Source of the DNA: Candidatus Dependentiae bacterium | GTDB taxonomy: Bacteria > Babelota > Babeliae > Babelales > Vermiphilaceae | Assembly: GCA_026389015.1 (NCBI GenBank) | Contig: JAPLIR010000024.1 | Coordinates: 27,128-91,127, forward strand | Length of the DNA stretch: 64,000 nt | Direction of reading: 5' to 3' | Shown here: in pieces, positions 1 through 64,000 of the stretch | How positions within the stretch are numbered: position 1 is the first letter of the stretch | Layout of the letters: the number at the start of each line of letters is the position of its first letter | Notes under the pieces: generated by a model | What the model was told of the DNA's origin: nothing | Seen by the model: only the letters and a program-made list of their open reading frames with translations | Databases searched by the model: none | Made by a program: the position numbers and the translations under genes

Positions 1-60
1 GTTCGGCAGCTCTTGCTACGCAGTATCCAAAAAGCCTTTGGGGCAAAGAATGTACCATAA
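1..60 (+). CDS. C-terminal end of an unidentified upstream gene (partial)
   Basis: Frame 1 is open from the window edge to a TAA at 58-60 and encodes 19 residues ending AFGAKNVP. It stops 25 bp before the TolB-like gene on the same strand, so it is probably the last gene upstream in a tol-type operon. The fragment is too short to assign a family. An untranslated leader is the alternative. Confidence 0.35.
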   Translation, partial: VRQLLLRSIQKAFGAKNVP

Positions 61-85
61 CTTTTAAACAATAAATGAGATACCT

Positions 86-1513
86 ATGAAAAAAACAACA
101 AAGAGTTTATTAGGAAAGTCTTCGACAAAGCTCAGACAGGACGGCGAGAGAGATTTTCTTAAGCCGTCCTCCCTGAAGGCAGCGCTTTTGCGCGTACTTG
201 AAGGGGCAAAAGTTTGGGTATTATTCGTTGGTATGGTTAGTGCTGTAGCGATGCCGATGAGCACTGCCCAAGAAACACAATCGCCAACGTTTGCAATAAG
301 TGTTGCGCCAAAGGAACATGCAAAGCTCTCTTTGTTCTTGGGAGTCGTTGGTGCTATGACTCCAGCATTGCGCGACATGGTGGCGATAATAAAAAAAGAT
401 CTTGAATTTAGTGGTCAGTTTGCTGTTGCTGTGCATGAAATCAAAGCATTGCACACAAAGAATGAGATTACTAAACTGTTTGAGCAGGGATATTCTCTGG
501 CCGTATTTTTAAATGATACACCGGCTCACGATGGTGTTGAATGGCGTGTGTACGACACAACGCAGGTTGTTATGCTCAAAGGGTCAAAGTATACCAAGCG
601 TGGCACCGTGCCTCGTGGGTGGGCGCATAATGTATCCGATGTCTTATGGTCTGTGTTGACAGGCGACGAAGGATTTTTCTCCACCAAGCTTGCCTATTGT
701 AAAGATATGCATCGTCCTAAAAAAAGGATGGTCAAATATATTTACGTTGCTGATTATGATGGCTCCCATGAGCAGGAGTTGGTTACGTTGCCAACGGTGA
801 GCGTTGCGCCGCGTTGGAATAATGACGTTAAGTCCCCACTGCTGTTTTATTCAGAATATACTAATGCAAACGTACGTCTTGTGGGCGTTAGTATGAATAA
901 AAAAAGAAAAATAGCTTCTAATTTTGATGGTATTAATATGTTGCCAGCATTTTCTAAAGACGGTAAGCATGTGGTCTATTGCGCATCGCATGGCGATGGT
1001 ACTTGTCAATTGTATTACCACGACAAGGGTGCCTTTAGAAAAATAACCAAAAATAATGGCAACAACGTGTCACCAACGTTTTCTGCAGATGGCAAAAAGA
1101 TATTCTTCTGTTCTGATTTCCAGACTGGCAAGCCACAGGTCTATTGTTACAATATAGAAACAGATAATCTTGACCGTTTAACGCATGGTGGCTATTGCGC
1201 TGCGCCAAGCTATTGCTCGCGTCATTGCAAGCTCGTGTATTCAAAAATTGTGGGTGGGACAATGCAGTTATTTTTATATGATACTAAGCATCAAGAGCAT
1301 ACCCAGTTGACCTTTGATAGTGGCAATAAAGAAGAATGCTCGTGGTCACCATGCGGCAACTTCTTATTGTTTTCTGTCGAGCAGGGAGAAAAAAGCCGCA
1401 TTGCTATGTTGAATATTGTGACGAACGTGAGGCGTTATATTACCTCTGAAAAACAGGTGTGTAGCTATCCTGCATGGTCACCGACGTACGAAGAATTTCC
1501 TATTGTTGCTTAA
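86..1513 (+). CDS. tolB: TolB-like periplasmic beta-propeller protein
   Basis: Candidate periplasmic component of the Tol-Pal envelope system. The 475 residues show a hydrophobic export segment at about 43-60, a small N-domain to about 200, and then repeated WD40-like PD40 blades with motifs such as LPAFSKDGKHVVYCA, SPTFSADGKKIFFCSD and CSWSPCGNFLLFSV. This is the TolB layout, and the length is close to the usual 430. The odd part is the first 40 residues: they precede the signal segment and are encoded by a palindromic repeat (120-180). The true start may therefore be an in-frame TTG near 187, or the signal peptide has an unusually long n-region. No pal or tolA is seen nearby, although a partial gene sits just upstream. 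Other PD40-propeller functions are possible. Confidence 0.8.
   Translation: MKKTTKSLLGKSSTKLRQDGERDFLKPSSLKAALLRVLEGAKVWVLFVGMVSAVAMPMSTAQETQSPTFAISVAPKEHAKLSLFLGVVGAMTPALRDMVAIIKKDLEFSGQFAVAVHEIKALHTKNEITKLFEQGYSLAVFLNDTPAHDGVEWRVYDTTQVVMLKGSKYTKRGTVPRGWAHNVSDVLWSVLTGDEGFFSTKLAYCKDMHRPKKRMVKYIYVADYDGSHEQELVTLPTVSVAPRWNNDVKSPLLFYSEYTNANVRLVGVSMNKKRKIASNFDGINMLPAFSKDGKHVVYCASHGDGTCQLYYHDKGAFRKITKNNGNNVSPTFSADGKKIFFCSDFQTGKPQVYCYNIETDNLDRLTHGGYCAAPSYCSRHCKLVYSKIVGGTMQLFLYDTKHQEHTQLTFDSGNKEECSWSPCGNFLLFSVEQGEKSRIAMLNIVTNVRRYITSEKQVCSYPAWSPTYEEFPIVA
120..180. repeat. Palindromic repeat inside the 5' end of tolB (copy A)
   Basis: The left arm CTTCGACAAAGCTCAG (120-135) matches the left arm of the intergenic palindrome at 21659-21730. 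An inner stem pairs GGACGGC (139-145) with GCCGTCC (163-169), and CCCTGAAGG (171-179) resembles the other right arm. The copy is degenerate and lies in the open tolB reading frame. Confidence 0.65.
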
Positions 1514-1621
1514 TAGCGTGTGCGTTTTTTACTATCGACAGGATAAGCCACTTTTATTATACTTAAAGGTAATAGTTGATAGCACTAATGATTTATTTCA
1601 AATGAACAGGTAGTATATTTT

Positions 1622-3454
1622 ATGAAAATGAATAAAAATAAAAACACCCCGATGTTTCAGGGTGGTCCAAGAAACATTCTTATCCTAGCACTTCTTCTTT
1701 TGGGAGGCATGCTTCTTTTACACGAATTTACCGATTATGCACGTCAGATAAAAACTATTTCTTATGATACTTTTATTAAAGAAGTTGAACAGGATAAAGT
1801 TAAGGCAGTTCGCTTGACTGGGCTTGATGCAACCGGTGTCTTTAAGGACAACTCTCATTTTGAAGTAGTGGTTGGCAACAATCCAAAAAACTGGGATGTA
1901 TTAAAAGAACATAATGTTGAAGTCTGGGTAACCAGTCCTGCTGGTCAGATGAGCATGTGGTATATTTTGCCTCTGCTTCTTTTATTAATGACCCTATGGG
2001 CTATTTGGTATTATATTCGTCAATCACGTGGTGGTTCTAATGGCGGTGGTGGCGGTGGCAACATCTTTAATATGGGTAAAAGCAAAGCTAAAATGTTTAT
2101 GCCTTCGACTATTAAAGAAACCTTTAATTCGGTAGCCGGCAACCAAGAAGCAAAAGAAGAATTGCATGATGTGGTTGATTTCTTACGCAACCCAGAAAAA
2201 TATAAACGACTTGGTGCTAAAATTACTCGCGGTGTCCTTTTGGTTGGTGAACCAGGTAACGGTAAAACCTTACTGGCAAAAGCTGTTGCGGGTGAGGCGA
2301 ACTGCCCATTCTTTAGCATCAGCGGTTCTGATTTCATTGAAGTATTTGTGGGTGTTGGTGCTGCTCGTGTTCGCGATTTATTTGCTCAAGCGCGTAAGCA
2401 TTCACCAAGCATTGTGTTTATTGATGAAATTGATGCAGTCGGTCGTCACCGTGGCACTGGTATGGGTGGCGGACATGATGAACGCGAGCAAACCCTTAAC
2501 CAGTTATTGACAGAAATGGATGGTTTTCAAACGGTTGGTGGTGCGGTTATTGTTATGGCAGCAACCAATAGAGCTGATGTATTAGACAAAGCATTGCTTC
2601 GTCCAGGTCGTTTTGATAGACGGGTAGAAGTTCCGTATCCTGATTTGATGAGTCGTGAACAAATTTTAAGATTACACGCACAAGCAGTTAAGATTGATCC
2701 TTCAGTGGATTTGTCCAAGATTGCTCGTGGTACTCCAGGATTTACTGGTGCCGATTTAGCTAACCTTATTAATGAAGCGGCTATTAATGCATCGAAATTT
2801 AATCAAGACCTTATTACTATTAAAGATTTTGAAGAAGCGCGTGACAAGATGTTGCTTGGCAAGGAACGCAAAAGTGTGGTGTTGTCTGAAGACGATCGTC
2901 GCGAGACGGCATTCCACGAAGCTGGCCACGCATTGGTGCGTTTGTTATCGCCTAATTCTACTGATCCGTTACATAAGGTAACAATTATACCTCGCGGTGG
3001 CGCTCTTGGCGTAACTCATTATTTACCAGAAAGAGAAAAATATATTACGACTAAAGAAGAACTCTTGGCATCTATCGATGCAGCATTAGGTGGTTCGGCG
3101 GCAGAAGAGCTTGTCTTTGGCAAACGAACGACCGGTGCTTATTCAGATTTCAAAGCGGCGACTGATATTGCCCGTAAGATGGTATGCTTCTATGGCATGT
3201 CTGATTTGGGTCCGGTTGTATATGGTCAACAAAATAGTGATTATCCGTATTCGCAAGCGACTGCGGAGAAAATAGATGTGGAAGTTCAAAAAATATTGAG
3301 CGCTTCCCATGCAAAAGCCCTTGAAATGTTGAGATTGAATCGTGATAAATTAGACTTGTTGGCCACCACATTGGTTGAAAAAGAAACGCTTTTTGCGGGT
3401 GAAATTTATGAATTGCTCGGTATCGCACCGCGCACTGAGCATACATTCTCCTAA
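1622..3454 (+). CDS. ftsH: ATP-dependent zinc metalloprotease FtsH
   Basis: Membrane-anchored AAA+ protease that extracts and degrades misfolded or regulatory membrane proteins. The 610 residues show a TM helix at about 17-35, a short periplasmic domain, a second TM at about 112-132, and a Gly-rich linker. The AAA module follows, with Walker A GEPGNGKT near 209, Walker B VFIDEID and an SRH region ending RPGRFDRR. The peptidase zinc site HEAGH is near 433. The P-loop differs from the usual GPPGTGKT (P to E, T to N), but the essential GKT is kept. Length is normal. The next gene starts 17 bp downstream, so co-transcription with the phosphatase is likely. Confidence 0.97.
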   Translation: MKMNKNKNTPMFQGGPRNILILALLLLGGMLLLHEFTDYARQIKTISYDTFIKEVEQDKVKAVRLTGLDATGVFKDNSHFEVVVGNNPKNWDVLKEHNVEVWVTSPAGQMSMWYILPLLLLLMTLWAIWYYIRQSRGGSNGGGGGGNIFNMGKSKAKMFMPSTIKETFNSVAGNQEAKEELHDVVDFLRNPEKYKRLGAKITRGVLLVGEPGNGKTLLAKAVAGEANCPFFSISGSDFIEVFVGVGAARVRDLFAQARKHSPSIVFIDEIDAVGRHRGTGMGGGHDEREQTLNQLLTEMDGFQTVGGAVIVMAATNRADVLDKALLRPGRFDRRVEVPYPDLMSREQILRLHAQAVKIDPSVDLSKIARGTPGFTGADLANLINEAAINASKFNQDLITIKDFEEARDKMLLGKERKSVVLSEDDRRETAFHEAGHALVRLLSPNSTDPLHKVTIIPRGGALGVTHYLPEREKYITTKEELLASIDAALGGSAAEELVFGKRTTGAYSDFKAATDIARKMVCFYGMSDLGPVVYGQQNSDYPYSQATAEKIDVEVQKILSASHAKALEMLRLNRDKLDLLATTLVEKETLFAGEIYELLGIAPRTEHTFS

Positions 3455-3471
3455 TAAAAGGACGTTTTTAT

Positions 3472-4266
3472 ATGATTCATCAAGAACGTGATTTAGCATT
3501 AGAAGTAGCCCCGATCCTTAAAAAGGCCGGGGCTCTTGTCCTTTCATACTTCCACAAAAATCTGACTCGAACCGAGAAATTCGACCACGGTGCGAGCTCC
3601 GGGTTTGTCACTGAGGCAGATCTGGCCAGCGAGCAGTATCTTATTGAGCAGTTACGGGGTGTGATTCCTGAGGCGCATGTTTTTGCGGAAGAGTCGGGAA
3701 ATGTTGGCGAAAAATCAGACTATTGTTGGGTTATCGATCCTTTGGACGGTACCACCAATTTTGCCCATGGCCTCCCCTATTTTTGCATATCAGTTGGGTT
3801 AACCTGTAAGGATAAGCCGGTCTTTGGTATGATTTATCAACCACTGACAGACGAACTTTTTTATGCAACGGTGGGAAAAGGGGCCTTTGTTAATGGCGTA
3901 CGGTTGGCAACGTCTCAGGAAGCTTTGAATAAAAGTGTGATTGCCATTGGTTTGCCCTATGCAAAAAACACCGCTTACGCCCATTTGCTTGAAAAAGCTC
4001 CTTTTATTGCCCGCCAAGTTTATGCGATACGACATTTTGGGGCTGTGGCCTTAGACATAGCGTATGTGGCATCCGGGCGCCTAGAAGGGGTCGTTTTTGA
4101 GGATTTGGGATGGTGGGATGTCGCTGCAGGCATCGTTCTAGTGCATGAAGCGGGTGGATTCTCGAGTGATTTTGAGGGGATAGAGGTCGGGCCTGCCTAT
4201 AGGTCGTTTTTGGCCGCTGGGAACCCAGAAGTATACAAAAAGTTGTTTTTATTACTAAAACCTTAG
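3472..4266 (+). CDS. suhB: Inositol monophosphatase family phosphatase (SuhB-like)
   Basis: Mg2+-dependent sugar-phosphate phosphatase of the IMPase/FIG superfamily. The 264 residues carry the metal-binding EE pair (about 73-74), the DPLDGTTNF signature (89-97), and the C-terminal WWDVAAG motif (about 214-220) that supplies the third metal ligand. The RBS AAAGGA lies 7-8 bp before the ATG. It follows ftsH closely. The substrate cannot be read from sequence: inositol-1-phosphate, histidinol phosphate and PAP are all used in this superfamily. Confidence 0.92.
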   Translation: MIHQERDLALEVAPILKKAGALVLSYFHKNLTRTEKFDHGASSGFVTEADLASEQYLIEQLRGVIPEAHVFAEESGNVGEKSDYCWVIDPLDGTTNFAHGLPYFCISVGLTCKDKPVFGMIYQPLTDELFYATVGKGAFVNGVRLATSQEALNKSVIAIGLPYAKNTAYAHLLEKAPFIARQVYAIRHFGAVALDIAYVASGRLEGVVFEDLGWWDVAAGIVLVHEAGGFSSDFEGIEVGPAYRSFLAAGNPEVYKKLFLLLKP

Positions 4267-4348
4267 GTTTAATTTGAAAAAATCAGCTTTTCTAGTATAC
4301 TTTTAGTAAACAAATTGTTGCTATTGGTGATTGAAAGGTTTTAGATAC

Positions 4349-4552
4349 ATGGCACGCATCTGCACAGTATGTGGCAAACGTCCACAGGTAGCTAATTCAG
4401 TAAGTAACGCAAATAACAGGGTTAAACATTGGGTTTATCCTAACGTACATTCCATGCGCTATACCACGGTGGGTTGCCCATCAGGTACCGTAGCACGCGG
4501 AAACGTATGTACTAAATGCGTAAAAGCTGGAAAAGTTCAAAAAGTTGTATAG
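4349..4552 (+). CDS. rpmB: 50S ribosomal protein L28
   Basis: Large-subunit ribosomal protein of 67 residues starting MARICTVCGKRP. It has two CxxC pairs (CTVC near the N-terminus, CTKC near the C-terminus), so it is the zinc-binding form of L28. The start chosen is the ATG at 4349 with GAAAGG about 10 bp upstream. An in-frame TTG at 4331 would add six residues ahead of the conserved MAR start and overlap that RBS. It lies 27 bp before rpsT and probably shares a transcript with it. Confidence 0.95.
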   Translation: MARICTVCGKRPQVANSVSNANNRVKHWVYPNVHSMRYTTVGCPSGTVARGNVCTKCVKAGKVQKVV

Positions 4553-4579
4553 TTGATAGATTAATACAAGAGGTTTACT

Positions 4580-4861
4580 ATGCCTAATATTAAGTCGGCA
4601 AAAAAACGCGCTTTACAAGGTGAAGCACGTAGAAAGAAAAATTTGGCTCGTAAGTCTGCAGTGAAAACTGCGATTAAAAAAGTATTGACTGCTTTGAGCG
4701 CAAATGAAGAAATGTCAGTAACCAAAGAATTATTGCGTGCGGCAGAAGCTACTATAGCTCGCGCTAAATGCAAGGGTATACTGCACTGCAATACTGCAGC
4801 TCGTAACGTCAGCCGTTTGGCAAAGAACGTTGCAGCTAAAGAAAAAGCACAACAGGCCTAA
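4580..4861 (+). CDS. rpsT: 30S ribosomal protein S20
   Basis: Small-subunit protein that binds 16S rRNA early in assembly. The 93 residues are very basic, begin MPNIKSAKKRA, and show the alanine/lysine-rich helical pattern and the conserved LHCNTAARNVSRL region of S20. The RBS AGAGG is 7 bp before the ATG. A strong rho-independent terminator (4916-4952) follows, closing the rpmB-rpsT unit. Confidence 0.96.
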   Translation: MPNIKSAKKRALQGEARRKKNLARKSAVKTAIKKVLTALSANEEMSVTKELLRAAEATIARAKCKGILHCNTAARNVSRLAKNVAAKEKAQQA

Positions 4862-4915
4862 TCGGCTATTCTTATATGTATCCTGAAAAGGTGCATATCG
4901 GGTTAATTCAAAAAT

Positions 4916-4952
4916 AAAAAAGCGATCGGAATAAAATCCGGTCGCTTTTTTT
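4916..4952 (+). terminator. Rho-independent terminator after rpsT
   Basis: AAAAAGCGATCGGA pairs with TCCGGTCGCTTTTT across a 6-nt loop (one T.G wobble) and runs into seven T residues. The A-rich 5' side means it could also serve the minus-strand ankyrin gene that ends at 4976. Confidence 0.93.
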
Positions 4953-4975
4953 GGTTTAAACGTTCTTTTTTAATG

Positions 4976-5536
4976 TTAATTGTTGTGACGTAGTAACTTT
5001 ACGCAGTCTGGGTGGTCCCACAGAGTTGCTATTCTGTGCGCCGTTTCGCCATTACTGTTTTGTGCGTTGCGATCTGCACCATGGTCCAGGAGTAATTGTA
5101 TAGAGAGTGGATTGCCAGATCGTGCAGCCCAGATCAGTGCTGTATCTCTACCATTTTTTTGAATAGTAGTGTCCGATTTTTTTTCAAGAAGGAATGCGAT
5201 ACTTTTGTTTTTGTTAGCATGAATAGCAAACATAAGTGACGTTTTTCCATATCTGTTGTACGCATTAATGTCGGCTTGTTTTTCTAGGAGTATCCCAAGA
5301 CATTCTGTGTCGCCACTAAATGCTGCATGCATGAGTGGCGTGCTATGGTAATCGTCGCGAGTATTAACATCGGCCTTGCGATTAATGAGATTGGAGGCTG
5401 CGGTGGTATCGCGCACGTTAACTGCTCGTATGAGTTCTTTATTAAGGGTTATTTGTTGGTGGTTGAGCATTGCAAAAAATGCGCTGGGCATAAAGCAGTG
5501 TGCCATGAAAATTGCTTTGGGGATGCTCTTGATCAT
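4976..5536 (-). CDS. Secreted ankyrin-repeat protein
   Basis: 186 residues with a short hydrophobic N-terminus (about 1-22) that may be a signal peptide, then about four ankyrin repeats. The consensus is visible in STPLMHAAFSGDTECLGILL, TSLMFAIHANKNKSIAFLLE and TALIWAARSGNPLSIQLLLD. Ankyrin repeats bind proteins; in intracellular bacteria such proteins are often effectors, but no partner is indicated here. It ends close to a terminator shared with rpsT. One of five ankyrin proteins in the window. Confidence 0.85.
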   Translation of the reverse strand: MIKSIPKAIFMAHCFMPSAFFAMLNHQQITLNKELIRAVNVRDTTAASNLINRKADVNTRDDYHSTPLMHAAFSGDTECLGILLEKQADINAYNRYGKTSLMFAIHANKNKSIAFLLEKKSDTTIQKNGRDTALIWAARSGNPLSIQLLLDHGADRNAQNSNGETAHRIATLWDHPDCVKLLRHNN

Positions 5537-5566
5537 ATGTTGTTACTGCCCTTGGTTGGTCTGTCT

Positions 5567-6082
5567 TTAGTAGTGGTGAATTAAGTCTGCATCATAATCA
5601 GCCATATGGAATAATGGATTTTCTATTGGGCCTAATCCTGAATCTCTGCTCATGACATCAAGCAGAATCTGATGTTTTTTTGCTTGAACTTTGTTTGATT
5701 GCCCGTAAAGATAGCAATAGGTCATCCAGCTTGCAAGCCAGGCGGTTATTTTTGTGGTGAGTTCGTGACGGTTACCCGCTAGGTCTTTTGAATTAACAAG
5801 AGTGTTTCTGATCATAGGTTCAACGATAAAAGATAGTGCTATGCCTTTATTGCTCGTTATATCAGTTAAACCTTGGCCTAGTGTAGCGGTTAAGGTTCCT
5901 ATAACCGCACCATGGAGCACGCCGAGGACAAAGCCCTTAAGGTTATTAGTGGGCTTTATTTCTTGAGTACTTTGCGTTGTTGGTTCAGTATTAATGATAT
6001 CGGATGCTTGTATGGCACATGGAGCTGGTACTAATAAAGCGATGCTGAATGTGATAATGAGCAATTTTTTGTGATTATCCAT
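5567..6082 (-). CDS. Secreted/membrane protein of unknown function, paralogue of the next gene
   Basis: 171 residues, family not recognised. A signal peptide is clear at about 6-27 (ends CAIQASD). A Gly/Ala-rich hydrophobic stretch (FVLGVLHGAVIGTLTATLG, about 51-69) resembles a glycine-zipper membrane segment. A later motif, FIVEPMIRNTLV followed by ITAWLASWMTYCYLYG, reappears in altered form in the protein at 6127-6588, so the two are tandem duplicates. It is transcribed toward the ankyrin gene, 30 bp away. Confidence 0.7.
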   Translation of the reverse strand: MDNHKKLLIITFSIALLVPAPCAIQASDIINTEPTTQSTQEIKPTNNLKGFVLGVLHGAVIGTLTATLGQGLTDITSNKGIALSFIVEPMIRNTLVNSKDLAGNRHELTTKITAWLASWMTYCYLYGQSNKVQAKKHQILLDVMSRDSGLGPIENPLFHMADYDADLIHHY

Positions 6083-6126
6083 AAAAAGTAATAGGCCTTA
6101 TGGTTGTTGTGATAATTATTGATAAA

Positions 6127-6588
6127 TTATACAAAGATATAGGGGGTGCCGTTAGGTGTTACAAATTGATATGTCTTTGTTACTTTAAGAGTTGCCCGAG
6201 ATTGGTTTCTAAATATTGCGCATTTTTCTGGATAAAGGGCTGCATAGGTGAGCAAATAGCTAATCCAACTTGCACAGCGAGCATAGTATTGAACTTGCTT
6301 GGTATCTAAGTCGTTATCTTCAGCGATGTCTTGAGCAAGTTGACTTCTCATGCTTGGTTCAAGAAAATAAGAGATAATATTACCTGCAAAAGGTATCTCT
6401 AGCAGAAAGGTGGCAGCTGATAGCGTTCCCGATATTGTTCCTATGGCAGCACCATAGAGCATGTTTTTATAGCGGACTGCAGATTTTTTTTGTTGCAAGG
6501 GTGCTGAGCTTGTATTTTCATTGTCAGTGTGAATAGCCATTGAGCACGAAATCATGAGGGATAGGAGTATTAATGATCTAAAATTCAT
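6127..6588 (-). CDS. Secreted/membrane protein of unknown function, paralogue of the previous gene
   Basis: 153 residues, family not recognised. A signal peptide spans about 1-19 (MNFRSLILLSLMISCSMA). A Gly-rich hydrophobic segment follows at about 44-62 (MLYGAAIGTISGTLSAATF). Then come FLEPSMRSQLAQDIAED and ARCASWISYLLTYAALYP, which line up with VEPMIRN and LASWMTYCYLYG in the neighbour. AGAGA lies upstream of the ATG. The stop is 45 bp before the next start, and a two- or three-gene operon with the ankyrin protein is likely. Confidence 0.7.
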   Translation of the reverse strand: MNFRSLILLSLMISCSMAIHTDNENTSSAPLQQKKSAVRYKNMLYGAAIGTISGTLSAATFLLEIPFAGNIISYFLEPSMRSQLAQDIAEDNDLDTKQVQYYARCASWISYLLTYAALYPEKCAIFRNQSRATLKVTKTYQFVTPNGTPYIFV

Positions 6589-6691
6589 AAAAAATCTCTG
6601 ATATATGGGGGTGATATTATACTATATATAAAGAGTATATCAGACGATGAGATTAAAAAAAGGGCTTATGTATAAGGGTTTTCTGATAAAA

Positions 6692-8449
6692 TTAGCTTAT
6701 AAGAGGCTCGGGTTCTTCGGCCTCTATTTTTCTAAAATCCATGAGTTTTTTATAATCAACCACAAAGTTTTTGGCAATTTCGGTGGCAGCGCGAGACGAT
6801 CCAACGTTCTCTGCCATTACTACAATAGTAAGTGGGGGGTTGTTTTTATACTTTAAGTAAGCGACAAACCAGCCATGTTCCAAGTATTGGATGCCCAACT
6901 CCCGCTTGCTATAGGTGCTGATCTGTGCCGTACTGGTTTTTGCATAAATTTCAATATCTTTTACCCGACTGATTCGTATGCCGGTACCCTTGGTGACTAC
7001 CGATTGCATAGATTGACGTAGAAAATCTAGGGTTGATTTTTTTATGGTGAGTGGTCGTTGTTGAATCGGCTCTTCCTGCAGAATGCGTGGTTTGACCAAA
7101 TATTGGGTGAAAATACTGGAAATCATGCAGGCAACTTGAATAGGGGTCACTAATAAGAAACTTTGGCCAATTGCTGCCGAGAGTGTTTCGCCCGGCCACC
7201 AGCGTTCACCTTTGACGCGTTTTTTCCATGCCGAGGTTGGAATCAAACCATCGGTTTCAGGAAAACAAATATTAGTTTTCTCTCCCAAGCCAAAAATATG
7301 GGCGTATTCGGCTAGGGTATCGATGTCGATATGTCGTGCAATATCAAAGAAAAGAATGTTACATGATTGTGCGAGTGCTTGTTGTGGCGTAAGAGTACCG
7401 TGTCCATCACGACGCGAACAATAATAGCGTCGTTCGCAAAAGGTACTGTAGCCATGACAGGTGATGCTGGAGTCGGGTTTAAGATAGCCATTTTCAATTG
7501 CTGCGCAGGAAGTGACGAGTTTAAAGATCGATCCTGGCGGGTAGGATGAAGTGAATGCGCGATTTAAAAAAGGGTGTTTGTCTTGTAAGATGCTCCATTG
7601 CTCAGCATTGATGGGATTTAAAAATATGTTAGGATCAAAATTGGGACGCGAGACTAGTGCTACAATGGCACCATCGTTGGGATCCATGACAATAAAAGTA
7701 CCTGCTTGTTGTTCGGGGAAGATTTGTTCGCAAATGTTTTGCATGTCGATATCAATGGTTGTTTCAATGTTTCGGCCACTCAGGGCTTCTTTAAGTTCAA
7801 CTTCTGCTAGATTTCTACCAACAGAATTTATTTTTTTAATGGTTGTGCCATGTTCGCCCTTGAGCGTTTCTTCAAACATTTTTTCAAGGCCCATTTTTCC
7901 TTGTGGTTCAAGATTCATGGAACCAAGATAGCCTAGGATATGACAAGCAAAGGTTTTATGGGGGTAGAAACGTTTAAAGTGGGTTGCAATAGTAATGTTT
8001 TGATCGGCGGAAAATTGTTCTTGAAGTTGGCTTAATTGTTCAAAGGTTAAATCGGACGTGAGTAAGAGCTTGTGTTGCTTTTTTTCTGCCATCATAATTG
8101 TTTGTAAAATATTGATATCAGTTGTGAGTGGCTTGTCGATGATAGTAGCTATTTTTTCAAGTACCGTGCGCTGTAAGTCACTGAGAGTGGTATTACCAGT
8201 GCCGCGCCAATAAACGTTGGTCAGCGGTCGATTGGTAGCGAGTAATACGCCAGAACAATCGAGGATGTTGCCGCGTGGTGATTGTATTTTTTCAATACGG
8301 GTACAATTCTTTTCACTTTGTTCGAGTAATGCATCGCTCTGCTTAATTTGTAAATAATAAAGACGGATGCCAATGAGCATAAAACCAAGCATAATGCAAA
8401 AAGGCAAAAGGATAATTTTAGCATTGAGCGTATGAGATTGTTGTTGCAT
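6692..8449 (-). CDS. mrdA: Penicillin-binding protein 2 (peptidoglycan transpeptidase)
   Basis: Class B PBP that crosslinks peptidoglycan during elongation. The 585 residues have an N-terminal TM helix (about 11-32), a dimerisation domain, and a transpeptidase domain with SxxK (SIFK in YPPGSIFKLV, about 307) and SxN (SCN, about 360). The third motif reads KTS (AKTSTAQ, about 502) instead of KTG/KSG, which is unusual. The start lies 6 bp after the stop of the upstream xer gene with no clear RBS, so translational coupling is likely. Length fits the family. FtsI-type PBPs are a less likely alternative because the neighbours are not dcw genes. Confidence 0.92.
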   Translation of the reverse strand: MQQQSHTLNAKIILLPFCIMLGFMLIGIRLYYLQIKQSDALLEQSEKNCTRIEKIQSPRGNILDCSGVLLATNRPLTNVYWRGTGNTTLSDLQRTVLEKIATIIDKPLTTDINILQTIMMAEKKQHKLLLTSDLTFEQLSQLQEQFSADQNITIATHFKRFYPHKTFACHILGYLGSMNLEPQGKMGLEKMFEETLKGEHGTTIKKINSVGRNLAEVELKEALSGRNIETTIDIDMQNICEQIFPEQQAGTFIVMDPNDGAIVALVSRPNFDPNIFLNPINAEQWSILQDKHPFLNRAFTSSYPPGSIFKLVTSCAAIENGYLKPDSSITCHGYSTFCERRYYCSRRDGHGTLTPQQALAQSCNILFFDIARHIDIDTLAEYAHIFGLGEKTNICFPETDGLIPTSAWKKRVKGERWWPGETLSAAIGQSFLLVTPIQVACMISSIFTQYLVKPRILQEEPIQQRPLTIKKSTLDFLRQSMQSVVTKGTGIRISRVKDIEIYAKTSTAQISTYSKRELGIQYLEHGWFVAYLKYKNNPPLTIVVMAENVGSSRAATEIAKNFVVDYKKLMDFRKIEAEEPEPLIS

Positions 8450-8455
8450 GGAGGA

Positions 8456-9379
8456 TTAATCTTCTTTGTTAGGGAGCATACCACGTAATGGATGTTTAGT
8501 TTCGCACATTTTAGAAAGTTCTTCCAGTGAAACATGGGTATATTTTTCGGTGCTCGCTAAGGTCTTGTGGCCTAGGAGTTCTTGTACAACCCGTAAATCG
8601 GTTCCTTGATTGAGAAGATGGGTTGCAAATGAATGGCGAATCTTGTGGGGTGTAATTTTACGCTCAATGTGTAGGAATGACCGGAACATCTCAAACATTC
8701 TTTGAATTGAACGGCTGGTCAGAGGTTGGCTGCGATAGTTGAGAAACACATACTCATCAAGATTGTGTGGTGTTGGCCGTTCATGTTTAAGATATTGGTT
8801 CAACTTATCCTGTGCTTTTTGTCCAAAGAGCACCAGGCGTTCTCTGTTGCCTTTACCGCGAATGCGAATGGTCTTGTTCGGGGTGTCGATATCTTTAAAG
8901 CGTATGCCAATGAGTTCTGAGCATCGAATGCCGGTTGCATAAATGAATTCAAAAATTGTTTTATCGCGAATCGGATATTTTGTAGGCAGCTCATTATCTT
9001 GAATAGTATCGAGTAGGTGGAATATTTCATCGACACTTAAGTAGAGCGGTAATTTTTTATCAAGGCGTGGCCGTTTTAGCTTTAATGATAGAGTAATGCC
9101 GCAGGTGTGCAGAAATTTTTCGAATGATTTAAAGCAGGAGAATTTCCGTGCGATGGTATTCTTATCAATTTTTTTATAAAACAGGCTGACTAAAAATCGT
9201 TCGATGACTTGACGTACTTCCAAATGTTGTTGATCTTCCGCGCTTAATTCATGCCAGAATGTGATAAATTGGTTCAAGTCGCTCTCGTAGGCACGGTAGG
9301 TGTTATCAGCTAAGTTCTTTTCAACATGGAGATAGATTAAAAATTGCTCTTTTCTGTCTATAAACTCTGCTAGCGTCAT
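8456..9379 (-). CDS. xerD: Tyrosine recombinase of the XerC/XerD type
   Basis: Site-specific recombinase, in most bacteria used to resolve chromosome dimers at dif. The 307 residues have an N-terminal SAM-like core-binding domain (about 5-95) and a catalytic domain. Visible are Arg in ATGIRCSELIG (about 150), HKIRHSFATH (about 243, the HxxR box), GHKTLAS (about 270) and the nucleophile Tyr in STEKYTHVS (about 279). The RBS AGGAA lies 6 bp before the ATG. It is a full-length housekeeping type rather than a phage integrase. XerC versus XerD cannot be settled from this copy alone. Confidence 0.9.
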   Translation of the reverse strand: MTLAEFIDRKEQFLIYLHVEKNLADNTYRAYESDLNQFITFWHELSAEDQQHLEVRQVIERFLVSLFYKKIDKNTIARKFSCFKSFEKFLHTCGITLSLKLKRPRLDKKLPLYLSVDEIFHLLDTIQDNELPTKYPIRDKTIFEFIYATGIRCSELIGIRFKDIDTPNKTIRIRGKGNRERLVLFGQKAQDKLNQYLKHERPTPHNLDEYVFLNYRSQPLTSRSIQRMFEMFRSFLHIERKITPHKIRHSFATHLLNQGTDLRVVQELLGHKTLASTEKYTHVSLEELSKMCETKHPLRGMLPNKED

Positions 9380-9393
9380 TATAAGTTCCTTAA

Positions 9394-12129
9394 CTATGCT
9401 AAATTATAATCCTTGCAGCGACGATTAACCGATGAGCGATTGACCCCAAGGAAGGCGGCAATTTGATTTTGATTTTTAAATTTGTTCCATAATAGACTCA
9501 TGATTTTTGGATCGCGCAATGCATGCTTTCCTAAATTTGAGGCTTCAGTGAGTTCGGGGTCACTGATGGCATATGCAGGACTGAATTGCGTTTCGTTATA
9601 AATTTGGTTCTTTTTAGATTTCAAGATAAGCGCTTGATAAATTTTGTTTTTTAATTCGTGCAAGCTTGCCGGACGATTCATGAGTAATTTATTTTTTTCT
9701 TGTGGAGACAATTCGAGTAACGATTTAAAGGCTTGTGTTTTGAGGAGTTGCTCAGTAAATCCATGGATAAGGTCTAAAAATTCTTTTTCTGGAATGATAC
9801 TCAGGGGTGGAAGTTCAACGGTTGTAGCGTGTAATATTTCGAACAATGACTTTGAAAAAGTATTATCGTGCACCATCATCTGGAGATTTTGTTGTGTTGA
9901 GCAGATAACGCGAACATTGCTGTTTATTTTTTGATCACTTTTTGTTACGCAATATTCACCAGTTTTCAGGTAGTCAGCGAGCATCTCCTGTGTTTCTAGA
10001 TGCAAGAATTCAACGTTTTTGATATAGAGTGTTCCATTGTTATCTAACTTTTTAAACAATGGCTGAGCATTGCTGTTGCCAAATATAGGATTGACGCCGA
10101 ATAATTTGATTGAGGTGTCGGTGTTTTTATCATAGGTGGCAAGGTTCAAGGTAAAAAGAATTTCCCTATTACTGGTTCGGTGCAGCAGTTCAACTGCTGG
10201 CAGCACGTCATCTTCGGGGAATTCAAGCAAGGTGGCCTTGGTGCTTAAAGCTACTTTAAGTAAATCAAATTTAAAGTGTAACAACAGTTCTTGATATCCA
10301 GGGACCATGTGATTAATGAGTTGTCCCGTTTGTGTTGTTTCTAAATAGAGTAAATAGTCCCACTTGCTAGGATCTTTGAGTTGAGTGATTTGCTTGGTGA
10401 TAATGTCAGAAATTTCTGGATAATAGACGGTGATAATAACATTGCTGTGTTCTAGATTGGGTACACCGCAGAGCACTAGCTTATTGTCGTGTATGTCTCT
10501 GGTTATGATTGTTTGTGATGATTTGTACTCTTCGACTTGGCGTGCAATGAGCTTTAATGCTTGGGTGAGCGAGTGGCCTTCTTGCTTATTGATGTTGATT
10601 TGTATTAATTCTTTTGCCGTCTGATTGCCAAAAACAAAGCGTCTATTTTTATAAAAAATGATACCGATTTCTTTTTGCTTGGTGGGTCGCAAAAATGATC
10701 GGATACTTTCTTTATACAGATTGATTGTTTGGCGAGAGCTGGCCAGTTCTTCTCTGAGTTCTTTTGCTTCGTGGATGAGGGGTTCAATGTTTTGATGTTG
10801 TAACAAGTTGAGCGTATTGCTCAGATAGTTTGCAAACACTAACATTTGATCCCGTTCAATGTTGCTATAAAATTCTCTGATGCGTGTGTGTCGTTCAATA
10901 ATAATATAAGCTGCTATTCTTTGTTTATCATAAATGGGTAAAAATACGTCAGCATTAATACCTTCTAAGAAATCAAGTACTTTTTTTTGATTGGGGTCTT
11001 CATTATAAAAATGAGTGAAATCAATTTCATCGTAAATGAGAATCTTTTGTTTATGAATGAAAAGGCATAGCTCTGAATCGTGGCCATTCATAAATTGTTC
11101 TACCGTATCTTCCAGCTTATGCAGGTCTTTAGCTCGGTGAAAATTGGGCGTTTGTGTATTATTGGCTCGAATACAGATCATTGTTTTACGTACGGGGATA
11201 TGGAATGCTTCTTTAAAAAATGTTTGCACAATATGATCTAATTCTTGAGCGCTGTTTATTTTGCCGAGTTGTTCAAAAACATTCTTAAAGTCATCAATAA
11301 AATTAAAGGTGTGTTCAGATTGTACGTGGCTGTGGAAATTTAAAAATCGTAATCCCATAACCCGTTGCATGCAGTAATAGATGACATAAATGAGGAGTAG
11401 GGTGGAAACACTGACGGTTGTATAAACATATACCCCAAAAAATTTAAATAAAAAATGAGCGGCTTGTAAAAATTCGATTAATACATAGGGGAAGATTAAA
11501 AATTGAATAAAAGTACGGAGTTGTTTTTTTAGAATTTTAGGCACATTGGAAAAGCGCAATTTTTTGAACGTTACGTAAAGGCTCGGCATGAGAATAAGAC
11601 TAAATAAATAATACACGAGATAACGCATGATAGAGATTTCTAGGGGGATACCTGCAACGAGTGTTTTTGCTTGGGCTCGTTCAAACTCGTCAATGAGGCT
11701 GTTGTCAAAAAAAGCGATATAAAAGAAATAAATACTAAAAATTGTTCCTATCAGGGTGAAGACTTTGTGTGAAGTACGGAGCTTGAAGTTTTTTTCGCTT
11801 AAACTTTCAATAAACAATGCGAGTGATTGATATTGAATAATGAGAAAGCCCCACGCAATGCGTATAAAAAAAGTTGGCAGAGCATAATTTGTATGTGGCG
11901 CCCACAATTCTCGTGTTAATTTTATAATCCAAGCAATATCACCAAACATTGATCCTATGAGGAAGCCCAGCAAAAAGAACCAAGATTTTTGAATATTGGT
12001 TGATCGAAGGCCTTGTGGAATAAGGATGCTCAAAAAATAAATTTTAACGGAGAACGCAAGGAGGATAGCCACCAATAAAAATATGGGGCTCGAGACGGTG
12101 CTGCTAATAACTTCTACTACATGTATCAT
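9394..12129 (-). CDS. Membrane regulator: 7TM-GAF-PAS-degenerate sigma54-type AAA-Fis HTH (paralogue 1)
   Basis: 911 residues. About seven TM helices cover residues 10-270, in the style of histidine-kinase sensor regions. A GAF-like domain follows (about 285-455), then a short coiled coil, a PAS-like segment (GIIFYKNRRFVFGN, about 500), a domain aligning with sigma54-activator AAA+ modules (about 605-830), and a Fis-type helix-turn-helix ending the protein (FKNQNQIAAFLGVNRSSVNR). The ATPase is dead by eye: where GESGTGKE is expected it reads EFPEDDVL, the Walker B Asp/Glu of FLDEI become IKNV, and the GAFTGA loop is lost. The layout suggests a membrane-tethered DNA-binding regulator that senses a ligand. 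No phosphorylation site is evident. The tandem paralogue lies upstream, and the gene follows xer closely. Confidence 0.75.
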   Translation of the reverse strand: MIHVVEVISSTVSSPIFLLVAILLAFSVKIYFLSILIPQGLRSTNIQKSWFFLLGFLIGSMFGDIAWIIKLTRELWAPHTNYALPTFFIRIAWGFLIIQYQSLALFIESLSEKNFKLRTSHKVFTLIGTIFSIYFFYIAFFDNSLIDEFERAQAKTLVAGIPLEISIMRYLVYYLFSLILMPSLYVTFKKLRFSNVPKILKKQLRTFIQFLIFPYVLIEFLQAAHFLFKFFGVYVYTTVSVSTLLLIYVIYYCMQRVMGLRFLNFHSHVQSEHTFNFIDDFKNVFEQLGKINSAQELDHIVQTFFKEAFHIPVRKTMICIRANNTQTPNFHRAKDLHKLEDTVEQFMNGHDSELCLFIHKQKILIYDEIDFTHFYNEDPNQKKVLDFLEGINADVFLPIYDKQRIAAYIIIERHTRIREFYSNIERDQMLVFANYLSNTLNLLQHQNIEPLIHEAKELREELASSRQTINLYKESIRSFLRPTKQKEIGIIFYKNRRFVFGNQTAKELIQININKQEGHSLTQALKLIARQVEEYKSSQTIITRDIHDNKLVLCGVPNLEHSNVIITVYYPEISDIITKQITQLKDPSKWDYLLYLETTQTGQLINHMVPGYQELLLHFKFDLLKVALSTKATLLEFPEDDVLPAVELLHRTSNREILFTLNLATYDKNTDTSIKLFGVNPIFGNSNAQPLFKKLDNNGTLYIKNVEFLHLETQEMLADYLKTGEYCVTKSDQKINSNVRVICSTQQNLQMMVHDNTFSKSLFEILHATTVELPPLSIIPEKEFLDLIHGFTEQLLKTQAFKSLLELSPQEKNKLLMNRPASLHELKNKIYQALILKSKKNQIYNETQFSPAYAISDPELTEASNLGKHALRDPKIMSLLWNKFKNQNQIAAFLGVNRSSVNRRCKDYNLA

Positions 12130-12158
12130 AATGATTATTGATTTTAATGCGCTGAATA

Positions 12159-12164
12159 ATTATA
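12159..12164 (-). promoter_or_regulatory. Predicted -10 box of regulator paralogue 1
   Basis: Minus-strand TATAAT in the context TAGTATAATTATT, about 30 nt upstream of the ATG at 12129. The same TAGTATAAT string occurs at the same place before paralogue 2. No good -35 is visible, so an activator may be needed. Confidence 0.35.
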
Positions 12165-12238
12165 CTACCACTCAGTATGTTATTAAAAAGATAACATGCT
12201 GACAATAATAATAACGTTTTAATTGCAAAGGACAAGCT

Positions 12239-12280
12239 ATGTTCGGATGGCCACCACCAGCACCTGCTGTTTCATTATAA
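12239..12280 (+). CDS. Candidate 13-residue peptide gene divergent from regulator 1
   Basis: ATG to TAA encoding MFGWPPPAPAVSL, with AAAGGA about 6 bp before the ATG. It lies between the two giant regulators and is divergent from regulator 1. Regulator 2 also has a mini-ORF in the equivalent position (15185-15289). Function unknown; a signal peptide for the 7TM sensor or a leader peptide are guesses. An ORF this short can occur by chance. Confidence 0.3.
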   Translation: MFGWPPPAPAVSL

Positions 12281-12378
12281 TTTTTAAAGTTACGAGTGCC
12301 AGCTTTTGGACCGTAAATTTAAAATAATTTTTTTTGAGGCGAGAGAAGTGAAGCTGATAGAAATTTATGCCGGTGCAG

Positions 12379-15093
12379 TTAGAATAAATTATAATCTTTG
12401 CATCGGCGATTTATTGATGAACGATTCACGCCCAAAAATGTTGCCATTTTATTTTGATTTTTAAATTTGTTCCATAATAACGCCATTATTTTGGGGTCCC
12501 GCAGTGCGTGTTTACCCAGGCGTGCCGCTTGTATAATGTCCGGATCGCTTATTTCATACGCAGGATCAAACTGCGTCTCTTGATAGATTTCATTCTTTTT
12601 TGATTTCAAAATTAGTGTTTGTTGCACTTTCTCCTTTACTTCTTTGAGGCTTATAGGCCGCTGATGCGATATTTTTATTTGTTCTTGATTGGTTAATGCC
12701 AAAAGATTTTTGAAGGCATTATTTTTATGCAATGCTTGATCTGCAAAGCCTTGTGCTAAATTATGCAGTTCATGCTCGGGAATGGTGAGCAGTGACGGCA
12801 TGGAGAGTGAAGTCTTTTTGAGTTCGTTAAACAAGTTTTTAGAAAATTTACCCTCTTGTGTCATCGATTGCAAATCTTGGTTGGTTGAGCAGACAATGCG
12901 GATATTGCTTGGAATTTTTTGATCACTCTTAAATACGCGATAAAAACCATAACGAATAAATTCGGCAAGATGCTCTTGTGTATCGAGCGAGAGGCATTGA
13001 ATGTTTTTAATAAAGAGCGTCCCGACTTCATCGAGTTTTTTGAGTAATGGTTGTTGCGTGGCAGTTGATAAACCAAAGAGTGGGTTTATGCCAAACAGTT
13101 TTACTGCCGTATCAAAATTCTTTTCCGGACCTTCTAAATGGAGTATGTGGAGAGTTTCTCGCAAACTTATGTGATGCAAGAGCTCAACCGTTGGCAGCAA
13201 ATCTTCTTCAGGCATGGAGAGCAAGGTCGCTTTTTTGCTTAATGCTGTCTTGAGTAAGTTTATTTTAAAGTTAAGGAGTTGTTCCCCTGATCCAGGAACC
13301 AGCTGATTGATGAGTTTTCCTGATTGAGTAGTCTCAAGATAGAGTAAATAATCCCATTTGCTTGGATCTTTAAGTAAATCTATTTGTTTAGTGATAATAT
13401 CGGAAATTTCTGGATGATAGATGGTAATAATGACGTTGCTTTGTTCCAAGTTGGGAACACCGCAGAGCATTAATTTTTCCCCATCGCTATCGGTAATCAT
13501 AGAAGATTGTGCTGTTTTGTAATCTTCCACTTGATGGGCGATTTGTTTAAGTGCTTTTGTTAGCGGATGGCCTTCTTGGGTATTAATGTTTATTTTAACC
13601 AGTTCTTTGGCGGGTTGATTGCCAAAAATAAAGCGTCTATTTTTATAAAAGATAATACCAATTTCTTTTTGTTTACTGTGTTTCAAAAATGAGCGAATAC
13701 TTTCTTTATACTGGCCGACCTCAAGGTGCTTATTGTACAGCTCTTCCTTGAGCTCTTTTTCTTGGTGAATCAGAAGTTCTAAGTTTCTTGTTTGTAATAA
13801 GTGGATGATATTGCCCAAATAGCTGGTGAACACGAGCATCTCGTCTCGTTCGATGTTAGTATAGAATTCAGCGCGAGCATCTCGTTCGACAATAATGTAG
13901 GCAATCACTTTTTGTTGCTCATAGATGGGGATAACCACATCGGCATTAATGGTTTCCATAAATGCATGCATGGTGGTGATAGTTTGATTCTTTTCATAAA
14001 ATTGACTGAAGGCGATTTCATCGCGAATCAGGATTTTGTTATGAGCAATAAAGGCACTAATTTCATCGTCATGAGCGTTAAAGATGTGTTCTGCATGGAG
14101 CTCAATATGGCTGATTTCCTGTTTGGCCATGTTGGTATTTTTGTTGCTGTTTTCCATATTACGCATAAAAAGCAGCGTGCGACGTAGAGGAACGTGAAAC
14201 CCATCTTTAAAGAATGTTTGGGTGATATGCCCCAACTCTTGAACGGTAGTTGCATGGCTGAGTTGTTCTAATATGTCTTTAAAGTTATTGATAAAGCTAA
14301 ATTTTTGATGCGCTTGTATCTGTGGTTGAGTATTCAAAAAGCGTAAGCCAATGATTTTGCGTGCACAGTAGAAGATGGCGAAAGTTAATAAGAGACTTGA
14401 TATGTTTGCTATTGCATGAGCTCGAGCAACAGACATTTCAGAGTTAAAAGGGAAAATTTGGATAAAGTCTAAAGCGAGGTGGGGAATAATCAGAACCTTA
14501 ATAATGATTTTAAGTTGTTGCTTTAAAATTTTTGGTAAAGATGAATCACGTAATTTCATGAGGGTATAAAACAGCGTAGAAAGCATTAACAAGAACTTTG
14601 AGTAGAGTGTAAATGCTTGTTGTATGAACGGCTGAATTGCTACTCGATCGCTGATTTGAAAGCAATTGAAATTGTATATAGCCAATCCAATAAAGGATAA
14701 GCCAAACATGCTACTTATAAATATAAATAATTTTTGGCGAATATTGAATGGTTGTGTTTTATCAATAAGACTTTCTATGAATAATGCCAATGCCTGGTAT
14801 TGCACGATAAGCGCAATCCATGCAACACGAACCCATAAAGTTCTAAGTCGGTAATCAAGTGTGGGAAAGATATTGAGTATTAATTTCATTATCCATGCTG
14901 AATCGGCAATAAGTGAGCTTGCTAGTACAAAGACTAATAAAAGCCAGGAACGCTTAATGGGTTCGGTGGGATTTTTTTTAAGAAGTGCAGCAAGAATACA
15001 TGCCTTTAATACATACGCTGTAATCGTAGTTATGGAAAGAAAGAGGATGCTGGCAACAATTGATTCAATTATTGATAAAAGTGTGTAAAGCAT
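12379..15093 (-). CDS. Membrane regulator: 7TM-GAF-PAS-degenerate sigma54-type AAA-Fis HTH (paralogue 2)
   Basis: 904 residues, a clear tandem paralogue of 9394-12129 with the same order: about seven TM helices (to about 265), a GAF-like domain (about 280-450), a PAS-like segment (GIIFYKNRRFIFGN), a degenerate AAA module and a C-terminal Fis HTH (FKNQNKMATFLGVNRSSINR). The ATPase site is again destroyed: SMPEEDLL stands at the P-loop and GTLFIKNI at Walker B. The TM part is the most diverged and the PAS and HTH parts the most conserved. This suggests the same DNA-binding logic with different inputs. It has its own TATAAT-like box at 15121-15126 and 249 bp of spacer before paralogue 1, so the two are probably transcribed separately. 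Confidence 0.75.
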   Translation of the reverse strand: MLYTLLSIIESIVASILFLSITTITAYVLKACILAALLKKNPTEPIKRSWLLLVFVLASSLIADSAWIMKLILNIFPTLDYRLRTLWVRVAWIALIVQYQALALFIESLIDKTQPFNIRQKLFIFISSMFGLSFIGLAIYNFNCFQISDRVAIQPFIQQAFTLYSKFLLMLSTLFYTLMKLRDSSLPKILKQQLKIIIKVLIIPHLALDFIQIFPFNSEMSVARAHAIANISSLLLTFAIFYCARKIIGLRFLNTQPQIQAHQKFSFINNFKDILEQLSHATTVQELGHITQTFFKDGFHVPLRRTLLFMRNMENSNKNTNMAKQEISHIELHAEHIFNAHDDEISAFIAHNKILIRDEIAFSQFYEKNQTITTMHAFMETINADVVIPIYEQQKVIAYIIVERDARAEFYTNIERDEMLVFTSYLGNIIHLLQTRNLELLIHQEKELKEELYNKHLEVGQYKESIRSFLKHSKQKEIGIIFYKNRRFIFGNQPAKELVKININTQEGHPLTKALKQIAHQVEDYKTAQSSMITDSDGEKLMLCGVPNLEQSNVIITIYHPEISDIITKQIDLLKDPSKWDYLLYLETTQSGKLINQLVPGSGEQLLNFKINLLKTALSKKATLLSMPEEDLLPTVELLHHISLRETLHILHLEGPEKNFDTAVKLFGINPLFGLSTATQQPLLKKLDEVGTLFIKNIQCLSLDTQEHLAEFIRYGFYRVFKSDQKIPSNIRIVCSTNQDLQSMTQEGKFSKNLFNELKKTSLSMPSLLTIPEHELHNLAQGFADQALHKNNAFKNLLALTNQEQIKISHQRPISLKEVKEKVQQTLILKSKKNEIYQETQFDPAYEISDPDIIQAARLGKHALRDPKIMALLWNKFKNQNKMATFLGVNRSSINRRCKDYNLF

Positions 15094-15120
15094 AAATTAT
15101 TGATCTTGTAATAACTCTAT

Positions 15121-15126
15121 ATTATA
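15121..15126 (-). promoter_or_regulatory. Predicted -10 box of regulator paralogue 2
   Basis: Minus-strand TATAAT in the context ATAGTATAATATAG, about 28 nt upstream of the ATG at 15093. It shares TAGTATAAT and the following ATCAATAAT with the paralogue 1 leader. Confidence 0.35.
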
Positions 15127-15184
15127 CTATCGAATGTCATAAATATATTTACTAATTATAAAATTTTATTCACTAAGGGGCTCT

Positions 15185-15289
15185 ATGAATAGATTGTATG
15201 CAATTTTAAGTAAACTCACCCATCCGAATGTTATGTTGGTCGTAATGTTAGTGCGCATTGTTCTTGATGGCCCTCCAGTAGATGCATAA
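15185..15289 (+). CDS. Candidate 34-residue peptide gene divergent from regulator 2
   Basis: ATG to TAA preceded by AAGGGG at 6 bp. The product begins MNRLYAILSKLTHPN, has a hydrophobic centre (VMLVVMLVRIVL) and ends DGPPVDA. It lies 91 bp from the start of regulator 2 and reads away from it. The amphipathic start, hydrophobic core and short polar tail would suit a small exported or membrane peptide. No family is recognised. The pairing with a 7TM sensor gene recalls peptide-pheromone loci, which is inference only. Confidence 0.45.
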   Translation: MNRLYAILSKLTHPNVMLVVMLVRIVLDGPPVDA

Positions 15290-15361
15290 TTTTATATTAA
15301 TCATCCTAGCACAAAAAAGCCTTTAAACAAAGCAATTTTGTGCCATTCCAGGAGATGAAAA

Positions 15362-16039
15362 TTGAAGTTGCCGGACCCAGATTCTACCTTAAGAATCATG
15401 AAAATTATCCATATACTGCGCCAATCGACGCAAGCATATGTTCAGCCGGCATCAATTACCCTCGTCAAACAGTATGGCCGAGATCCGTTTTTGGTCTTGG
15501 CCAGTTGTCTTTTAAGTCTCAGAACCAAAGATACGGTCTCCCTCCCTGCTTCACAGCGCCTTTTTGAGTATGCTAAAACGCCTCAAGAGATGCTCAAAGT
15601 TCCCTTGGCCATCTTAGAAAAAGTTATTTACCCTGTTGGTTTTTATCGCCAAAAAGCTCGGACACTCCATCATATCAGTGCTGAGCTCCTGGCTAGGTTC
15701 AATGGCCAGGTGCCAGAAACGTTTCAAGAACTTATTTCACTCAAAGGTGTTGGGCCAAAAACGGCCAACCTTGTCCTAGCAGAGGGTTTTAATATCCCCG
15801 CCATTTGTGTCGACACTCATGTGCACAGAATCTCCAATCGATTAGGTATTGTAAAAACCAGCACGCCGGAAGAAACCGAGCGGGAACTTAAAAAAATCCT
15901 ACCACAAGAATATTGGCGTGAATGGAGTAGTCTTATGGTCATGTGGGGTCAAAATATCTGTATGCCTGTTTCGCCTTTTTGTTCAAAGTGTCCTATAGTC
16001 GATCTATGCCCCAAGGTCGGGGTAAAAAAACGACGTTAA
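15362..16039 (+). CDS. nth: Endonuclease III (base-excision repair DNA glycosylase/AP lyase)
   Basis: Removes oxidised pyrimidines from DNA and cleaves abasic sites. The 225 residues have a helix-hairpin-helix LKGVGPKTANLVL with the catalytic Lys (about 133), the catalytic Asp in VDTHVHR (about 151), and a C-terminal 4Fe-4S set at about 200, 207, 210 and 216 (C-x6-C-x2-C-x5-C). The start chosen is TTG at 15362 because AGGAG sits 7-8 bp upstream; an ATG at 15398 without a good RBS would drop 12 residues. It stands alone, with a hairpin terminator further downstream. Confidence 0.93.
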   Translation: MKLPDPDSTLRIMKIIHILRQSTQAYVQPASITLVKQYGRDPFLVLASCLLSLRTKDTVSLPASQRLFEYAKTPQEMLKVPLAILEKVIYPVGFYRQKARTLHHISAELLARFNGQVPETFQELISLKGVGPKTANLVLAEGFNIPAICVDTHVHRISNRLGIVKTSTPEETERELKKILPQEYWREWSSLMVMWGQNICMPVSPFCSKCPIVDLCPKVGVKKRR

Positions 16040-16146
16040 TTAACCCCTCACACGGCTTTCAAGCAGTGGTTTAGGGGGGGCGGAAAAAGGGCTTTAGCCC
16101 ATTCATCCTCAGTCTTGAAAAGACGTGGGGTTTTCTGGGGATAAAA

Positions 16147-16175
16147 AAAGGGCGGAATTTTTAGTTCCACCCTTT
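16147..16175. terminator. Bidirectional terminator between nth and a convergent gene
   Basis: AAAGGGCGGAA pairs with TTCCACCCTTT (one mismatch) over a 7-nt loop. Seven A residues precede it, giving a U-tract for the minus-strand gene ending at 16202. Confidence 0.75.
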
Positions 16176-16201
16176 ATAAAATCTTATTTTCTAGATTCGT
16201 A

Positions 16202-16774
16202 TTATTTCTTTTTTGCCGGTGCCGGAGCATTTGCGACTGGCTTTGTCGCTATCGCTGGCGCGGCAGGGCAAAATGATGCGCCGAGTGTTGATTTTAAGGT
16301 AACGAAATCAGCTACTGAAACTGATTTTGTAGTTGTTGCCTTTTCAAGATCCGCGAGCGCTACACTTTTAGGGTTTGAGTTTGCTTTCCTGAGCACATCT
16401 ACTTGTGCTGCTGGCCAGGTAAAGGTGATAACGCCAAGCTGCGCAGTTTCACCAGGCATTCCGGCCGCCGTTGCTTGTGCTTGGGTATTTAATCGAATGC
16501 TGCCTTGTGCGGCTACGGTTAAAGGATTGCTGGCCTGTTTGGTATCGGCTCGGTTGAGTGCTTGGATTTTAAAGTCAGAACCTTCGAGTCTAAGGTAGCA
16601 ACGAAGTCCTTCTTTGACTGTTGTGCTCCAATGGTAGTTGCATTTGAGCTCTTGGTCTTGAGCTCCAGTAACCAGACCATCTTTTATACATAGTAATTTG
16701 TGTGCTTGGACAAATGTTGAGGTGTTGGCTAGAACTAACGCTAGAGTTATCGTTAGCAGTGTGTTTTTCTTCAT
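16202..16774 (-). CDS. Secreted protein of unknown function with Ala/Pro/Lys-rich tail
   Basis: 190 residues from the ATG at 16774, chosen because GGAG lies just upstream; the longer in-frame start would swallow that RBS. A clear signal peptide is MKKNTLLTITLALVLANTST then FVQA. The mature part has paired cysteines (LLCIKDG, LKCNYHW, RCYLRL) that could form disulfides, and it ends in a low-complexity APAPAKKK tail. No domain is recognised. The gene is convergent with nth. Confidence 0.7.
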   Translation of the reverse strand: MKKNTLLTITLALVLANTSTFVQAHKLLCIKDGLVTGAQDQELKCNYHWSTTVKEGLRCYLRLEGSDFKIQALNRADTKQASNPLTVAAQGSIRLNTQAQATAAGMPGETAQLGVITFTWPAAQVDVLRKANSNPKSVALADLEKATTTKSVSVADFVTLKSTLGASFCPAAPAIATKPVANAPAPAKKK

Positions 16775-16786
16775 AAAACTCTCCAT

Positions 16787-17092
16787 TTTTTATTATTCAT
16801 AAGTAATCAAAATATTGCAGTACTCTATCATTATCAATATTAATATTACTAATAGCAAATAAGACAAGTCAATAGAATTGATTGTTTGTTCATAGGGGGA
16901 TGCATTGTATGGGGTTTTTACTGAGAAAACCGAAGATTATGGGGGCAATAGGGGGTAGGATTTTTATGTGCCCGCAAAAATCATGCTTATGGTGTAGAAA
17001 TCATTTAAAAACCAAAAAAAAGCCCTATCTCATGCTGTATATTTGCATAAGGTAGGACTTTTTTTTAAATCGTGTTATTTTTCAGATCTTAG
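16787..17092. other. Intergenic region, no gene seen
   Basis: AT-rich leader of the secreted protein (16774) plus a terminator hairpin at 17014-17066. No RNA gene or ORF with an RBS was recognised. Confidence 0.6.
17014..17066 (-). terminator. Terminator after the coiled-coil protein gene
   Basis: AAAAAGCCCTATCTCATGC pairs imperfectly with GCATAAGGTAGGACTTTTT. A-runs and T-runs on both sides make it usable in either direction; it lies 27 bp past the stop at 17093. Confidence 0.8.
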
Positions 17093-17971
17093 TTAAAAAG
17101 AGAGGTTTTGTGCACATAGAACGCAGTTTTTTGTATATGTTGTGTGCATAATGCAATGTTTTTTCCCATGCAATGGGCTAGCGCTACTATTGAATTGGTT
17201 ATTAGTACGGGTTGTAGATGGACTAAAAGGCGTGCGTTGCGTAGAGGTCTTTGTCATTGCTGCTATTATTTGTGCTGTGTGCTGTTGTATATCATCTTTA
17301 CTTGCTGTATTTGCGATTGCAGTTCTGAGCTCTTCTTGGCGTTTCTGGAAGGCTTGGTCTGAAGCTTCTAGGCGTTCTTGGAGCTCTTTTTTTAATTTTT
17401 CTGAGTCATCTTTTGTTGCGCATTGATCAAGTTTTTCATGAACTCTTTTGAGTTCTGTTTCTATTTTCGCTACGTCTTCTTTTGTTGCGCATTGTTTGAT
17501 TTGAATATCTAAAGAAGCTATGTCACGTTGAATAGCTGCTTGAAGAGTATCAATTTTTTGGTTTGTTTCTTCAAATTGTTTTTTTGTCTGGTCTTGAGTT
17601 TTTTTGATTACTTTTTCTAATGTTTGGTTAGAGACAGGTAAAAATCCGTGTATTGCATTATAGCAAGCTTTAATCTGAGGACCGAACATATAATATATGC
17701 CGCCACCCACAATAGCTGCTCCCAAAACTACTCCTGCCGTTTTTCCCACGACATATTTAGTTGCACCGAGGGTACTATTTGCTACAAATTTTAAGCCCGC
17801 TGTTGCACCAGATGCTGTTGCCGATAAGGCTCCGGATGCTATGGTATAAAGAAAAGACGGCTCTTTTTGGGATTGGTTTTGTGATGATTTTGGTTGTTCG
17901 TTTGTGTACGATGGGACAGCAAAGCCTAAAGACAATGCTATAACAGCTGTACGTATCATTATATCCTTCAT
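17093..17971 (-). CDS. Exported coiled-coil protein with glycine-zipper membrane segment
   Basis: 292 residues, family not recognised. A signal peptide (about 5-23, ends VPSYTNE) is followed by a Gly/Ala-rich region, then a strong membrane segment VVLGAAIVGGGIYYMFGP (about 80-98). A long coiled coil follows (about 115-245), built from imperfect repeats: CATKEDVAKIETELKR, CATKDDSEKLKKELQER and TASKDDIQQ. The tail is Ser/Thr-rich and ends with Cys/His residues (KKHCIMHTTYTKNCVLCAQ) that could bind metal. The layout (signal, anchor, coiled coil) resembles the cluster at 54.5-59.7 kb, but the N-terminus is not the same module. Confidence 0.7.
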   Translation of the reverse strand: MKDIMIRTAVIALSLGFAVPSYTNEQPKSSQNQSQKEPSFLYTIASGALSATASGATAGLKFVANSTLGATKYVVGKTAGVVLGAAIVGGGIYYMFGPQIKACYNAIHGFLPVSNQTLEKVIKKTQDQTKKQFEETNQKIDTLQAAIQRDIASLDIQIKQCATKEDVAKIETELKRVHEKLDQCATKDDSEKLKKELQERLEASDQAFQKRQEELRTAIANTASKDDIQQHTAQIIAAMTKTSTQRTPFSPSTTRTNNQFNSSASPLHGKKHCIMHTTYTKNCVLCAQNLSF

Positions 17972-18199
17972 GAAAAACCTCCGTTTTATTCAGGACTAGA
18001 TTAAACTCGTAACTATTGTTTTTTCGACATCATTTTTTGTGATGTTATTACTTATAGTACACCAAAAAACATCTTTGTCTAGTGAATAAGTAAATAAAAT
18101 CAATATATATTCAATTTGATCATATTTTCATAAAAAGTCGGGGTGTTTTTATATCTATAGATATCGTGTGGATAGTCTTTTTATGGGTATTCTATGAAG

Positions 18200-18234
18200 A
18201 AAGCCCCTTCTTTATTTTAAGAAGAGGCTTTTTG
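18200..18234. terminator. Terminator downstream of thrS
   Basis: AAAGCCcCTTCTT pairs with AAGAAGaGGCTTT over a 6-nt loop, about 23 bp past the thrS stop. T-run on the plus side, A-run on the other. Confidence 0.75.
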
Positions 18235-18256
18235 TGTAGGATCTAAAAATATATGG

Positions 18257-19966
18257 TTAGCTATTAGCGGCCGCCGCTTTTTCAAGCAGTGCTTCTAAGC
18301 TAACGCCAAACTCCTGTTTTCCGTCAAAATAACGTAAAGTGACGGTATTTTGTTCGACTTCCTTTTTGCCAATCACGAGCATCCAGGGGACTTTGTCAAG
18401 CTGGGCTACCTTAATTTGGCCAGAAAGAGGGTCGGAGGAGGTGTCTAATTCGGTTCTAATGCCCTGTTTTTTGAGGGAGGCCAGAATAGTCTTGGCATAT
18501 TCTTTTTGATCGTCAGTGATAGTGAGCACCTTAACCTGTAATGGTGCAAGCCAGAAGGGTAATAATCCCTTATAATGCTCAAGCAAAATAGCAAAAAAAC
18601 GTTCCATAGAGCCATAAATGGCACGGTGAATCATAACAGGCCGTTCTTTATTGCCAGATGATGCAACATAGGTTAAATCAAAGTTTTCTGGTTGGAAGAA
18701 GTCGATTTGAATCGTACCGCACTGCCAGGTTCTTCCCATGGAGTCTTCGATGCCAAATTCAATTTTAGGGCCATAAAAAGCCCCTTCGCCTTCATAGATC
18801 TCATAGGTTAGACCAGCGCGCTCAAGAGCGCTTTTTAGTGCCTGAATAGCTGTATTCCAAAGATCTTCTGAGCCCATAGCATTGGCGGGGCGTGTGGACA
18901 CACCAATATTAATTTTATTAAAGCCAAACTTTTTATAAATTTTATAGGTCATGTCGATAATATTGAGGACTTCTTGTTCGATTTGCTCAACGGTGCAATA
19001 AATGTGTGCATCATCTTGAGTAAACGAACGTACGCGCAGCATGCCGTGCAAAACGCCCGAAAGTTCGTGGCGGTGTACAAGCCCGAATTCAGAAAGACGC
19101 AATGGTAATTCGCGATAGGAATGTGGTCTGTCTTTATAAACTAAGATAGAGCCAGGACAGTTCATAGGTCTAATCGCGTAGCTTTTTTCGTCAATGTTAC
19201 AAAAGTACATGTTGTCTTTGTAGTGAGCGTAGTGACCTGATCGGCGCCATAACTCATCGCTGAGCATGATAGGCGTAGAAATTTCTTGGTATTCAGCTTC
19301 GTCCAAAAGACCTTTGAGATATTTAATGAGTGCGTTAATAATGATTTTGCCTTTTGGATGGAAAAACGGAAACCCAACACCTTCTTCTTGGAAGGAAAAG
19401 AGATCCATTTGTTTGCCCAATTTGCGGTGATCATATTTTGCCGCTTCTTCACGATGTTTTTGATAGTCAGCTAATTCTTGAGCGGTAGCAAATGCGGTGC
19501 CCGAAATACGTTGTAATGCTTGTTTGCTTCTATCGGCACGCCAGTACGATCCAGATGTGCCAAGTAATTTGAAATTTTTGAGAAGGCCGGTGCTTGCCAC
19601 GTGGTCACCTTTACACAGATCGTAAAAATCGCCTTGTTTTGCAAAGCCAACGGTGTCTCCTGGAATACCTTCAATGAGTTCTAACTTGAAAGGATTGTGG
19701 CTATAAATTTTACGCGCTTCTTCTTTTGAAATTTGCTCATGGGTGATCGGCATGTTTTGGTTTGCGAGTTCAAGCATGCGTGCTTCGATGATAGGCAAAT
19801 CTTCTTCTTTAAAAGTATGTTCTGGTAAGAAGTCGTAAAAAAAACCTTCGTCAGTTGCAGGCCCAATGGTCAGTTGTGTTTTTGGGTAGAGCTCTACGAT
19901 TGCCTGGGCCAAAAGGTGCGCAGTTGAGTGACGTAATGTTTTTAATGCAGCATTGTTATTTTTCAT
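18257..19966 (-). CDS. thrS: Threonyl-tRNA synthetase (lacking the N-terminal TGS domain)
   Basis: Charges tRNA-Thr. The 569 residues start directly in the editing domain: HSTAH at 13-17 and CKGDH near 117 form its zinc-like editing site. The class II catalytic core follows, with the zinc Cys in RPMNCPGS (about 267), motif 2 RHELSGVLHGMLRVR, and the anticodon-binding domain at the C-terminus. Typical bacterial ThrRS is about 640 residues with an extra N-terminal TGS domain, which is absent here; no upstream in-frame extension is visible. GGAA lies 8 bp before the ATG. Flanked by hairpins and probably monocistronic. Confidence 0.96.
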   Translation of the reverse strand: MKNNNAALKTLRHSTAHLLAQAIVELYPKTQLTIGPATDEGFFYDFLPEHTFKEEDLPIIEARMLELANQNMPITHEQISKEEARKIYSHNPFKLELIEGIPGDTVGFAKQGDFYDLCKGDHVASTGLLKNFKLLGTSGSYWRADRSKQALQRISGTAFATAQELADYQKHREEAAKYDHRKLGKQMDLFSFQEEGVGFPFFHPKGKIIINALIKYLKGLLDEAEYQEISTPIMLSDELWRRSGHYAHYKDNMYFCNIDEKSYAIRPMNCPGSILVYKDRPHSYRELPLRLSEFGLVHRHELSGVLHGMLRVRSFTQDDAHIYCTVEQIEQEVLNIIDMTYKIYKKFGFNKINIGVSTRPANAMGSEDLWNTAIQALKSALERAGLTYEIYEGEGAFYGPKIEFGIEDSMGRTWQCGTIQIDFFQPENFDLTYVASSGNKERPVMIHRAIYGSMERFFAILLEHYKGLLPFWLAPLQVKVLTITDDQKEYAKTILASLKKQGIRTELDTSSDPLSGQIKVAQLDKVPWMLVIGKKEVEQNTVTLRYFDGKQEFGVSLEALLEKAAAANS

Positions 19967-20167
19967 GATTTATTCCGCTTGTTTTTCGCTTTGATTTTCT
20001 CGCTCTTTAATACGTCAGTCAGTATAGCATTGATTGAATAAAAATACATAAACAGCATACGTATAGATTTTGGTTTGCTTCACGTGGTGACCTGTGCTAC
20101 GCTGCAGACGTTGAGAGTCAGAAAGTGAGAGTAATCATTGCTAAATCAAGTAATTGAGAGGCTTGTC

Positions 20168-21646
20168 ATGGCAGTAAGAAGCAAAAATCAAAATAAAAAT
20201 CAAAATCTCTTTGTTCTAGATACTAACGTGCTCCTGCACGATCCAGAAGCAATCTTCTCTTTTGAGAATGCCATTGTCGGCATTCCCATTGTAGCTTTAG
20301 AAGAATTAGACAAATTTAAAAAAGAAGGCACTGACCGTGGACGCAATTGTCGGGAGGTAACCAGGCATTTGGATGCATTGCGAGAAAAAGGTTCATTGCG
20401 CGATGGTGTTACATTAGATAATGGCAGCATAGTGAAGGTTCTTTTTTTAGATAAAAAACCACTCAATACTTCATTAGATTTAGATATCAAAGACAATGAA
20501 ATTGTCATGACGGCGGCCGTGCTTAAAGAGCAGGGCTATAATGTAAAATTTATTTCCAAAGATCTTAATGCGCGGGTTAAGGCAGATGTTCTTGGCATTC
20601 AAGCAGAAGATTATTTAAAAGAACATGTGACTGAAGAAGATTTTTATAAGGGCTGGCTTAAAATTCAAGTTCCCGCGGTGCAATTGAAGCAACAAGTTCC
20701 TCAAGATTTGACTGATCTGGTTAGAGATCATGCCCTTACCCTGAATGAATTCGTGTTGGTAGAAAGTCAGCATAATCCTTTTAATTATAGAGTGTTTCGT
20801 TATTTAGGCGGCACCCATTTTAAAGCAGTGAACGATCCTCAAATTCGCTGGCCGCTCAAGGCTCGTAACGCGCAACAACTTATGGCACTTGATTTATTGT
20901 TTGATGATTCCATTAAGCTTGCTTGTTTATTCGGGCCAGCTGGTACCGGCAAAACATTCTTGGCCTTGCTTGCAGGACTGTATAATGTATTAATTGAAGA
21001 TGATTACTCAAAGCTTTTAATATCTCGGCCCGTTGTGCCACTGGGCAGAGATATTGGTTACTTGCCAGGTACCATGGAAGAAAAGTTGCATAGCTGGATG
21101 TTGCCCGTGTTTGATAATATGGAATTCATTATGCATTCGGTCAATATGGCAACACACTTTCAAGAACTAGGTAACGAGCAACATCAAGATAGAGATAAAG
21201 AGCGAGGCCATGACAGAGGTCACGATAGAGATAGGGACAGTAAATATCGTCACAAAAAAGGCAGACACCACGATAGACATAAAGAAAAGTCACATAAGGG
21301 TGGTGGCTTGATGTCTGTTCAAGACCTCGTTCACAAGGGTAAATTAAGTATGGAAGCTATCACTTACATGCGTGGGCGCTCGATTCCTTATCAATATATC
21401 ATCATTGATGAAGTCCAAAACTTAACGCCTCACGAAGTTAAGACATTAATTACTCGTGTGGGCGAAGGTAGTAAGATCATCTTGGCGGGTGATCCGTATC
21501 AAATCGATTCGCCATACCTTGATTTTAGCAGTAATGGTTTGGTTATTGCCAGCGAACGGTTTAAGGGGCAGGGGATCTTTGGTTCCGTGTATCTGGAAAA
21601 CAGTGAGCGTAGCGAATTGAGTAAGATTGCGGGCCAATTACTGTAA
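20168..21646 (+). CDS. PIN domain-PhoH family ATPase (YlaK/PhoH2 type) with charged insert
   Basis: Predicted RNA-processing protein combining a PIN-type nuclease fold (about 5-140; acidic residues in LDTNVLLHD, EELDKFK, DNEIVMTA) with a PhoH helicase-like ATPase (Walker A GPAGTGKT near 257, Walker B IIIDEVQN near 412). About 45 residues between them (about 336-380) are almost only Asp, Arg, His, Lys and Gly, an insertion not expected in the family. The start chosen is the ATG at 20168 with GAGAGG 6 bp upstream, not the TTG at 20138. In other bacteria PhoH2 proteins unwind and cleave RNA. A palindromic repeat follows the stop. Confidence 0.88.
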   Translation: MAVRSKNQNKNQNLFVLDTNVLLHDPEAIFSFENAIVGIPIVALEELDKFKKEGTDRGRNCREVTRHLDALREKGSLRDGVTLDNGSIVKVLFLDKKPLNTSLDLDIKDNEIVMTAAVLKEQGYNVKFISKDLNARVKADVLGIQAEDYLKEHVTEEDFYKGWLKIQVPAVQLKQQVPQDLTDLVRDHALTLNEFVLVESQHNPFNYRVFRYLGGTHFKAVNDPQIRWPLKARNAQQLMALDLLFDDSIKLACLFGPAGTGKTFLALLAGLYNVLIEDDYSKLLISRPVVPLGRDIGYLPGTMEEKLHSWMLPVFDNMEFIMHSVNMATHFQELGNEQHQDRDKERGHDRGHDRDRDSKYRHKKGRHHDRHKEKSHKGGGLMSVQDLVHKGKLSMEAITYMRGRSIPYQYIIIDEVQNLTPHEVKTLITRVGEGSKIILAGDPYQIDSPYLDFSSNGLVIASERFKGQGIFGSVYLENSERSELSKIAGQLL

Positions 21647-21658
21647 ATTTCCATTCAT

Positions 21659-21730
21659 CCTTCGACAAAGCTCAGGAAGGACGGAAAAATAAGAATTTAC
21701 CCCGCCGACTTCCCTGAGCCTTGTCGAAGG
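21659..21730. repeat. 72-bp near-perfect palindrome (copy B)
   Basis: The left arm CCTTCGACAAAGCTCAGGAA is mirrored by a right arm ending CCCTGAGCCTTGTCGAAGG, with a short AT-rich centre. It sits 13 bp after the phoH-family stop and 12 bp past the yidD stop between convergent genes, so it may also work as a terminator. It shares its arms with copy A inside tolB. Confidence 0.85.
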
Positions 21731-21741
21731 GTTGTTGGCGC

Positions 21742-21930
21742 TTAGACCGATTTATTCCACGGATTACACGATAAGATTCTTTTGATGCTCTTCCACAATG
21801 CTTTGTGGAGGGGCATCTTTTTTAGGGTGCCAATAGTATATTCGCAACAACCAATGGGGTATTTGCATTCTGCATCACCTAATAATGGCCTGAGGCCGCG
21901 AATCATAAAGATGAGAATGTTATTAATCAT
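21742..21930 (-). CDS. yidD: Membrane protein insertion efficiency factor YidD
   Basis: 62-residue protein that assists membrane-protein insertion. It shows the family pattern: hydrophobic N-terminus, Cys residues in CKYPIGCCEYTIGTLKK, and the C-terminal KRILSCNPWNK box. It overlaps rnpA by 4 bp (ATGA), the usual rpmH-rnpA-yidD arrangement. The expected next gene, yidC, is not here; the strand is broken by the palindrome and the convergent phoH-family gene. Confidence 0.9.
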   Translation of the reverse strand: MINNILIFMIRGLRPLLGDAECKYPIGCCEYTIGTLKKMPLHKALWKSIKRILSCNPWNKSV

Positions 21931-22421
21931 GCGGGATCTTGTGTGGTAGCAGGGGTATTTTCGAACGCTTGAATAAGAAGCTGTTTAATGGCTTCAAAGG
22001 CGAGCTTTTTGCCTTCGGGTTTTATAATCACCACGCAATCATAGCCACGTTCTGCAAGCTTCAATTCGTAGTACAGTGCCTTTAATTGGCGTCTTATCTT
22101 ATTGCGTTCTGGGGCATTGCCGATACGGCGGGGAGTGACAACCAAGATCCTACCTGTCCTTCGTCCTGTCCGCCGTAGCCTTGGCGAAGGAGGAAGCTCA
22201 TTAGAGAGCGAAGTAGGACCTAGTGGGCTTAAAGTTTCGACATAGCTAGAAGCTGAATCTGATTGGCCAAGTAGAGCCTGGCCTTCGAAGCCTTGGCGAA
22301 GTAGGCTGGGCGCTAATAAAATATCCAAGCCTTTAGATCGTACGCAACGCTTTGCAGTAGAAAAAAGCTTGGATATTTCTTGTTGACTAAATTTAGAGAG
22401 GGAAGGTGTGCTTCCAGGCAT
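21927..22421 (-). CDS. rnpA: Ribonuclease P protein component with an in-frame repeat insertion
   Basis: Protein subunit of RNase P, which trims tRNA 5' ends. The 164 residues contain the family start (SKFSQQEISKLFSTAKRCVRSKGLDILL) and the RNR box RIGNAPERNKIRRQLK (about 97-112) followed by YDCVVIIKPEGKKLAFEAIKQLL. Between these, about 50 extra residues (about 38-90) are encoded by palindromic repeat sequence (22154-22313). Normal RnpA is 110-125 residues, so removing the insert restores the usual length. It lies between rpmH and yidD. Whether the extra loop is tolerated in the protein is unknown. Confidence 0.9.
   Translation of the reverse strand: MPGSTPSLSKFSQQEISKLFSTAKRCVRSKGLDILLAPSLLRQGFEGQALLGQSDSASSYVETLSPLGPTSLSNELPPSPRLRRTGRRTGRILVVTPRRIGNAPERNKIRRQLKALYYELKLAERGYDCVVIIKPEGKKLAFEAIKQLLIQAFENTPATTQDPA
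22154..22313. repeat. Double palindromic element inside rnpA (copy C)
   Basis: Two hairpins flank about 75 bp. One pairs TCCTTCG with CGAAGGA around GGCGGACAGG-type sequence. The other pairs CTTCG with CGAAG inside GCCT/AGGC. The insertion keeps the reading frame and adds about 50 codons. CCAAGGCTACGGCGGACA-type sequence also appears, altered, at 30960-31032. Confidence 0.75.
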
Positions 22422-22447
22422 TGCCTTACCTATCTTTCAGATGGGGA

Positions 22448-22594
22448 TTAGTAAGCTTTAACGCCTAATCTCTTTCTACCCTTAGAACGGCGAGCATTCA
22501 GGATCTTTCTGCCATCGCGTGTTGCCATGCGTGCGCGGAAGCCGTGTTTTCTTGCTCTTTTCTTGAGACTTTTTCTAAATACCGTGACTGACAT
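22448..22594 (-). CDS. rpmH: 50S ribosomal protein L34
   Basis: 48-residue basic protein starting [19 protein letters not shown] and containing [17 protein letters not shown] and KGRKRL, the L34 signature. It lies 26 bp upstream of rnpA on the same strand. The first residues differ from the common MKRTYQPS start, but the HGFRARM core is unmistakable. No dnaA gene or DnaA boxes were seen upstream, although this cluster is often next to the origin. Confidence 0.95.
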
Positions 22595-22943
22595 AGGATA
22601 TCCTTAGTGTTACTTAATCTTTTTCATGAGCTCTTAAATAATAGTTCTATATATTCTACGTTTAAATTTGTTTTTTTTCAAATAAATATGCCATTTTTCC
22701 TTGATACAAGAGCTATAGTACGAGGTTTTTTTGTTTTTAGCCTGGAGAATATTGATTATTTGAAATAGGCGCAAGCGGAAGATTGCTCTTTGCTAAGTGC
22801 CGGGCTGGCTATTGACGCTAATTACTTTTTCTATAGACTATGTCGTTGAAATCATAAGGTAGAGCAAAGGTTCGCTTCATCCTATGGTGTTTGTGTTGAA
22901 GAATGTCTGTATTAACAATCCTATTTTATCAAAAAGGAATTCT
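22595..22943. other. Intergenic region between rpmH and a secreted-protein gene
   Basis: 349 bp, AT-rich, holding the divergent promoters of rpmH and the plus-strand gene. No TTATCCACA-type DnaA boxes, tRNA or ORF with an RBS was recognised. Confidence 0.55.
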
Positions 22944-23351
22944 ATGAAGAATATGTTTAGCAAAGTGTTATTATTAGCACTTGTGGTTTCATCTGTTTCG
23001 TCATTTGCGGTCGACACTGTTTCTGTAGTACAAGAAGGAATTTTCAGAAGAGTTTTTAATGTACTTGCAGCGGGAACATCAGCTGTTGGTTCATCAGTAA
23101 GAAACACCGTTGGTTCAGTAAGATCTCACCTTACTTTGCAGTCAGCTCGAAATAATAAATACACGATTACTGCAGCAGTTGCAGCAGTTGCAGTAGCGGT
23201 TGGTCTTTATAAGAACCGTGAAGAAGTTAAGCGTTCAGTTAAAGAAAATAAAAATACCTATGCAGCAGTGCTTGCAACATTAGCAGCTGGCGCTGGCTTA
23301 GTATATAAATTTGGTATGCCATCATGTTTTGTATGCCCAGCAGCAAAATAA
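22944..23351 (+). CDS. Small exported protein with two hydrophobic segments, unknown function
   Basis: 135 residues from the ATG at 22944, chosen for AAGGAA 7 bp upstream and the signal peptide that starts there (MKNMFSKVLLLALVVSSVSS). Two Ala/Val-rich segments, YTITAAVAAVAVAVGLY and YAAVLATLAAGAGLVYKFG, may cross the membrane. A basic loop of the form NREEVKRSVKENKN separates them. It ends CFVCPAAK, a CxxC. No family recognised. A strong terminator follows. Confidence 0.75.
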   Translation: MKNMFSKVLLLALVVSSVSSFAVDTVSVVQEGIFRRVFNVLAAGTSAVGSSVRNTVGSVRSHLTLQSARNNKYTITAAVAAVAVAVGLYKNREEVKRSVKENKNTYAAVLATLAAGAGLVYKFGMPSCFVCPAAK

Positions 23352-23374
23352 GCTTTTATTTGCTGAAATAATTT

Positions 23375-23411
23375 AAAAGGGACCTGGTAAAAAACTAGGT
23401 CCCTTTTTTTT
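23375..23411 (+). terminator. Rho-independent terminator
   Basis: AAAAGGGACCT pairs with AGGTCCCTTTT around an 11-nt loop, then T8. Closes the gene ending at 23351. Confidence 0.93.
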
Positions 23412-23475
23412 GGTTTTTTGATTGAGTGGATTCACGTAAATCGGTTTCAAAAAAGGGTTATGGATGTATGAGTTA

Positions 23476-23922
23476 TTAATATTTTGGAAAGAACGATGCA
23501 TCTCTCGCTTTTAATAATAATCCGGTTTTGGAAAAAGATTCTGCATACCATCGGCCGAGTTTCCAATTTAATTCTTTTTGGTCTATCTCATACCCGTTTG
23601 TTTGATGATTTTTATGATGTTCTTGATGGTCGTTTTTTAATTCGTTTGCTTCTGGTTGTATTGGCGCAGCATAGTTGCTCGCTTGCGGTTGATAGTGTGA
23701 GACAACTGCTTGTAGTCCGCCAATCGTAACCACTATTGGTTTTGGTATAGGTATTAATCCGCCGATCGTAATTACTATTGGTTTTGGCATAGGTATTAAT
23801 CCACCTAAGGTTATTCCCTTGTATTGATTTGATGGCGTGTGATTTTGATTCATAGCCAATGCATACTGTGTAACGCAGAGTATGGTCATAAGAGCTAAGC
23901 TATTTTTTAACATTTTTTTCAT
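23476..23922 (-). CDS. Secreted protein with triple GGLIPxPKPIV repeat
   Basis: 148 residues, no family recognised. A signal peptide spans about 5-23 (ends YALAMNQ). Residues about 35-75 hold three copies of a short repeat: ITLGGLIPMPKPIV, ITIGGLIPIPKPIV and VTIGGLQAVV. The rest is polar and His/Asn-rich (HQEHHKNHQTNG) with an aromatic C-terminus. The repeat could form a beta-type structure or binding motif, but no role can be assigned. Confidence 0.65.
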   Translation of the reverse strand: MKKMLKNSLALMTILCVTQYALAMNQNHTPSNQYKGITLGGLIPMPKPIVITIGGLIPIPKPIVVTIGGLQAVVSHYQPQASNYAAPIQPEANELKNDHQEHHKNHQTNGYEIDQKELNWKLGRWYAESFSKTGLLLKARDASFFPKY

Positions 23923-23976
23923 ACGAGTTTCCTTGTTGTATTGATTGGTAATAATGAGTTAGTTTGGTTACTATGT

Positions 23977-25611
23977 TTAATGTTTTTTTTCGATCTCTTG
24001 GATATCATCATTCATATCGTAGAGTACCTCGTGTGCTCGTTCTATTTCTTCGGATAGTTTCATTTTCTTTGGAATTTTAAAGATTATTTGTGCCCATTTG
24101 CTACGAAGCTCCTTGAGTATATCCAGCGCCTCGGTCTTCTTTCCCTCTTCGTATTTATCCAAGGCTAATGTGTGAATAGATGCCACGTCCCCTAATTTTT
24201 GTAGGAGCGTATGGTTAGTAAAATGTTTGGTGGTGAGTAGGTGAAGATTTGCCAATCGTTGTCGGATGTCTTTTTCTAATTCTTTGGTTGTTGCCTCTTC
24301 ATTTGGCGCTGAGGGTTGAACGCTGAATATTGTTTGTTTTCTTTGTTGATCTTGCTCTTTTTTGCAATAGTCTTTTTTTTCTTGAAGTTCTGGCTTTATT
24401 GGCGATGATGGCGCCGCTGTCAATCGTGTCATTGCGCTAACCGGTGATATCATGCAACGCAGCTCAGAATATGGTTCGTCTTGGCCTACCATAAAGCTAG
24501 AGGAACTAGAAGAAGAAGAAGAAGAAGAAGAAGAAGAAGAAGAAGAAGAAGAAGAAGAAGAAGATGATGCATTCGTTAGGAGGAGTTTTCTAGAGAGGTT
24601 TCTTCTAAGCGCAAAAAGGCTGTTGGGGATCTCGCAGTCTATATCGATAGTGAGTCCTTCTCCGTCGATGAGTAATTGATCTGGTACAGTATTGTTCGTG
24701 TGATCGCAGAGTTTATCTATGAGATCCCTGAGCTTCTCATTACTTTTTGATAGTTCATGGCTTGATTTTTCTAATGTATCGAGTTCTATTTCTAGTTTAA
24801 TGGGATCTAATCTGTCCTGTATACTTCTTACTATCCCTAGTCGTTTTTTGTTTTTTTCTGCTAGAGGACAGCAGGTTTCTAGTAGGACAGTTATTTCACG
24901 TTCTAGCTTTTCTTTGACGTTGTGATATTCGTTGTATTGGTGTAAAAACTTTAAACATTCATTATTCTTGCCCAAATTTTTACCTAATTTTGCAATTCTG
25001 ATTGCGTATTGTGTGTCCATTCGATGGTATTGGCTTTCTAATATCGCGCGTACGCAATCTGTATGATTGTGTTCTGCTGCAAGAATGAGCCCGGTTGCGT
25101 TATACTTATTAACAGTATTTACCAATGCTTTGTTTTTAATTAATAATTTGAGGCATGCAGCATGTCCATGATCTGCTGCTCGAATTACGGCTGTATTATT
25201 ATCCACATTGGCATCTTCAAGATTGGCTTTTGCCCTAATTAATTCCTCTAGACATAGGGAGTGACCTTTGTCCGCACAACCTATTAGTGCGGTATCTTCC
25301 CATTCATTAGGCACATTAATAGATGCTTTCTTCTCAATTAAGAACTTTAAGCATTCGAGCTTGTTGTTGGTTGCAGCGTAGCTGAGGGCTGTCGTGCCAT
25401 GTTGGTCGGTAGCATCAATATCGGCACCGCCATCTAAAGCGCTTTTTAGTTCTTTCAAATCGCCAAACGCTGCAGCTTTAATGAGCCGTAAATTTTCCTG
25501 GCTTGTCGCACCCACCTTGCCCGATTTTTGTTCGGGGTTCATAGCATGGATAGATATTCCATTGCCCAGTGCAGTGCATAGTGCAATAAATAGCGCGTAT
25601 TGATTTTTCAT
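23977..25611 (-). CDS. Exported ankyrin-repeat protein with poly-Ser tract and shared C-terminal domain
   Basis: 544 residues. A signal-like N-terminus (about 5-23) is followed by five or so ankyrin repeats (about 38-200: TTALSYAATNNKLECLKFLI, TALIGCADKGHSLCLEELIR, TAVIRAADHGHAACLKLLIK). A helical region precedes a run of over 20 serines (encoded by 24508-24564). A helical C-terminal domain (about 440-540) matches the C-terminus of the neighbouring protein at 25652-26797: LGDVASIHTLALDKYEEGK here, ASSIHQYALDKNEEGK there. The serine run probably acts as a flexible linker. Likely an exported, protein-binding effector or surface protein; the target is unknown. Confidence 0.82.
   Translation of the reverse strand: MKNQYALFIALCTALGNGISIHAMNPEQKSGKVGATSQENLRLIKAAAFGDLKELKSALDGGADIDATDQHGTTALSYAATNNKLECLKFLIEKKASINVPNEWEDTALIGCADKGHSLCLEELIRAKANLEDANVDNNTAVIRAADHGHAACLKLLIKNKALVNTVNKYNATGLILAAEHNHTDCVRAILESQYHRMDTQYAIRIAKLGKNLGKNNECLKFLHQYNEYHNVKEKLEREITVLLETCCPLAEKNKKRLGIVRSIQDRLDPIKLEIELDTLEKSSHELSKSNEKLRDLIDKLCDHTNNTVPDQLLIDGEGLTIDIDCEIPNSLFALRRNLSRKLLLTNASSSSSSSSSSSSSSSSSSSSSSSSFMVGQDEPYSELRCMISPVSAMTRLTAAPSSPIKPELQEKKDYCKKEQDQQRKQTIFSVQPSAPNEEATTKELEKDIRQRLANLHLLTTKHFTNHTLLQKLGDVASIHTLALDKYEEGKKTEALDILKELRSKWAQIIFKIPKKMKLSEEIERAHEVLYDMNDDIQEIEKKH
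24508..24564. repeat. Trinucleotide microsatellite (AGA/TCT), about 19 units
   Basis: An almost uninterrupted AGA run on the plus strand encodes poly-Ser on the minus strand within the ankyrin gene. Length changes by slippage would stay in frame and alter only the linker. Confidence 0.95.
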
Positions 25612-25651
25612 AATAACCTCGTTCGGTAAAAATAGTGATAATGAAGTATGT

Positions 25652-26797
25652 TTATTGAGTTTGTTTCTTTTTCAATTGTTCTAAGTCTTCAATCATGTCC
25701 TGCAAAATTTCAAAAGCTCGTTCTTTTGGTGATTCTTTACCAACTTTAGATATTTTTGTTGTTGGAGATGGCATGGTACTGCAAACCTTGTGCCACTTAT
25801 TGTAAAGTTTTCCAAGGAGAGCAATCGCATCATTCGTTTTGCCTTCTTCATTTTTATCGAGGGCATATTGATGAATGGACGATGCGGCTGCAATTCTTTC
25901 TAGGAGGGTGTTTTTATCTGTTTTATAAGGGGCCTGTATCAGAATTTGGAATTTTTCTTGTATTTCATCATCTATTTCTCGTGTTGTCCTTGGTAGCATT
26001 ATTGTTGATGCATGGTGTTCTGTTTGTTCTATTTTTTGTTTGTTCTCTTGTATGGGCGTTGTTGAACTAGCTAGGGCTATTGTGATGCCTGCTTTGTGTA
26101 GTTGTGTCATAGGTTGACTCATACAAGATGTTGTTATTTCTGTTTTTGTAGAGGGTATAGTATATACGATTTGTTTTAGATAGTTTAATTTTTTTTCTGA
26201 CTCTGTATGTATTTGTTGGCTAACACTGGTCATAGCGGTGGTTTTTATAATAAGAGAGTCGTCATTATGGAGTGGTAATTGTGCCAATGTTTGTTGAGAA
26301 ATCTCTAAGAGCTCTTTTTGATAATGGTATATCTGTAGATTGCATTCAACAAGCTGTCTTTGTAAGGGTAGCAGTTTTTTTGCCAAATTTTTTGATACTT
26401 GTTCAGATTGTGTTGGTGTATTTAATGTAAGGCCTTGTATTACTTGTGAAAGGTCTTTTCGCTTAAGAAGTAATCGAGTGATATGTTTTTGTGGATTACC
26501 TAGTTTTTCAATGCGATGGTATGCGTCTTGAATTTGATGAGCGATAAGTAGGTCTTCTGTGCTTTCCTGATTGTTATCATTTTTATTATTTTTTCCCCGT
26601 TCACTTAAGAGAGATAGAGCTGCTCGTTGTATATTCTGTTCAGCTCTGTTAATAAAGAGTGCCTTTTTTAAATCAGCTTCGTTTTCTTCAGAATTTAGTG
26701 GATAAAGCCTATAGGGACGACTAAAGCATCCCGCATGCACTGATTGATACGCTAAGCATGTTAACACCAGTGATAAAAGTGTTGTTTGTTTTTTCAT
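25652..26797 (-). CDS. Secreted helical protein sharing a C-terminal domain with the ankyrin neighbour
   Basis: 381 residues from the ATG at 26797, chosen because GGAG lies 6 bp upstream and the signal peptide (MKKQTTLLSLVLTCLAYQSV, then HAG) starts there. The middle is mostly helical and Gln/Leu-rich with no known domain. The C-terminal 100 residues (ASSIHQYALDKNEEGK, LYNKWHKV, then AFEILQDMIEDLEQL) align with the end of the ankyrin protein next door. The two genes are 40 bp apart on the same strand and probably co-transcribed. Function unknown; a shared targeting or oligomerisation domain is plausible. Confidence 0.75.
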   Translation of the reverse strand: MKKQTTLLSLVLTCLAYQSVHAGCFSRPYRLYPLNSEENEADLKKALFINRAEQNIQRAALSLLSERGKNNKNDNNQESTEDLLIAHQIQDAYHRIEKLGNPQKHITRLLLKRKDLSQVIQGLTLNTPTQSEQVSKNLAKKLLPLQRQLVECNLQIYHYQKELLEISQQTLAQLPLHNDDSLIIKTTAMTSVSQQIHTESEKKLNYLKQIVYTIPSTKTEITTSCMSQPMTQLHKAGITIALASSTTPIQENKQKIEQTEHHASTIMLPRTTREIDDEIQEKFQILIQAPYKTDKNTLLERIAAASSIHQYALDKNEEGKTNDAIALLGKLYNKWHKVCSTMPSPTTKISKVGKESPKERAFEILQDMIEDLEQLKKKQTQ

Positions 26798-26938
26798 TGT
26801 AAACTCCATTGATTTCATTATTGTTTAACATTATTTTTAGGATTTTTCATTTAATGGCTTATTTTTAGTCATTAAAGTATAATAAACCCTATTTAGCATT
26901 AATTATACGCGAAAATCAATAATTATCAAATAGAAAAA

Positions 26939-26979
26939 ATTGCACCTCCTGTGAATCTTATGATCACAGGAGGTGCAAT
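26939..26979 (-). terminator. Rho-independent terminator of trxB
   Basis: Perfect 14-bp stem TTGCACCTCCTGTG / CACAGGAGGTGCAA around an 11-nt loop, then a U-run on the minus strand, 18 bp after the trxB stop. Confidence 0.95.
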
Positions 26980-26996
26980 ACTGTATAAGAGGCGTA

Positions 26997-27932
26997 TTAT
27001 TTATTGAGGAGATGTTCTAGGTATCGTTCTGCATCAAGAGCTGCCATGCAGCCACTACCAGCAGACGTAATAGCTTGTTTATAGCGGTAATCTTCTGCGT
27101 CACCGGCAGCAAATACTCCCGGGACTGAAGTGTTGGTATTGTTGGTCACATTAATATACCCCCATTGATTGAGGTCTATTTGGCCCTGAAAGGGCGCAGT
27201 ACCTGGTCTTCCACCTATGGCCAAAAAGGCACCATCGGCGTTCAGGGTTTGAATTTCACCTGTTTTCTGATTAGTAACCACGGCATGAGTTACGTGATCG
27301 CCATTACCTTTAAATTCAGTAACGGTGCTATTGTAGATAATCTTGATGTTAGGATTTTCCAAAACACGCTTTTGCATGGCTGCAGATGCAGTAAGTTTGT
27401 CATGGATATGTACGATAGTTATTTTTTGCGTGAATTTGGTCATGAATGAAGCATCTTCCATGGCTGTATCGCCACCACCTACGATGATAATTTCTTTATC
27501 TGGATAGAATGCACCATCGCACACCGCGCAGGTAGTTACACCTTTGCCCCAATATTCAGCTTCGCCAGGGCATCCTAATTTGTTAGGGATAGCGCCGGTA
27601 GCAATAATCACCGCATGGGCTTTTAGTTCTTTGTTGCGATGAGTCCAGAGGGTGAAGGGTTGGCTTGAAAAATCTACTTTAACCACTTCTTCAGCCAAGA
27701 ATGAACTACCAAAATGTTTGGCATGCGCACGCATGTTCATCATTAAGGTTGGCCCAAGGATACTGATGTTTCCTGGCCAGTTTTCAATATGGGTAGTGCC
27801 CATTAATTGTCCGCCTGGAGACTTGCCTTCGAGAATCAAAGGTTTTAAATTTGCACGAGATGCGTAAACGCCAGCGGTAAGCCCAGCAGGACCAGAACCA
27901 ATAATAATTAATGGGTGTATTGTATCGTTCAT
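26997..27932 (-). CDS. trxB: Thioredoxin reductase
   Basis: NADPH-dependent flavoenzyme that keeps thioredoxin reduced in the cytoplasm. The 311 residues show FAD-binding GSGPAGLTAG near the N-terminus, the redox-active CAVC pair (about 137-140), NADPH-binding GGGDTAMEDA (about 153), and the C-terminal FAD motif VFAAGDAEDYRYKQ. Length and domain order are standard. It stops just before a strong terminator and starts 32 bp after the trigger-factor-like gene, so the two may be one operon. Confidence 0.97.
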   Translation of the reverse strand: MNDTIHPLIIIGSGPAGLTAGVYASRANLKPLILEGKSPGGQLMGTTHIENWPGNISILGPTLMMNMRAHAKHFGSSFLAEEVVKVDFSSQPFTLWTHRNKELKAHAVIIATGAIPNKLGCPGEAEYWGKGVTTCAVCDGAFYPDKEIIIVGGGDTAMEDASFMTKFTQKITIVHIHDKLTASAAMQKRVLENPNIKIIYNSTVTEFKGNGDHVTHAVVTNQKTGEIQTLNADGAFLAIGGRPGTAPFQGQIDLNQWGYINVTNNTNTSVPGVFAAGDAEDYRYKQAITSAGSGCMAALDAERYLEHLLNK

Positions 27933-27964
27933 GGAGTAATTCTTTTCTTATTAAGGTAAGACAT

Positions 27965-29335
27965 TTATTTTTTCATCAGATGATAAATTATATGATTTAA
28001 TGTCTTTTCTCTCAAGTTAAATTGTTTTAATTCTTGTGTTGAGAGTGGGATTTCTTGTCCATGAACTTTTGTTTCCGGCGCATCAAAATACAAAAAGTCT
28101 TTCATGCGCGGACGATTGGTCAAATTGAGATACCCTTTTAAATCGCTATCAGAAACTTCCAGTTCTTCGTGATAGGCAAGTTGATTTAAAAATAATGTTT
28201 CGCGTAATTGCTTTTCAGCTAACTGACGAATACGTTCTTTAAAATCTTTTTGCATGCGGTAAACGTGATAATCAGAATTCTGTTTGATGCTGTCGAGTAC
28301 AACTTCTTGTTGGCGTAATATTAAATAATTAGGAATGACAAAGCGATGTTTAGAGAGCAGTAATTTTAATGATTCTTCTGCCATTGAGCGACGCAGCGAC
28401 AAATCATTACGATATGAAAACACTTCAATAAGTTTTTGATGCATTTCTTTGTTGGTTTTTAATCTAAAATGACGTTTGAAAGAGTCTAAGCAGAAAAAGT
28501 TATTTTTTAAAATATCGGTGATTTCTATTGAAAAGGTATAGTTGGTATCTATGAGATTGCTGAAATAATCTTGTAAGCTTTTACTGGTGGTAGTAAAGCA
28601 GCTGCCAATAGTTTTATTTAAGAATATGTCATGAAACGTATTGTCGATTTCTTCATCGCCTAATTTGAGCCACAAACTTGTGGTATGTGCATTGAATAGA
28701 GGTGTGTTGGTGTTATTGAGAAGATTGACTTTGAAATTAACCCAATCGCCAACCGCGAGTGTTGTAAGATCTGCGTTTTTTAAAAAGCCTTGTTCTTCTT
28801 TAACAAACATATCTACTTGTAGATCTAATTCTTTATAGTTTTTACGTTTGGGAGACTTGAATGGCAAATATTTCCATTCTTGGATGCCAATGGAATCGAA
28901 CAGTGAAAGTTCAAATTTGAAACGTGCGGGTTGATTGAGCTCCACGGTTACCTCAATAAGACGCGGTTCTCCTGCAACGAGCAATTTTTTTGTGTGAATT
29001 TGTTCTAATAAAAAATCAACCACAAAAAATTTAAACAAAAATTCTTTAATATGTTCAATGAGGTTTACTTTAAAATTACTCGCAATGTATTCCAAAGGAA
29101 CTTCGCCTTTATTGAATCCGAAAGCTTGGGTGTATGTTTTTTGTGATAATGAGGCTTCCAGATACAGCGTATTAATAATAGCCGCTGGAATAATAATACT
29201 GGCATGACCGATATGTTCATTTTCGTAACTGAGATCAAAAATCAGTGGTTGGATATTGAGCATGTTCAGACCAGAATCATGCTGTGAACCGTTTTGGGGA
29301 TTGTTTTTGAGTGAATTCACTTCATCACCTTTCAC
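27965..29335 (-). CDS. tig: Divergent trigger factor (ribosome-associated chaperone)
   Basis: 456 residues resembling trigger factor. The N-terminal ribosome-binding signature is recognisable as FGFNKGEVPLEYI (about 70-82, compared with the usual GFRKGKVP). A middle region (about 160-250) sits where the PPIase domain lies but is poorly conserved. The C-terminal helical arms are suggested by AEESLKLLLSKHRFVIPNYL and LAEKQLRETLFLNQLAY. The GTG start at 29335 has AAGGAA upstream; a second GTG at 29320 is also possible. No clpP/clpX follows. Assignment rests on pattern and length, so an unrelated helical chaperone cannot be excluded. Confidence 0.7.
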   Translation of the reverse strand: MKGDEVNSLKNNPQNGSQHDSGLNMLNIQPLIFDLSYENEHIGHASIIIPAAIINTLYLEASLSQKTYTQAFGFNKGEVPLEYIASNFKVNLIEHIKEFLFKFFVVDFLLEQIHTKKLLVAGEPRLIEVTVELNQPARFKFELSLFDSIGIQEWKYLPFKSPKRKNYKELDLQVDMFVKEEQGFLKNADLTTLAVGDWVNFKVNLLNNTNTPLFNAHTTSLWLKLGDEEIDNTFHDIFLNKTIGSCFTTTSKSLQDYFSNLIDTNYTFSIEITDILKNNFFCLDSFKRHFRLKTNKEMHQKLIEVFSYRNDLSLRRSMAEESLKLLLSKHRFVIPNYLILRQQEVVLDSIKQNSDYHVYRMQKDFKERIRQLAEKQLRETLFLNQLAYHEELEVSDSDLKGYLNLTNRPRMKDFLYFDAPETKVHGQEIPLSTQELKQFNLREKTLNHIIYHLMKK

Positions 29336-29719
29336 TAGAATTGATTCCTTTTTGAATCAAACTACCGTGAAAGAAGAGAGCTTGTCAATTACTCTTTTTT
29401 TGTGTTTCTCGTGACTTACGTACTCGTCATTCAAAACATGAAGAGTGAACTGTAAAGATTTTTTATTTGCCAAGTTTGTGTGATCTGCTCGCGGAGCTCT
29501 GAGGGCATTTTTCTAGGGCTTGGTCCCCAGATTAGAGGTCTTTTTTTTTGAATTAATCTCATGGTACAGGCATGGAGGGGATCTTCGTAGTGCGACATTA
29601 TCATAGAAACGCGATAATTGTTTTTTATTCAGATTGGCATTTATTTTTTTATAGTTAGAATGAACAATAGATGGTTATATTTTAATTGCATTTTAATAAC
29701 CCCCCCATTGGAGGTTTTT
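29336..29719. other. Intergenic region upstream of the M48-like gene
   Basis: Contains a small hairpin (TTGATTC/GAATCAA, about 29341-29361) and the left copy of a 41-bp direct repeat (29433-29473). The rest is the AT-rich leader of the next gene; no further gene was seen. Confidence 0.6.
29433..29473. repeat. Direct repeat flanking the M48-like gene, left copy
   Basis: The core AACATGAAGAGTGAACT, then RTAAAGATTTTT and ATTTGCCAA, is repeated at 30842-30881 in the same orientation. One base substitution and one extra T distinguish the copies. Confidence 0.85.
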
Positions 29720-30829
29720 ATGAACAAAAAGAACCTATTTTTAACCCTATTGACAGGCACATTATTGTTGCCGGTTTTTATGCATACAATGAACCCACAA
29801 GAGGAAAATAAGGGAAAAAATGTCCCTAATCAGACGGTTCAGGTAATAAAGCCTTATCAGGCTCCTTTTGAAAATTCACGTAAGCAGTTTATCGATAAGC
29901 TGAAAGCTATGTCACGGGGTAAAGTTTCGGAAAAATACATTCAGGAGTTGGAAAAAGAAGAAAACAAATTGATGGAAGAATTTTTTAAGATAATGAAGTG
30001 TAATGCTTCAACATTCAATTGTTGGAAAATGATGTTTAATGACGAATTTTTAGATAACCAGCATGAAGAGGAATCTGTACTAAAGAAACAAACGACAGAA
30101 AATGATTTATCGACCTGGCGTGAGTGTATTTTATGGATTCAGTCAGCGATGAAAGAGTGCTTTATTGCTTCAGATAAAGTTACGATTAATGTAGTCGATG
30201 GTTCTGGTGGATCTCCTTTGTCAGCACAACAAAAACATATTACTATTTTTGATCGTGATATGAGGAATCATATGAGTGCGCCAGACCGTATTAAAGAAAG
30301 AGAAGCAATAATACAGCATACTATACGGCATGAAATTCAACATATTTTGCACGATGACGTATATATTGCGTGGGTTATGGACAACATGGAGCCTGAAAAA
30401 GGTCGCGAAAAAATGCATGATTTATTTGTAAAGAAATTTTCTAGATTTCAAGAAAAGCGAGCAGATATTTTAGCCGCTCTTATGCATACTGATTATGCAA
30501 AGGCAGGATTTGAGAATTTTGCATTGATTGTTCAGAAAAATCAAGCTAATTGGGTTGGGGCATTGAGTACTACGGAAAAAGAAAAGTACCTATCTGGCAC
30601 ATTAAAAATGCCGGTTGTACCAGAAAGTACCCATCCAAGTATGGAAAAACGCGCTGAATATTTACAACAATTGCATAAAGAAATGGTTGAAGAATTAAGT
30701 GTGAAAAAAACTGATAGCGTTGCGGTATGCCCGGCGCAGTTTATGGATCTTATTGCAGAGTATGCAGGTATGCATCTAGGTGGAGGAGCAGCGGCGGCAG
30801 GTGCAGGAGTTGCTCATAAAAAGATTTAA
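29720..30829 (+). CDS. Secreted M48-like zinc metalloprotease
   Basis: 369 residues from the ATG at 29720 (GGAGG 6 bp upstream; earlier in-frame starts lack a signal). The signal peptide is MNKKNLFLTLLTGTLLLPVF, then MHTM. The zinc motif HEIQH (about 203-207) is followed by EKRADILAA (about 245), which fits the third ligand of the M48/gluzincin type, and by HPSMEKRAEYL, resembling the HPS-x-ER box of M48 peptidases. The tail is Gly/Ala-rich. Exported protease acting on envelope or host proteins is the likely role. The gene lies between two 41-bp direct repeats, which suggests acquisition or duplication of the segment. Confidence 0.75.
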   Translation: MNKKNLFLTLLTGTLLLPVFMHTMNPQEENKGKNVPNQTVQVIKPYQAPFENSRKQFIDKLKAMSRGKVSEKYIQELEKEENKLMEEFFKIMKCNASTFNCWKMMFNDEFLDNQHEEESVLKKQTTENDLSTWRECILWIQSAMKECFIASDKVTINVVDGSGGSPLSAQQKHITIFDRDMRNHMSAPDRIKEREAIIQHTIRHEIQHILHDDVYIAWVMDNMEPEKGREKMHDLFVKKFSRFQEKRADILAALMHTDYAKAGFENFALIVQKNQANWVGALSTTEKEKYLSGTLKMPVVPESTHPSMEKRAEYLQQLHKEMVEELSVKKTDSVAVCPAQFMDLIAEYAGMHLGGGAAAAGAGVAHKKI

Positions 30830-30841
30830 ATTAAATATTGC

Positions 30842-30881
30842 AAACATGAAGAGTGAACTATAAAGATTTTTTTATTTGCCA
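30842..30881. repeat. Direct repeat flanking the M48-like gene, right copy
   Basis: Starts 13 bp after the stop of the M48-like gene and matches 29433-29473. The two copies bracket about 1.4 kb. Confidence 0.85.
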
Positions 30882-30959
30882 AATACTGAGGTTGGCCTGC
30901 CAGTTTTAGCTTGCCGAGTTTAAAATAGTGATCTTTAAAAGATCACCAGACCCGGATAA

Positions 30960-31032
30960 GCGTCCTTCGATACGATTCTCTCAGAGAAGCACTTCCGTCG
31001 TCGCCTCTGGCTATGCCGGACACGTAGGATGA
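30960..31032. repeat. Degenerate palindromic repeat (copy D)
   Basis: GTCCTTCGATACG, then TCGCCTCTGGCTATGCCGGA and CACGTAGGATGA. It resembles the arm of the rnpA insertion (TCGCCAAGGCTACGGCGGAC). It lies in the 424-bp region 30830-31253, which otherwise holds a small GTGATCTT/AGATCAC hairpin and no convincing gene. Confidence 0.5.
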
Positions 31033-31216
31033 GTGATAAAGGGATTTTTATTTATTTATATACCAAATTATACTTTAACATAAAACATAATTTTAGTAGC
31101 AGTTTGTTAGATTTGAATTGTTGGGTATTTCGAATAAGCCCAGCCTGCGTTAAAACTTCGGCGGGCAACCTTCGCTTTGGCGATACATATTTAATGAGTA
31201 AAAGATTCATGCCGTG

Positions 31217-31258
31217 ATGGCCGCGCCAACCGTAGCTCTGTAAGAGCGAAGGTTGGTG
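31217..31258. repeat. Palindromic repeat abutting tRNA-Leu (copy E1)
   Basis: GGCCGCGCCAACCGTAGCTC, TGTAAGAGCGAAGGTTGGTG. On the minus strand, CCAACC, GCTCT and AGAGC, GGTTGG form a hairpin right after the tRNA; the last bases overlap its encoded CCA. Confidence 0.85.
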
Positions 31259-31340
31259 CGAGAGAAGGGACTCGAACCCCCACGTTCTTTCGAACGCTGG
31301 AACCTAAATCCAGTGCGTCTACCAGTTTCGCCACTCTCGC
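31254..31340 (-). tRNA. tRNA-Leu (UAG anticodon)
   Basis: Cloverleaf read on the minus strand: acceptor GCGAGAG/CTCTCGC, D-arm GGCGAAACTGGTAGACGC, anticodon arm CTGGA-TTTAGGT-TCCAG with TAG at the anticodon position, a long variable arm (GCGTTCGAAAGAACGT) typical of class II tRNA, T-loop GGTTCGAGTCC, and an encoded ACCA end. Reads CUN leucine codons. 87 nt including CCA. Confidence 0.97.
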
Positions 31341-31390
31341 GCCGTATATTTTAAAGTTTCGTTATTTATCTTTGCTTGCCGATGTTTGTC

Positions 31391-31433
31391 TTGGCCGCGC
31401 CAACCGTAGCTCTGTAAGAAGCGAAGGTTGGTG
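31391..31433. repeat. Palindromic repeat abutting tRNA-Lys (copy E2)
   Basis: Nearly identical to the copy at 31217-31258 (one extra A). It sits in the same position, overlapping the CCA end of the next tRNA. Confidence 0.85.
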
Positions 31434-31504
31434 GGCTGCGATGGAATCGAACCATCAACCCACAGATTAAGAGTCTGTTGCTCTACCAATTGAGCTAGCA
31501 GCCC
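31429..31504 (-). tRNA. tRNA-Lys (CUU anticodon)
   Basis: Minus-strand cloverleaf of 76 nt with encoded CCA: acceptor GGGCTGC/GCAGCCC, D-arm AGCTCAATTGGTAGAGC, anticodon arm CAGA-CTCTTAA-TCTG with CTT at the anticodon position, T-arm GGTTCGATTCC. Reads AAG. It lies 88 bp from tRNA-Leu. Confidence 0.97.
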
Positions 31505-31642
31505 AAATTTCTATATCAAAGATAAAAATAGTTTAGCAAATAACATAAGAAAATAAAGCGTTATTTAAAAATAATATCAATTATTGTCTTGTTACCTAAT
31601 AACCCTTCAAGTTCGCGCCTAAATCGGCGCTACCTTCAGGAA

Positions 31643-31664
31643 GGTCGGCAACGTTTTTGCCGAC
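31643..31664 (-). terminator. Hairpin immediately after frr
   Basis: GGTCGGCAACG pairs with TTGCCGACTT just past the frr stop. The U-run is poor, so it may be only an attenuating or 3'-protecting hairpin at the end of the tsf-pyrH-frr unit. Confidence 0.55.
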
Positions 31665-32258
31665 TTAAACGCTCTTAATATCTTTTTCTTTAGCTGCTGC
31701 TTTCTTCTCAGCTTGCTCAATATAGGTGTCAGTTACTTTTTGTAACACATCACCCAAGCGGCTGAAGAAGTTTTCTGAAATTTCTTTGTCTTTTTTTGCA
31801 TCACGCAAAAGATTGTTAAAGTCTTTGCGAATGTTACGCACAGCAACTCTGCATTCTTCTAACTTTTTGCCTAAAACTTTTGCTAAATCATCGCGACGAG
31901 CGCTGCTGATTTCAGGTAGCTGTAAACGAATAACGGCACCGTCGTTAGCTGGCGATATACCAATATTAGAAGCTTTAAGTGCTTTTTCGATGTCACCAAT
32001 AATAGCAGCATCCCAAGGTTGAATCACAATATTACGTGCATCAGGAGCGCTGAGTGCAGCAAGATTTTTGAGTGGCATAGGGTTTTGGCCATAGGTAGAG
32101 ATTTGAATATCTTCGATAAGCGAAGTATGTGCTCTGCCGGTGCGAATTTTAGCTAGTTCACCATCGAAATGCTTGAGAGGTTTTTCCATCTCAAGTTTCA
32201 TAGGAGTTTCAAAGCTTTTTATATCATTTTCTACTAATACTATATCTTTTATATTCAT
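31665..32258 (-). CDS. frr: Ribosome recycling factor
   Basis: Splits post-termination ribosomes together with EF-G. The 197 residues include LAKIRTGRAHTSLIEDI near the N-terminus, LPEISSARRDDLAKVL, and RNIRKDFNNLLRDAKKDKEISEN, all RRF signatures. It is slightly longer than the usual 185 at the N-terminus. AGGAAT lies 8 bp before the ATG, and pyrH ends 15 bp upstream. This gives the classic tsf-pyrH-frr order, probably one transcript. Confidence 0.97.
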   Translation of the reverse strand: MNIKDIVLVENDIKSFETPMKLEMEKPLKHFDGELAKIRTGRAHTSLIEDIQISTYGQNPMPLKNLAALSAPDARNIVIQPWDAAIIGDIEKALKASNIGISPANDGAVIRLQLPEISSARRDDLAKVLGKKLEECRVAVRNIRKDFNNLLRDAKKDKEISENFFSRLGDVLQKVTDTYIEQAEKKAAAKEKDIKSV

Positions 32259-32273
32259 AGATGATTCCTACGG

Positions 32274-32981
32274 TTAATAGATGACACTACCAAAATCTTG
32301 GTTGTTTGTTGCTTGCAAAAGTGCATCGGGGGTAAAAATATTAAAAACTCTTATTGTCTGATTATGCTGTTGTGCAAGAGCAAAGGCGGTAGCATCCATA
32401 ATGCCTAATCTTTTTTGCAGTGCATCGGCATACGAAACTTTTTTTAAAAGTTGTGCATGAGCAACGGTGCGTGGATTAGCATCATAAACACCATCGATGT
32501 TTGTTCCCTTCCAAATAGCTGCAGCGTTAATTTGTAGGCTGCGCAATACCGCATTAGTGTCGGTAGTAAAAAAAGGATTGCCTGTTCCACCGGTAAACAC
32601 CAAGGTGTGATCTTTATGGAGCGCATTTTCAATGGTTTGTTGGGAAATTGGTGTGCCAACTTCTGGGCACGAAATCGCGCACAAAAGCGATGTTGGCATA
32701 TCCTGTTGCTCGAGCAGATCTTTTAAAATCAAGCCGTTCATCATCGTGGCAAGCATGCCAACCTGATGGCCAACAGGAGCAGTCATTCCCAGAGCAGTAC
32801 CTTGAATGTTGCCTCTAAAAAAATTGCCACCTCCAACGACTATACCAAATTGATGTGTTGCGCGTAATGTCTTTATTTGTTCAATAAGGGCATTAATGTT
32901 GGCAGCATCGAGTGATTTTTTATCAGAAGATAAAAATATTTCACCGGTTAATTTGAGTAAAATGCGTTGTTTAGTATGCAT
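32274..32981 (-). CDS. pyrH: Uridylate kinase
   Basis: Phosphorylates UMP to UDP. The 235 residues have the amino-acid-kinase fold with LLKLTGEIF at the start, VVGGGNFFRG, FTGGTGNPFFTTDTNAVLR, and the UMP/ATP region WKGTNIDGVYDANPR. Length is standard. It sits between tsf (27 bp upstream) and frr. AAGGAA is about 12 bp before the ATG. Confidence 0.97.
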   Translation of the reverse strand: MHTKQRILLKLTGEIFLSSDKKSLDAANINALIEQIKTLRATHQFGIVVGGGNFFRGNIQGTALGMTAPVGHQVGMLATMMNGLILKDLLEQQDMPTSLLCAISCPEVGTPISQQTIENALHKDHTLVFTGGTGNPFFTTDTNAVLRSLQINAAAIWKGTNIDGVYDANPRTVAHAQLLKKVSYADALQKRLGIMDATAFALAQQHNQTIRVFNIFTPDALLQATNNQDFGSVIY

Positions 32982-33008
32982 AAGCGGCTGCTTTTCCTTA
33001 GTTTTGGT

Positions 33009-33608
33009 TTAACTAGCGCTGATGTCGTAACGAGCAAAGCGTTTAATCTTAATGCTTTCGCCGGTCTTTGCCATAAGGTCTTTGAGAACGTCGTCAACAG
33101 TGAGTTGGTCGTTTTTAACAAAAGCTTGGTTTAGTAGGCAAATGTCAGAGTACATTTTTTGAACTTTGCCTTCAAGAATTTGGTTAATGATTTTTTCAGG
33201 CTTGCCAGAATCAGCTAATTGCTTGTGCAATATGTCCTTTTCGTGTTCCATGAATTTAGAATCAACTTGGTCTGGAGAAAGGAACAATGGCTTTAATGCA
33301 GCGATATGCATACAAACATCTTGAGCGAATTGTTTAATATCGGGAGTGTTTGCTACAAAGTCGGTTTCGCAATTGATTTCGATGAGAACACCAACGCGGC
33401 TTCCTGGGTGAATGTAAGCATGCACAAGGCCTTCAGCGGTTGCTTTGTCAGCGCGGTTAAGGGCAACTGCAGCACCTTTTTTACGTAAGAATACAACGGC
33501 TGCTTCAACATCGCCATTGCTTTCTTCTAATGCTTTTTTGCAGTCCATCATGCCGATGCCAGTTTTGTCTCGAAGTTGTTGAATAAGACTCATGTCAATT
33601 TTAGCCAC
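33009..33608 (-). CDS. tsf: Elongation factor Ts
   Basis: Nucleotide exchange factor for EF-Tu. The 199 residues contain the UBA-like N-terminus LRDKTGIGMMDCKKALEES and the core motif INCETDFVANT. It is the short form of EF-Ts (around 200 residues against 280 in E. coli). The GTG start at 33608 has AGGAG 5 bp upstream. rpsB, its usual upstream partner, is absent; argS lies there instead. Confidence 0.96.
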   Translation of the reverse strand: MAKIDMSLIQQLRDKTGIGMMDCKKALEESNGDVEAAVVFLRKKGAAVALNRADKATAEGLVHAYIHPGSRVGVLIEINCETDFVANTPDIKQFAQDVCMHIAALKPLFLSPDQVDSKFMEHEKDILHKQLADSGKPEKIINQILEGKVQKMYSDICLLNQAFVKNDQLTVDDVLKDLMAKTGESIKIKRFARYDISAS

Positions 33609-33715
33609 AATGACTCCTGAATGTAGATAGGGGGTTATAATTCGTTATTTATTACCTTTAAGTGTGCCATATTTGGCGTTTTTTTCAATGCCTGCTTATT
33701 TATAGGAGCGGCATA

Positions 33716-35368
33716 TTACATTTTTTCTGGTTGTGACACTTCCAATAATTTGAGCACGGTTGCCATAGTAGTTCTTACTAAGATTGTTAAAAATAGTCTA
33801 CCGCGGCTTTGTTCTAAATGCTCAAGATCGATCACTCTGTTTTTAGCATAATAAGCATGGAAGTTCTGCGCTAGCTCAAGGATATAGTGGGTGAGCAAGT
33901 GCGTCTGATGGTTTGTGCTAATAGTCTCGAGCATGCTTTTGAGGGATGTTATTTTGAGCAGCAAAAGAGCTTCGTTGGTTCCCAAATACTTGGCGTCAGC
34001 CTCGGTAATGTTGGCAAGTTCGCTGATTTCTGCAGCTTTGGCAATAATGCTGCCGGTTCTCACGTAGGCATATTGCACATAATAGACCGGATTTTCTTCG
34101 GTTTTTTTAAGCGCAAGATCAATATCAAATTCCAATTGTGCATCAGCTTTTCTGTTAAGATAGAAAAATCTGGCAACGTCTGCGCCAACAACGGCGATGA
34201 CATCTTCAAGGGTGACAATATTGCCTGCACGCTTTGACATGCGCACCACTTGGCCACTGGCTTTCATTTTCACCAGCTGATAGAGGATGACGTCCAGCGT
34301 TTGAGGCCCAAGGTCAAGGGCTTGTAGGAGGCCTTGTAATCGTGTGACATAGCTGTGGTGGTCGTGCCCCAGAACCATTAAGAGATGGTCTGCGCCACGA
34401 TCGATTTTGTTTTTCATGTAGGCTATGTCGGCTGCAACATAGGTCATTTCGCCGTCAGATTTTTTCAGTACACGGTCTTTATCGTCGCCAAAGGTAGTCG
34501 AGCGGAACCAGAGTGCGCCATCTTGTTCGTACAGGTGGCCTTTTTCTCTCAAGTCTTCAATTGCGCGGTCGATAGCGCCACTTTCGTGCAAAGTTTTTTC
34601 CGAAAACCATACATCAAAGCTTATGCGATATTCTGCAAGAGTATGTTTGATCTGTTCAAGCATATGGTTTTTTGCATAGGTTTGGAAAAACTCATCAGAT
34701 TCTTGTAATGCAGTGGTGCCTTTTTCGGCTAGGCATGTTTTTGCGAGCTCGAGCAAATATTCACCGTGGTAGGCTTCTTCTGGCAGGGTCGCTTCGAGTC
34801 CGGCTGCTTGTTGGCAACGGATTTTGAATGATTTTCCCAATTTGACTATTTGTGCGCCGGCGTCATTGATATAAAATTCGCGGATTGCTTTGTGACCGAT
34901 GAAGTTGAGGACATTGCCAAGGGTACTGCCAATAATGCCGCCTCTGCCATGCCCAAAGTGTAAAGGGCCTGTTGGGTTGGCGCTGACAAATTCGAGATTA
35001 AAAACCTTTTTAGGAACGGATGGGTCGAGTTTAAAGAATGATTCTTGTTCCGTGAATATATTGTGTGCAAGGTCGGTAAACGCTTTTTGTGTTAAAAAAA
35101 AGTTAAGAAATCCAGGGCCAGCAATTTCAATTTTTTCAACAGCAGGGTGTTTGAATTCTTGGACGATTTGTTGAGCGATTTCGCGTGGTGATTTGCCAAT
35201 TTTTTTAGCCAAGATCATAGCGGTATTGGCATTCAGGTGGCCGAAATCCTGTTTTTGTTCGTCGGTATTAATAGTGCAGGTTCCTTGTGCTAGAACTGCT
35301 TTTTCGACGTTGAAGGTGTTTGTTAAATAGGTGGTAAACGAGTGTTCAATTTGTTTGATTATATTCAT
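33716..35368 (-). CDS. argS: Arginyl-tRNA synthetase
   Basis: Charges tRNA-Arg. The 550 residues hold an N-terminal Add-1 domain, the class I HIGH equivalent HFGHGRGG (about 139, preceded by SANPTGPL), the KMSKS equivalent RMSKRAGN (about 377), and the DALR-type C-terminal anticodon domain. It lacks an obvious strong RBS. Located 107 bp upstream of tsf on the same strand, so it may lead that operon. Confidence 0.97.
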   Translation of the reverse strand: MNIIKQIEHSFTTYLTNTFNVEKAVLAQGTCTINTDEQKQDFGHLNANTAMILAKKIGKSPREIAQQIVQEFKHPAVEKIEIAGPGFLNFFLTQKAFTDLAHNIFTEQESFFKLDPSVPKKVFNLEFVSANPTGPLHFGHGRGGIIGSTLGNVLNFIGHKAIREFYINDAGAQIVKLGKSFKIRCQQAAGLEATLPEEAYHGEYLLELAKTCLAEKGTTALQESDEFFQTYAKNHMLEQIKHTLAEYRISFDVWFSEKTLHESGAIDRAIEDLREKGHLYEQDGALWFRSTTFGDDKDRVLKKSDGEMTYVAADIAYMKNKIDRGADHLLMVLGHDHHSYVTRLQGLLQALDLGPQTLDVILYQLVKMKASGQVVRMSKRAGNIVTLEDVIAVVGADVARFFYLNRKADAQLEFDIDLALKKTEENPVYYVQYAYVRTGSIIAKAAEISELANITEADAKYLGTNEALLLLKITSLKSMLETISTNHQTHLLTHYILELAQNFHAYYAKNRVIDLEHLEQSRGRLFLTILVRTTMATVLKLLEVSQPEKM

Positions 35369-35443
35369 GGTGATTGCCTTTAGAAAATTTTATAGCTTTT
35401 TTCTAAAATCTACCAAAGATTAGGAAGATTGTCATGGGCAATG

Positions 35444-35481
35444 CAAAACGCATTATTGTTTGTCGGTAATAATGCGTTTTG
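35444..35481. terminator. Long inverted repeat upstream of argS
   Basis: CAAAACGCATTATT pairs with AATAATGCGTTTTG around a short loop. No convincing gene ends into it, so it may be a terminator of lost DNA to the right, a regulatory hairpin for argS, or an end of the degraded IS next to it. Confidence 0.45.
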
Positions 35482-35568
35482 TGTTGGAGCAAAGTGATAA
35501 ATTCCTATTAAAAGGCAAAGTGAAAACTTTCGCTAAAAATATTTGAATGAATATTGAGAAAGTTATAA

Positions 35569-35817
35569 TCCAGTAACACTTGTCCTCGAAGCATTGTTAC
35601 TGTTTCTGAGCATTTTGATGGAAGCGTTAAGCTTTCTATGAGAGGGGTGGCGCTTTCCTTTTCTGAGATTAACCTACGGCCAGCCAAACCCAAACCTCCA
35701 GCTAAGATATACAAAGATCAAAAACCGCGCCAAGTACATGCCAATAGTCGTCGTTGGGTAAGTGGCATAATACCTAGACCTTTGACCCCCGATGAACTCA
35801 GGAGGGACAAGCTATGA
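35569..35817 (+). pseudogene. 3' remnant of an IS transposase gene (ISNCY/IS1202-like)
   Basis: A reading frame of about 82 codons stays open after a stop at 35566 and ends TGA at 35815. Its sequence, SEHFDGSVKLSMRGVALSF followed by a basic stretch (KPRQVHANSRRWVSG), resembles the C-terminal tail of integrase-type transposases with an E-x-F-D-G-S-V motif. No catalytic domain is present upstream. The typical IS-end repeats just downstream support a remnant. The family label is from memory of pattern only. Confidence 0.5.
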
Positions 35818-35824
35818 TGTATAG

Positions 35825-35875
35825 TCAAAAACCGGAACTTTTTACTTTGCTCAAAACCGGAAGTTTTCACTTTGT
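35825..35875. repeat. Tandem IS-end repeats (two about 26-bp units)
   Basis: TCAAAAACCGGAACTTTTTA followed by CTTTGC, then TCAAAACCGGAAGTTTTCAC followed by TTTGT. Two near copies in tandem directly after the transposase remnant are consistent with the multiple-repeat ends of some IS families. Confidence 0.7.
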
Positions 35876-35980
35876 CTTGACAACTTTTTTATCTTTTGTT
35901 GATTTTGCTACCATTAATAAAGTATTCTATTAGTAATTACTAATAATGAAGATGATTGTATAACCAAAGAAGGAGAAGAT

Positions 35981-36940
35981 ATGAAGATTAATGTAATAAT
36001 GACTGCGATGCTTACGGTAATGGTATGCGCTACAGGATCTCTGCTGGCTATGGAAAATCTCGATGAGGCATTGATTAATGCTGTTAAGACTGGTGATGCG
36101 TATAGGGTTAAAAAACTGATTGAAGAAGGTGTTGATGTCAATAAAGCTGATAAGGCTGGCTGGACTCCTTTGATGTTTGCTTCTTACGGTGGGCATGACA
36201 AGGTGGTGGCTCAATTGCTTCGGGAAGGTGCTAATTTCAGTAAAGCTAATAACAATGGTAAAACTACTTTTTTGATGCCTGCTGACACGGGAAATGTTAA
36301 TGTAGTGACCAAATTTCTTGCGATAGCTGCTGAAGTGGGCGATGTTGATATGGTTGGGAAACTGATTGCAGCAGGTGCTGATGTCAATAGCGATGATAAT
36401 TTTGATGACAGGACTCCCTTGTTGATTGCTGCTGACAAGGGGCATGACAAGGTAGTGGCTCAATTGCTTGCAGCAGGTGCTGATGTCAATAAAGCTGATA
36501 AAAAATTTAGGACTTCTTTGATAGTTGCTGTTGGCAGGAATCATGACAAGGTAGTTGATCTATTGATCAAATCGGGTGTTTCTATTGACCCCTATTATGC
36601 TTGGGGAAAACTTCCTGATACTGTTAAAGATAGTCTAAAAAAAGAATTACTTGAAAAAAGACGCGAAGAAATGGAGAGAGCTCTTTTTACTCGTCGACTC
36701 GAAGGCGAAAAGGAGATTGAAGGTTTTCTGCCAAGTGGTGGGGGCCATCAAAAAGGTCTTGGCGGCTTAATTAGCCAATATGAAGATTTGCCAACTGACG
36801 AAGGCGAATTATTAAAAATGATTAGTGAGCATCAAGCTGTTAAACGAAAAGCTTTTCTTGAGTCATTAGACAAGAAAAAAGTACAGAAATCTCCAGCTGC
36901 TGCAGGTGGTGCTGCAGGAAGCAGTTCGTCATCACATTAG
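35981..36940 (+). CDS. Exported ankyrin-repeat protein
   Basis: 319 residues with signal peptide (about 1-21, MKINVIMTAMLTVMVCATGS) and about five ankyrin repeats to residue 205, e.g. WTPLMFASYGGHDKVVAQLL and TPLLIAADKGHDKVVAQLLA with the AGADVN turn. The C-terminal third is charged and ends in a Ser-rich tail. The repeats are close copies of one another in DNA too, suggesting recent internal duplication. AAGGAG is 7 bp before the ATG. A strong terminator lies 61 bp after the stop. It follows IS debris, in keeping with an accessory region. Confidence 0.88.
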   Translation: MKINVIMTAMLTVMVCATGSLLAMENLDEALINAVKTGDAYRVKKLIEEGVDVNKADKAGWTPLMFASYGGHDKVVAQLLREGANFSKANNNGKTTFLMPADTGNVNVVTKFLAIAAEVGDVDMVGKLIAAGADVNSDDNFDDRTPLLIAADKGHDKVVAQLLAAGADVNKADKKFRTSLIVAVGRNHDKVVDLLIKSGVSIDPYYAWGKLPDTVKDSLKKELLEKRREEMERALFTRRLEGEKEIEGFLPSGGGHQKGLGGLISQYEDLPTDEGELLKMISEHQAVKRKAFLESLDKKKVQKSPAAAGGAAGSSSSSH

Positions 36941-37000
36941 CCTTTGGTGGGGCTTGAGACACAGCAGCAGAACCGCGTAAATAAGAACATAAGCATAATG

Positions 37001-37050
37001 AAAATTAAATGCCCTGTGAATCGTAATGGTTTACGGGGCATTTAATTTTT
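37001..37050 (+). terminator. Rho-independent terminator after the ankyrin gene
   Basis: AAATTAAATGCCCTGTGAAtC pairs with GTTTACGGGGCATTTAATTT (wobbles at the top), then T-rich sequence. The stem is about 20 bp. Confidence 0.9.
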
Positions 37051-37165
37051 AATGATAACGTGGGATGAGCATTTTTTTAAGTAGTACGAATTGGTGTAGA
37101 ACTTGAAGTTGTTTCTTTGTTGTATCATCGGAGGACTATTGAGGTGAGTATTTGTTAAGGGAAAA

Positions 37166-37206
37166 GAGCCTGGCGAAATTTTTTTAGGGAGGAATTCGCC
37201 AGGCTC
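37166..37206. terminator. Second terminator-like hairpin
   Basis: GAGCCTGGCGAA pairs perfectly with TTCGCCAGGCTC around a 17-nt loop. No T-run directly follows, so the role is uncertain. Confidence 0.55.
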
Positions 37207-37465
37207 AAAGGGGTTTTGTATAAACTGCGATGTTTAATTCAACCATATTCTACTATTAGCTTATAAAAATAATTATTCAGATTGCAATTATTTTTATAAA
37301 TTTCTTAAATTATGGCCTTATTGATAGGCTTTATTGGCAAGCTTTTTATGTCGACCTTGCAAATATTGAATAAACTATTGCGTTTATACCCCATTCTGCG
37401 CTATTATTTCAATTAGAATATAAATGGGCAGTTTGATAAGATAAACCAATAAAGAAGGAAGTTGT

Positions 37466-38440
37466 ATGAAGATATTTACTGTTTTGTCGTTGTTTGTGCT
37501 TGCATTGGCTCCCATTAATGGCTTTGCCAGTTCTTTTCCGGATCAAGATTTTTCTCCAGAAAAAAAACAGAAGCTTCTTATGGAAAAAATTAAGAACAGG
37601 GTTGTAAAAGGTGAGGAATTAATAATAGGTGCGCAAAATGAAGGTCTGTATTCGACAGAGGAAATGGATGCAAGCTGGGAAAAGAACAAAAGGAAAATGT
37701 TGGGTAGGGCTCGTTTTTCTAATGATTATGAACGTCTCAGTAAAACGTATCCCCACTATGTTGGTTATTCTCACGATGATATAGTGCATGCGCTTATGAA
37801 AGATGATTTAGATTTTTCAAAACCTGGGTGGGAGAAAAAATTTAAAGCATTTATGCACACGTTAACGGGTAAACCTGAAAAAGAGATAAAGTTTAAAAAA
37901 ATCATATTTGATAGGGCGACCATTCATAATTTTTGTGACTCGGGTATTGGTGAGAAGAGCGATTCACCAAAATTTAAAGATGCTGCACAAGTATGTCTCA
38001 ATAGGGTTGGATCATTAATACGTGAGCTTTTAGTTCCTGGAGGAGAGTTATTTGTTGGTCCTATTCTTGTCGCTGAAGAGCCACTGAATATAGTGTATGA
38101 TGCGAACCAGGTTGAAAAACTTGGATTGTATTTTAGTGATTCCAAAGACATGGGTAATATTTTAAATTCATCAAGGTCAGATTCTAGTTATACGTATATC
38201 GTATACACCTATAATCCAGCACCTGAGGATGAAGATAAGGTTGGAGCGGAAAATAATAAGAAGGAAGTAGCGCATTCTGATAAAAGTATGGAAAATAAAG
38301 GGGAAGCTGAGAATTCAGAGGCGGGCTTTATGGAAGAATTTGGGTTGAGCAAGGAAGAAGTTGCCGCACAAAAAGCGATGCTCTTAGAAATAGGGCGTCA
38401 GCAACAACTTAAAAAAAAGAATGAAGGTAAAAAAAATTAA
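37466..38440 (+). CDS. Secreted protein with methyltransferase-like segment, unknown function
   Basis: 324 residues. The signal peptide MKIFTVLSLFVLALAPINGF, then ASS, is followed by a charged region. A stretch FKKIIFDRATIHNF ... LIRELLVPGGELFVGPILVA (about 137-205) looks like the late motifs of Rossmann-type methyltransferases, but the glycine-rich SAM motif is not evident. This may be a degenerate fold or a coincidence. The C-terminus is very acidic/basic low complexity. AAGGAAG is 7 bp before the ATG; the next gene starts 51 bp downstream and probably shares the transcript. Confidence 0.6.
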   Translation: MKIFTVLSLFVLALAPINGFASSFPDQDFSPEKKQKLLMEKIKNRVVKGEELIIGAQNEGLYSTEEMDASWEKNKRKMLGRARFSNDYERLSKTYPHYVGYSHDDIVHALMKDDLDFSKPGWEKKFKAFMHTLTGKPEKEIKFKKIIFDRATIHNFCDSGIGEKSDSPKFKDAAQVCLNRVGSLIRELLVPGGELFVGPILVAEEPLNIVYDANQVEKLGLYFSDSKDMGNILNSSRSDSSYTYIVYTYNPAPEDEDKVGAENNKKEVAHSDKSMENKGEAENSEAGFMEEFGLSKEEVAAQKAMLLEIGRQQQLKKKNEGKKN

Positions 38441-38491
38441 ATTAAAAGTAAAAAATGAGTTGGTTAGTGACTTTAAAATAAAGGATAAAGT

Positions 38492-39382
38492 ATGAAGAAT
38501 GGTATAAAAAAGAGTTTACTGGTGGGGCTATTATTTATTGCTGCGCCATGTGTGGCGGTAAATTTTGAGCGAAAAAGACATGAACAACAGGTGCTACATG
38601 AAATGACGCCGCTTATGGAAGCTGCTTTTAAAAGTGACGCTGCACGAGTAGTAGAATTAATTCAAGACGGCGTTGATGTTAATGCTCAGTTTAAAAAAGA
38701 CGATGGCTATCCCTGGACAGCGCTGATGTATGCTTCATTAACCGGAAACAAAAAGATCATAAAAGAACTGCTTGTCGCTGGTGCAATAAGAGATTTTGAG
38801 ACTATCAATGCTAAAGATAACGAGCGTTTTCCTAAGCTGTCGTTAGTAGAAGAAATAGCTAATAAAATCGAGCCAGATGCTTTGGCTAAGCAATTGCTTG
38901 AAGCTGCAGGTTTGGCAGACTTAGATGGTGTTGAGGACGCTTTGGAGCATTTTGCGTACATTGAAGCTAAAGATAAGCAAGGGCACACCGCGTTAGCCTT
39001 TGCGGCACTTTTAGGTAACAAAGAAATTGTTGATGCATTAATCAAAGCCGGTGCTAATGTGAATGCGCAAAATAACGCTGGTGATTCGGTGATTATTCTC
39101 GCGGCTCAACAGGACCACAGAGATGTAGTTGATGCCTTGGTTAAGGCCGGTGTTGATTCCAATGCTAAGAATAACTTTGGTAAAAGTGCCAGAGATTATG
39201 CGGGCCCTAACGTGAAAAATCTTTTAGAAGAGCCTGAAAGAAAAGCAGCTGCAGAGAAAAAGGCAGCTGAAGAGAAAGCCGCGCAAGAAAAGAAGGCAGC
39301 CGATGAAAAAGCAGCAGCTGATAAAGTTGCGGCCGACAAAAAGCTTGCCGATGAAAAAGCGGTTGCTTTGACAAAGAAATAA
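38492..39382 (+). CDS. Exported ankyrin-repeat protein with Ala/Lys-rich helical tail
   Basis: 296 residues. Signal peptide to about residue 23 (LFIAAPCVAVNF), ankyrin repeats at about 38-100 and 145-235 (e.g. TALAFAALLGNKEIVDALIK then AGANVNAQNN), then a 50-residue tail of AEKKAAEEKAA-type repeats likely to form one long helix, similar in style to the TolA stalk. The signal peptide is nearly the same as in the tandem-repeat protein at 41066, although the mature proteins are unrelated. AAAGGA precedes the ATG. It abuts the IS110 element. Confidence 0.85.
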   Translation: MKNGIKKSLLVGLLFIAAPCVAVNFERKRHEQQVLHEMTPLMEAAFKSDAARVVELIQDGVDVNAQFKKDDGYPWTALMYASLTGNKKIIKELLVAGAIRDFETINAKDNERFPKLSLVEEIANKIEPDALAKQLLEAAGLADLDGVEDALEHFAYIEAKDKQGHTALAFAALLGNKEIVDALIKAGANVNAQNNAGDSVIILAAQQDHRDVVDALVKAGVDSNAKNNFGKSARDYAGPNVKNLLEEPERKAAAEKKAAEEKAAQEKKAADEKAAADKVAADKKLADEKAVALTKK

Positions 39383-39491
39383 CGCTACTCGCTAGGAGCC
39401 AATCTATCGTTATTGTATTCTCTTTTTCGCTTCCAGCGAACCGGGCACAGTGATGTTCTTGTGAACACCCTTTGCAATCCCGCACACCAAA

Positions 39492-39640
39492 GGGGACCTT
39501 GTATGTTGATTGTAAGGTCATATTTATTATTGAAAACAACCTTTCAAGTTTTAGATATTTAACTTGAATAAAGCGGTAGGATCCTGTGGGGACCTTGGTT
39601 CATAGAAACCGTTCCAAAGTACAGGACCTAACGCTTTTGA
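39492..39640 (+). ncRNA. Candidate bridge RNA of the IS110 element
   Basis: Three hairpins in a row: GACCTT/AAGGTC (39495-39519), TTCAAGTT/AACTTGAA (39543-39568), and a long stem with internal loops, AAAGCG.TAGG.CCTGT / ACAGG.CTA.CGCTTT (39570-39637). GGGGACCTTG is present twice (39492 and 39588), the second time inside the large loop. IS110-group elements are known to encode a bridge RNA just upstream of the recombinase, whose internal loops pair with donor and target DNA. Loop-to-DNA pairing could not be assigned here. Confidence 0.45.
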
Positions 39641-39704
39641 GTATTAAACCCCGTACAATCACTTGGGGCAATGACCCCGTATTTACAAGGCAGAGGAAAA
39701 TACT

Positions 39705-40658
39705 ATGGATAACTTAACAAAAGTTTATGTCGGTGTGGATGTCTCTATGGCCACTTTGGATGTTTATATACGTCCAATGAATAAGGCACTTCGCATTGAA
39801 AATTCTGATAAGGGTGCAAAATACCTTAACAAATATTTATCCAAATTCAATGTACAAGTTGTTGCTTGCGAATCTTCTGGAGGCTATGAAAATCGTATGC
39901 TTAGAATGATGTCTGGAAATGGCTTTCATATCCAGCATATTGATCCACGACGCATTAAAGGATTTGCTATATCAGAAGGTATAAAAAGCAAAACAGATGC
40001 CACAGATGCTAAATTAATAGCTGCCTATGCTGAACAAAAACATACAACTATGTCGATCAGAAAGGTTATGCCAACAGCAGCTCAACAACAACTTAGAGAA
40101 TTAAACAAGCGCAGAAAGCAACTTATAAAAAGCGCAACAATGGAAAAGAATCGCTTGAAGCATCCAGAGAGTGTTTATACCAAGAAATCCATTGAAGCAG
40201 CCTTGAAATTTCTCGAAAAAGAAATCGAAAAGATAATTAAAGACATCAAGGATTTGATTGCGCAGGATGATGAATGGCAGCATAAAGCAAAATTAATCAT
40301 GTCTGTTCCTGGAGTTGGAGAATGCACGGCAATTGAATTGTTGGCAAGTTTGCCAGAATTAGGCCTTATAGGAAACAAGCAAATTACATCACTTGCCGGG
40401 CTAGCTCCATTTTCTCGAGAAAGTGGAGCATGGAAAGGGAAGTCTTTTATTCGAGACGGCAGATCAGGCCCGCGTACATTGCTTTATATGGCTGCTCTTA
40501 CTGCTAGTTGCCATAACCAAAAAATAAAAATCTTTTATGACAAATTAATTACCGCAGGAAAAATGCCTAAAGTTACACTAGTTGCAGTAATGCGCAAACT
40601 TATTGTCATAATAAACACTATGCTTAGAAAAGGAGAAATGTGGAATCCTGCCTTATGA
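39705..40658 (+). CDS. IS110-family transposase (DEDD recombinase)
   Basis: 317 residues, full length. The N-terminal RuvC-like DEDD domain has D12 (VGVDVS), E56 (ACESSGG), D98 and D101 (KTDATDAK). A helical linker follows, then the C-terminal Tnp domain with helix-hairpin-helix VPGVGECTAIELL (about 201) and ESGAWKGK, whose Ser240 lines up with the catalytic serine known in IS621. AGAGGA lies about 7 bp before the ATG. All expected active-site residues are present and the frame is intact, so the element may still be active. Upstream CCCC/GGGG/CCCC segments (39649-39678) can form two alternative hairpins over the leader. Confidence 0.95.
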   Translation: MDNLTKVYVGVDVSMATLDVYIRPMNKALRIENSDKGAKYLNKYLSKFNVQVVACESSGGYENRMLRMMSGNGFHIQHIDPRRIKGFAISEGIKSKTDATDAKLIAAYAEQKHTTMSIRKVMPTAAQQQLRELNKRRKQLIKSATMEKNRLKHPESVYTKKSIEAALKFLEKEIEKIIKDIKDLIAQDDEWQHKAKLIMSVPGVGECTAIELLASLPELGLIGNKQITSLAGLAPFSRESGAWKGKSFIRDGRSGPRTLLYMAALTASCHNQKIKIFYDKLITAGKMPKVTLVAVMRKLIVIINTMLRKGEMWNPAL

Positions 40659-41065
40659 TGTTTTAAAAATAGAAAAATTATTGACTTTCAACACAATCAC
40701 TTCGCCCGTTGGGCTGCGGGCTGCTTCGGATGCCATCGTATTAGGAATTACAGATTGTTGCCTATATATGAGCATTTTTAATCTATAAGTTGTATGTGGT
40801 TGGTCGGCAAAGATATCTACAAAAATGGGGAGTAGGTTGAAGCTCGCCTGCCGGCGATAGAGGCTATGATTTTAATTCCTTGGCTGCATTAAAAATATTC
40901 TGTCTCAACGTAGAATAATCTATAAAAACTCGTGACTACAAGCGGATAAAAATTTACTTTATTTGAACTTCTTGTCTTTGGTTGCTTCCTATGGCATTAT
41001 GTCGGTTGAAAATAAAAAGCACGGTGTTTTTTGTTATGGAAAACCAAAAAAAGAAGGAAGTTGGT
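40659..41065. other. IS110 right flank and intergenic region
   Basis: 407 bp with no convincing gene. The first 50 bp belong to the IS right end (second ACAATCACTT, then a GC-rich patch with GCCC/GGGC pairing at about 40704-40725). The rest is the AT-rich leader of the repeat protein. Confidence 0.55.
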
Positions 41066-41611
41066 ATGAAGATTGCTATTAAACAGATTTTGCTATTGGG
41101 CTTATTGTGTTCGGCTGCGCCATGTGTGGTGGCAAGTCAGGAATATAAGGGAAAAGCGGAAATGACTTTAACTACCACTGACGATATGATTTTAACTGTT
41201 ACTAATGATTTTGAAGCCGACATGGTTTTAACTAATACAAAAAAGCGGAGAGCTTATACCGACATGACTTTAACTGGTACCAAAAAGCGACGAGCATATG
41301 CGGATATGACTTTAACTGGCACAAAGAAGCGGAGAGCTTATACTGACATGACTTTAACTGGTACCAAAAAGCGACGAGCATATTCAGATATGACTTTAAC
41401 TGGCACAAAGAAGCAAAGAGCATATGAAGATATGACTTTGACTGGTACCAAGAAGCGAAGAGCTCGTGCAGATATGATTTTAACCACAACCGATATGACT
41501 TTAACTACCACTATCGATATGGATTTAACTACTACTACGACTATTGCGGATTTTGAAGATGAAAAGCGTGATTATGAAGAAGAGGAAGAAGAACGCAACT
41601 ATAAGTATTAA
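41066..41611 (+). CDS. Secreted protein built of 14-residue tandem repeats
   Basis: 181 residues from the ATG at 41066 (AAGGAAG upstream; the signal peptide MKIAIKQILLLGLLCSAAPC starts here). Six near-identical copies of a 14-residue unit (ADMTLTGTKKRRAY) are followed by degenerate DMTLTTT-type units, then an acidic tail (EEEEEERN). Each unit pairs a beta-prone MTLTGT with a basic KKRRAY, so the protein could be a small beta-solenoid or a fibre-like surface or nucleic-acid-binding protein. No family recognised. Confidence 0.7.
   Translation: MKIAIKQILLLGLLCSAAPCVVASQEYKGKAEMTLTTTDDMILTVTNDFEADMVLTNTKKRRAYTDMTLTGTKKRRAYADMTLTGTKKRRAYTDMTLTGTKKRRAYSDMTLTGTKKQRAYEDMTLTGTKKRRARADMILTTTDMTLTTTIDMDLTTTTTIADFEDEKRDYEEEEEERNYKY
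41216..41509. repeat. 42-bp coding tandem repeat, six units plus a degenerate seventh
   Basis: Units start at 41216 and recur every 42 bp to 41467; the seventh diverges. Units alternate between two codon versions (GGTACCAAAAAGCGACGAGC and GGCACAAAGAAGCGGAGAGC), so the array expanded in part by copying an 84-bp dimer. Confidence 0.95.
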
Positions 41612-41655
41612 TAATTAATAGGGGCGAGAGCTTACGGTATTCTTTTATGTAATTA

Positions 41656-41691
41656 AAATGGGCTTGTCTTTAGAGATAAGCCCATTTTTTT
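41656..41691 (+). terminator. Rho-independent terminator before mnmA
   Basis: AATGGGCTTGTC pairs with GATAAGCCCATT (one bulge), then T7. Closes the repeat-protein gene. Confidence 0.93.
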
Positions 41692-41783
41692 GTTTTTATG
41701 ACTAGGGTGGTTTGTTAATAGTATTGAGGTCTGTTATACTTAACGAGTCTTGATTCCATACATTTTTATAAAAAATAGAGCTT

Positions 41784-42842
41784 ATGAATATAGCAGTTTT
41801 AGTTTCTGGTGGTGTGGACAGCACCATCGCCTTACGCCTTTTACAAGAGCAAGGACATACGGCCACCGCTTTTTACCTCAAAATTTGGCTTGAGGATGAA
41901 CTTTCCTATCTTGGGCAATCATGTCCTTGGGAAGACGATCTCTCTTTTGTGCGGGCAGTTTGTGACCAAGCAGGCGTGCCTCTTGAAGTTAGATCTCTAC
42001 AAAGAGAATACTGGGATTATGTGGTCACTTACACGATTGCTGAAATTAAGGCCGGCCGTACGCCAAATCCTGATGTTTTGTGTAACAAACAGATTAAGTT
42101 TGGCTTTTTCTTAGACTACTTGGACGCAAAGTTTGAAAAAGTGGCGACAGGCCATTACGCCCAAGTTGAAGAAAAAGAGGGCATTTTTTATCTTAAAAAA
42201 GCACCTGATTTAATTAAAGATCAAACCTACTTTCTTTCCCATTTAAGCCAAGCGCAATTGTCTCGCGCATTGTTTCCGATTGGTCACTTAGAAAAATCAG
42301 AAGTTCGTGCCTTAGCACAAAAATTTGATGTGCCTAATAAAGATCGAAAAGATAGTCAGGGCATTTGCTTTTTGGGAAAACTTAAATTTAGTGATTTTAT
42401 TAAGCATTATTTGGGTGAACAACCTGGTGACATGCTGGAATTTGAAACGGGCAAAAAATTGGGCACACATCGCGGTTTTTGGTATCATACCATTGGTCAA
42501 CGACAAGGTTCAGGATTGGCTGGTGGGCCATGGTACGTAGTCGCCAAAGATGTGGATAAGAACATTGTTTATTTTTCTCGTTCTTACTATTCGTCGGATA
42601 AGGTACGTAATAGTTTTACGATTGAGCAATGTAATTGGCTTTCTGGTCATGCGCCGACTGAAAAAAATCTGCAGGTTAAAATTAGACATGGTAAAATGCT
42701 GTATGACTGTCAGGTTGCCCTCAATGCTGATGGCACAGGGCATGTGGTTTTGGCTCAAGATGACCAAGGATTAGCCGCGGGACAGTTTGCGGTTTTTTAT
42801 GATGGTGAGTATTGTCTTGGCTCTGGTGTAATAGCAAAATAA
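41784..42842 (+). CDS. mnmA: tRNA-specific 2-thiouridylase MnmA
   Basis: Adds sulfur to U34 of Lys, Glu and Gln tRNAs. The 352 residues show the PP-loop SGGVDS (8-13), the catalytic cysteines in NPDVLCNKQIKFG (about 99) and DSQGICFLG (about 195), TGHYAQ, and a C-terminal beta-barrel. Length is normal. The gene heads a plus-strand run with pgsA 23 bp downstream. The tRNA-Lys found in this window has a CUU anticodon, so its first base would not be the substrate. Confidence 0.96.
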   Translation: MNIAVLVSGGVDSTIALRLLQEQGHTATAFYLKIWLEDELSYLGQSCPWEDDLSFVRAVCDQAGVPLEVRSLQREYWDYVVTYTIAEIKAGRTPNPDVLCNKQIKFGFFLDYLDAKFEKVATGHYAQVEEKEGIFYLKKAPDLIKDQTYFLSHLSQAQLSRALFPIGHLEKSEVRALAQKFDVPNKDRKDSQGICFLGKLKFSDFIKHYLGEQPGDMLEFETGKKLGTHRGFWYHTIGQRQGSGLAGGPWYVVAKDVDKNIVYFSRSYYSSDKVRNSFTIEQCNWLSGHAPTEKNLQVKIRHGKMLYDCQVALNADGTGHVVLAQDDQGLAAGQFAVFYDGEYCLGSGVIAK

Positions 42843-42865
42843 CTATACGTATAAGAAAGTAATGA

Positions 42866-43453
42866 ATGTTTAATTATTTTAATAATCTTCCTGAGCGTGA
42901 AAAACGAATGACCTGGTCGACTGGTTTGACTTTAGTGCGCATGGCGCTTGTTCCTGTTATTGTGGTGGCTATTTTTAAAGCATATTGGGGCAGCGCGCTC
43001 GTATTGTTTTTGCTTGCGGGTGTTACTGACATGCTCGATGGTTATTTAGCGCGAAGATTTAATCAGCAAACATTGTTGGGCGCAGCGCTGGACCCTATAG
43101 CAGATAAGTTGCTAGTGCTTTCCTGTTTTTTTACGTTAGCGACAGTACAATCACCCTTGGGTACCATTCCTTTTTGGTTTGTAGTGCTTATAGCCTGTAA
43201 GGAGCTACTCATTGTTGTCGGTGCCTTGATGATTTATAGATATAAAGGTTCCATTGTTATCAAGCCGACCATGTTTGGCAAAACAGCAGGCGTGCTGCAA
43301 ATGGGGTGTGTGATAGGGATTGTTGCTTGTTATTTTTTTAATTGGATGTCGATTGCCGTATACTATAGCGTGTTAAGTATTGTTGCTTTTTTGGCACTGG
43401 GTGCTTTGGTGCAATATTCGATGATTGCTCTTAAACAGTTTAAAACAAAGTAG
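42866..43453 (+). CDS. pgsA: CDP-diacylglycerol-glycerol-3-phosphate 3-phosphatidyltransferase
   Basis: Membrane enzyme making phosphatidylglycerophosphate, the precursor of phosphatidylglycerol and cardiolipin. The 195 residues have about five TM helices and the CDP-alcohol phosphotransferase signature D-x2-DG-x2-AR-x8-G-x3-D-x3-D, seen as D55 to D80 (DMLDGYLARRF, then GAALDPIAD). It follows mnmA. The product needs a PGP phosphatase; the PTPMT1-like proteins at 53-58 kb are of interest for that reason. Another CDP-alcohol transferase specificity (e.g. phosphatidylserine or inositol) is possible but less likely from length. Confidence 0.9.
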   Translation: MFNYFNNLPEREKRMTWSTGLTLVRMALVPVIVVAIFKAYWGSALVLFLLAGVTDMLDGYLARRFNQQTLLGAALDPIADKLLVLSCFFTLATVQSPLGTIPFWFVVLIACKELLIVVGALMIYRYKGSIVIKPTMFGKTAGVLQMGCVIGIVACYFFNWMSIAVYYSVLSIVAFLALGALVQYSMIALKQFKTK

Positions 43454-43473
43454 TATTCTATAGAGGTTTCGTT

Positions 43474-43812
43474 ATGAAAAAATATATGTTTTTTGTTTTA
43501 TTGTTTGTGAGTGGTTCGCTTGGCGCCATGAATGAATTTATAGTTCCTAAAGATTTAAAAAAGTCGACAGTACCAGTAAATGCACGGACAAAAGAAGTAT
43601 GCGCATTGTGTGATGAGCTTAAGGAATGTGGTGATGCTATCACGACACAATGGCAAGAATTAGACAAATATAGTAAAAAGATTGCAAAGAAAAAATTAAG
43701 TGACACAGAATTTGATGCGTATGTAGAAAAATTTGAAGCATTAAAAAAAACTACCGTGGCTTTTCAAAAAGATTTTGAGAAGCATGTTTCTGATATAAAA
43801 GCAGTAAAATAA
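43474..43812 (+). CDS. Small secreted protein, unknown function
   Basis: 112 residues. The signal peptide is MKKYMFFVLLFVSGSLGAMN; the mature part is helical and charged, with two cysteine pairs (VCALCDEL, then KECGDA). The core helix KYSKKIAKKKLSDTEF is probably a coiled coil. AGAGG lies 7-8 bp before the ATG. It is 20 bp after pgsA, so likely the third gene of that transcript. No family recognised. Confidence 0.7.
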   Translation: MKKYMFFVLLFVSGSLGAMNEFIVPKDLKKSTVPVNARTKEVCALCDELKECGDAITTQWQELDKYSKKIAKKKLSDTEFDAYVEKFEALKKTTVAFQKDFEKHVSDIKAVK

Positions 43813-43913
43813 GATCATAAAAAGAAAAAGTAGTTGTTTACATTTTTTTATGATTGTTCATAGTAGACTATAGGTTTATGTATAAAAATTAAACGAATTG
43901 GAAGGATTTTATT

Positions 43914-44489
43914 ATGGCTAGTTATAATCGCGTGGTAATGGTTGGAAACTTAACCAGAGATCCAGAACACAAGCAACTTGCTTCCGGTCAAGCAGTATGC
44001 CGTTTGGGACTTGCGAGTAATCGTCAGTTCAAAAACAGACAAACTGACTCAATGGTACAAGAAGTATGCTACATCGATGTTGATGTTTGGGGCGCGCAAG
44101 CAGAAAGCTGCCGTCAATATTTGAGCAAAGGCAGATCGATTCTTGTTGAAGGTCGCTTAAAGCTTGATAGTTGGGAAGATCAAAACGGACAAAAGAGAAG
44201 CAAACATTCAATTGTTGCCGATCGTATTGTGTTCTTGTCTTCAGGCGCAGAAGCTGGTGCGTCAGCATCAGAAGACAACGAGCAAGCTGATGGTGGTTCC
44301 ACCTCACAACTCGATGCAAACATTGAACGTGAATTACTTGGTCAAATAGACCAAATTAAAAAAAGAGCAAAAACTGCTGGTGCGGTTAAAGCTAAAGAAA
44401 CTCCTGCAAGATCAGCTGGATCAAGCAGAGATACCGGCGAAATCGATTTTAAAGATGAGCCACCATTCCAAGACGATTTGCCATTCTAG
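43914..44489 (+). CDS. ssb: Single-stranded DNA-binding protein
   Basis: Coats single-stranded DNA during replication and repair. The 191 residues have an N-terminal OB fold (1-108; SYNRVVMVGNLTRDPEHK, VEGRLKLDSWEDQNG), a long flexible linker and the acidic interaction tip DEPPFQDDLPF that recruits partner proteins. GGAAGG lies about 9 bp before the ATG. A terminator at 44556-44598 ends the unit. The linker contains about 45 residues predicted helical (ERELLGQIDQIKKRAK), longer than in many SSBs. Confidence 0.97.
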   Translation: MASYNRVVMVGNLTRDPEHKQLASGQAVCRLGLASNRQFKNRQTDSMVQEVCYIDVDVWGAQAESCRQYLSKGRSILVEGRLKLDSWEDQNGQKRSKHSIVADRIVFLSSGAEAGASASEDNEQADGGSTSQLDANIERELLGQIDQIKKRAKTAGAVKAKETPARSAGSSRDTGEIDFKDEPPFQDDLPF

Positions 44490-44555
44490 TCGTCTAGATT
44501 ATTGTATCCCCAGAATAGGCTCAAGCCCTTTTCCAGGGGATCCTCATTAAGAATT

Positions 44556-44598
44556 AAAAAAGCCTCACCGTGCATAAGCATGAGTGAGGCTTTTTTTT
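44556..44598. terminator. Bidirectional terminator between ssb and a convergent gene
   Basis: AAAAAGCCTCAC pairs with GTGAGGCTTTTT, with a further GCAT/ATG inner stem; T8 follows on the plus strand and A-rich sequence on the other side. Confidence 0.93.
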
Positions 44599-44603
44599 AG
44601 ATT

Positions 44604-45068
44604 CTAGTTTTTTATTTCAGAAAGATCCATGAGAGAGCACGTGGTGGTGCCAGGTTGTTGGGTTATAATTTTTTTGGCATTGATGTTATTGGTTAGGATT
44701 GATGGAGAAGGTGTCAGTACTACCTGTGCTTTTGCATTAATTAAGGCTTGGATAAGTGGTGAGCTTGTACTCATAGTGCTGCTTGTTGCATCGTAGTGCA
44801 ATGTTGCTGTTATACTGTGATTTTTGATTGGTTCTGGAGCGACGGTTGTGTCTAGAGAGATGGTTGCTTGAGCAAGAGCAGTTGTCTGTGTTATGTGGGT
44901 AGGTGTTGAAGGGGTAGGGGTTGGTTTTTGTAGCGCTTTGCTGAGAAGGGGCTTCTGAATATTTTCCGATTCTTGTATGCAGCAACAGCAAAAATTCATT
45001 GCATTTGTCGGGCACATTAAAAGGAGTAAGCTTGCTCCCGTTACATAAAACATACGCTGAGTTTTCAT
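44604..45068 (-). CDS. Secreted Thr/Pro-rich protein with Cys cluster
   Basis: 154 residues. A signal peptide (about 6-23) is followed immediately by NFCCCCIQES, four consecutive cysteines that could be lipidated, bind metal or be oxidised. The rest is Pro/Thr/Ser-rich and probably disordered. AGGAT precedes the ATG. No family recognised. First of four small exported proteins read in the same direction (44.6-47.0 kb). Confidence 0.65.
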   Translation of the reverse strand: MKTQRMFYVTGASLLLLMCPTNAMNFCCCCIQESENIQKPLLSKALQKPTPTPSTPTHITQTTALAQATISLDTTVAPEPIKNHSITATLHYDATSSTMSTSSPLIQALINAKAQVVLTPSPSILTNNINAKKIITQQPGTTTCSLMDLSEIKN

Positions 45069-45168
45069 GATATCCTCATAGGTAAACTTACACCAAGAGA
45101 TCGGCCTGATTGTCCAGTGAAAGAATACCTATGAGGTGAAAATATGTAAATAGCCTCTTGTGATCGTG

Positions 45169-45651
45169 TTAGGCGAAAAATACGTAGGTGCTGACGCTTA
45201 AGGTTGTAATGGTAGCGAGCGCTGGAAGTTGATTTCTGACGGTAGCTGTTGCAGCCGATAATTTTTCGGTCGCTAGGTTTTTGATGTTGTTTATCCATGA
45301 TTCAAGAGTTGTTCGCGATAGTTTTAGTGTTGATCCAGCGGCGGCTAGGGTTTGGTTAGCCTGGTTGAATAGTGTTTCTTCTAAGTTTTCAACATATTTA
45401 TTTTTTGTTTCGTTATCAAGTGAGCCATCAAAGAATGCCTCACTGAGGTTTTGATGAAGGAAGAGTGTGCCATTGATCATTGCGGTGCTGAGGGTAATTA
45501 GTCCATTGGTAACTGAGTGTTTGTTGATGAGTGAAGTAGGTGTTTGTGATGTGTCGGTTGGACATTCAGCTGAAGGGGTATTCATGCCGAACAGTGCATG
45601 TCCAATGATGAGAGAAGTTACTATGACTAGGGTGTGTATTATTTTTTTCAT
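45169..45651 (-). CDS. Exported protein with C-terminal membrane tail
   Basis: 160 residues with a signal peptide (about 1-22), a helical middle, and a C-terminal hydrophobic end (LPALATITTLSVSTYVFFA). The last 30 residues are similar to those of the upstream gene's product (ATVENYLPKILATLATLGTG), so the two share a membrane-tail module. Function unknown; probably anchored in the inner membrane from outside. Confidence 0.65.
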   Translation of the reverse strand: MKKIIHTLVIVTSLIIGHALFGMNTPSAECPTDTSQTPTSLINKHSVTNGLITLSTAMINGTLFLHQNLSEAFFDGSLDNETKNKYVENLEETLFNQANQTLAAAGSTLKLSRTTLESWINNIKNLATEKLSAATATVRNQLPALATITTLSVSTYVFFA

Positions 45652-45663
45652 AATATATCGTTG

Positions 45664-46407
45664 TTACGTAAGGAAAAAATAAATGCCGGTACCAAGGGTC
45701 GCTAATGTGGCTAATATTTTAGGGAGGTAGTTTTCTACGGTAGCTGCAGTGGCGAATGTTTTTTGTACCGTGCTATTTTTTAGGTCGTCGGCACAAGGAT
45801 TTTTAATTGGTTGAGATGCGCATGTTGCTGGTTGGGTAGCTTGCCCGCTTATTGTCGGCTTTGTTTGTTGTGGGGATTCGATATCTTTTTCTAATGTCGA
45901 TTGAAATTTTATAGGCATGAAGCATGCAAGATTTTGGTCAAAGCGATTTAAAAGGTCGTTTAAATATGCAAGATATTGGTCAGAGAGCTCAGTGGCTTGT
46001 TTATTATCGATCTTAGCAAAAACAGCTATTTTTTCAATGAGTATTTGGTGAAGTAGTCTCATTTTTTCAAGCAAGTTATGTAATAAGGTGATCTCTGATT
46101 TTAATAAGTAAGAAGTCTCATTTTCTGGGAATACTGATGCCAGCAAGTTTTGTATACTTATGGTAAAGGCTACTATGAATTGCTGCGTTTCATTTTCTGA
46201 AAATGTTGATTTTTGAAGTTCTTGTATTCCAAGTGTTAGGGATTTTATTAATTGTTGAAGCTCTTTGATGCTATTATTATCATCATGCTCTATTTGTTTT
46301 TTTGGTTCATGCGCTTGTGGTTGTCTGGTCTCTATGTTCATACCAAATGTGGGTAAGCTTGACATGAGAATTGTGATAAGTAATGTCTTTTTTAGATTGT
46401 TTTTCAT
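45664..46407 (-). CDS. Exported helical protein with the same C-terminal tail
   Basis: 247 residues. Signal peptide (about 6-22, ends PTFGMN), then long helices (IKELQQLIKSLTLGIQELQK, LLHNLLEKMRLLHQILIEK) and a C-terminal hydrophobic tail related to that of the gene 13 bp downstream. AAGGAT is upstream of the ATG. No family recognised. Likely one operon with its neighbours. Confidence 0.65.
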   Translation of the reverse strand: MKNNLKKTLLITILMSSLPTFGMNIETRQPQAHEPKKQIEHDDNNSIKELQQLIKSLTLGIQELQKSTFSENETQQFIVAFTISIQNLLASVFPENETSYLLKSEITLLHNLLEKMRLLHQILIEKIAVFAKIDNKQATELSDQYLAYLNDLLNRFDQNLACFMPIKFQSTLEKDIESPQQTKPTISGQATQPATCASQPIKNPCADDLKNSTVQKTFATAATVENYLPKILATLATLGTGIYFFLT

Positions 46408-46438
46408 AAAAATCCTTCATTTTTAAAATAAGAATAAC

Positions 46439-46960
46439 CTACTGTTTCATTTTTAATAGATAATAGCTGGCCATGCTCGCTATAGATGCAAACATCAGTA
46501 TGAATATGAGCCCAAAGTAATTGGTCGTTTGGGGTGCTTGCGTGCCATCGGCTTTTAAGGTTGTCAATTGTGCCTTGATGGCTTCAATATGCGTTTTAAT
46601 CTGTGATTTTTTGTAGGCTATTTCTTGTTCGTGCTGCAGGGTTGTAAGTGAAGTATTAAATTCTTGCAGTATTTCCAGGATTGTTTTGCCAAAGAACCTT
46701 GCGCCGCGGTTACGGTCATCGGCAGGTTTAAAATTTTTAATGTGTTCTGGTAGCGATGCTAATTTGTTGCGCCATACTAATTTTTGAACAATGCTGATTT
46801 GATTAAAATATAAATGATTAGCGTTAATGGCGCTGGAGACTTCATCAAGCATGGTACATGCTTTACGTACAATCTTTTGATGGTCCGTATCCATGCCCAT
46901 GGCATGCAAGCTGCTTGCCACTATAAGTATGAACAATGTCTTTTTTACTGTGCTCTTCAT
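46439..46960 (-). CDS. Exported helical protein with C-terminal TM helix
   Basis: 173 residues from the ATG at 46960, chosen because GGGG lies upstream and a signal peptide starts there (MKSTVKKTLFILIVASSLHA). The middle is helical with a predicted coiled coil (EFNTSLTTLQHEQEIAYKK), followed by a C-terminal TM (YFGLIFILMFASIASMASYY) and a basic end. Signal plus tail anchor is the same layout as in the two genes downstream. Family unknown. Confidence 0.65.
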   Translation of the reverse strand: MKSTVKKTLFILIVASSLHAMGMDTDHQKIVRKACTMLDEVSSAINANHLYFNQISIVQKLVWRNKLASLPEHIKNFKPADDRNRGARFFGKTILEILQEFNTSLTTLQHEQEIAYKKSQIKTHIEAIKAQLTTLKADGTQAPQTTNYFGLIFILMFASIASMASYYLLKMKQ

Positions 46961-47204
46961 AAAGAGCCCCCCTTTTAAAAAAATATAACCTATCATTACC
47001 CTTAATTATAACCTGTTTTGAATTTATTGCAATGTCTATTTTTGGTTACTATTCAAATTAGAATAGATCTTGCAGATAAGATGGCTGTTTGGCTCATGGT
47101 TAACCTAAGAAAACATCTATTCATTTACAAATAGAATATTATTTTGCAATAATAAATAAAGAATATGGAGCTATGGTGTGACGTAATATAATGGGGATAA
47201 GGGT

Positions 47205-47645
47205 ATGAACTGGGCAAAAGGGATTTTTTTTGGGGTGGCCATGTATGGCTGTGTTGCCGTCGCAGCTCAGAATGTTGCCCATTCGGTCGCAAAAAAAGCT
47301 TTTTTGGATGTTTTATTTCCTAGCTCATCGTTAAAAAATACCTATGCTGCTTGTACCAAAACTCGTGGATGCATGGGGCTTGCGCGCGCGCATAGTAGCA
47401 ATGATGCACGTATAAAGGACGATATAGTACTGCACCTGGCCGCTCTTGAAGCATGTATTAATGAGATGGTTCACGTCAAATCGACTCATAAGGCGCATGA
47501 GATTGAATATCTTTTGAACATTATGGATTATATGCAGGTTGAGGCTCATCAGATGACCACAGCCTCTGATGATGACTTTTGGCGCAGGGTTGCTGTTGGA
47601 GTTGCCTTGATAAGAGAGAAGATAACAGAGACATTGTTACGCTGA
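47205..47645 (+). CDS. Small exported protein, unknown function
   Basis: 146 residues. The N-terminus is hydrophobic (about 4-22, FFGVAMYGCVAVAAQNVA) and may be a signal peptide. The rest is helical with two cysteines close together (ACTKTRGCMG), and it ends in a helix VGVALIREKITETLLR. ATAAGGG precedes the ATG. It converges on the lipase-like gene (stops 2 bp apart). No family recognised. Confidence 0.6.
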   Translation: MNWAKGIFFGVAMYGCVAVAAQNVAHSVAKKAFLDVLFPSSSLKNTYAACTKTRGCMGLARAHSSNDARIKDDIVLHLAALEACINEMVHVKSTHKAHEIEYLLNIMDYMQVEAHQMTTASDDDFWRRVAVGVALIREKITETLLR

Positions 47646-47647
47646 CG

Positions 47648-48556
47648 TTAGCGAATCAGTGCTAAGATTTTCTTTTGTTTTTTGTTATGGCTTGGTCTTG
47701 ATTGTTTCCACTCTTCAGATCCATCAACAAGCATGGGCAGCAATGCAATAAATTCTTGAGACAAAAAGCCAGCATGATTGATGCCACTATTGTTAATAGT
47801 TAGTTCTGCTTGATAGAGGTTGTGATGAGCTGGAAATTCGCGCTCGGAAAATTTCCAATGACGTCGGAGATTGTTGTCGGTTAGATAAAATCCTTGTGGG
47901 TCAAGGACTTGCATCCAGTCCTTGCGCGAGTAGAATGAATATATTTTTTTAAATAGGGGATCTTTAACTAATTCTTGTGTTTCACTTTGTACTGGGCAGG
48001 CCAATAAGATTGCTTCAACTTTGAGTTGATTATCAGGATCTTGTACTTTTGCCAAATTTAATGCAACATTTCCGCCATGGCTATGGGTTATGAGGGTGAT
48101 TTCCGGAGTAATTCCGTGTTCTTCTGTATAACGTTTGGACAAATTTTTGAGCGCATTGTAAAGCTCTTGCGCCGTTTCTTTTCTGCTATTAAAGCTCAAT
48201 TTTCCTGACCATCCGAATGTATAAAAATGTTCAAGAGGGAATTTGACAGGGTCGGTGGCAGAAAGAGTGGCAATGGTATGATGTAGGCGATATGATTTTG
48301 GCAGCTCTTTTGCATGGATTAACCCCTGTGTTGGCGTTGCATGAATAAAGTCTGAGATGAGACCAAAGGACTTAGTGCCGTGGAGCCATACGGTCACACG
48401 GGGCGATTGTAGTGCGTCAACAGCAGAAGGAAGTTTTTGTGGGAGAGTTGTAGGCGTTTTGTTGATGGGGCTTGATAAATTTGTGCTTTTGACAAACGAT
48501 GTTGTCATTAACGCACAAAGCAGTACAAGATTTTTTATTCTTTTAAACCACGTCAT
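47648..48556 (-). CDS. Secreted alpha/beta-hydrolase, lipase-like
   Basis: 302 residues. A signal-like N-terminus (about 8-24) precedes an alpha/beta-hydrolase pattern: oxyanion strand VTVWLHGTKS (about 54-63) and nucleophile elbow LITHSHGGNVALNLA with Ser159. The usual GxSxG is HxSxG here, a form known in some lipases. A later Asp/His pair for the triad is plausible (e.g. Asp in SRKDWMQVLD and His in HHNLY or INHAGF), but not proven. Likely cleaves ester bonds in lipids outside the cytoplasm. AGGG precedes the ATG. Confidence 0.72.
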   Translation of the reverse strand: MTWFKRIKNLVLLCALMTTSFVKSTNLSSPINKTPTTLPQKLPSAVDALQSPRVTVWLHGTKSFGLISDFIHATPTQGLIHAKELPKSYRLHHTIATLSATDPVKFPLEHFYTFGWSGKLSFNSRKETAQELYNALKNLSKRYTEEHGITPEITLITHSHGGNVALNLAKVQDPDNQLKVEAILLACPVQSETQELVKDPLFKKIYSFYSRKDWMQVLDPQGFYLTDNNLRRHWKFSEREFPAHHNLYQAELTINNSGINHAGFLSQEFIALLPMLVDGSEEWKQSRPSHNKKQKKILALIR

Positions 48557-48745
48557 TTTCAGCCCTAATAGTCATTAAGTATCTCCAATAATTCCATAAT
48601 TATTATACCATGCAGGCATCCAGGGGAGCAAGTTTTTCATGTTACTTGTTTGCATTACGGTTACGTTGCAATAGTATTGATTTTTTTTCCTAGGTTCTAG
48701 TAGTGTGTTATGGTTGTGTATTGTTTTTTAATAATAAGGAGTTGT

Positions 48746-49318
48746 ATGAAGAATTCGAGTAAGTTATTGATCGCGATGTTGTTGTTACCAACAAGTAGAT
48801 TGTTTGCGCCAAGGGGAGCTCCAAAGGCAATCGATACAACTAAGCCTGTGGCAGCAACTAAAGTTGTGGATCCATCTGATGTTTTATTAAGAGCGGTTAC
48901 AGATTATACCACCCTAGACACGGTTATAGATTTATTGAAGGAAGGTGCAAAAATTAATGCGAAAGATAAAAATGGTAATACTCCGCTTATGATAGCAATA
49001 TCAGCTTCACTGGACGATATGCCAACGGGTAATTCCAGACTTCTTAAGCAGAATCATTTGGTTTCAGTGCTTTTGGCAAACGGCGCTCAGGTTAATGACC
49101 AAAATAATGATGGAAACACAGCATTGCACCTAGCAGTTAAGGAACGTAATAATGATATCATAGCGACATTGTTTGAGCGTGCTGATTTGGACACTACTAT
49201 TAAGAACAATGATAAGAAAACTGCTTATGATATCGCAAACAAAGAAACAAGAGCATTATTGGATAAGGTAATGTCTTCTAAGGCTGATAGCAAAGCAGCG
49301 GAAGAACAACCTAGATAG
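48746..49318 (+). CDS. Exported ankyrin-repeat protein
   Basis: 190 residues from the ATG at 48746, chosen for AAGGAG 6 bp upstream and the signal peptide that begins there (MKNSSKLLIAMLLLPTSRLF). About three ankyrin repeats: DTVIDLLKEGAKINAKDKN, TPLMIAISASL with a longer insertion, and TALHLAVKERNNDIIATLFE. The tail is charged. It overlaps the convergent barrel gene by 8 bp at the stops. Target unknown. Confidence 0.82.
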   Translation: MKNSSKLLIAMLLLPTSRLFAPRGAPKAIDTTKPVAATKVVDPSDVLLRAVTDYTTLDTVIDLLKEGAKINAKDKNGNTPLMIAISASLDDMPTGNSRLLKQNHLVSVLLANGAQVNDQNNDGNTALHLAVKERNNDIIATLFERADLDTTIKNNDKKTAYDIANKETRALLDKVMSSKADSKAAEEQPR

Positions 49319-50552
49319 TCCACGATAGGTCAAGGCCAAAGTAGCCGCCTGCCGTATAATTTTTAAAGACTTTTTTGCCCGCGCATTGCGCATTAAACAA
49401 TAAGCCAATGCGTGGGCCAACAAGCTCATCTTGATTACTGAAATCATATTCGAACGCCAAATGGACCGTGTGCATTTGCCAGCCTTGGAGCCGTGCATCA
49501 CTTGAGGCGATGGTTGCACTAAAGATAGGATCATGAGGCGTTATGTAGTCGCGAGTTTTTTGGGCGAAGGTGTAGCCTAATGTACACGAAAATCGTTCGG
49601 CAATATGGTCCCATTTAAAGAAAGCTCCAATATCCCATAATGGGCCCTGATGAACTGTTGCTCTATCCTGGGCCAGCGTAATCAGGCCTTGTTGCAGGTA
49701 ATCGGTTTTAATTCTCATGTTTTTGCATCGATTCAAAAAAGGCAGCACGCCGATGTGAAGTCCAGTGGTGAGCCATTCATAAGCACCAATTGAAAGATCG
49801 CATATCACGGGAAATCCAACATGTTTATCGTATCCTGAAGAAATATCAAACACGCAGTGCTCACTTCTTGCAGTGCCGCTTGGGGTTAGAATACCACCTT
49901 TGATGGTAAAATCGATAAAGTCTAATGTTGTGGCCTTTTCGTAATTGATGGTCCACCCAAGAAGGAGGCTGATGTCGCCAATAGCAGATTGTTCTATGGG
50001 GCAAAGGCTCAGGTCGTAACGTGCTAAAATTGCATTAAACTTTGTTAAAAAGTTATTCCATGCAGGTACTGAGTGGGTCTGGCTCAGGTCGAAAAAATGT
50101 TGAGGGTGTATTTTAAAGCGGCGTACGGGCATATAGAATTGGGTAAAAAGTCCGTGGGTAAAATTTTGATAGAGGACGATGTCTGATTCTATAACTTTAA
50201 AATAGCCCGGGAATGAGAGATGAGCAAAGCACCCGTTTGCCTCTGTTTGACTTAATGCTATGAGTGCTGCATCGGCAGGATTGCTACTATCTTTGTTAGG
50301 TACTCCATTGCCCAACACACGCATGTTGCAGGTGCCATAGATGTCAAAGAGGGGAACTAGTTTCCCCAGGCAGTTGCGGCCTTTTTTTGTTGATCCTCCC
50401 GCCAATACAATGTCGGCGGTGGTGAGCCAATCTTTTTCAAGTCGTGGTTCGGCAAATAAAAAACTTGCGCGATAAAAATGATGATTGTCGATACCCGATA
50501 GGGGCATGACGATTGATAGTGCAATGGCAATGACTAGATAGAAGGGGTTCAT
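49311..50552 (-). CDS. Predicted outer-membrane beta-barrel protein
   Basis: 413 residues. Signal peptide (about 4-20, LVIAIALSIVMPLSG), then alternating polar/hydrophobic strands rich in Tyr, Phe and Trp (WDIGAFFKWDHIAERFSCTL, VHLAFEYDFSN). It ends in an aromatic strand GGYFGLDLSWTI. This pattern is typical of outer-membrane barrels, although the terminal residue is Ile rather than Phe. Family not recognised; it could be a porin-like channel. GGAAAAA precedes the ATG. Supports a Gram-negative cell plan. Confidence 0.65.
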   Translation of the reverse strand: MNPFYLVIAIALSIVMPLSGIDNHHFYRASFLFAEPRLEKDWLTTADIVLAGGSTKKGRNCLGKLVPLFDIYGTCNMRVLGNGVPNKDSSNPADAALIALSQTEANGCFAHLSFPGYFKVIESDIVLYQNFTHGLFTQFYMPVRRFKIHPQHFFDLSQTHSVPAWNNFLTKFNAILARYDLSLCPIEQSAIGDISLLLGWTINYEKATTLDFIDFTIKGGILTPSGTARSEHCVFDISSGYDKHVGFPVICDLSIGAYEWLTTGLHIGVLPFLNRCKNMRIKTDYLQQGLITLAQDRATVHQGPLWDIGAFFKWDHIAERFSCTLGYTFAQKTRDYITPHDPIFSATIASSDARLQGWQMHTVHLAFEYDFSNQDELVGPRIGLLFNAQCAGKKVFKNYTAGGYFGLDLSWTI

Positions 50553-50725
50553 CCGATTTTTCCATGAGTTAGGCTGTGGTTATGTTCTGCTCTAGCTATA
50601 TATATAGAAAAAATCTGACAAAAAGGGAAGTCTTGTCGTTGTTTTGCTTGCATTAACGATTGTTACTTTTGCCCATTTTGCTATGCTAAATACTAAATAA
50701 TAGCAATTTTACGACGGGGGACTTT

Positions 50726-51268
50726 ATGGTCATGGACGATATAAAAGATATGATTAATGATGCAATGGGCAAGCAAGAAACACCATCCGACGCAACGGAT
50801 GCGGGCCAAACCCAAATAGATCAACTGGTGACGTGTGCTTCAGAGCGAGATATGTGGAAAGATCGCTATATGCGCGTGCAAGCTGACCTTGATAATTTCA
50901 CCAAGCGGGTTGATAAAGAGCGTGTACAATGGAAGATTTTTGCACAATCAGCGGTGATTCAAGATATTTTACCAATAATTGACGATTTTGACCGTGCTTT
51001 TGAGCAACCGGTCAAAGACGCAACACCTGAAATGCAAACAATGCTTGCTGGGTTTGATATGATTCGTAAATCATTCTACCGCTTTTTGGACAAGCATGAA
51101 ATCAAGGAAATTCCAGCATCTATGCCGTTTGATCCTCAGTATCATGAGTCATTAATGCATGTTGATTCACCGGATCATGCATCAGGGGACATCGTTGCAA
51201 TCTTGCAAAAAGGATTTACTTTTAAGGGTACGGTTCTCCGACCAGCAAAAGTTAGTGTGGCAAAATAA
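50726..51268 (+). CDS. grpE: Nucleotide exchange factor GrpE
   Basis: Exchange factor for the DnaK chaperone. The 180 residues start with an acidic tail, a long coiled coil (DRYMRVQADLDNFTKRVDKE), and the beta domain with the family motif FDPQYHESLMHV and VLQKGFT-like IVAILQKGFTFKGTVLRPAKV. GGGGG is 5 bp before the ATG at 50726. A second ATG two codons later is equally close. dnaK and dnaJ are not in the window. ychF follows 38 bp later. Confidence 0.95.
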   Translation: MVMDDIKDMINDAMGKQETPSDATDAGQTQIDQLVTCASERDMWKDRYMRVQADLDNFTKRVDKERVQWKIFAQSAVIQDILPIIDDFDRAFEQPVKDATPEMQTMLAGFDMIRKSFYRFLDKHEIKEIPASMPFDPQYHESLMHVDSPDHASGDIVAILQKGFTFKGTVLRPAKVSVAK

Positions 51269-51306
51269 TTAATTTAAATTCTTAGTAATAAAGTGAAAAA
51301 TAAACC

Positions 51307-52419
51307 ATGGGTATTCAAGCCGGCTTAGTTGGCCTTCCAAACGTTGGAAAATCAACACTGTTTAATGCATTAACCAAATCAAGTGTTCCAGCGGAAAACT
51401 ATCCTTTTTGTACGATTGATCCGCATTTGGCTATTACCGAAGTGCCAGACCTTCGTTCTGAAAAATTAACCAAAATTTTTGGTTCACAAAAAATTATACC
51501 TGCAACCGTTACCTTTGTGGATATTGCAGGTCTTGTAAAAGGTGCAGCTTCTGGTGAAGGATTGGGTAACCAATTTTTAAGTCACATTCGCGAAGTTGAT
51601 TTGATTCTGCATGTGCTACGTTGTTTTGAAGACTCGAACATTATTTATTCAGGCGATGAGATCGATCCTCTTTCTGACTACGATATCATTGTGTCGGAAT
51701 TAATGCTCAGAGATTTAGATTCCGTTGCAAAACGTATAGAAAAAGTTGAGCGCGAAATTAAGGCAACACAAAACAAGCCCATCGAACGTAAAGAGTTTGA
51801 AGCTGAATTGGCATTACTTAAATTATTACAAGTAGCCTTGGACCAAGCTGATGCAGTCAAAGTACGCGATCTTGTGGCGCAATCAGCAGTTAAGACAACT
51901 TCGCTTTTATCGGCAAAAAATTATCTGGTGATTGCTAACGTTGCCGAAGGTGAACTTGAGGGCGATGCGTATAAAAATAATAGGCATTACCAAGCAGTTG
52001 TTGGCAAATTTGGCATTGAACGTGTTGTGCCTGTTTCGGCAAAAATTGAGTGTGAGTTATCACAACTTGCCGATGCTGATGCGCAAGAGATGATGGGACT
52101 TATTGGTCTTAAAGAACGTAGTTTGGATATTATTATCCGCAAGACCTACGAAAACTTAGGGATGATTACCTTCTTTACCTGCGGACCAAAAGAAGTCCAC
52201 GCATGGCCTATCAAGCAAGGTATGACCGTGCGCAAAGCAGCGGGTGAAATTCATTCCGATTTAGACCGCGGATTTATTTGCGCCGAAGTATTTAATGCAG
52301 CAGATCTCTTTGCTGCAGGCACCGTCAATAAGCTTAAAGAATTAGGTAAGCTCAAGACTGAAGGTCAAGATTACGTTGTGCGCGATGGCGATATTATTCT
52401 CGTTCGCTTTAACGTTTAA
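51307..52419 (+). CDS. ychF: Ribosome-binding ATPase YchF (Obg family)
   Basis: P-loop protein that binds ribosomes and hydrolyses ATP rather than GTP. The 370 residues include the P-loop GLPNVGKST (9-17), the switch region DIAGLVKGAASGEGLGN, a coiled-coil insertion (about 135-165), and a C-terminal TGS domain (FFTCGPKEVHAWPIKQGMTV). Length is standard. It ends 4 bp inside the convergent gene at 52416. Confidence 0.97.
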   Translation: MGIQAGLVGLPNVGKSTLFNALTKSSVPAENYPFCTIDPHLAITEVPDLRSEKLTKIFGSQKIIPATVTFVDIAGLVKGAASGEGLGNQFLSHIREVDLILHVLRCFEDSNIIYSGDEIDPLSDYDIIVSELMLRDLDSVAKRIEKVEREIKATQNKPIERKEFEAELALLKLLQVALDQADAVKVRDLVAQSAVKTTSLLSAKNYLVIANVAEGELEGDAYKNNRHYQAVVGKFGIERVVPVSAKIECELSQLADADAQEMMGLIGLKERSLDIIIRKTYENLGMITFFTCGPKEVHAWPIKQGMTVRKAAGEIHSDLDRGFICAEVFNAADLFAAGTVNKLKELGKLKTEGQDYVVRDGDIILVRFNV

Positions 52420-53315
52420 TGATATTCATCACTGCTAAATAGCCAACTAGCTAAGGCAAACAAAATGCCGGTCTCAACTTCGGGGGCCGGCTCTTCTTTT
52501 TCTATGTACTCAACAGGAGAAGTGCGCCTTACAGTAAGTTTGGCGGGTTCATTTTTTTGCATATCAATTACAGGTGGGGTTGTTCGTGCTATGAGCCCTT
52601 TTTCGTCTGCTTTGCTAACTAATTGAGGTAGTTGTTCATTCATAGTCTCAAGATGACCAATGAGCGTATGGTCCAGAAGATGAGGCATGATTGGTGGTTG
52701 TTTGCCGGTTTGCTTCCAATAAAGGTATGTTTTATAATCTTCTATGGCGACTTCATTACAAAATGGTGCTCCAAAAGCAGCACGTGCTTGTCGTACCTTT
52801 AAAAACTGTTTTTGATCTTTGGTGTTTTCCAAATTCTGTATTCTTTGTTCTAAAAAATCTGATGTATACGTATGCGCATGTTCTGTTTTTAGTCCAATCA
52901 TCTCATATGCTTGTGTAGGTTTTTGACCGGTGATTCTAAAATTTTCGGTATACTGGCGATCCATATCCTCAAATGTTTGATTTTTTCGAGCATGCAAATA
53001 TTGCAGATTGCTGATTATTTTTGAAAGTTCCTGATTCATATTGATTGCTGATGAATCTTTGACACTGTTTGTCAAGGTCTCAATATCTTGTTGTAGAGCT
53101 ACAACTTTTTCTTTAATATCTACTGGTTTTTCTATGGGCTTAATATTTTTTTTCTTTGCTGTATTTCTGTCAGAGAGTAAGGTGACATGTTCGTCGTCTT
53201 CTTCGTCGGAAGATGAATCATCATAGTTAGTGCTCATTATTGCTTTAATATAGACAGCCATTTCAGGTTTTTTTTGTTCCTGTATCTGTGCTATGTGATG
53301 AATAGGTGGTATCAT
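52416..53315 (-). CDS. Hydrophilic protein of unknown function
   Basis: 299 residues without clear signal peptide; mainly charged, with a helical middle (VKEKVVALQQDIETLTNSVK, SKIISNLQYLHARKN) and a short hydrophobic end (GILFALASWLFSS). N-terminal acidic Ser-rich stretch (DDSSSDEEDDEH) suggests disorder. AAAAGGAG is upstream of the ATG. It is the last gene of the long minus-strand block that holds the phosphatases. No family recognised. Confidence 0.65.
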   Translation of the reverse strand: MIPPIHHIAQIQEQKKPEMAVYIKAIMSTNYDDSSSDEEDDEHVTLLSDRNTAKKKNIKPIEKPVDIKEKVVALQQDIETLTNSVKDSSAINMNQELSKIISNLQYLHARKNQTFEDMDRQYTENFRITGQKPTQAYEMIGLKTEHAHTYTSDFLEQRIQNLENTKDQKQFLKVRQARAAFGAPFCNEVAIEDYKTYLYWKQTGKQPPIMPHLLDHTLIGHLETMNEQLPQLVSKADEKGLIARTTPPVIDMQKNEPAKLTVRRTSPVEYIEKEEPAPEVETGILFALASWLFSSDEYH

Positions 53316-53372
53316 GTTCAGTGCTCCTTTTTTTAATTACTATTCTTGCTACTTTAAAATGTTATGTAGTTA

Positions 53373-54407
53373 TTATGCTCGTTCGGCCTCTAGTTCAGTA
53401 TCCCGTTTTTCTATACTGTCTTGATTGGCTTCATAGAGCGCGTCAAAGCTTCCTGCTTGTTTTAGTTTGGTATAAAATTCTGATAATGCTTCTTTGTGTT
53501 CTGAATTTAAGGAGACTTGTGGACGCTTTAAACATAAAAACGCTTCAATTGCTTCGGGTGTGCCATTAATGCCCCCCTTATGGCAGATGTTGATAAGGGC
53601 TGCCGCTACGATTACTGCACTGCGTCCTCTGCCAGCTTTACAATGCACAAGGGCAAGTTCGTGTTCATATAGAACGCGCAACTCAAGATCGCGAACGGCA
53701 CGTAAAATATCTTCAAAGCTGGGTGCCCCATAGTCGATAGTTGGGTATTGAAAAGTAGCAAGTGAGGGGTCGGCTTTTGCAAGTGCTGCTAGTCCCGACC
53801 AACTACGTTCAAATTCTCTATTGAGTGTGTAGACACCGATGGTTGCATCGTCGGCCAGCGCAAATGTTTTTTTGAGTTTTTGTATGTTTTGTGCACATGA
53901 GGGAATGCTGCTCAAAATAATGGGCTTTTTACCATCGCTTATGCGAACAATAGCGCCATTGGCATCGCGCTCTACAAAAACACCGTGCGTGCAGGTGTCC
54001 TGTGCGGTGAGGGCCTCGGTTATTTGATGAAAGGTGAAGGCGTCGCCACCATTTTTCAAACAGGTGTATACGCGACTTGGATAAAAGAAGGCTGCAGATT
54101 TTACAATACGATATGTTTCATACCAGCTGGTGGCTTTTTTTTCTAGTGGTGTGTCAGGGGATTTTCTCTCATCTAGGTCGCCATGAGCAGTTAATTTTTC
54201 ATGAGTAGCGGATTTTTCATCGGCGGGTCTGCCAAAAGAAACGGAAGGTCGTGGTGGTGGCGTTTGGCTCATGAGGCGATTGATGGTAGGGGTTGCTGCG
54301 CTAGATTTTTCTGGAGGAGGTGTCATGGGGCAGAGCTGGGTGAAAGTAATAATGCCGATGATTGCGTAGATAATTCTTTTGTTATACCAGTCGCCTTCAA
54401 AGCCCAT
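53373..54407 (-). CDS. PTPMT1-like dual-specificity phosphatase (paralogue of the C-terminus of 55623-58580)
   Basis: 344 residues. The N-terminus has a hydrophobic stretch (about 11-27) that may be an anchor or signal. A Pro-rich linker precedes the phosphatase domain (about 120-320) with the P-loop HCKAGRGRS (Cys256, Arg262) and a candidate general acid Asp225 in YPTIDYGAPS. HCKAGRxRS and the following helix match eukaryotic PTPMT1-type (mitochondrial PGP phosphatase) and related DSPs better than bacterial low-Mw PTPs. Substrate could be phosphoprotein, phosphoinositide or phosphatidylglycerophosphate. The domain is very similar to the end of the 985-residue protein nearby. AAAGGA precedes the ATG. 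Confidence 0.82.
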   Translation of the reverse strand: MGFEGDWYNKRIIYAIIGIITFTQLCPMTPPPEKSSAATPTINRLMSQTPPPRPSVSFGRPADEKSATHEKLTAHGDLDERKSPDTPLEKKATSWYETYRIVKSAAFFYPSRVYTCLKNGGDAFTFHQITEALTAQDTCTHGVFVERDANGAIVRISDGKKPIILSSIPSCAQNIQKLKKTFALADDATIGVYTLNREFERSWSGLAALAKADPSLATFQYPTIDYGAPSFEDILRAVRDLELRVLYEHELALVHCKAGRGRSAVIVAAALINICHKGGINGTPEAIEAFLCLKRPQVSLNSEHKEALSEFYTKLKQAGSFDALYEANQDSIEKRDTELEAERA

Positions 54408-54517
54408 GAAAATCCTTTTTTAACGAATCATGTATAGAAGAAGCATGCTCTTAGAAGCATAACTCATTATCGTTAGAATTTTCATCATTTTTTAAAATGA
54501 TTACAAGTTTTTTGTTT

Positions 54518-55591
54518 TTAGTGGCTGCGCATAGCTGCAATATCTTCTTCTGTGAGATCGCCAGTAGTAAGTTCTTGATAGTAGTCATCATCGTTATCTC
54601 CTTTGCTTTCGGCAGCTTTTTTTTCATTCGCTTCTGATATGTTTTTTAGTAGAGCGTCGAGTCCTTCGTTGAGGTTGAGGAGCTCTTGTGTGTGTAAAGC
54701 CCAATTATGATGCCCGTGTATATATAAGGTCTGTATATGGATGTCGCATTCAGTTTTTAGCCGTAAAGCTTGATTGATTAAATTCTGTTGAGAAAGAGTC
54801 GCGCTGTTGCTTTTGAGCTGGCGCATTTTTTCTTTTAGCTCTGCGATGAGTTCAGTAATATCCTTTTGAGCAGGAGATAAGTTATTTCTTATTTCTTGCG
54901 TTAAAATTTTATTTTTTTCTTTGCTTCTTAAGAGCTTTGTTTCCAGTGCTGCATTTTTTTTGAGGAGCTCTTTATTCTCTTCGTGGAATTCTTTGAGCCT
55001 ACTTTGCTTATCGTGTTCTTTTTGCGCAAGCTCGTTACGTAAACGAGTATTATTGATTATCTCTTGTTGGCAATTTTTGCGTTGCTTGTTGAGAGCATGT
55101 CGTTGCAAACACAGTGATGTTGCAAAAATACCACCCATGAGCAGCATAGGTTTTGGATTATCCTGTATTTTTTTATAGAGAGCGCTTGCATGTGGCTTGA
55201 TTGTATTGCATACTGCCTTGCTTGCACTAACAACACCAGGAATAATAATTTTTTTATACGCAGCGAGTAATCCCACAAAACTTGTTACGGTTCCTATCGT
55301 AGTCATTGCTCCTTGTCCTATATCTGACCAACTCGTTTCTTTAACGAACTTTTTTACTTTTTCCAAAGAAAGAGTTGATGGTTGTTGGATGAGCTTCCAT
55401 AGTGCTGCAGCGCCCATTAAGGCGACCCCACCAGTCATAGCGGCAACAGGATGTTCTTGGGCCGATTTCCACAGGGAAGTAATAGGCTTTGTTAAGGAGC
55501 TCCATTCCCACGCTTGGACCGGAGCAGATGTCATGGCGACTAAGAGTGCTAATGTAATTGATTTTTTGTAACGGTTTAGTATTGATATCAT
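54518..55591 (-). CDS. Exported coiled-coil protein with the shared N-terminal module (A)
   Basis: 357 residues. The N-terminal module begins MISILNRYKKSITLALLVAM (signal), continues through TKPITSLWKSAQ, and contains a Gly/Ala membrane segment (VAAMTGGVALMGAAALWKL). This module recurs in the three genes upstream. Further hydrophobic segments follow (about 95-160), then a long coiled coil (about 170-260). The C-terminus is acidic. AGAGGTTATCATG at the start is shared with two neighbours. Probably an envelope-anchored structural protein; no family recognised. Confidence 0.75.
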   Translation of the reverse strand: MISILNRYKKSITLALLVAMTSAPVQAWEWSSLTKPITSLWKSAQEHPVAAMTGGVALMGAAALWKLIQQPSTLSLEKVKKFVKETSWSDIGQGAMTTIGTVTSFVGLLAAYKKIIIPGVVSASKAVCNTIKPHASALYKKIQDNPKPMLLMGGIFATSLCLQRHALNKQRKNCQQEIINNTRLRNELAQKEHDKQSRLKEFHEENKELLKKNAALETKLLRSKEKNKILTQEIRNNLSPAQKDITELIAELKEKMRQLKSNSATLSQQNLINQALRLKTECDIHIQTLYIHGHHNWALHTQELLNLNEGLDALLKNISEANEKKAAESKGDNDDDYYQELTTGDLTEEDIAAMRSH

Positions 55592-55622
55592 GATAACCTC
55601 TGTTTTGTTATAGTGGATTTAC

Positions 55623-58580
55623 TTACTTGCCACAGGTGTGTTTTTTAGGGCCAGCTCCTGCTCCAGCTCCATTGCAGCCCTCACAGGCGGCAGATGGGGA
55701 TGCTTTTCGTGCCTCACTGACATCTTCTTCATCAAACTCTTGGAAGTCTTCTCCTAAGGCGTCTGCGTATCTACGTGCTGTTTCATGGTCTATTGGTGAT
55801 TGCTGTGGTGCAGATGTGGTGCTTTCTTGTACTTCTTTATCACGTGCTTGGATAGCCTCTTTATGCTCTGTATATATGTTGTCAAAACTTCCGTAATGCT
55901 CAAGGGCTTCACAAAATAATTGTAAAAGCTCTTGTTGTTCTTTATGCAGCCCAATAACCGGACGTTTGCCTTTAATAAATGCCTCAAGCGCCTGAGGAGT
56001 TACTTGTGCGCCTGCTTTATGGCATACATAGGCTAGATATGCTGCGACTACTAATGCACTGCGTCCTCTACCAGCTTTGCAATGTACGTAGGCAAGTTGT
56101 TGTGCGGTATTGCTACGATTTTCAAGGTCGCGCACAGCACGTATAAGGTCGATAAACGACGTAGGGCCGTAATCATAGGTTGGGTATTTAAAGGTTTTGA
56201 GTGTTTGATCGTCTTGAGTGAGTTTAGTAAGTCCAGCCCAATCACATTCAAATTGTTGATTTAGTCTATGTACACCTATTTCTGCATCTTGTTTTAATTG
56301 GTATTCTTTTTTTAGTTTTTCGATGTCTTTTGTTTCTGATGGGATGCTGCCAAGAATAAGAGGTGATTTGTTATCGCATATACGTAGTATGTTTCCTGCC
56401 GCGTCAAGTTGTACGTATACACCATTGACCAAGGTATCCTGTGCTGTAGGTGCATCAGTAATGCGATGATAGGTGAATGCATTGTTTAATATGTAGGTAT
56501 TAAATGCTCGCGTTATACCAAACAATGCCCAAGATTTGCGATAGCGCGATACGTGAGTATTTTTGTCATCTGCATCATGTTTTTTTATTTTTTCATAAAG
56601 CGCGTTTCTTCGATTTTGCGTGTTGGGTGTCTGTATAGCTATCGCGGCAAAAGCACTTTGGGCACGTTGTTGAGCTTGTGCGGAACTTGTTGCTGGACTT
56701 GGAAGAGGAGCACTGGCGCTACTGCTACTGCTTGATGCTGTATGTCTTGGTGAGAAATGATCTTCAATGATAGGTGATGGGGTGAACTGTCTATCGGCAT
56801 CGTGACCATACTGCTGTTCGGCATTGCCTTTACGTTCTTCGTCTGAAGAGGTTGTAGCTTGCGTTTGTCCCTGTGTAGTTGATGCTTGTGGTGCTGGGCT
56901 AGGGGTTGGAGCAAAAGGGCTTAAGATGTAACCAGCAAAGGACGAAGCAGTGGATGCAAGCCATCCAGCTTGAGGTGTAGCTATTGCTTGCGATTTGGTC
57001 GCTGCGTTAGTTCTCTGTATAATAGAGTCTTCTAGTTCATTTAAAGCTAAAGATAGTTCTTGTTGCTTTACAATCAGGGAAGTAGTATCAATACCTTCTA
57101 TTGTGCAACCATACAGGTATGCATCGTAGATGGCTCGTTTAATAGCAATGCGGAATATGTAATAAAGTTGTCTTAAATCTGTATATTCTTGTTGTTGTTC
57201 CTGTGTTGCTGTGCCATTTTCTACGCTCTTTTTAAGAGGCTCTGATCGTTCTCTTATGACTTTCTCAAGTTCGTTTGTTGGCATATTTTTGGGATTTTGC
57301 AGTTTTAAAATTCTAGCAAGAGTTTCATATGCTCCGCGAGGATTTACTGAGGTTCTCTGAAAGTTCTTTATGATACCTTCTTCATGCCTATCATAGGGGG
57401 AAGGAATACCACCTATCAATTCTTTGAGCGGATTCATGCGAGCTAGAAAATCTTTGGTTGCTTTTAACATACTGTCGTAATCGGGGTTAGCTGTTTTGAG
57501 CGCTCCTCGCGTTGTTGTTATAAATTTGTCAACCTCAGCTGAATAGCCTTCGACTTCTTTGTGTGCCTTTTCGTATTCTTGTTTAATGAGTGCGGCTAGA
57601 TTTTCTGCAACGCGTTTTTGTTCTTCAAGCTCTTTATTGCGTTGTTCTTCTGCCAGAGACATCTGTTGTACTTCGACTTGTCTATTCTGTTCTTCTAGCG
57701 CTAATCGTTTACGTTCTTTTTTTTCTTGTTGTTTTATTTGTGCTTCTTCAGCTTGTCGTAGTCTTGCATCAGCTTCTTGTTGTGCACGTGTTTGTGCATT
57801 TTTTAGATCTAGCAAATATTGTTGCCGAGCTTTATGTTGCGCTTGTTCTGCTAGGAGTGCTGATTCTTGAGCTTCTTGTGCTGCCTGCTCGTTAAGTTCT
57901 TTTTGAGCACCTTCTAGCGCTTCATGAACTAATTGATCAAGGAAGTTCTCTTCGGCTTCTCGTGCTTTGCGTTCTCTTTCTTCGCGTGCCTTAGCTTCAG
58001 TCAGGCGTTTTTGTTCTACTAGTTCATCAGCCTGTCTTTTTAAGGCAGCTTGGCGCTCAGCTTCTTCTTGTGCCTCACGAATCTGGTCTTCTCGTTGTTT
58101 ACGTTCAAGTTCTAATTTTTGAGCTTGTTCTTCTTGTGCTTTGCGCTCTTCTCTTCGTTTATGATCGGCTTCTTCTTGTCTTCTATTTTCTTCAATGGCC
58201 TTGCGTTCTGCTTCTGCTCTTTCTTTCTCTGTACGTTCTAAATTTTCCCTTGTTCGGGCGGCTTGAGCTTGAAGTATTCTTTCTGTTTCTTGATCGTATT
58301 CTCGTTTTGCCTTTTCTTCAGCAGCCCTTTTAGTATCTTCAGCATGTTTTTTAAGTTGTGCTTTTCTATTGCTTTTGTACCATAAAAGTCCCGCAGCGGC
58401 ACCAACCAAAGCAACGCCACCAGCAACAAATGCGACGGTGTTCTTTTTAGCGGATTCCCACAGTGAAGTAATAGGCTTTGTTAAATCGCTCCATTGCCAT
58501 GCCTGTACCGGCGCTGGCGTCATGGCGATTAATAGTGCGAATGTAATTATTTTTTTATAACGTTTTAGTATTGATATCAT
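55623..58580 (-). CDS. Exported giant coiled-coil protein with C-terminal PTPMT1-like phosphatase
   Basis: 985 residues. The shared N-terminal module (signal, TKPITSLWESAKK, membrane segment AFVAGGVALVGAAAGLLWY) leads into about 300 residues of Glu/Arg/Gln/Ala coiled coil (REEQ-rich, to about 340). A helical region follows, then a Ser/Gln-rich linker and the phosphatase domain (about 690-920) with HCKAGRGRS, Cys near 833, and Asp in YPTYDYGPTS. The tail is Gly/Ala and Cys-rich (CEGCNGAGAGAG ... HTCGK). The phosphatase is a close paralogue of 53373-54407. Position beyond the anchor suggests it faces the outside of the inner membrane. Confidence 0.85.
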   Translation of the reverse strand: MISILKRYKKIITFALLIAMTPAPVQAWQWSDLTKPITSLWESAKKNTVAFVAGGVALVGAAAGLLWYKSNRKAQLKKHAEDTKRAAEEKAKREYDQETERILQAQAARTRENLERTEKERAEAERKAIEENRRQEEADHKRREERKAQEEQAQKLELERKQREDQIREAQEEAERQAALKRQADELVEQKRLTEAKAREERERKAREAEENFLDQLVHEALEGAQKELNEQAAQEAQESALLAEQAQHKARQQYLLDLKNAQTRAQQEADARLRQAEEAQIKQQEKKERKRLALEEQNRQVEVQQMSLAEEQRNKELEEQKRVAENLAALIKQEYEKAHKEVEGYSAEVDKFITTTRGALKTANPDYDSMLKATKDFLARMNPLKELIGGIPSPYDRHEEGIIKNFQRTSVNPRGAYETLARILKLQNPKNMPTNELEKVIRERSEPLKKSVENGTATQEQQQEYTDLRQLYYIFRIAIKRAIYDAYLYGCTIEGIDTTSLIVKQQELSLALNELEDSIIQRTNAATKSQAIATPQAGWLASTASSFAGYILSPFAPTPSPAPQASTTQGQTQATTSSDEERKGNAEQQYGHDADRQFTPSPIIEDHFSPRHTASSSSSSASAPLPSPATSSAQAQQRAQSAFAAIAIQTPNTQNRRNALYEKIKKHDADDKNTHVSRYRKSWALFGITRAFNTYILNNAFTYHRITDAPTAQDTLVNGVYVQLDAAGNILRICDNKSPLILGSIPSETKDIEKLKKEYQLKQDAEIGVHRLNQQFECDWAGLTKLTQDDQTLKTFKYPTYDYGPTSFIDLIRAVRDLENRSNTAQQLAYVHCKAGRGRSALVVAAYLAYVCHKAGAQVTPQALEAFIKGKRPVIGLHKEQQELLQLFCEALEHYGSFDNIYTEHKEAIQARDKEVQESTTSAPQQSPIDHETARRYADALGEDFQEFDEEDVSEARKASPSAACEGCNGAGAGAGPKKHTCGK

Positions 58581-58610
58581 GATAACCTCTTTTTTTTTAT
58601 AATTATTTTC

Positions 58611-59285
58611 TTAGTTTTTCTCTTCTTCGTTTTCATCTTCGTGTATAGGAAATATATGTGTCTTGTTACGTTCTGCGATAAATTTTTTTAATTCTTTATT
58701 TTCTTTATGGAGTCTCGAGGCGATTTTTCTATAGTCTTTGGGATGGTTTAATTTTGTAATTTTTTGAGCCAGTTCTTCGTTAATCTTCTTATAGTAATCG
58801 ATTTCATGGCAAGCTTTTAAGGCAATTTCGGCCGTTGTTTTATATGTTTCAATGTATGCTATTAATTGCTTGTTGGCATCCAGGAGTTGGGTAATTTCAG
58901 CTTTATTTTTTTCAATACGATCTTCTCGTTTTTGGCTTGCGTCGATTATGCTTGCAAGTGCAGTGCTGAGCTGAGTATTGCGCTCGTTCAATGCTTGTAT
59001 ATGGGCATCTTTTTTGTAAAGCCAGACTATAATGCCAGCACTTATAAGAGCCAAGCTACGCAAAGCATAGGTTGGCAGGTACGTTTTTGGAGTTGGTTGG
59101 ATTGAAGAAGTAATTGGTGAATTTTTTGTGGATACTTCATTTTTAGGCGCTACATTGAATCCCAATAAAAAAATAAAGGGTTTTGCTATAGTACTCCATG
59201 AGATTCCGTGTGTCTGTGTAGGTACGAACGCGATAAGGGTCGTGAGTACAACAGTTTTTTGAATTCGCTTGAATAGTAATATCAT
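58611..59285 (-). CDS. Exported coiled-coil protein with the shared N-terminal module (B)
   Basis: 224 residues. Same start type (KRIQKTVVLTTLIAFVPT, then SWSTIAKPFIF) with a later membrane helix (YALRSLALISAGIIVWLY), a coiled coil (about 95-195) and an acidic C-terminus (EDENEEEKN). The KIASRLHKENKELKKFI stretch matches KIASKLKKENKQLKNYI in the next gene, so the tail is shared as well. No family recognised. Confidence 0.75.
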   Translation of the reverse strand: MILLFKRIQKTVVLTTLIAFVPTQTHGISWSTIAKPFIFLLGFNVAPKNEVSTKNSPITSSIQPTPKTYLPTYALRSLALISAGIIVWLYKKDAHIQALNERNTQLSTALASIIDASQKREDRIEKNKAEITQLLDANKQLIAYIETYKTTAEIALKACHEIDYYKKINEELAQKITKLNHPKDYRKIASRLHKENKELKKFIAERNKTHIFPIHEDENEEEKN

Positions 59286-59311
59286 GATAACCTCAATTTT
59301 TTATTGTTATT

Positions 59312-59710
59312 TTAATCTTTCTCTTCTTCTTTGATAGTGGGTAAATTTTTAATTTTGTGAGCCACAATATAGTTCTTTAATTGTTTATTCTCTTTTTTTA
59401 ATTTTGAGGCAATTTTGTAGTATGGGTCTTTCTCTTGTTTTGATTCCAATACTGCAATTTTTTTGGCTAATTCTGCATTGTTTTTTTTGTAGAGCTTAAG
59501 ATGGTCGGCTTGTTTTTTATAGAGTAGGGCGCCTAATAATGAAACGCCACCAGCAACGACTACGACAGTGGTATTCTTTGCGCATTCAAAGCATGCAGTA
59601 AATGGTCTTGCCAAATCACTCAAACAACACGCCTGTACGAGGGAGGGCATGAGGGCGGCAAGGATTGCAAGCGTAATTGATTTTTTATAGCGAGTTATGA
59701 GTGATGTCAT
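59312..59710 (-). CDS. Exported short protein with the shared N-terminal module (C)
   Basis: 132 residues, the shortest of the four relatives: signal (RYKKSITLAILAALMPSLVQ), LARPFTACFECAKNT, membrane segment VVVVAGGVSLLGALLY, coiled coil, and acidic tail. Its C-terminus resembles that of 58611-59285. GGGAT precedes the ATG. As the first gene of the run, it may head the operon. Confidence 0.75.
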   Translation of the reverse strand: MTSLITRYKKSITLAILAALMPSLVQACCLSDLARPFTACFECAKNTTVVVVAGGVSLLGALLYKKQADHLKLYKKNNAELAKKIAVLESKQEKDPYYKIASKLKKENKQLKNYIVAHKIKNLPTIKEEEKD

Positions 59711-59902
59711 AATAATCCCATTCTTTGTTGTATGGTTCAGTTCTGCTTTTTTAATTAATATTTGTTCTATTAATCAGGATAAACATGGCAATAAAAAAGT
59801 CAATCTGTATTTTTTTCAAAAAGAGAAAAAAGGGTAGTTGAACCTGAAGAGAAGGGTTTTGTAGCCTAAGTTATAGGGGTCTGGGGGCAAAAATGTCTTA
59901 TA

Positions 59903-60616
59903 TTAGTAGAATGATGCTCTAGTGTCTTTCCCTTGAATGCCCGTTTTACCTTGAAAATAAGGCTGGAGCGACCAGACTAAAGGGGGACGTAGGGTTATGG
60001 TTTGATTTTGAAAGAAACCACTATTGCTTGGGTTGTAGACCCTTGCAGTCATGGCAATATGCTCAAATTGGTGAGTTTTTTGGTCCCTTTGAGCGGTAGA
60101 GATGGTTTTTTTGAAGTCGCTCAGTTTTACTGCGGCCAGACAATCTTTTTCGTTGTATTTACCGAAAGTTTTTTTGTTATGGAACTTGTGGCCGAACGTT
60201 TTCATACAAAATTTTGATGAGAGTGGAGCGATGTAGAGCACAAATGATGAGCCTCCGTGCCGTGTCCTGACAATAATTTCCGTCGATTTATCGTCCAAAT
60301 CAATAAAATCTTCCAAAAGACCTTTGGTTTCTTCATCGAATTCGCGAGTGGCTGTTGTTTGGGGGTGGTCTTCGCCTTGATCTTTACTGCCACCAAAGGA
60401 ATCCCAGGTGCCTTGGTCGTTGCCGCCGTTTTCACGGGCAAGAATGACGTAGGTTTCTCCCTTGAAATCGTAGGTAGGTAGTACCCCAGCTCCTTGAAAG
60501 TTACTATCTTTGAGTGCAGGTGCTTTTGGTGCAACCTGGGCAGCAGAAGCAGAGCCCTGTAAAATACCTAATGCGCCAATAAAAAGGATAAATTGTATGA
60601 ATCTTCTAGGTATCAT
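59903..60616 (-). CDS. Secreted Nudix hydrolase
   Basis: 237 residues from the ATG at 60616 (GGAG 8 bp upstream). A signal peptide covers about 5-27 (ends GSASAAQ). The Nudix box is complete: G76-x5-E82-x7-R91-E92-x2-E95-E96 (GGSKDQGEDH, then REFDEET). Nudix enzymes cleave nucleoside diphosphates linked to other groups; export is unusual, since the substrates are mostly cytoplasmic. It might act on host- or periplasm-derived molecules. The second half of the protein is unassigned. Confidence 0.8.
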   Translation of the reverse strand: MIPRRFIQFILFIGALGILQGSASAAQVAPKAPALKDSNFQGAGVLPTYDFKGETYVILARENGGNDQGTWDSFGGSKDQGEDHPQTTATREFDEETKGLLEDFIDLDDKSTEIIVRTRHGGSSFVLYIAPLSSKFCMKTFGHKFHNKKTFGKYNEKDCLAAVKLSDFKKTISTAQRDQKTHQFEHIAMTARVYNPSNSGFFQNQTITLRPPLVWSLQPYFQGKTGIQGKDTRASFY

Positions 60617-60787
60617 TATGATCACTCCATTAAAGTGCTTTATATAACCTCGTATAATACACTATAGCATATAATGGTGAAGTCGTCAATTTCAAGCTGA
60701 AAATACAGTCTCGTGATCGCATGCGGTTGATCGATAGTTAAAGCTCTTTCCTTGGTAGTGCGAATGGGGGGCTTGCAGTACTGAGAT

Positions 60788-62701
60788 CTATTGTTGTTCA
60801 GCGTCTGCTTTTTGTTTTTTTTCTAATAGCTCCATGATTTTAGTGCTATTTTGTTGCCTAACTGTTTGTGTGTTTTTGACAAGGGTTATTGCAGTAGCAG
60901 AAGGCTCTGCTTTAAAATTAAGCAAGGCTTGTACTTGCATTGGGTTATTGTCAGAAATTGCATTCATGAGTCGTGCATTGATTGCTAGTTTTTCTTGTTG
61001 AACGGTGCTTGTTAGATTGCGTAGCCGTTCGTAATAGTATGCATGTGCACCCTTAATTTTACTTTCCTGTTCGACAATATTATTCAGTGCTTGTCTGACG
61101 CGTTGATCATCAAGCTCAAGGCTATTGCGTTCTTCAAGGGCTTGCAGTTTTTTAAGATTGCCGTTATATACGAGTTCAAAAATGCATTGCTCATTGTCTA
61201 CGTTCCTATAAGCTGCAAAAGCTTCTTGGTGAGCTCTTTCAATGGATGACGAATTAACGGTTTCGGCCAATAATTTTTGTATGGCATCGTAATCTTGGCG
61301 TGTGTTTACTAATGCGTTTTCTACGCGGTCACGAGCTTCTGTCATGCGCTCCAAAGATGCACCAATATACAGGTCATTAGTATCCTGATAAGGTCTTTGT
61401 ACGATGATAGGTAGGGTGACTTCTGCAGCTTTTTTAATTTCTGATTCTTGGAAATCAAGCCGTTGAGGTTGTTGCATAGAGTGCGTTATTTTTCGTTGTT
61501 CTTGTGTGTGTCGTTCCTCAGTTTTTTTTTGGCGAACTTCTTGTATATGTGTCTGTTGTTCTTCGATTGATTTTTGCAATTGTTCACAGAGAGCGTTTAT
61601 GGATTGAGCCTGTTGAGAAACATTTTCTAGTGTTGGCTTGTCCTCTTTGCGAGTAGCTTGTATTACGCGGTCAAATTCTTGTATTGCGCGGGTGATGCTC
61701 GCATAGTGTTTGTTCTGTGTAGCTATGGTTACTTTGGTGGCTTTAGCATCGCGTTGTAATTGTTTATACTGTTTATTGGCATTGTTTATCGTGGTTGCAA
61801 CGGATCGTTCCATAGTAGTTAATGCTTCGTTCGTTTCTGCACGGAATGCTTTTTCTGATCGTTGTAGTAACTCTGTTATTAATTTTTCTAATTTAGTACT
61901 TTTGTTATGCAATAGATTAAATTCTTGCATAACCGACTGGGCATGTTTGGTAATTACGTCAGCAGATTGTTCTACTTCTTGTACTGATGTGTTTGAGTGA
62001 GGATTGTCATTAAGTATAGTAAAGTCATGATAATTGGCGACAACTTCATCAAATTCTGGGCTAATTTCTTCAGCTTTTTTTGAAATTCCTTCATGCATGG
62101 TGTTTATTTTTTGTTGCAATTGCTGCGTCTGCTCCGTTGGTTTATGGTGTTGTAGTCGTTCATAACTGTTTTTTGTTTTTAAGCGAATAGCTTGAAGTTG
62201 TTGTGCAAGGTGATAGATAGGATCTATCGCTTTTTTAACGTTGTGTAGAGCAGTCTGTTTTTTGCGCTCTTCTTCGATCATAGCCATTATTTTTTTTAAA
62301 TGATTTTGAAGATTTTTGAAACTTAACGTTGATTGAGTAGTATGAGTTAGTAGAGCTCTTTCTTCATCAGTAGTCGTGAGGGAGTCGTCCATATTTAAGA
62401 AAGTTTTTTGCTCCTTCAAAACATTAGTCAATAATTCAGCGTCTTTTTTTGCTATTGTTTCGATAGCTTGTTTTATTTTGGGGAGTTCTAAAATGACAGG
62501 ATCAACTGCTTGTGTTAATGCGGTAAAAGTTTGGCCAGTTGCCTCATATTCTCGAGCTGCTTTTAAATAGGAGTTGATCGCGATTTCTAATTTTGGAGTT
62601 CGGGGGGTCCAATTTGGGTCTTGTGCAGCAAATAAGCTGCCCGATAAAATACTGAGCGTTGCTAAAATAGATAGATGGATATTTGTTTTTTGAGATTTCA
62701 T
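60788..62701 (-). CDS. Secreted coiled-coil protein with one ankyrin-like segment
   Basis: 637 residues. The signal peptide (about 8-25, ILATLSILSGSLFAAQ) is followed by almost continuous helix with many Gln, Glu, Thr and Leu (coiled coil about 100-420), then a region with NARLMNAISDNNPMQVQALL (about 580), which looks like one ankyrin repeat followed by a Lys/Gln tail. AGGGAA precedes the ATG. No family recognised; the shape suggests a structural or adhesion role. Confidence 0.7.
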   Translation of the reverse strand: MKSQKTNIHLSILATLSILSGSLFAAQDPNWTPRTPKLEIAINSYLKAAREYEATGQTFTALTQAVDPVILELPKIKQAIETIAKKDAELLTNVLKEQKTFLNMDDSLTTTDEERALLTHTTQSTLSFKNLQNHLKKIMAMIEEERKKQTALHNVKKAIDPIYHLAQQLQAIRLKTKNSYERLQHHKPTEQTQQLQQKINTMHEGISKKAEEISPEFDEVVANYHDFTILNDNPHSNTSVQEVEQSADVITKHAQSVMQEFNLLHNKSTKLEKLITELLQRSEKAFRAETNEALTTMERSVATTINNANKQYKQLQRDAKATKVTIATQNKHYASITRAIQEFDRVIQATRKEDKPTLENVSQQAQSINALCEQLQKSIEEQQTHIQEVRQKKTEERHTQEQRKITHSMQQPQRLDFQESEIKKAAEVTLPIIVQRPYQDTNDLYIGASLERMTEARDRVENALVNTRQDYDAIQKLLAETVNSSSIERAHQEAFAAYRNVDNEQCIFELVYNGNLKKLQALEERNSLELDDQRVRQALNNIVEQESKIKGAHAYYYERLRNLTSTVQQEKLAINARLMNAISDNNPMQVQALLNFKAEPSATAITLVKNTQTVRQQNSTKIMELLEKKQKADAEQQ

Positions 62702-62945
62702 GTTTTTCCCTAGTTGAATTTTATTATTAATATTTGCTTTATCATTAATAGTAATGCTAGCGATAAAACAAGTCGAGTTGTATTTTATATTTTTTTAGCC
62801 CAGTGCTGTGTGCGCCAATCATCATATTGTGGAGCGGTTGTAACGATAATGAATGAATCGTAGGGCAGGTTGCAGGTGGGCGCGGAAAGTAGCGTATTTA
62901 CGGTGTTGATGTAGGGTTAAGATGCTTCAAGGCGGAGGCAGAGAT

Positions 62946-62967
62946 TAGAGGCGCGCAAGCGCCTCTC
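62946..62967. terminator. GC-rich hairpin after the last minus-strand gene
   Basis: AGAGGCGC pairs with GCGCCTCT over a 4-6 nt loop. No good U-run, so a weak terminator or 3'-end stabiliser for the gene ending at 62981. Confidence 0.5.
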
Positions 62968-62980
62968 AGATTTATAGTCT

Positions 62981-63961
62981 CTATTTAAAGTAGCTAAAAA
63001 TACCAACGATGAGTTCAATGAAAATCAAGATGGTAATGAGAATGGTGAGAATGTGTTCTCGAATGGCATCTACCTTGTGTTGATAGATTGTCTGTACATC
63101 CTTAATAATCTCTAATTTGCGGTCAATAGCGCTGTTCCAGTTCTTAATATCTAGTTTTTCCATGAGCAAGGTATACAGTTCTGAATAGTACGGCTCGCCA
63201 GCAAGCTTAACACTATCTTCCAATCGTTCGGTGACCACCGAGATGTCAGCTTTGAGCTTGCCCAGCGCAAACACCGAATCGGTCGTAAATAATCCAATGA
63301 AAGGGAAGTAAGCGCTCATTGGGGGTTTGCCAACTTGGCCTTCATAAATAAGATTAAGTTGTTGATCAAGAACACGATCATAATAACGCAATTCAAGTTG
63401 TTGAATGTTGGCAAATTCAAAGAAGTCTAAGAGTTCTTCGTATTCAGCATCGTAGAGGAAGGTGGCATAGGTATCGACAATAATCAGATCGCCTCTAAAA
63501 TAACCAATCGCTGATTCAAGAAGGTCGTTTTTTTGATATTCAGCTAATGTTTTTGATTCAAAGCGTAGCGTAGATGCTATGATGCCGCCGTACAGTTCTT
63601 TCAGGCTTGTAATGCTGATAGCTTCGGGCTCAGGGTTAATTTGTATCACGGAGTATGATGATCTTGTTTGATAAAAATAGGGCTTATTAATGTGATCTTT
63701 AATGAGAGAAAAAACTGCTTTGATATCAACTGAGCTTTGTTCGTAGTAGGTGAAATCAAGTGCGGTGATATCTTTCTGGATATCTTCTAAAGTACCCTTG
63801 AATGGTATTTTGTAGGTAAATGATACTGCTCCAAAGTTGTGGATTTTGCAGCTGATACACTGAGGGCTTTCTCCAGTATTGGGGATCTCAATAGTGAGCG
63901 GTCGGTGATAATTTTTAAAATACTTTGGCAAAGCAAGCGGTACTGTTTTGACCGTAGTCAT
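62981..63961 (-). CDS. Membrane protein resembling the RMD1/DUF155 family
   Basis: 326 residues from the ATG at 63961, but the frame stays open to the window edge (residues before it read DVGDDINLASIEK), so the gene may be longer and cut here. The N-terminal half is mixed alpha/beta with FGAVSFTYK; the C-terminal half is helical (EYEELLDFFEFANIQQLELR) and ends in one TM helix (HILTILITILIFIELIVGIF). This order resembles RMD1/DUF155 proteins, which end in LE-x-II-x-LI-type TM helices. Function in bacteria is unknown. Confidence 0.55.
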   Translation of the reverse strand: MTTVKTVPLALPKYFKNYHRPLTIEIPNTGESPQCISCKIHNFGAVSFTYKIPFKGTLEDIQKDITALDFTYYEQSSVDIKAVFSLIKDHINKPYFYQTRSSYSVIQINPEPEAISITSLKELYGGIIASTLRFESKTLAEYQKNDLLESAIGYFRGDLIIVDTYATFLYDAEYEELLDFFEFANIQQLELRYYDRVLDQQLNLIYEGQVGKPPMSAYFPFIGLFTTDSVFALGKLKADISVVTERLEDSVKLAGEPYYSELYTLLMEKLDIKNWNSAIDRKLEIIKDVQTIYQHKVDAIREHILTILITILIFIELIVGIFSYFK

Positions 63962-64000
63962 TTTCTCGATGCTTGCTAAGTTGATATCATCGCCAACATC

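Follow-up and report, generated by a model that had tools for sequence, protein, structure and literature searches.

What can proteins built on the core of a sigma54 activator do in a bacterium in which no sigma54 has been found? The question is raised by two neighbouring genes in a 64,000-nucleotide stretch of DNA from a Candidatus Dependentiae bacterium (the whole stretch analysed is referred to below as the window), whose genome of 1.33 Mb is 96.9% complete. Protein B (904 aa; 12379..15093, minus strand), identified from its open reading frame and a family search, is the first copy of a tandem pair, and protein A (911 aa; 9394..12129, minus strand), identified from its open reading frame and compared with B, is the second. 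They are arranged head to tail, with B upstream and A downstream, and share 52% identity over their full length. The pair lies between a divergent nth gene encoding endonuclease III upstream of B (15362..16039, plus strand), a conserved flank, and a gene for a xerC/D-type tyrosine recombinase (8456..9379, minus strand) that is situated 14 nt after A and is followed by the gene for penicillin-binding protein 2 (PBP2; 6692..8449, minus strand). Beyond PBP2 there are two small adjacent ORFs, 6127-6588 (153 aa) and 5567-6082 (171 aa), in which similar hydrophobic stretches are seen by eye and for which a Pfam search gave no match at E<=1e-3, and then a 186 aa ankyrin-repeat protein (4976-5536) whose start resembles a signal peptide by eye; the cluster of this ankyrin-repeat protein is seen at 6 of 61 loci, the window counted.

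Models provide a predicted view of the domain folds and membrane topology of A and B. Residues 1-253 of B (14335..15093) are predicted to form seven transmembrane helices on the basis of AF2 helices, hydropathy and loop charges; AF2 lists eight helices, the first two of which we take as one, and the positive-inside count predicts an N-out/C-in topology. There follow a predicted GAF domain (residues 267-436; 13786..14295) from a model of residues 258-572, a long helix in the AF2 secondary structure that is likely a coiled coil (residues 438-470; 13684..13782), a predicted PAS domain whose model matches the SrrB PAS (residues 479-562; 13408..13659), a pseudo-AAA+ domain and lid of the sigma54-activator type (residues 577-845; 12559..13365), and a Fis-like helix-turn-helix (HTH) with a near-invariant recognition helix (residues 850-904; 12382..12546), all on the minus strand. 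In A, alignment to B bounds the pseudo-AAA+ domain and the Fis-like HTH at approximately residues 585-852 (9574..10377, minus strand) and 857-911 (9397..9561, minus strand) respectively. Pfam GAF_2 matches 4 of 24 family members at E<=0.1, the Pfam Fis HTH matches 6 of 24 weakly (best E 0.011), and the receiver domain Response_reg, sought in A and B, gave no match at E<=1. By prediction, transmembrane helices and a DNA-binding HTH are thus combined in one chain, although the AF2 model of the whole of B has a pTM of 0.49, so that the relative placement of its domains is not predicted.

The first-pass annotation held that both proteins keep the AAA scaffold of a sigma54 activator and have lost its ATPase motifs and GAFTGA loop, and this is true of the family at large. 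Walker A, Walker B and GAFTGA patterns are found in 0 of 78 full-length members (A, B and 76 others from 60 loci, fetched by place, in 55 of the 67 genomes that carry the family; the set takes in ORFs longer than 700 aa) and in 0 of 120 among the database matches listed. The same 78 and 120 sequences were searched for an ATPase motif hidden at another position, which would speak against a dead core, and none was found; structure prediction gives the central domain the AAA+ fold of sigma54 activators with the catalytic residues absent. In place of the Walker A P-loop B has SMPEEDLLP (residues 626-634; 13192..13218, minus strand); Asp631 (B numbering) is Asp in 78 of 78 members, and two or more Asp/Glu occur within residues 625-634 in 74 of them. 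At the Walker B position B has GTLFIKNI (residues 691-698; 13000..13023, minus strand), with Lys-Asn instead of the acidic pair. Across the 78 the column of the Walker B Glu holds Asn in 70 and Glu in 1 and that of the Asp holds Asp in 2, so that a few members retain a single acidic residue. The arginine-finger and sensor-II columns are likewise mostly replaced across the family, the former with Ser (60) and Glu (53) among the 78. Judged from these residues, nucleotide binding by the core would be excluded.

The partner of such an activator is missing as well. When rpoN was looked for, as the first-pass annotation had advised, the RpoN domains PF04552 and PF04963 were each found in 0 of 101 Dependentiae genomes, with RpoN domains detected in 4 of 14 control genomes, and the third RpoN domain, PF00309, was not found in the source genome at 96.9% completeness. 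The only sigma70-type factor found there, in a count made with one Pfam model on this 96.9% complete genome, is RpoD, the single Sigma70_r2 match. With no sigma54 found in 101 genomes, it is likely that A and B would switch genes directly from the membrane. PF00158 was tried as a phylum census of sigma54 activators (bEBPs) and dropped; it matches all 101 Dependentiae genomes but also all 14 controls, archaea included, and is therefore unspecific (five matches in the source genome, A and B being two of them). The database label 'sigma 54-interacting transcriptional regulator' is attached to three proteins among the matches listed. There is one contradicting case, a canonical bEBP with GESGTGKE, GAFTGA and LFLDEI (L050:2372-4549; G008:C6), which sits on a 5.9-kb contig in a bin of 160 contigs with 4% contamination listed; sigma54 was sought in this genome and not found, and the gene is likely to be foreign, through contamination.

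Comparison with known systems places A and B between several groups. GAF and PAS inputs occur among sigma54 activators. A and B resemble bEBPs such as NtrC, PspF and DmpR in their AAA+ fold and lid, their ELFG and GTLFL-like scaffold and their C-terminal Fis-like HTH, but differ from them in that Walker A, Walker B and GAFTGA are gone and seven predicted membrane helices stand in front. VpsR, TyrR, DhaR and Rhodobacter capsulatus NtrC are soluble proteins. Like A and B they are reported to lack GAFTGA (PMC3162934, PMC10274813); VpsR and R. capsulatus NtrC have been reported at sigma70 promoters (PMC10274813), where VpsR is described as working without ATP (PMC10274813; PMC3162934) and R. capsulatus NtrC as still requiring ATP binding (PMC10274813). 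A and B have the features of this sigma70-acting type (no GAFTGA, the AAA+ fold and a Fis-like HTH, the last by model and weak matches), and DhaR and TyrR are among the best NCBIfam scores of A, but A and B have also lost the P-loop and are predicted to be membrane-bound. ToxR and CadC have winged HTH outputs. These two and TcpP, which act from the membrane, are described, like the predicted A and B, as joining a membrane part and a cytoplasmic HTH in one polypeptide (PMC10269533); the same source puts transmembrane transcription regulators at about 56% single-pass and 27% with more than two membrane regions, and in the accessible part of its text none is seen with an AAA+ core, unlike A and B. 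In agreement with the first-pass statement that no described family of this architecture is known, no description of this domain combination was found among the papers listed by searches of a mostly open-access library.

A protein search matches 69 of 101 Dependentiae genomes, and 51 of the 68 of high quality. The matches in G057 (E 9.6e-4) and G061 (E 1.9e-4) were removed because they are weak matches to an NtrX-like protein, leaving 67 family-bearing genomes; the family is absent from the other 34, and the phylum can therefore live without it. A database search gave 725 proteins at E<=1e-3 among 7990 candidates scored, and wherever an organism is named among the 120 listed it is Dependentiae or Babeliales, with the exception of one Limnocylindria match, on a 6-kb contig, which is taken as misbinned. 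Scanning a collection of 84,980 species, with a reach limited to close relatives, yielded 14 loci, whose titles read Dependentiae, Babeliales, TM6 or simply 'bacterium'. The search of other genomes for the same gene order shows that the family gene mostly has nth on one side and xerC on the other: at 61 loci (60 and the window) the neighbours include nth (45), xerC (44), PBP2 (43), thrS (36) and phoH (26), and where it is complete the order is phoH-thrS-nth-family-xerC-PBP2. In 20 of the 34 family-less genomes we sampled 20 nth loci, and the family gene is present at none of them. At 17 of the 20, nth directly neighbours xerC and their aligned parts are separated by 80-430 nt (at one the two genes are apart, and at two no xerC was found), which indicates that gain or loss of the gene takes place mainly at a single site.

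Some lineages have a different bEBP-like protein. An NtrX-like regulator is found at E<=1e-40 in 15 genomes of three other Dependentiae families, and the window family occurs in 0 of these 15. This regulator is similar to A and B in being without GAFTGA and Walker B, but unlike them it has a REC domain, no membrane sensor and, mostly, the Walker A Lys: among 120 relatives listed, GAFTGA and the Walker B pattern are each absent from all 120 and the Lys is kept in 116. Walker A is kept in the examples at L042:1137-2438, L041:1771-3069 and L043:1388-2665, from which the acidic residues of Walker B and the GAFTGA segment have been lost; at L042, and by eye alike at L041 and L043, the gene comes after an MlaE-family permease and an ABC ATPase. 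HisKA kinases are present in 17 of the 101 genomes, these being 13 of the 15 NtrX-like genomes, G062, and the family-bearing G008, G087 and G098; none was found in the source genome. One or other of the two regulators is present in 82 of 101 genomes, and the 19 with neither at these thresholds include some that are incomplete. The kinases of the family-less lineages appear NtrY-like by eye, and a scan of one (L222) gave NtrY_N weakly, at E 2e-4 and under the cut-off. A fusion of such a two-component system (an NtrY-like sensor and NtrX) was considered and rejected, as N-terminal profiles of the window family had no match at 14 kinase loci (best E among their ORFs 0.33 for the whole N-terminal part and 0.16 for a single part).

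Two or three full-length copies of the gene are present at 16 of 61 loci. In a FastTree phylogeny with midpoint root, the first and second copies of several genera in the source organism's own family fall into separate clades, so that A and B derive from an old duplication, and as all members are without the motifs, the motif loss preceded it. The shared loss in A and B, which the first-pass annotation took as a sign of selection, is therefore a matter of common descent and not of repeated selection; the loss being ancestral, the two copies are not independent evidence. That this is nevertheless a selected regulator, as was also proposed, is upheld by its wide retention, by the near-invariant recognition helix and by low dN/dS in the AAA domain where this is computable (of the 14 closest pairs, 7 have synonymous counts that can be used, several of them near saturation, and give values of 0.04-0.13; the remaining 7 are saturated or identical at synonymous sites). 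Mean identity to B is 31% for the membrane part, 39% for GAF, 58% for the coiled coil, 50% for PAS, 55% for the AAA core, 43% for the lid and 67% for the HTH.

Between copies, the least identical domain is the membrane part in 16 of 18 pairs, and for A and B identity is 33% in the membrane part, 59% in AAA and 80% in the HTH. At L115 the membrane parts are 74% identical and the other domains 93-96%. At L116 there are 1962 identical nucleotides running from aligned nucleotide 759 (approximately residue 253) to the gene end, the break coinciding with the membrane boundary, and DNA identity in the membrane part is 73%. Synonymous divergence differs likewise, at 0.80 in the membrane part versus 0.18-0.34 in the rest for L115 and 1.54 versus 0 for L116, which argues that, beyond selection, gene conversion has acted on the cytoplasmic half; it is likely that the cytoplasmic halves of these copies have been homogenised in this way. 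The L116 tract repeats 2 kb exactly within a metagenome bin and may be an artefact of assembly, and L115 is the safer case because its copies are non-identical yet break in the same manner. Between the two L116 copies there is a piece of nth (L116:8360-8635; G007:C7:46859-47134) with 40% identity to the window nth, as if nth and a family gene had once been duplicated together.

Family genes have in common an upstream signature, GTATAAY-N15-RRTCAATA, located a few bases short of the ATG. For B this is GTATAAT-N15-GATCAATA, ending 4 nt before the ATG (15098..15127, minus strand), and for A it is GTATAAT-N15-AATCAATA, ending 6 nt before it (12136..12165, minus strand). In both, GTATAAT looks promoter-like, resembling a -10 element with no evident -35 by eye, and there is a conserved CAATA-type box just ahead of the start codon. 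Of 79 family ORFs, a number that takes in partial ones, 18 are preceded by a looser pattern, versus 0 of 513 other ORFs at the same loci (Fisher p 3e-17, relatedness ignored). The source genome has exactly two pattern matches, before A and B. In 29 genomes of its family there are 13, with 10 directly before family genes; the non-family matches, in G081, G090 and G094:C12, comprise one with an ORF start 82 nt on and two without any nearby. A similar pattern gave 45 matches in 101 genomes, 15 before family genes by coordinates and 30 elsewhere, and the reversed-pattern control gave 10, a surplus of about 20; with 30 of 45 matches away from family genes, the signature is not a clean operator everywhere. 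A regulon defined by a relaxed pattern in the source genome was rejected (17 matches versus 7 reversed). The relaxed matches that lie outside ORFs of at least 100 aa and at most 10 nt from a start codon occur only before A and B, and no regulon beyond their own promoters was found in that genome. The upstream regions contain no dyad clear above shuffled sequence, which counts against a dimeric HTH, where one would be expected. The downstream box may be either an operator or a translation signal.

Because of these observations taken together, we propose, with a probability of roughly 0.7, that A and B are transmembrane one-component regulators in which a seven-helix sensor with GAF and PAS domains would act through the pseudo-AAA+ domain on the Fis-type HTH, probably at sigma70 promoters. 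The first-pass idea of a membrane pseudo-ATPase regulator that does not remodel sigma54 is supported; its transcription-factor activity and its loss of ATP binding are what the sequences suggest, and we likewise infer DNA binding, a signal and targets for A and B.

It is hardly credible that the two proteins are decaying relics of a bEBP-like sigma54 activator, drifting after the loss of sigma54 and before removal by genome reduction. The small genome, the failure to find sigma54, the lack of the family in 34 of 101 genomes and the existence of two short, broken fragments that contain a stop (G025:C2:26258-27001 and G074:C27:4172-4279) would fit such a course, but these fragments apart there is no internal stop in the other matches listed, and both copies are retained in several genera of the source organism's family. 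The mean HTH identity and the AAA dN/dS values given above already contradict drift.

The conserved position beside xerC and PBP2 could instead be taken to mean a nucleotide-independent membrane scaffold whose HTH tethers the chromosome and does not control genes, the proximity of xerC pointing to chromosome dimer resolution. Any DNA-binding protein anchored in the membrane inherently tethers DNA, and the want of a wider regulon in the source genome would be in keeping with this, but GAF and PAS domains indicate signalling, and as the nth-xerC order remains at 17 of 20 loci without the family gene, the neighbours do not need it; we find the proposal quite improbable. A further explanation, rather unlikely though worth keeping in mind, is that the altered AAA+ pocket still uses a nucleotide or other small ligand, in the manner of VpsR and c-di-GMP, making it a ligand-sensing core. 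Conservation is higher in the core than in the sensor, the invariant residues of the core include K610, D631 and Q706, and VpsR, titled as c-di-GMP-binding, is among its structural matches; in 74 of 78 members, however, an acidic stretch stands in place of the P-loop, and this is unfavourable to phosphate.

If A and B are indeed transmembrane one-component regulators, a signal received at the membrane part or the GAF/PAS part would change the coiled coil and the dimer state, with the pseudo-AAA+ domain acting not as a motor but as a scaffold and a surface for interactions. A pair of HTHs would then bind near promoters, the family's own included, giving autoregulation, and tandem copies would bring different signals, by way of their diverged membrane parts, to the same DNA sites through near-identical HTHs.

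Dependentiae have been described as an intracellular phylum (PMC12172432) in which few regulators are reported, five being predicted in Babela (PMC4378268). We suggest tentatively, and at somewhat less than even odds, that this phylum, lacking sigma54, made an activator into seven-helix dead-ATPase receptors that replace two-component signalling in most lineages, and that tandem copies constitute a receptor repertoire in which the output half is homogenised by gene conversion, the sensors diversify and the signals converge on one promoter set. With the promoter signature and the conserved recognition helix in hand, the DNA target can be tested directly. If the interpretation is true, it would correct the sigma54-interacting database label, and a motor protein would have become a passive signal relay across a phylum without its partner. 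It would show what the activator AAA+ fold can do without ATP, and the main route from membrane to gene in Dependentiae would be named.
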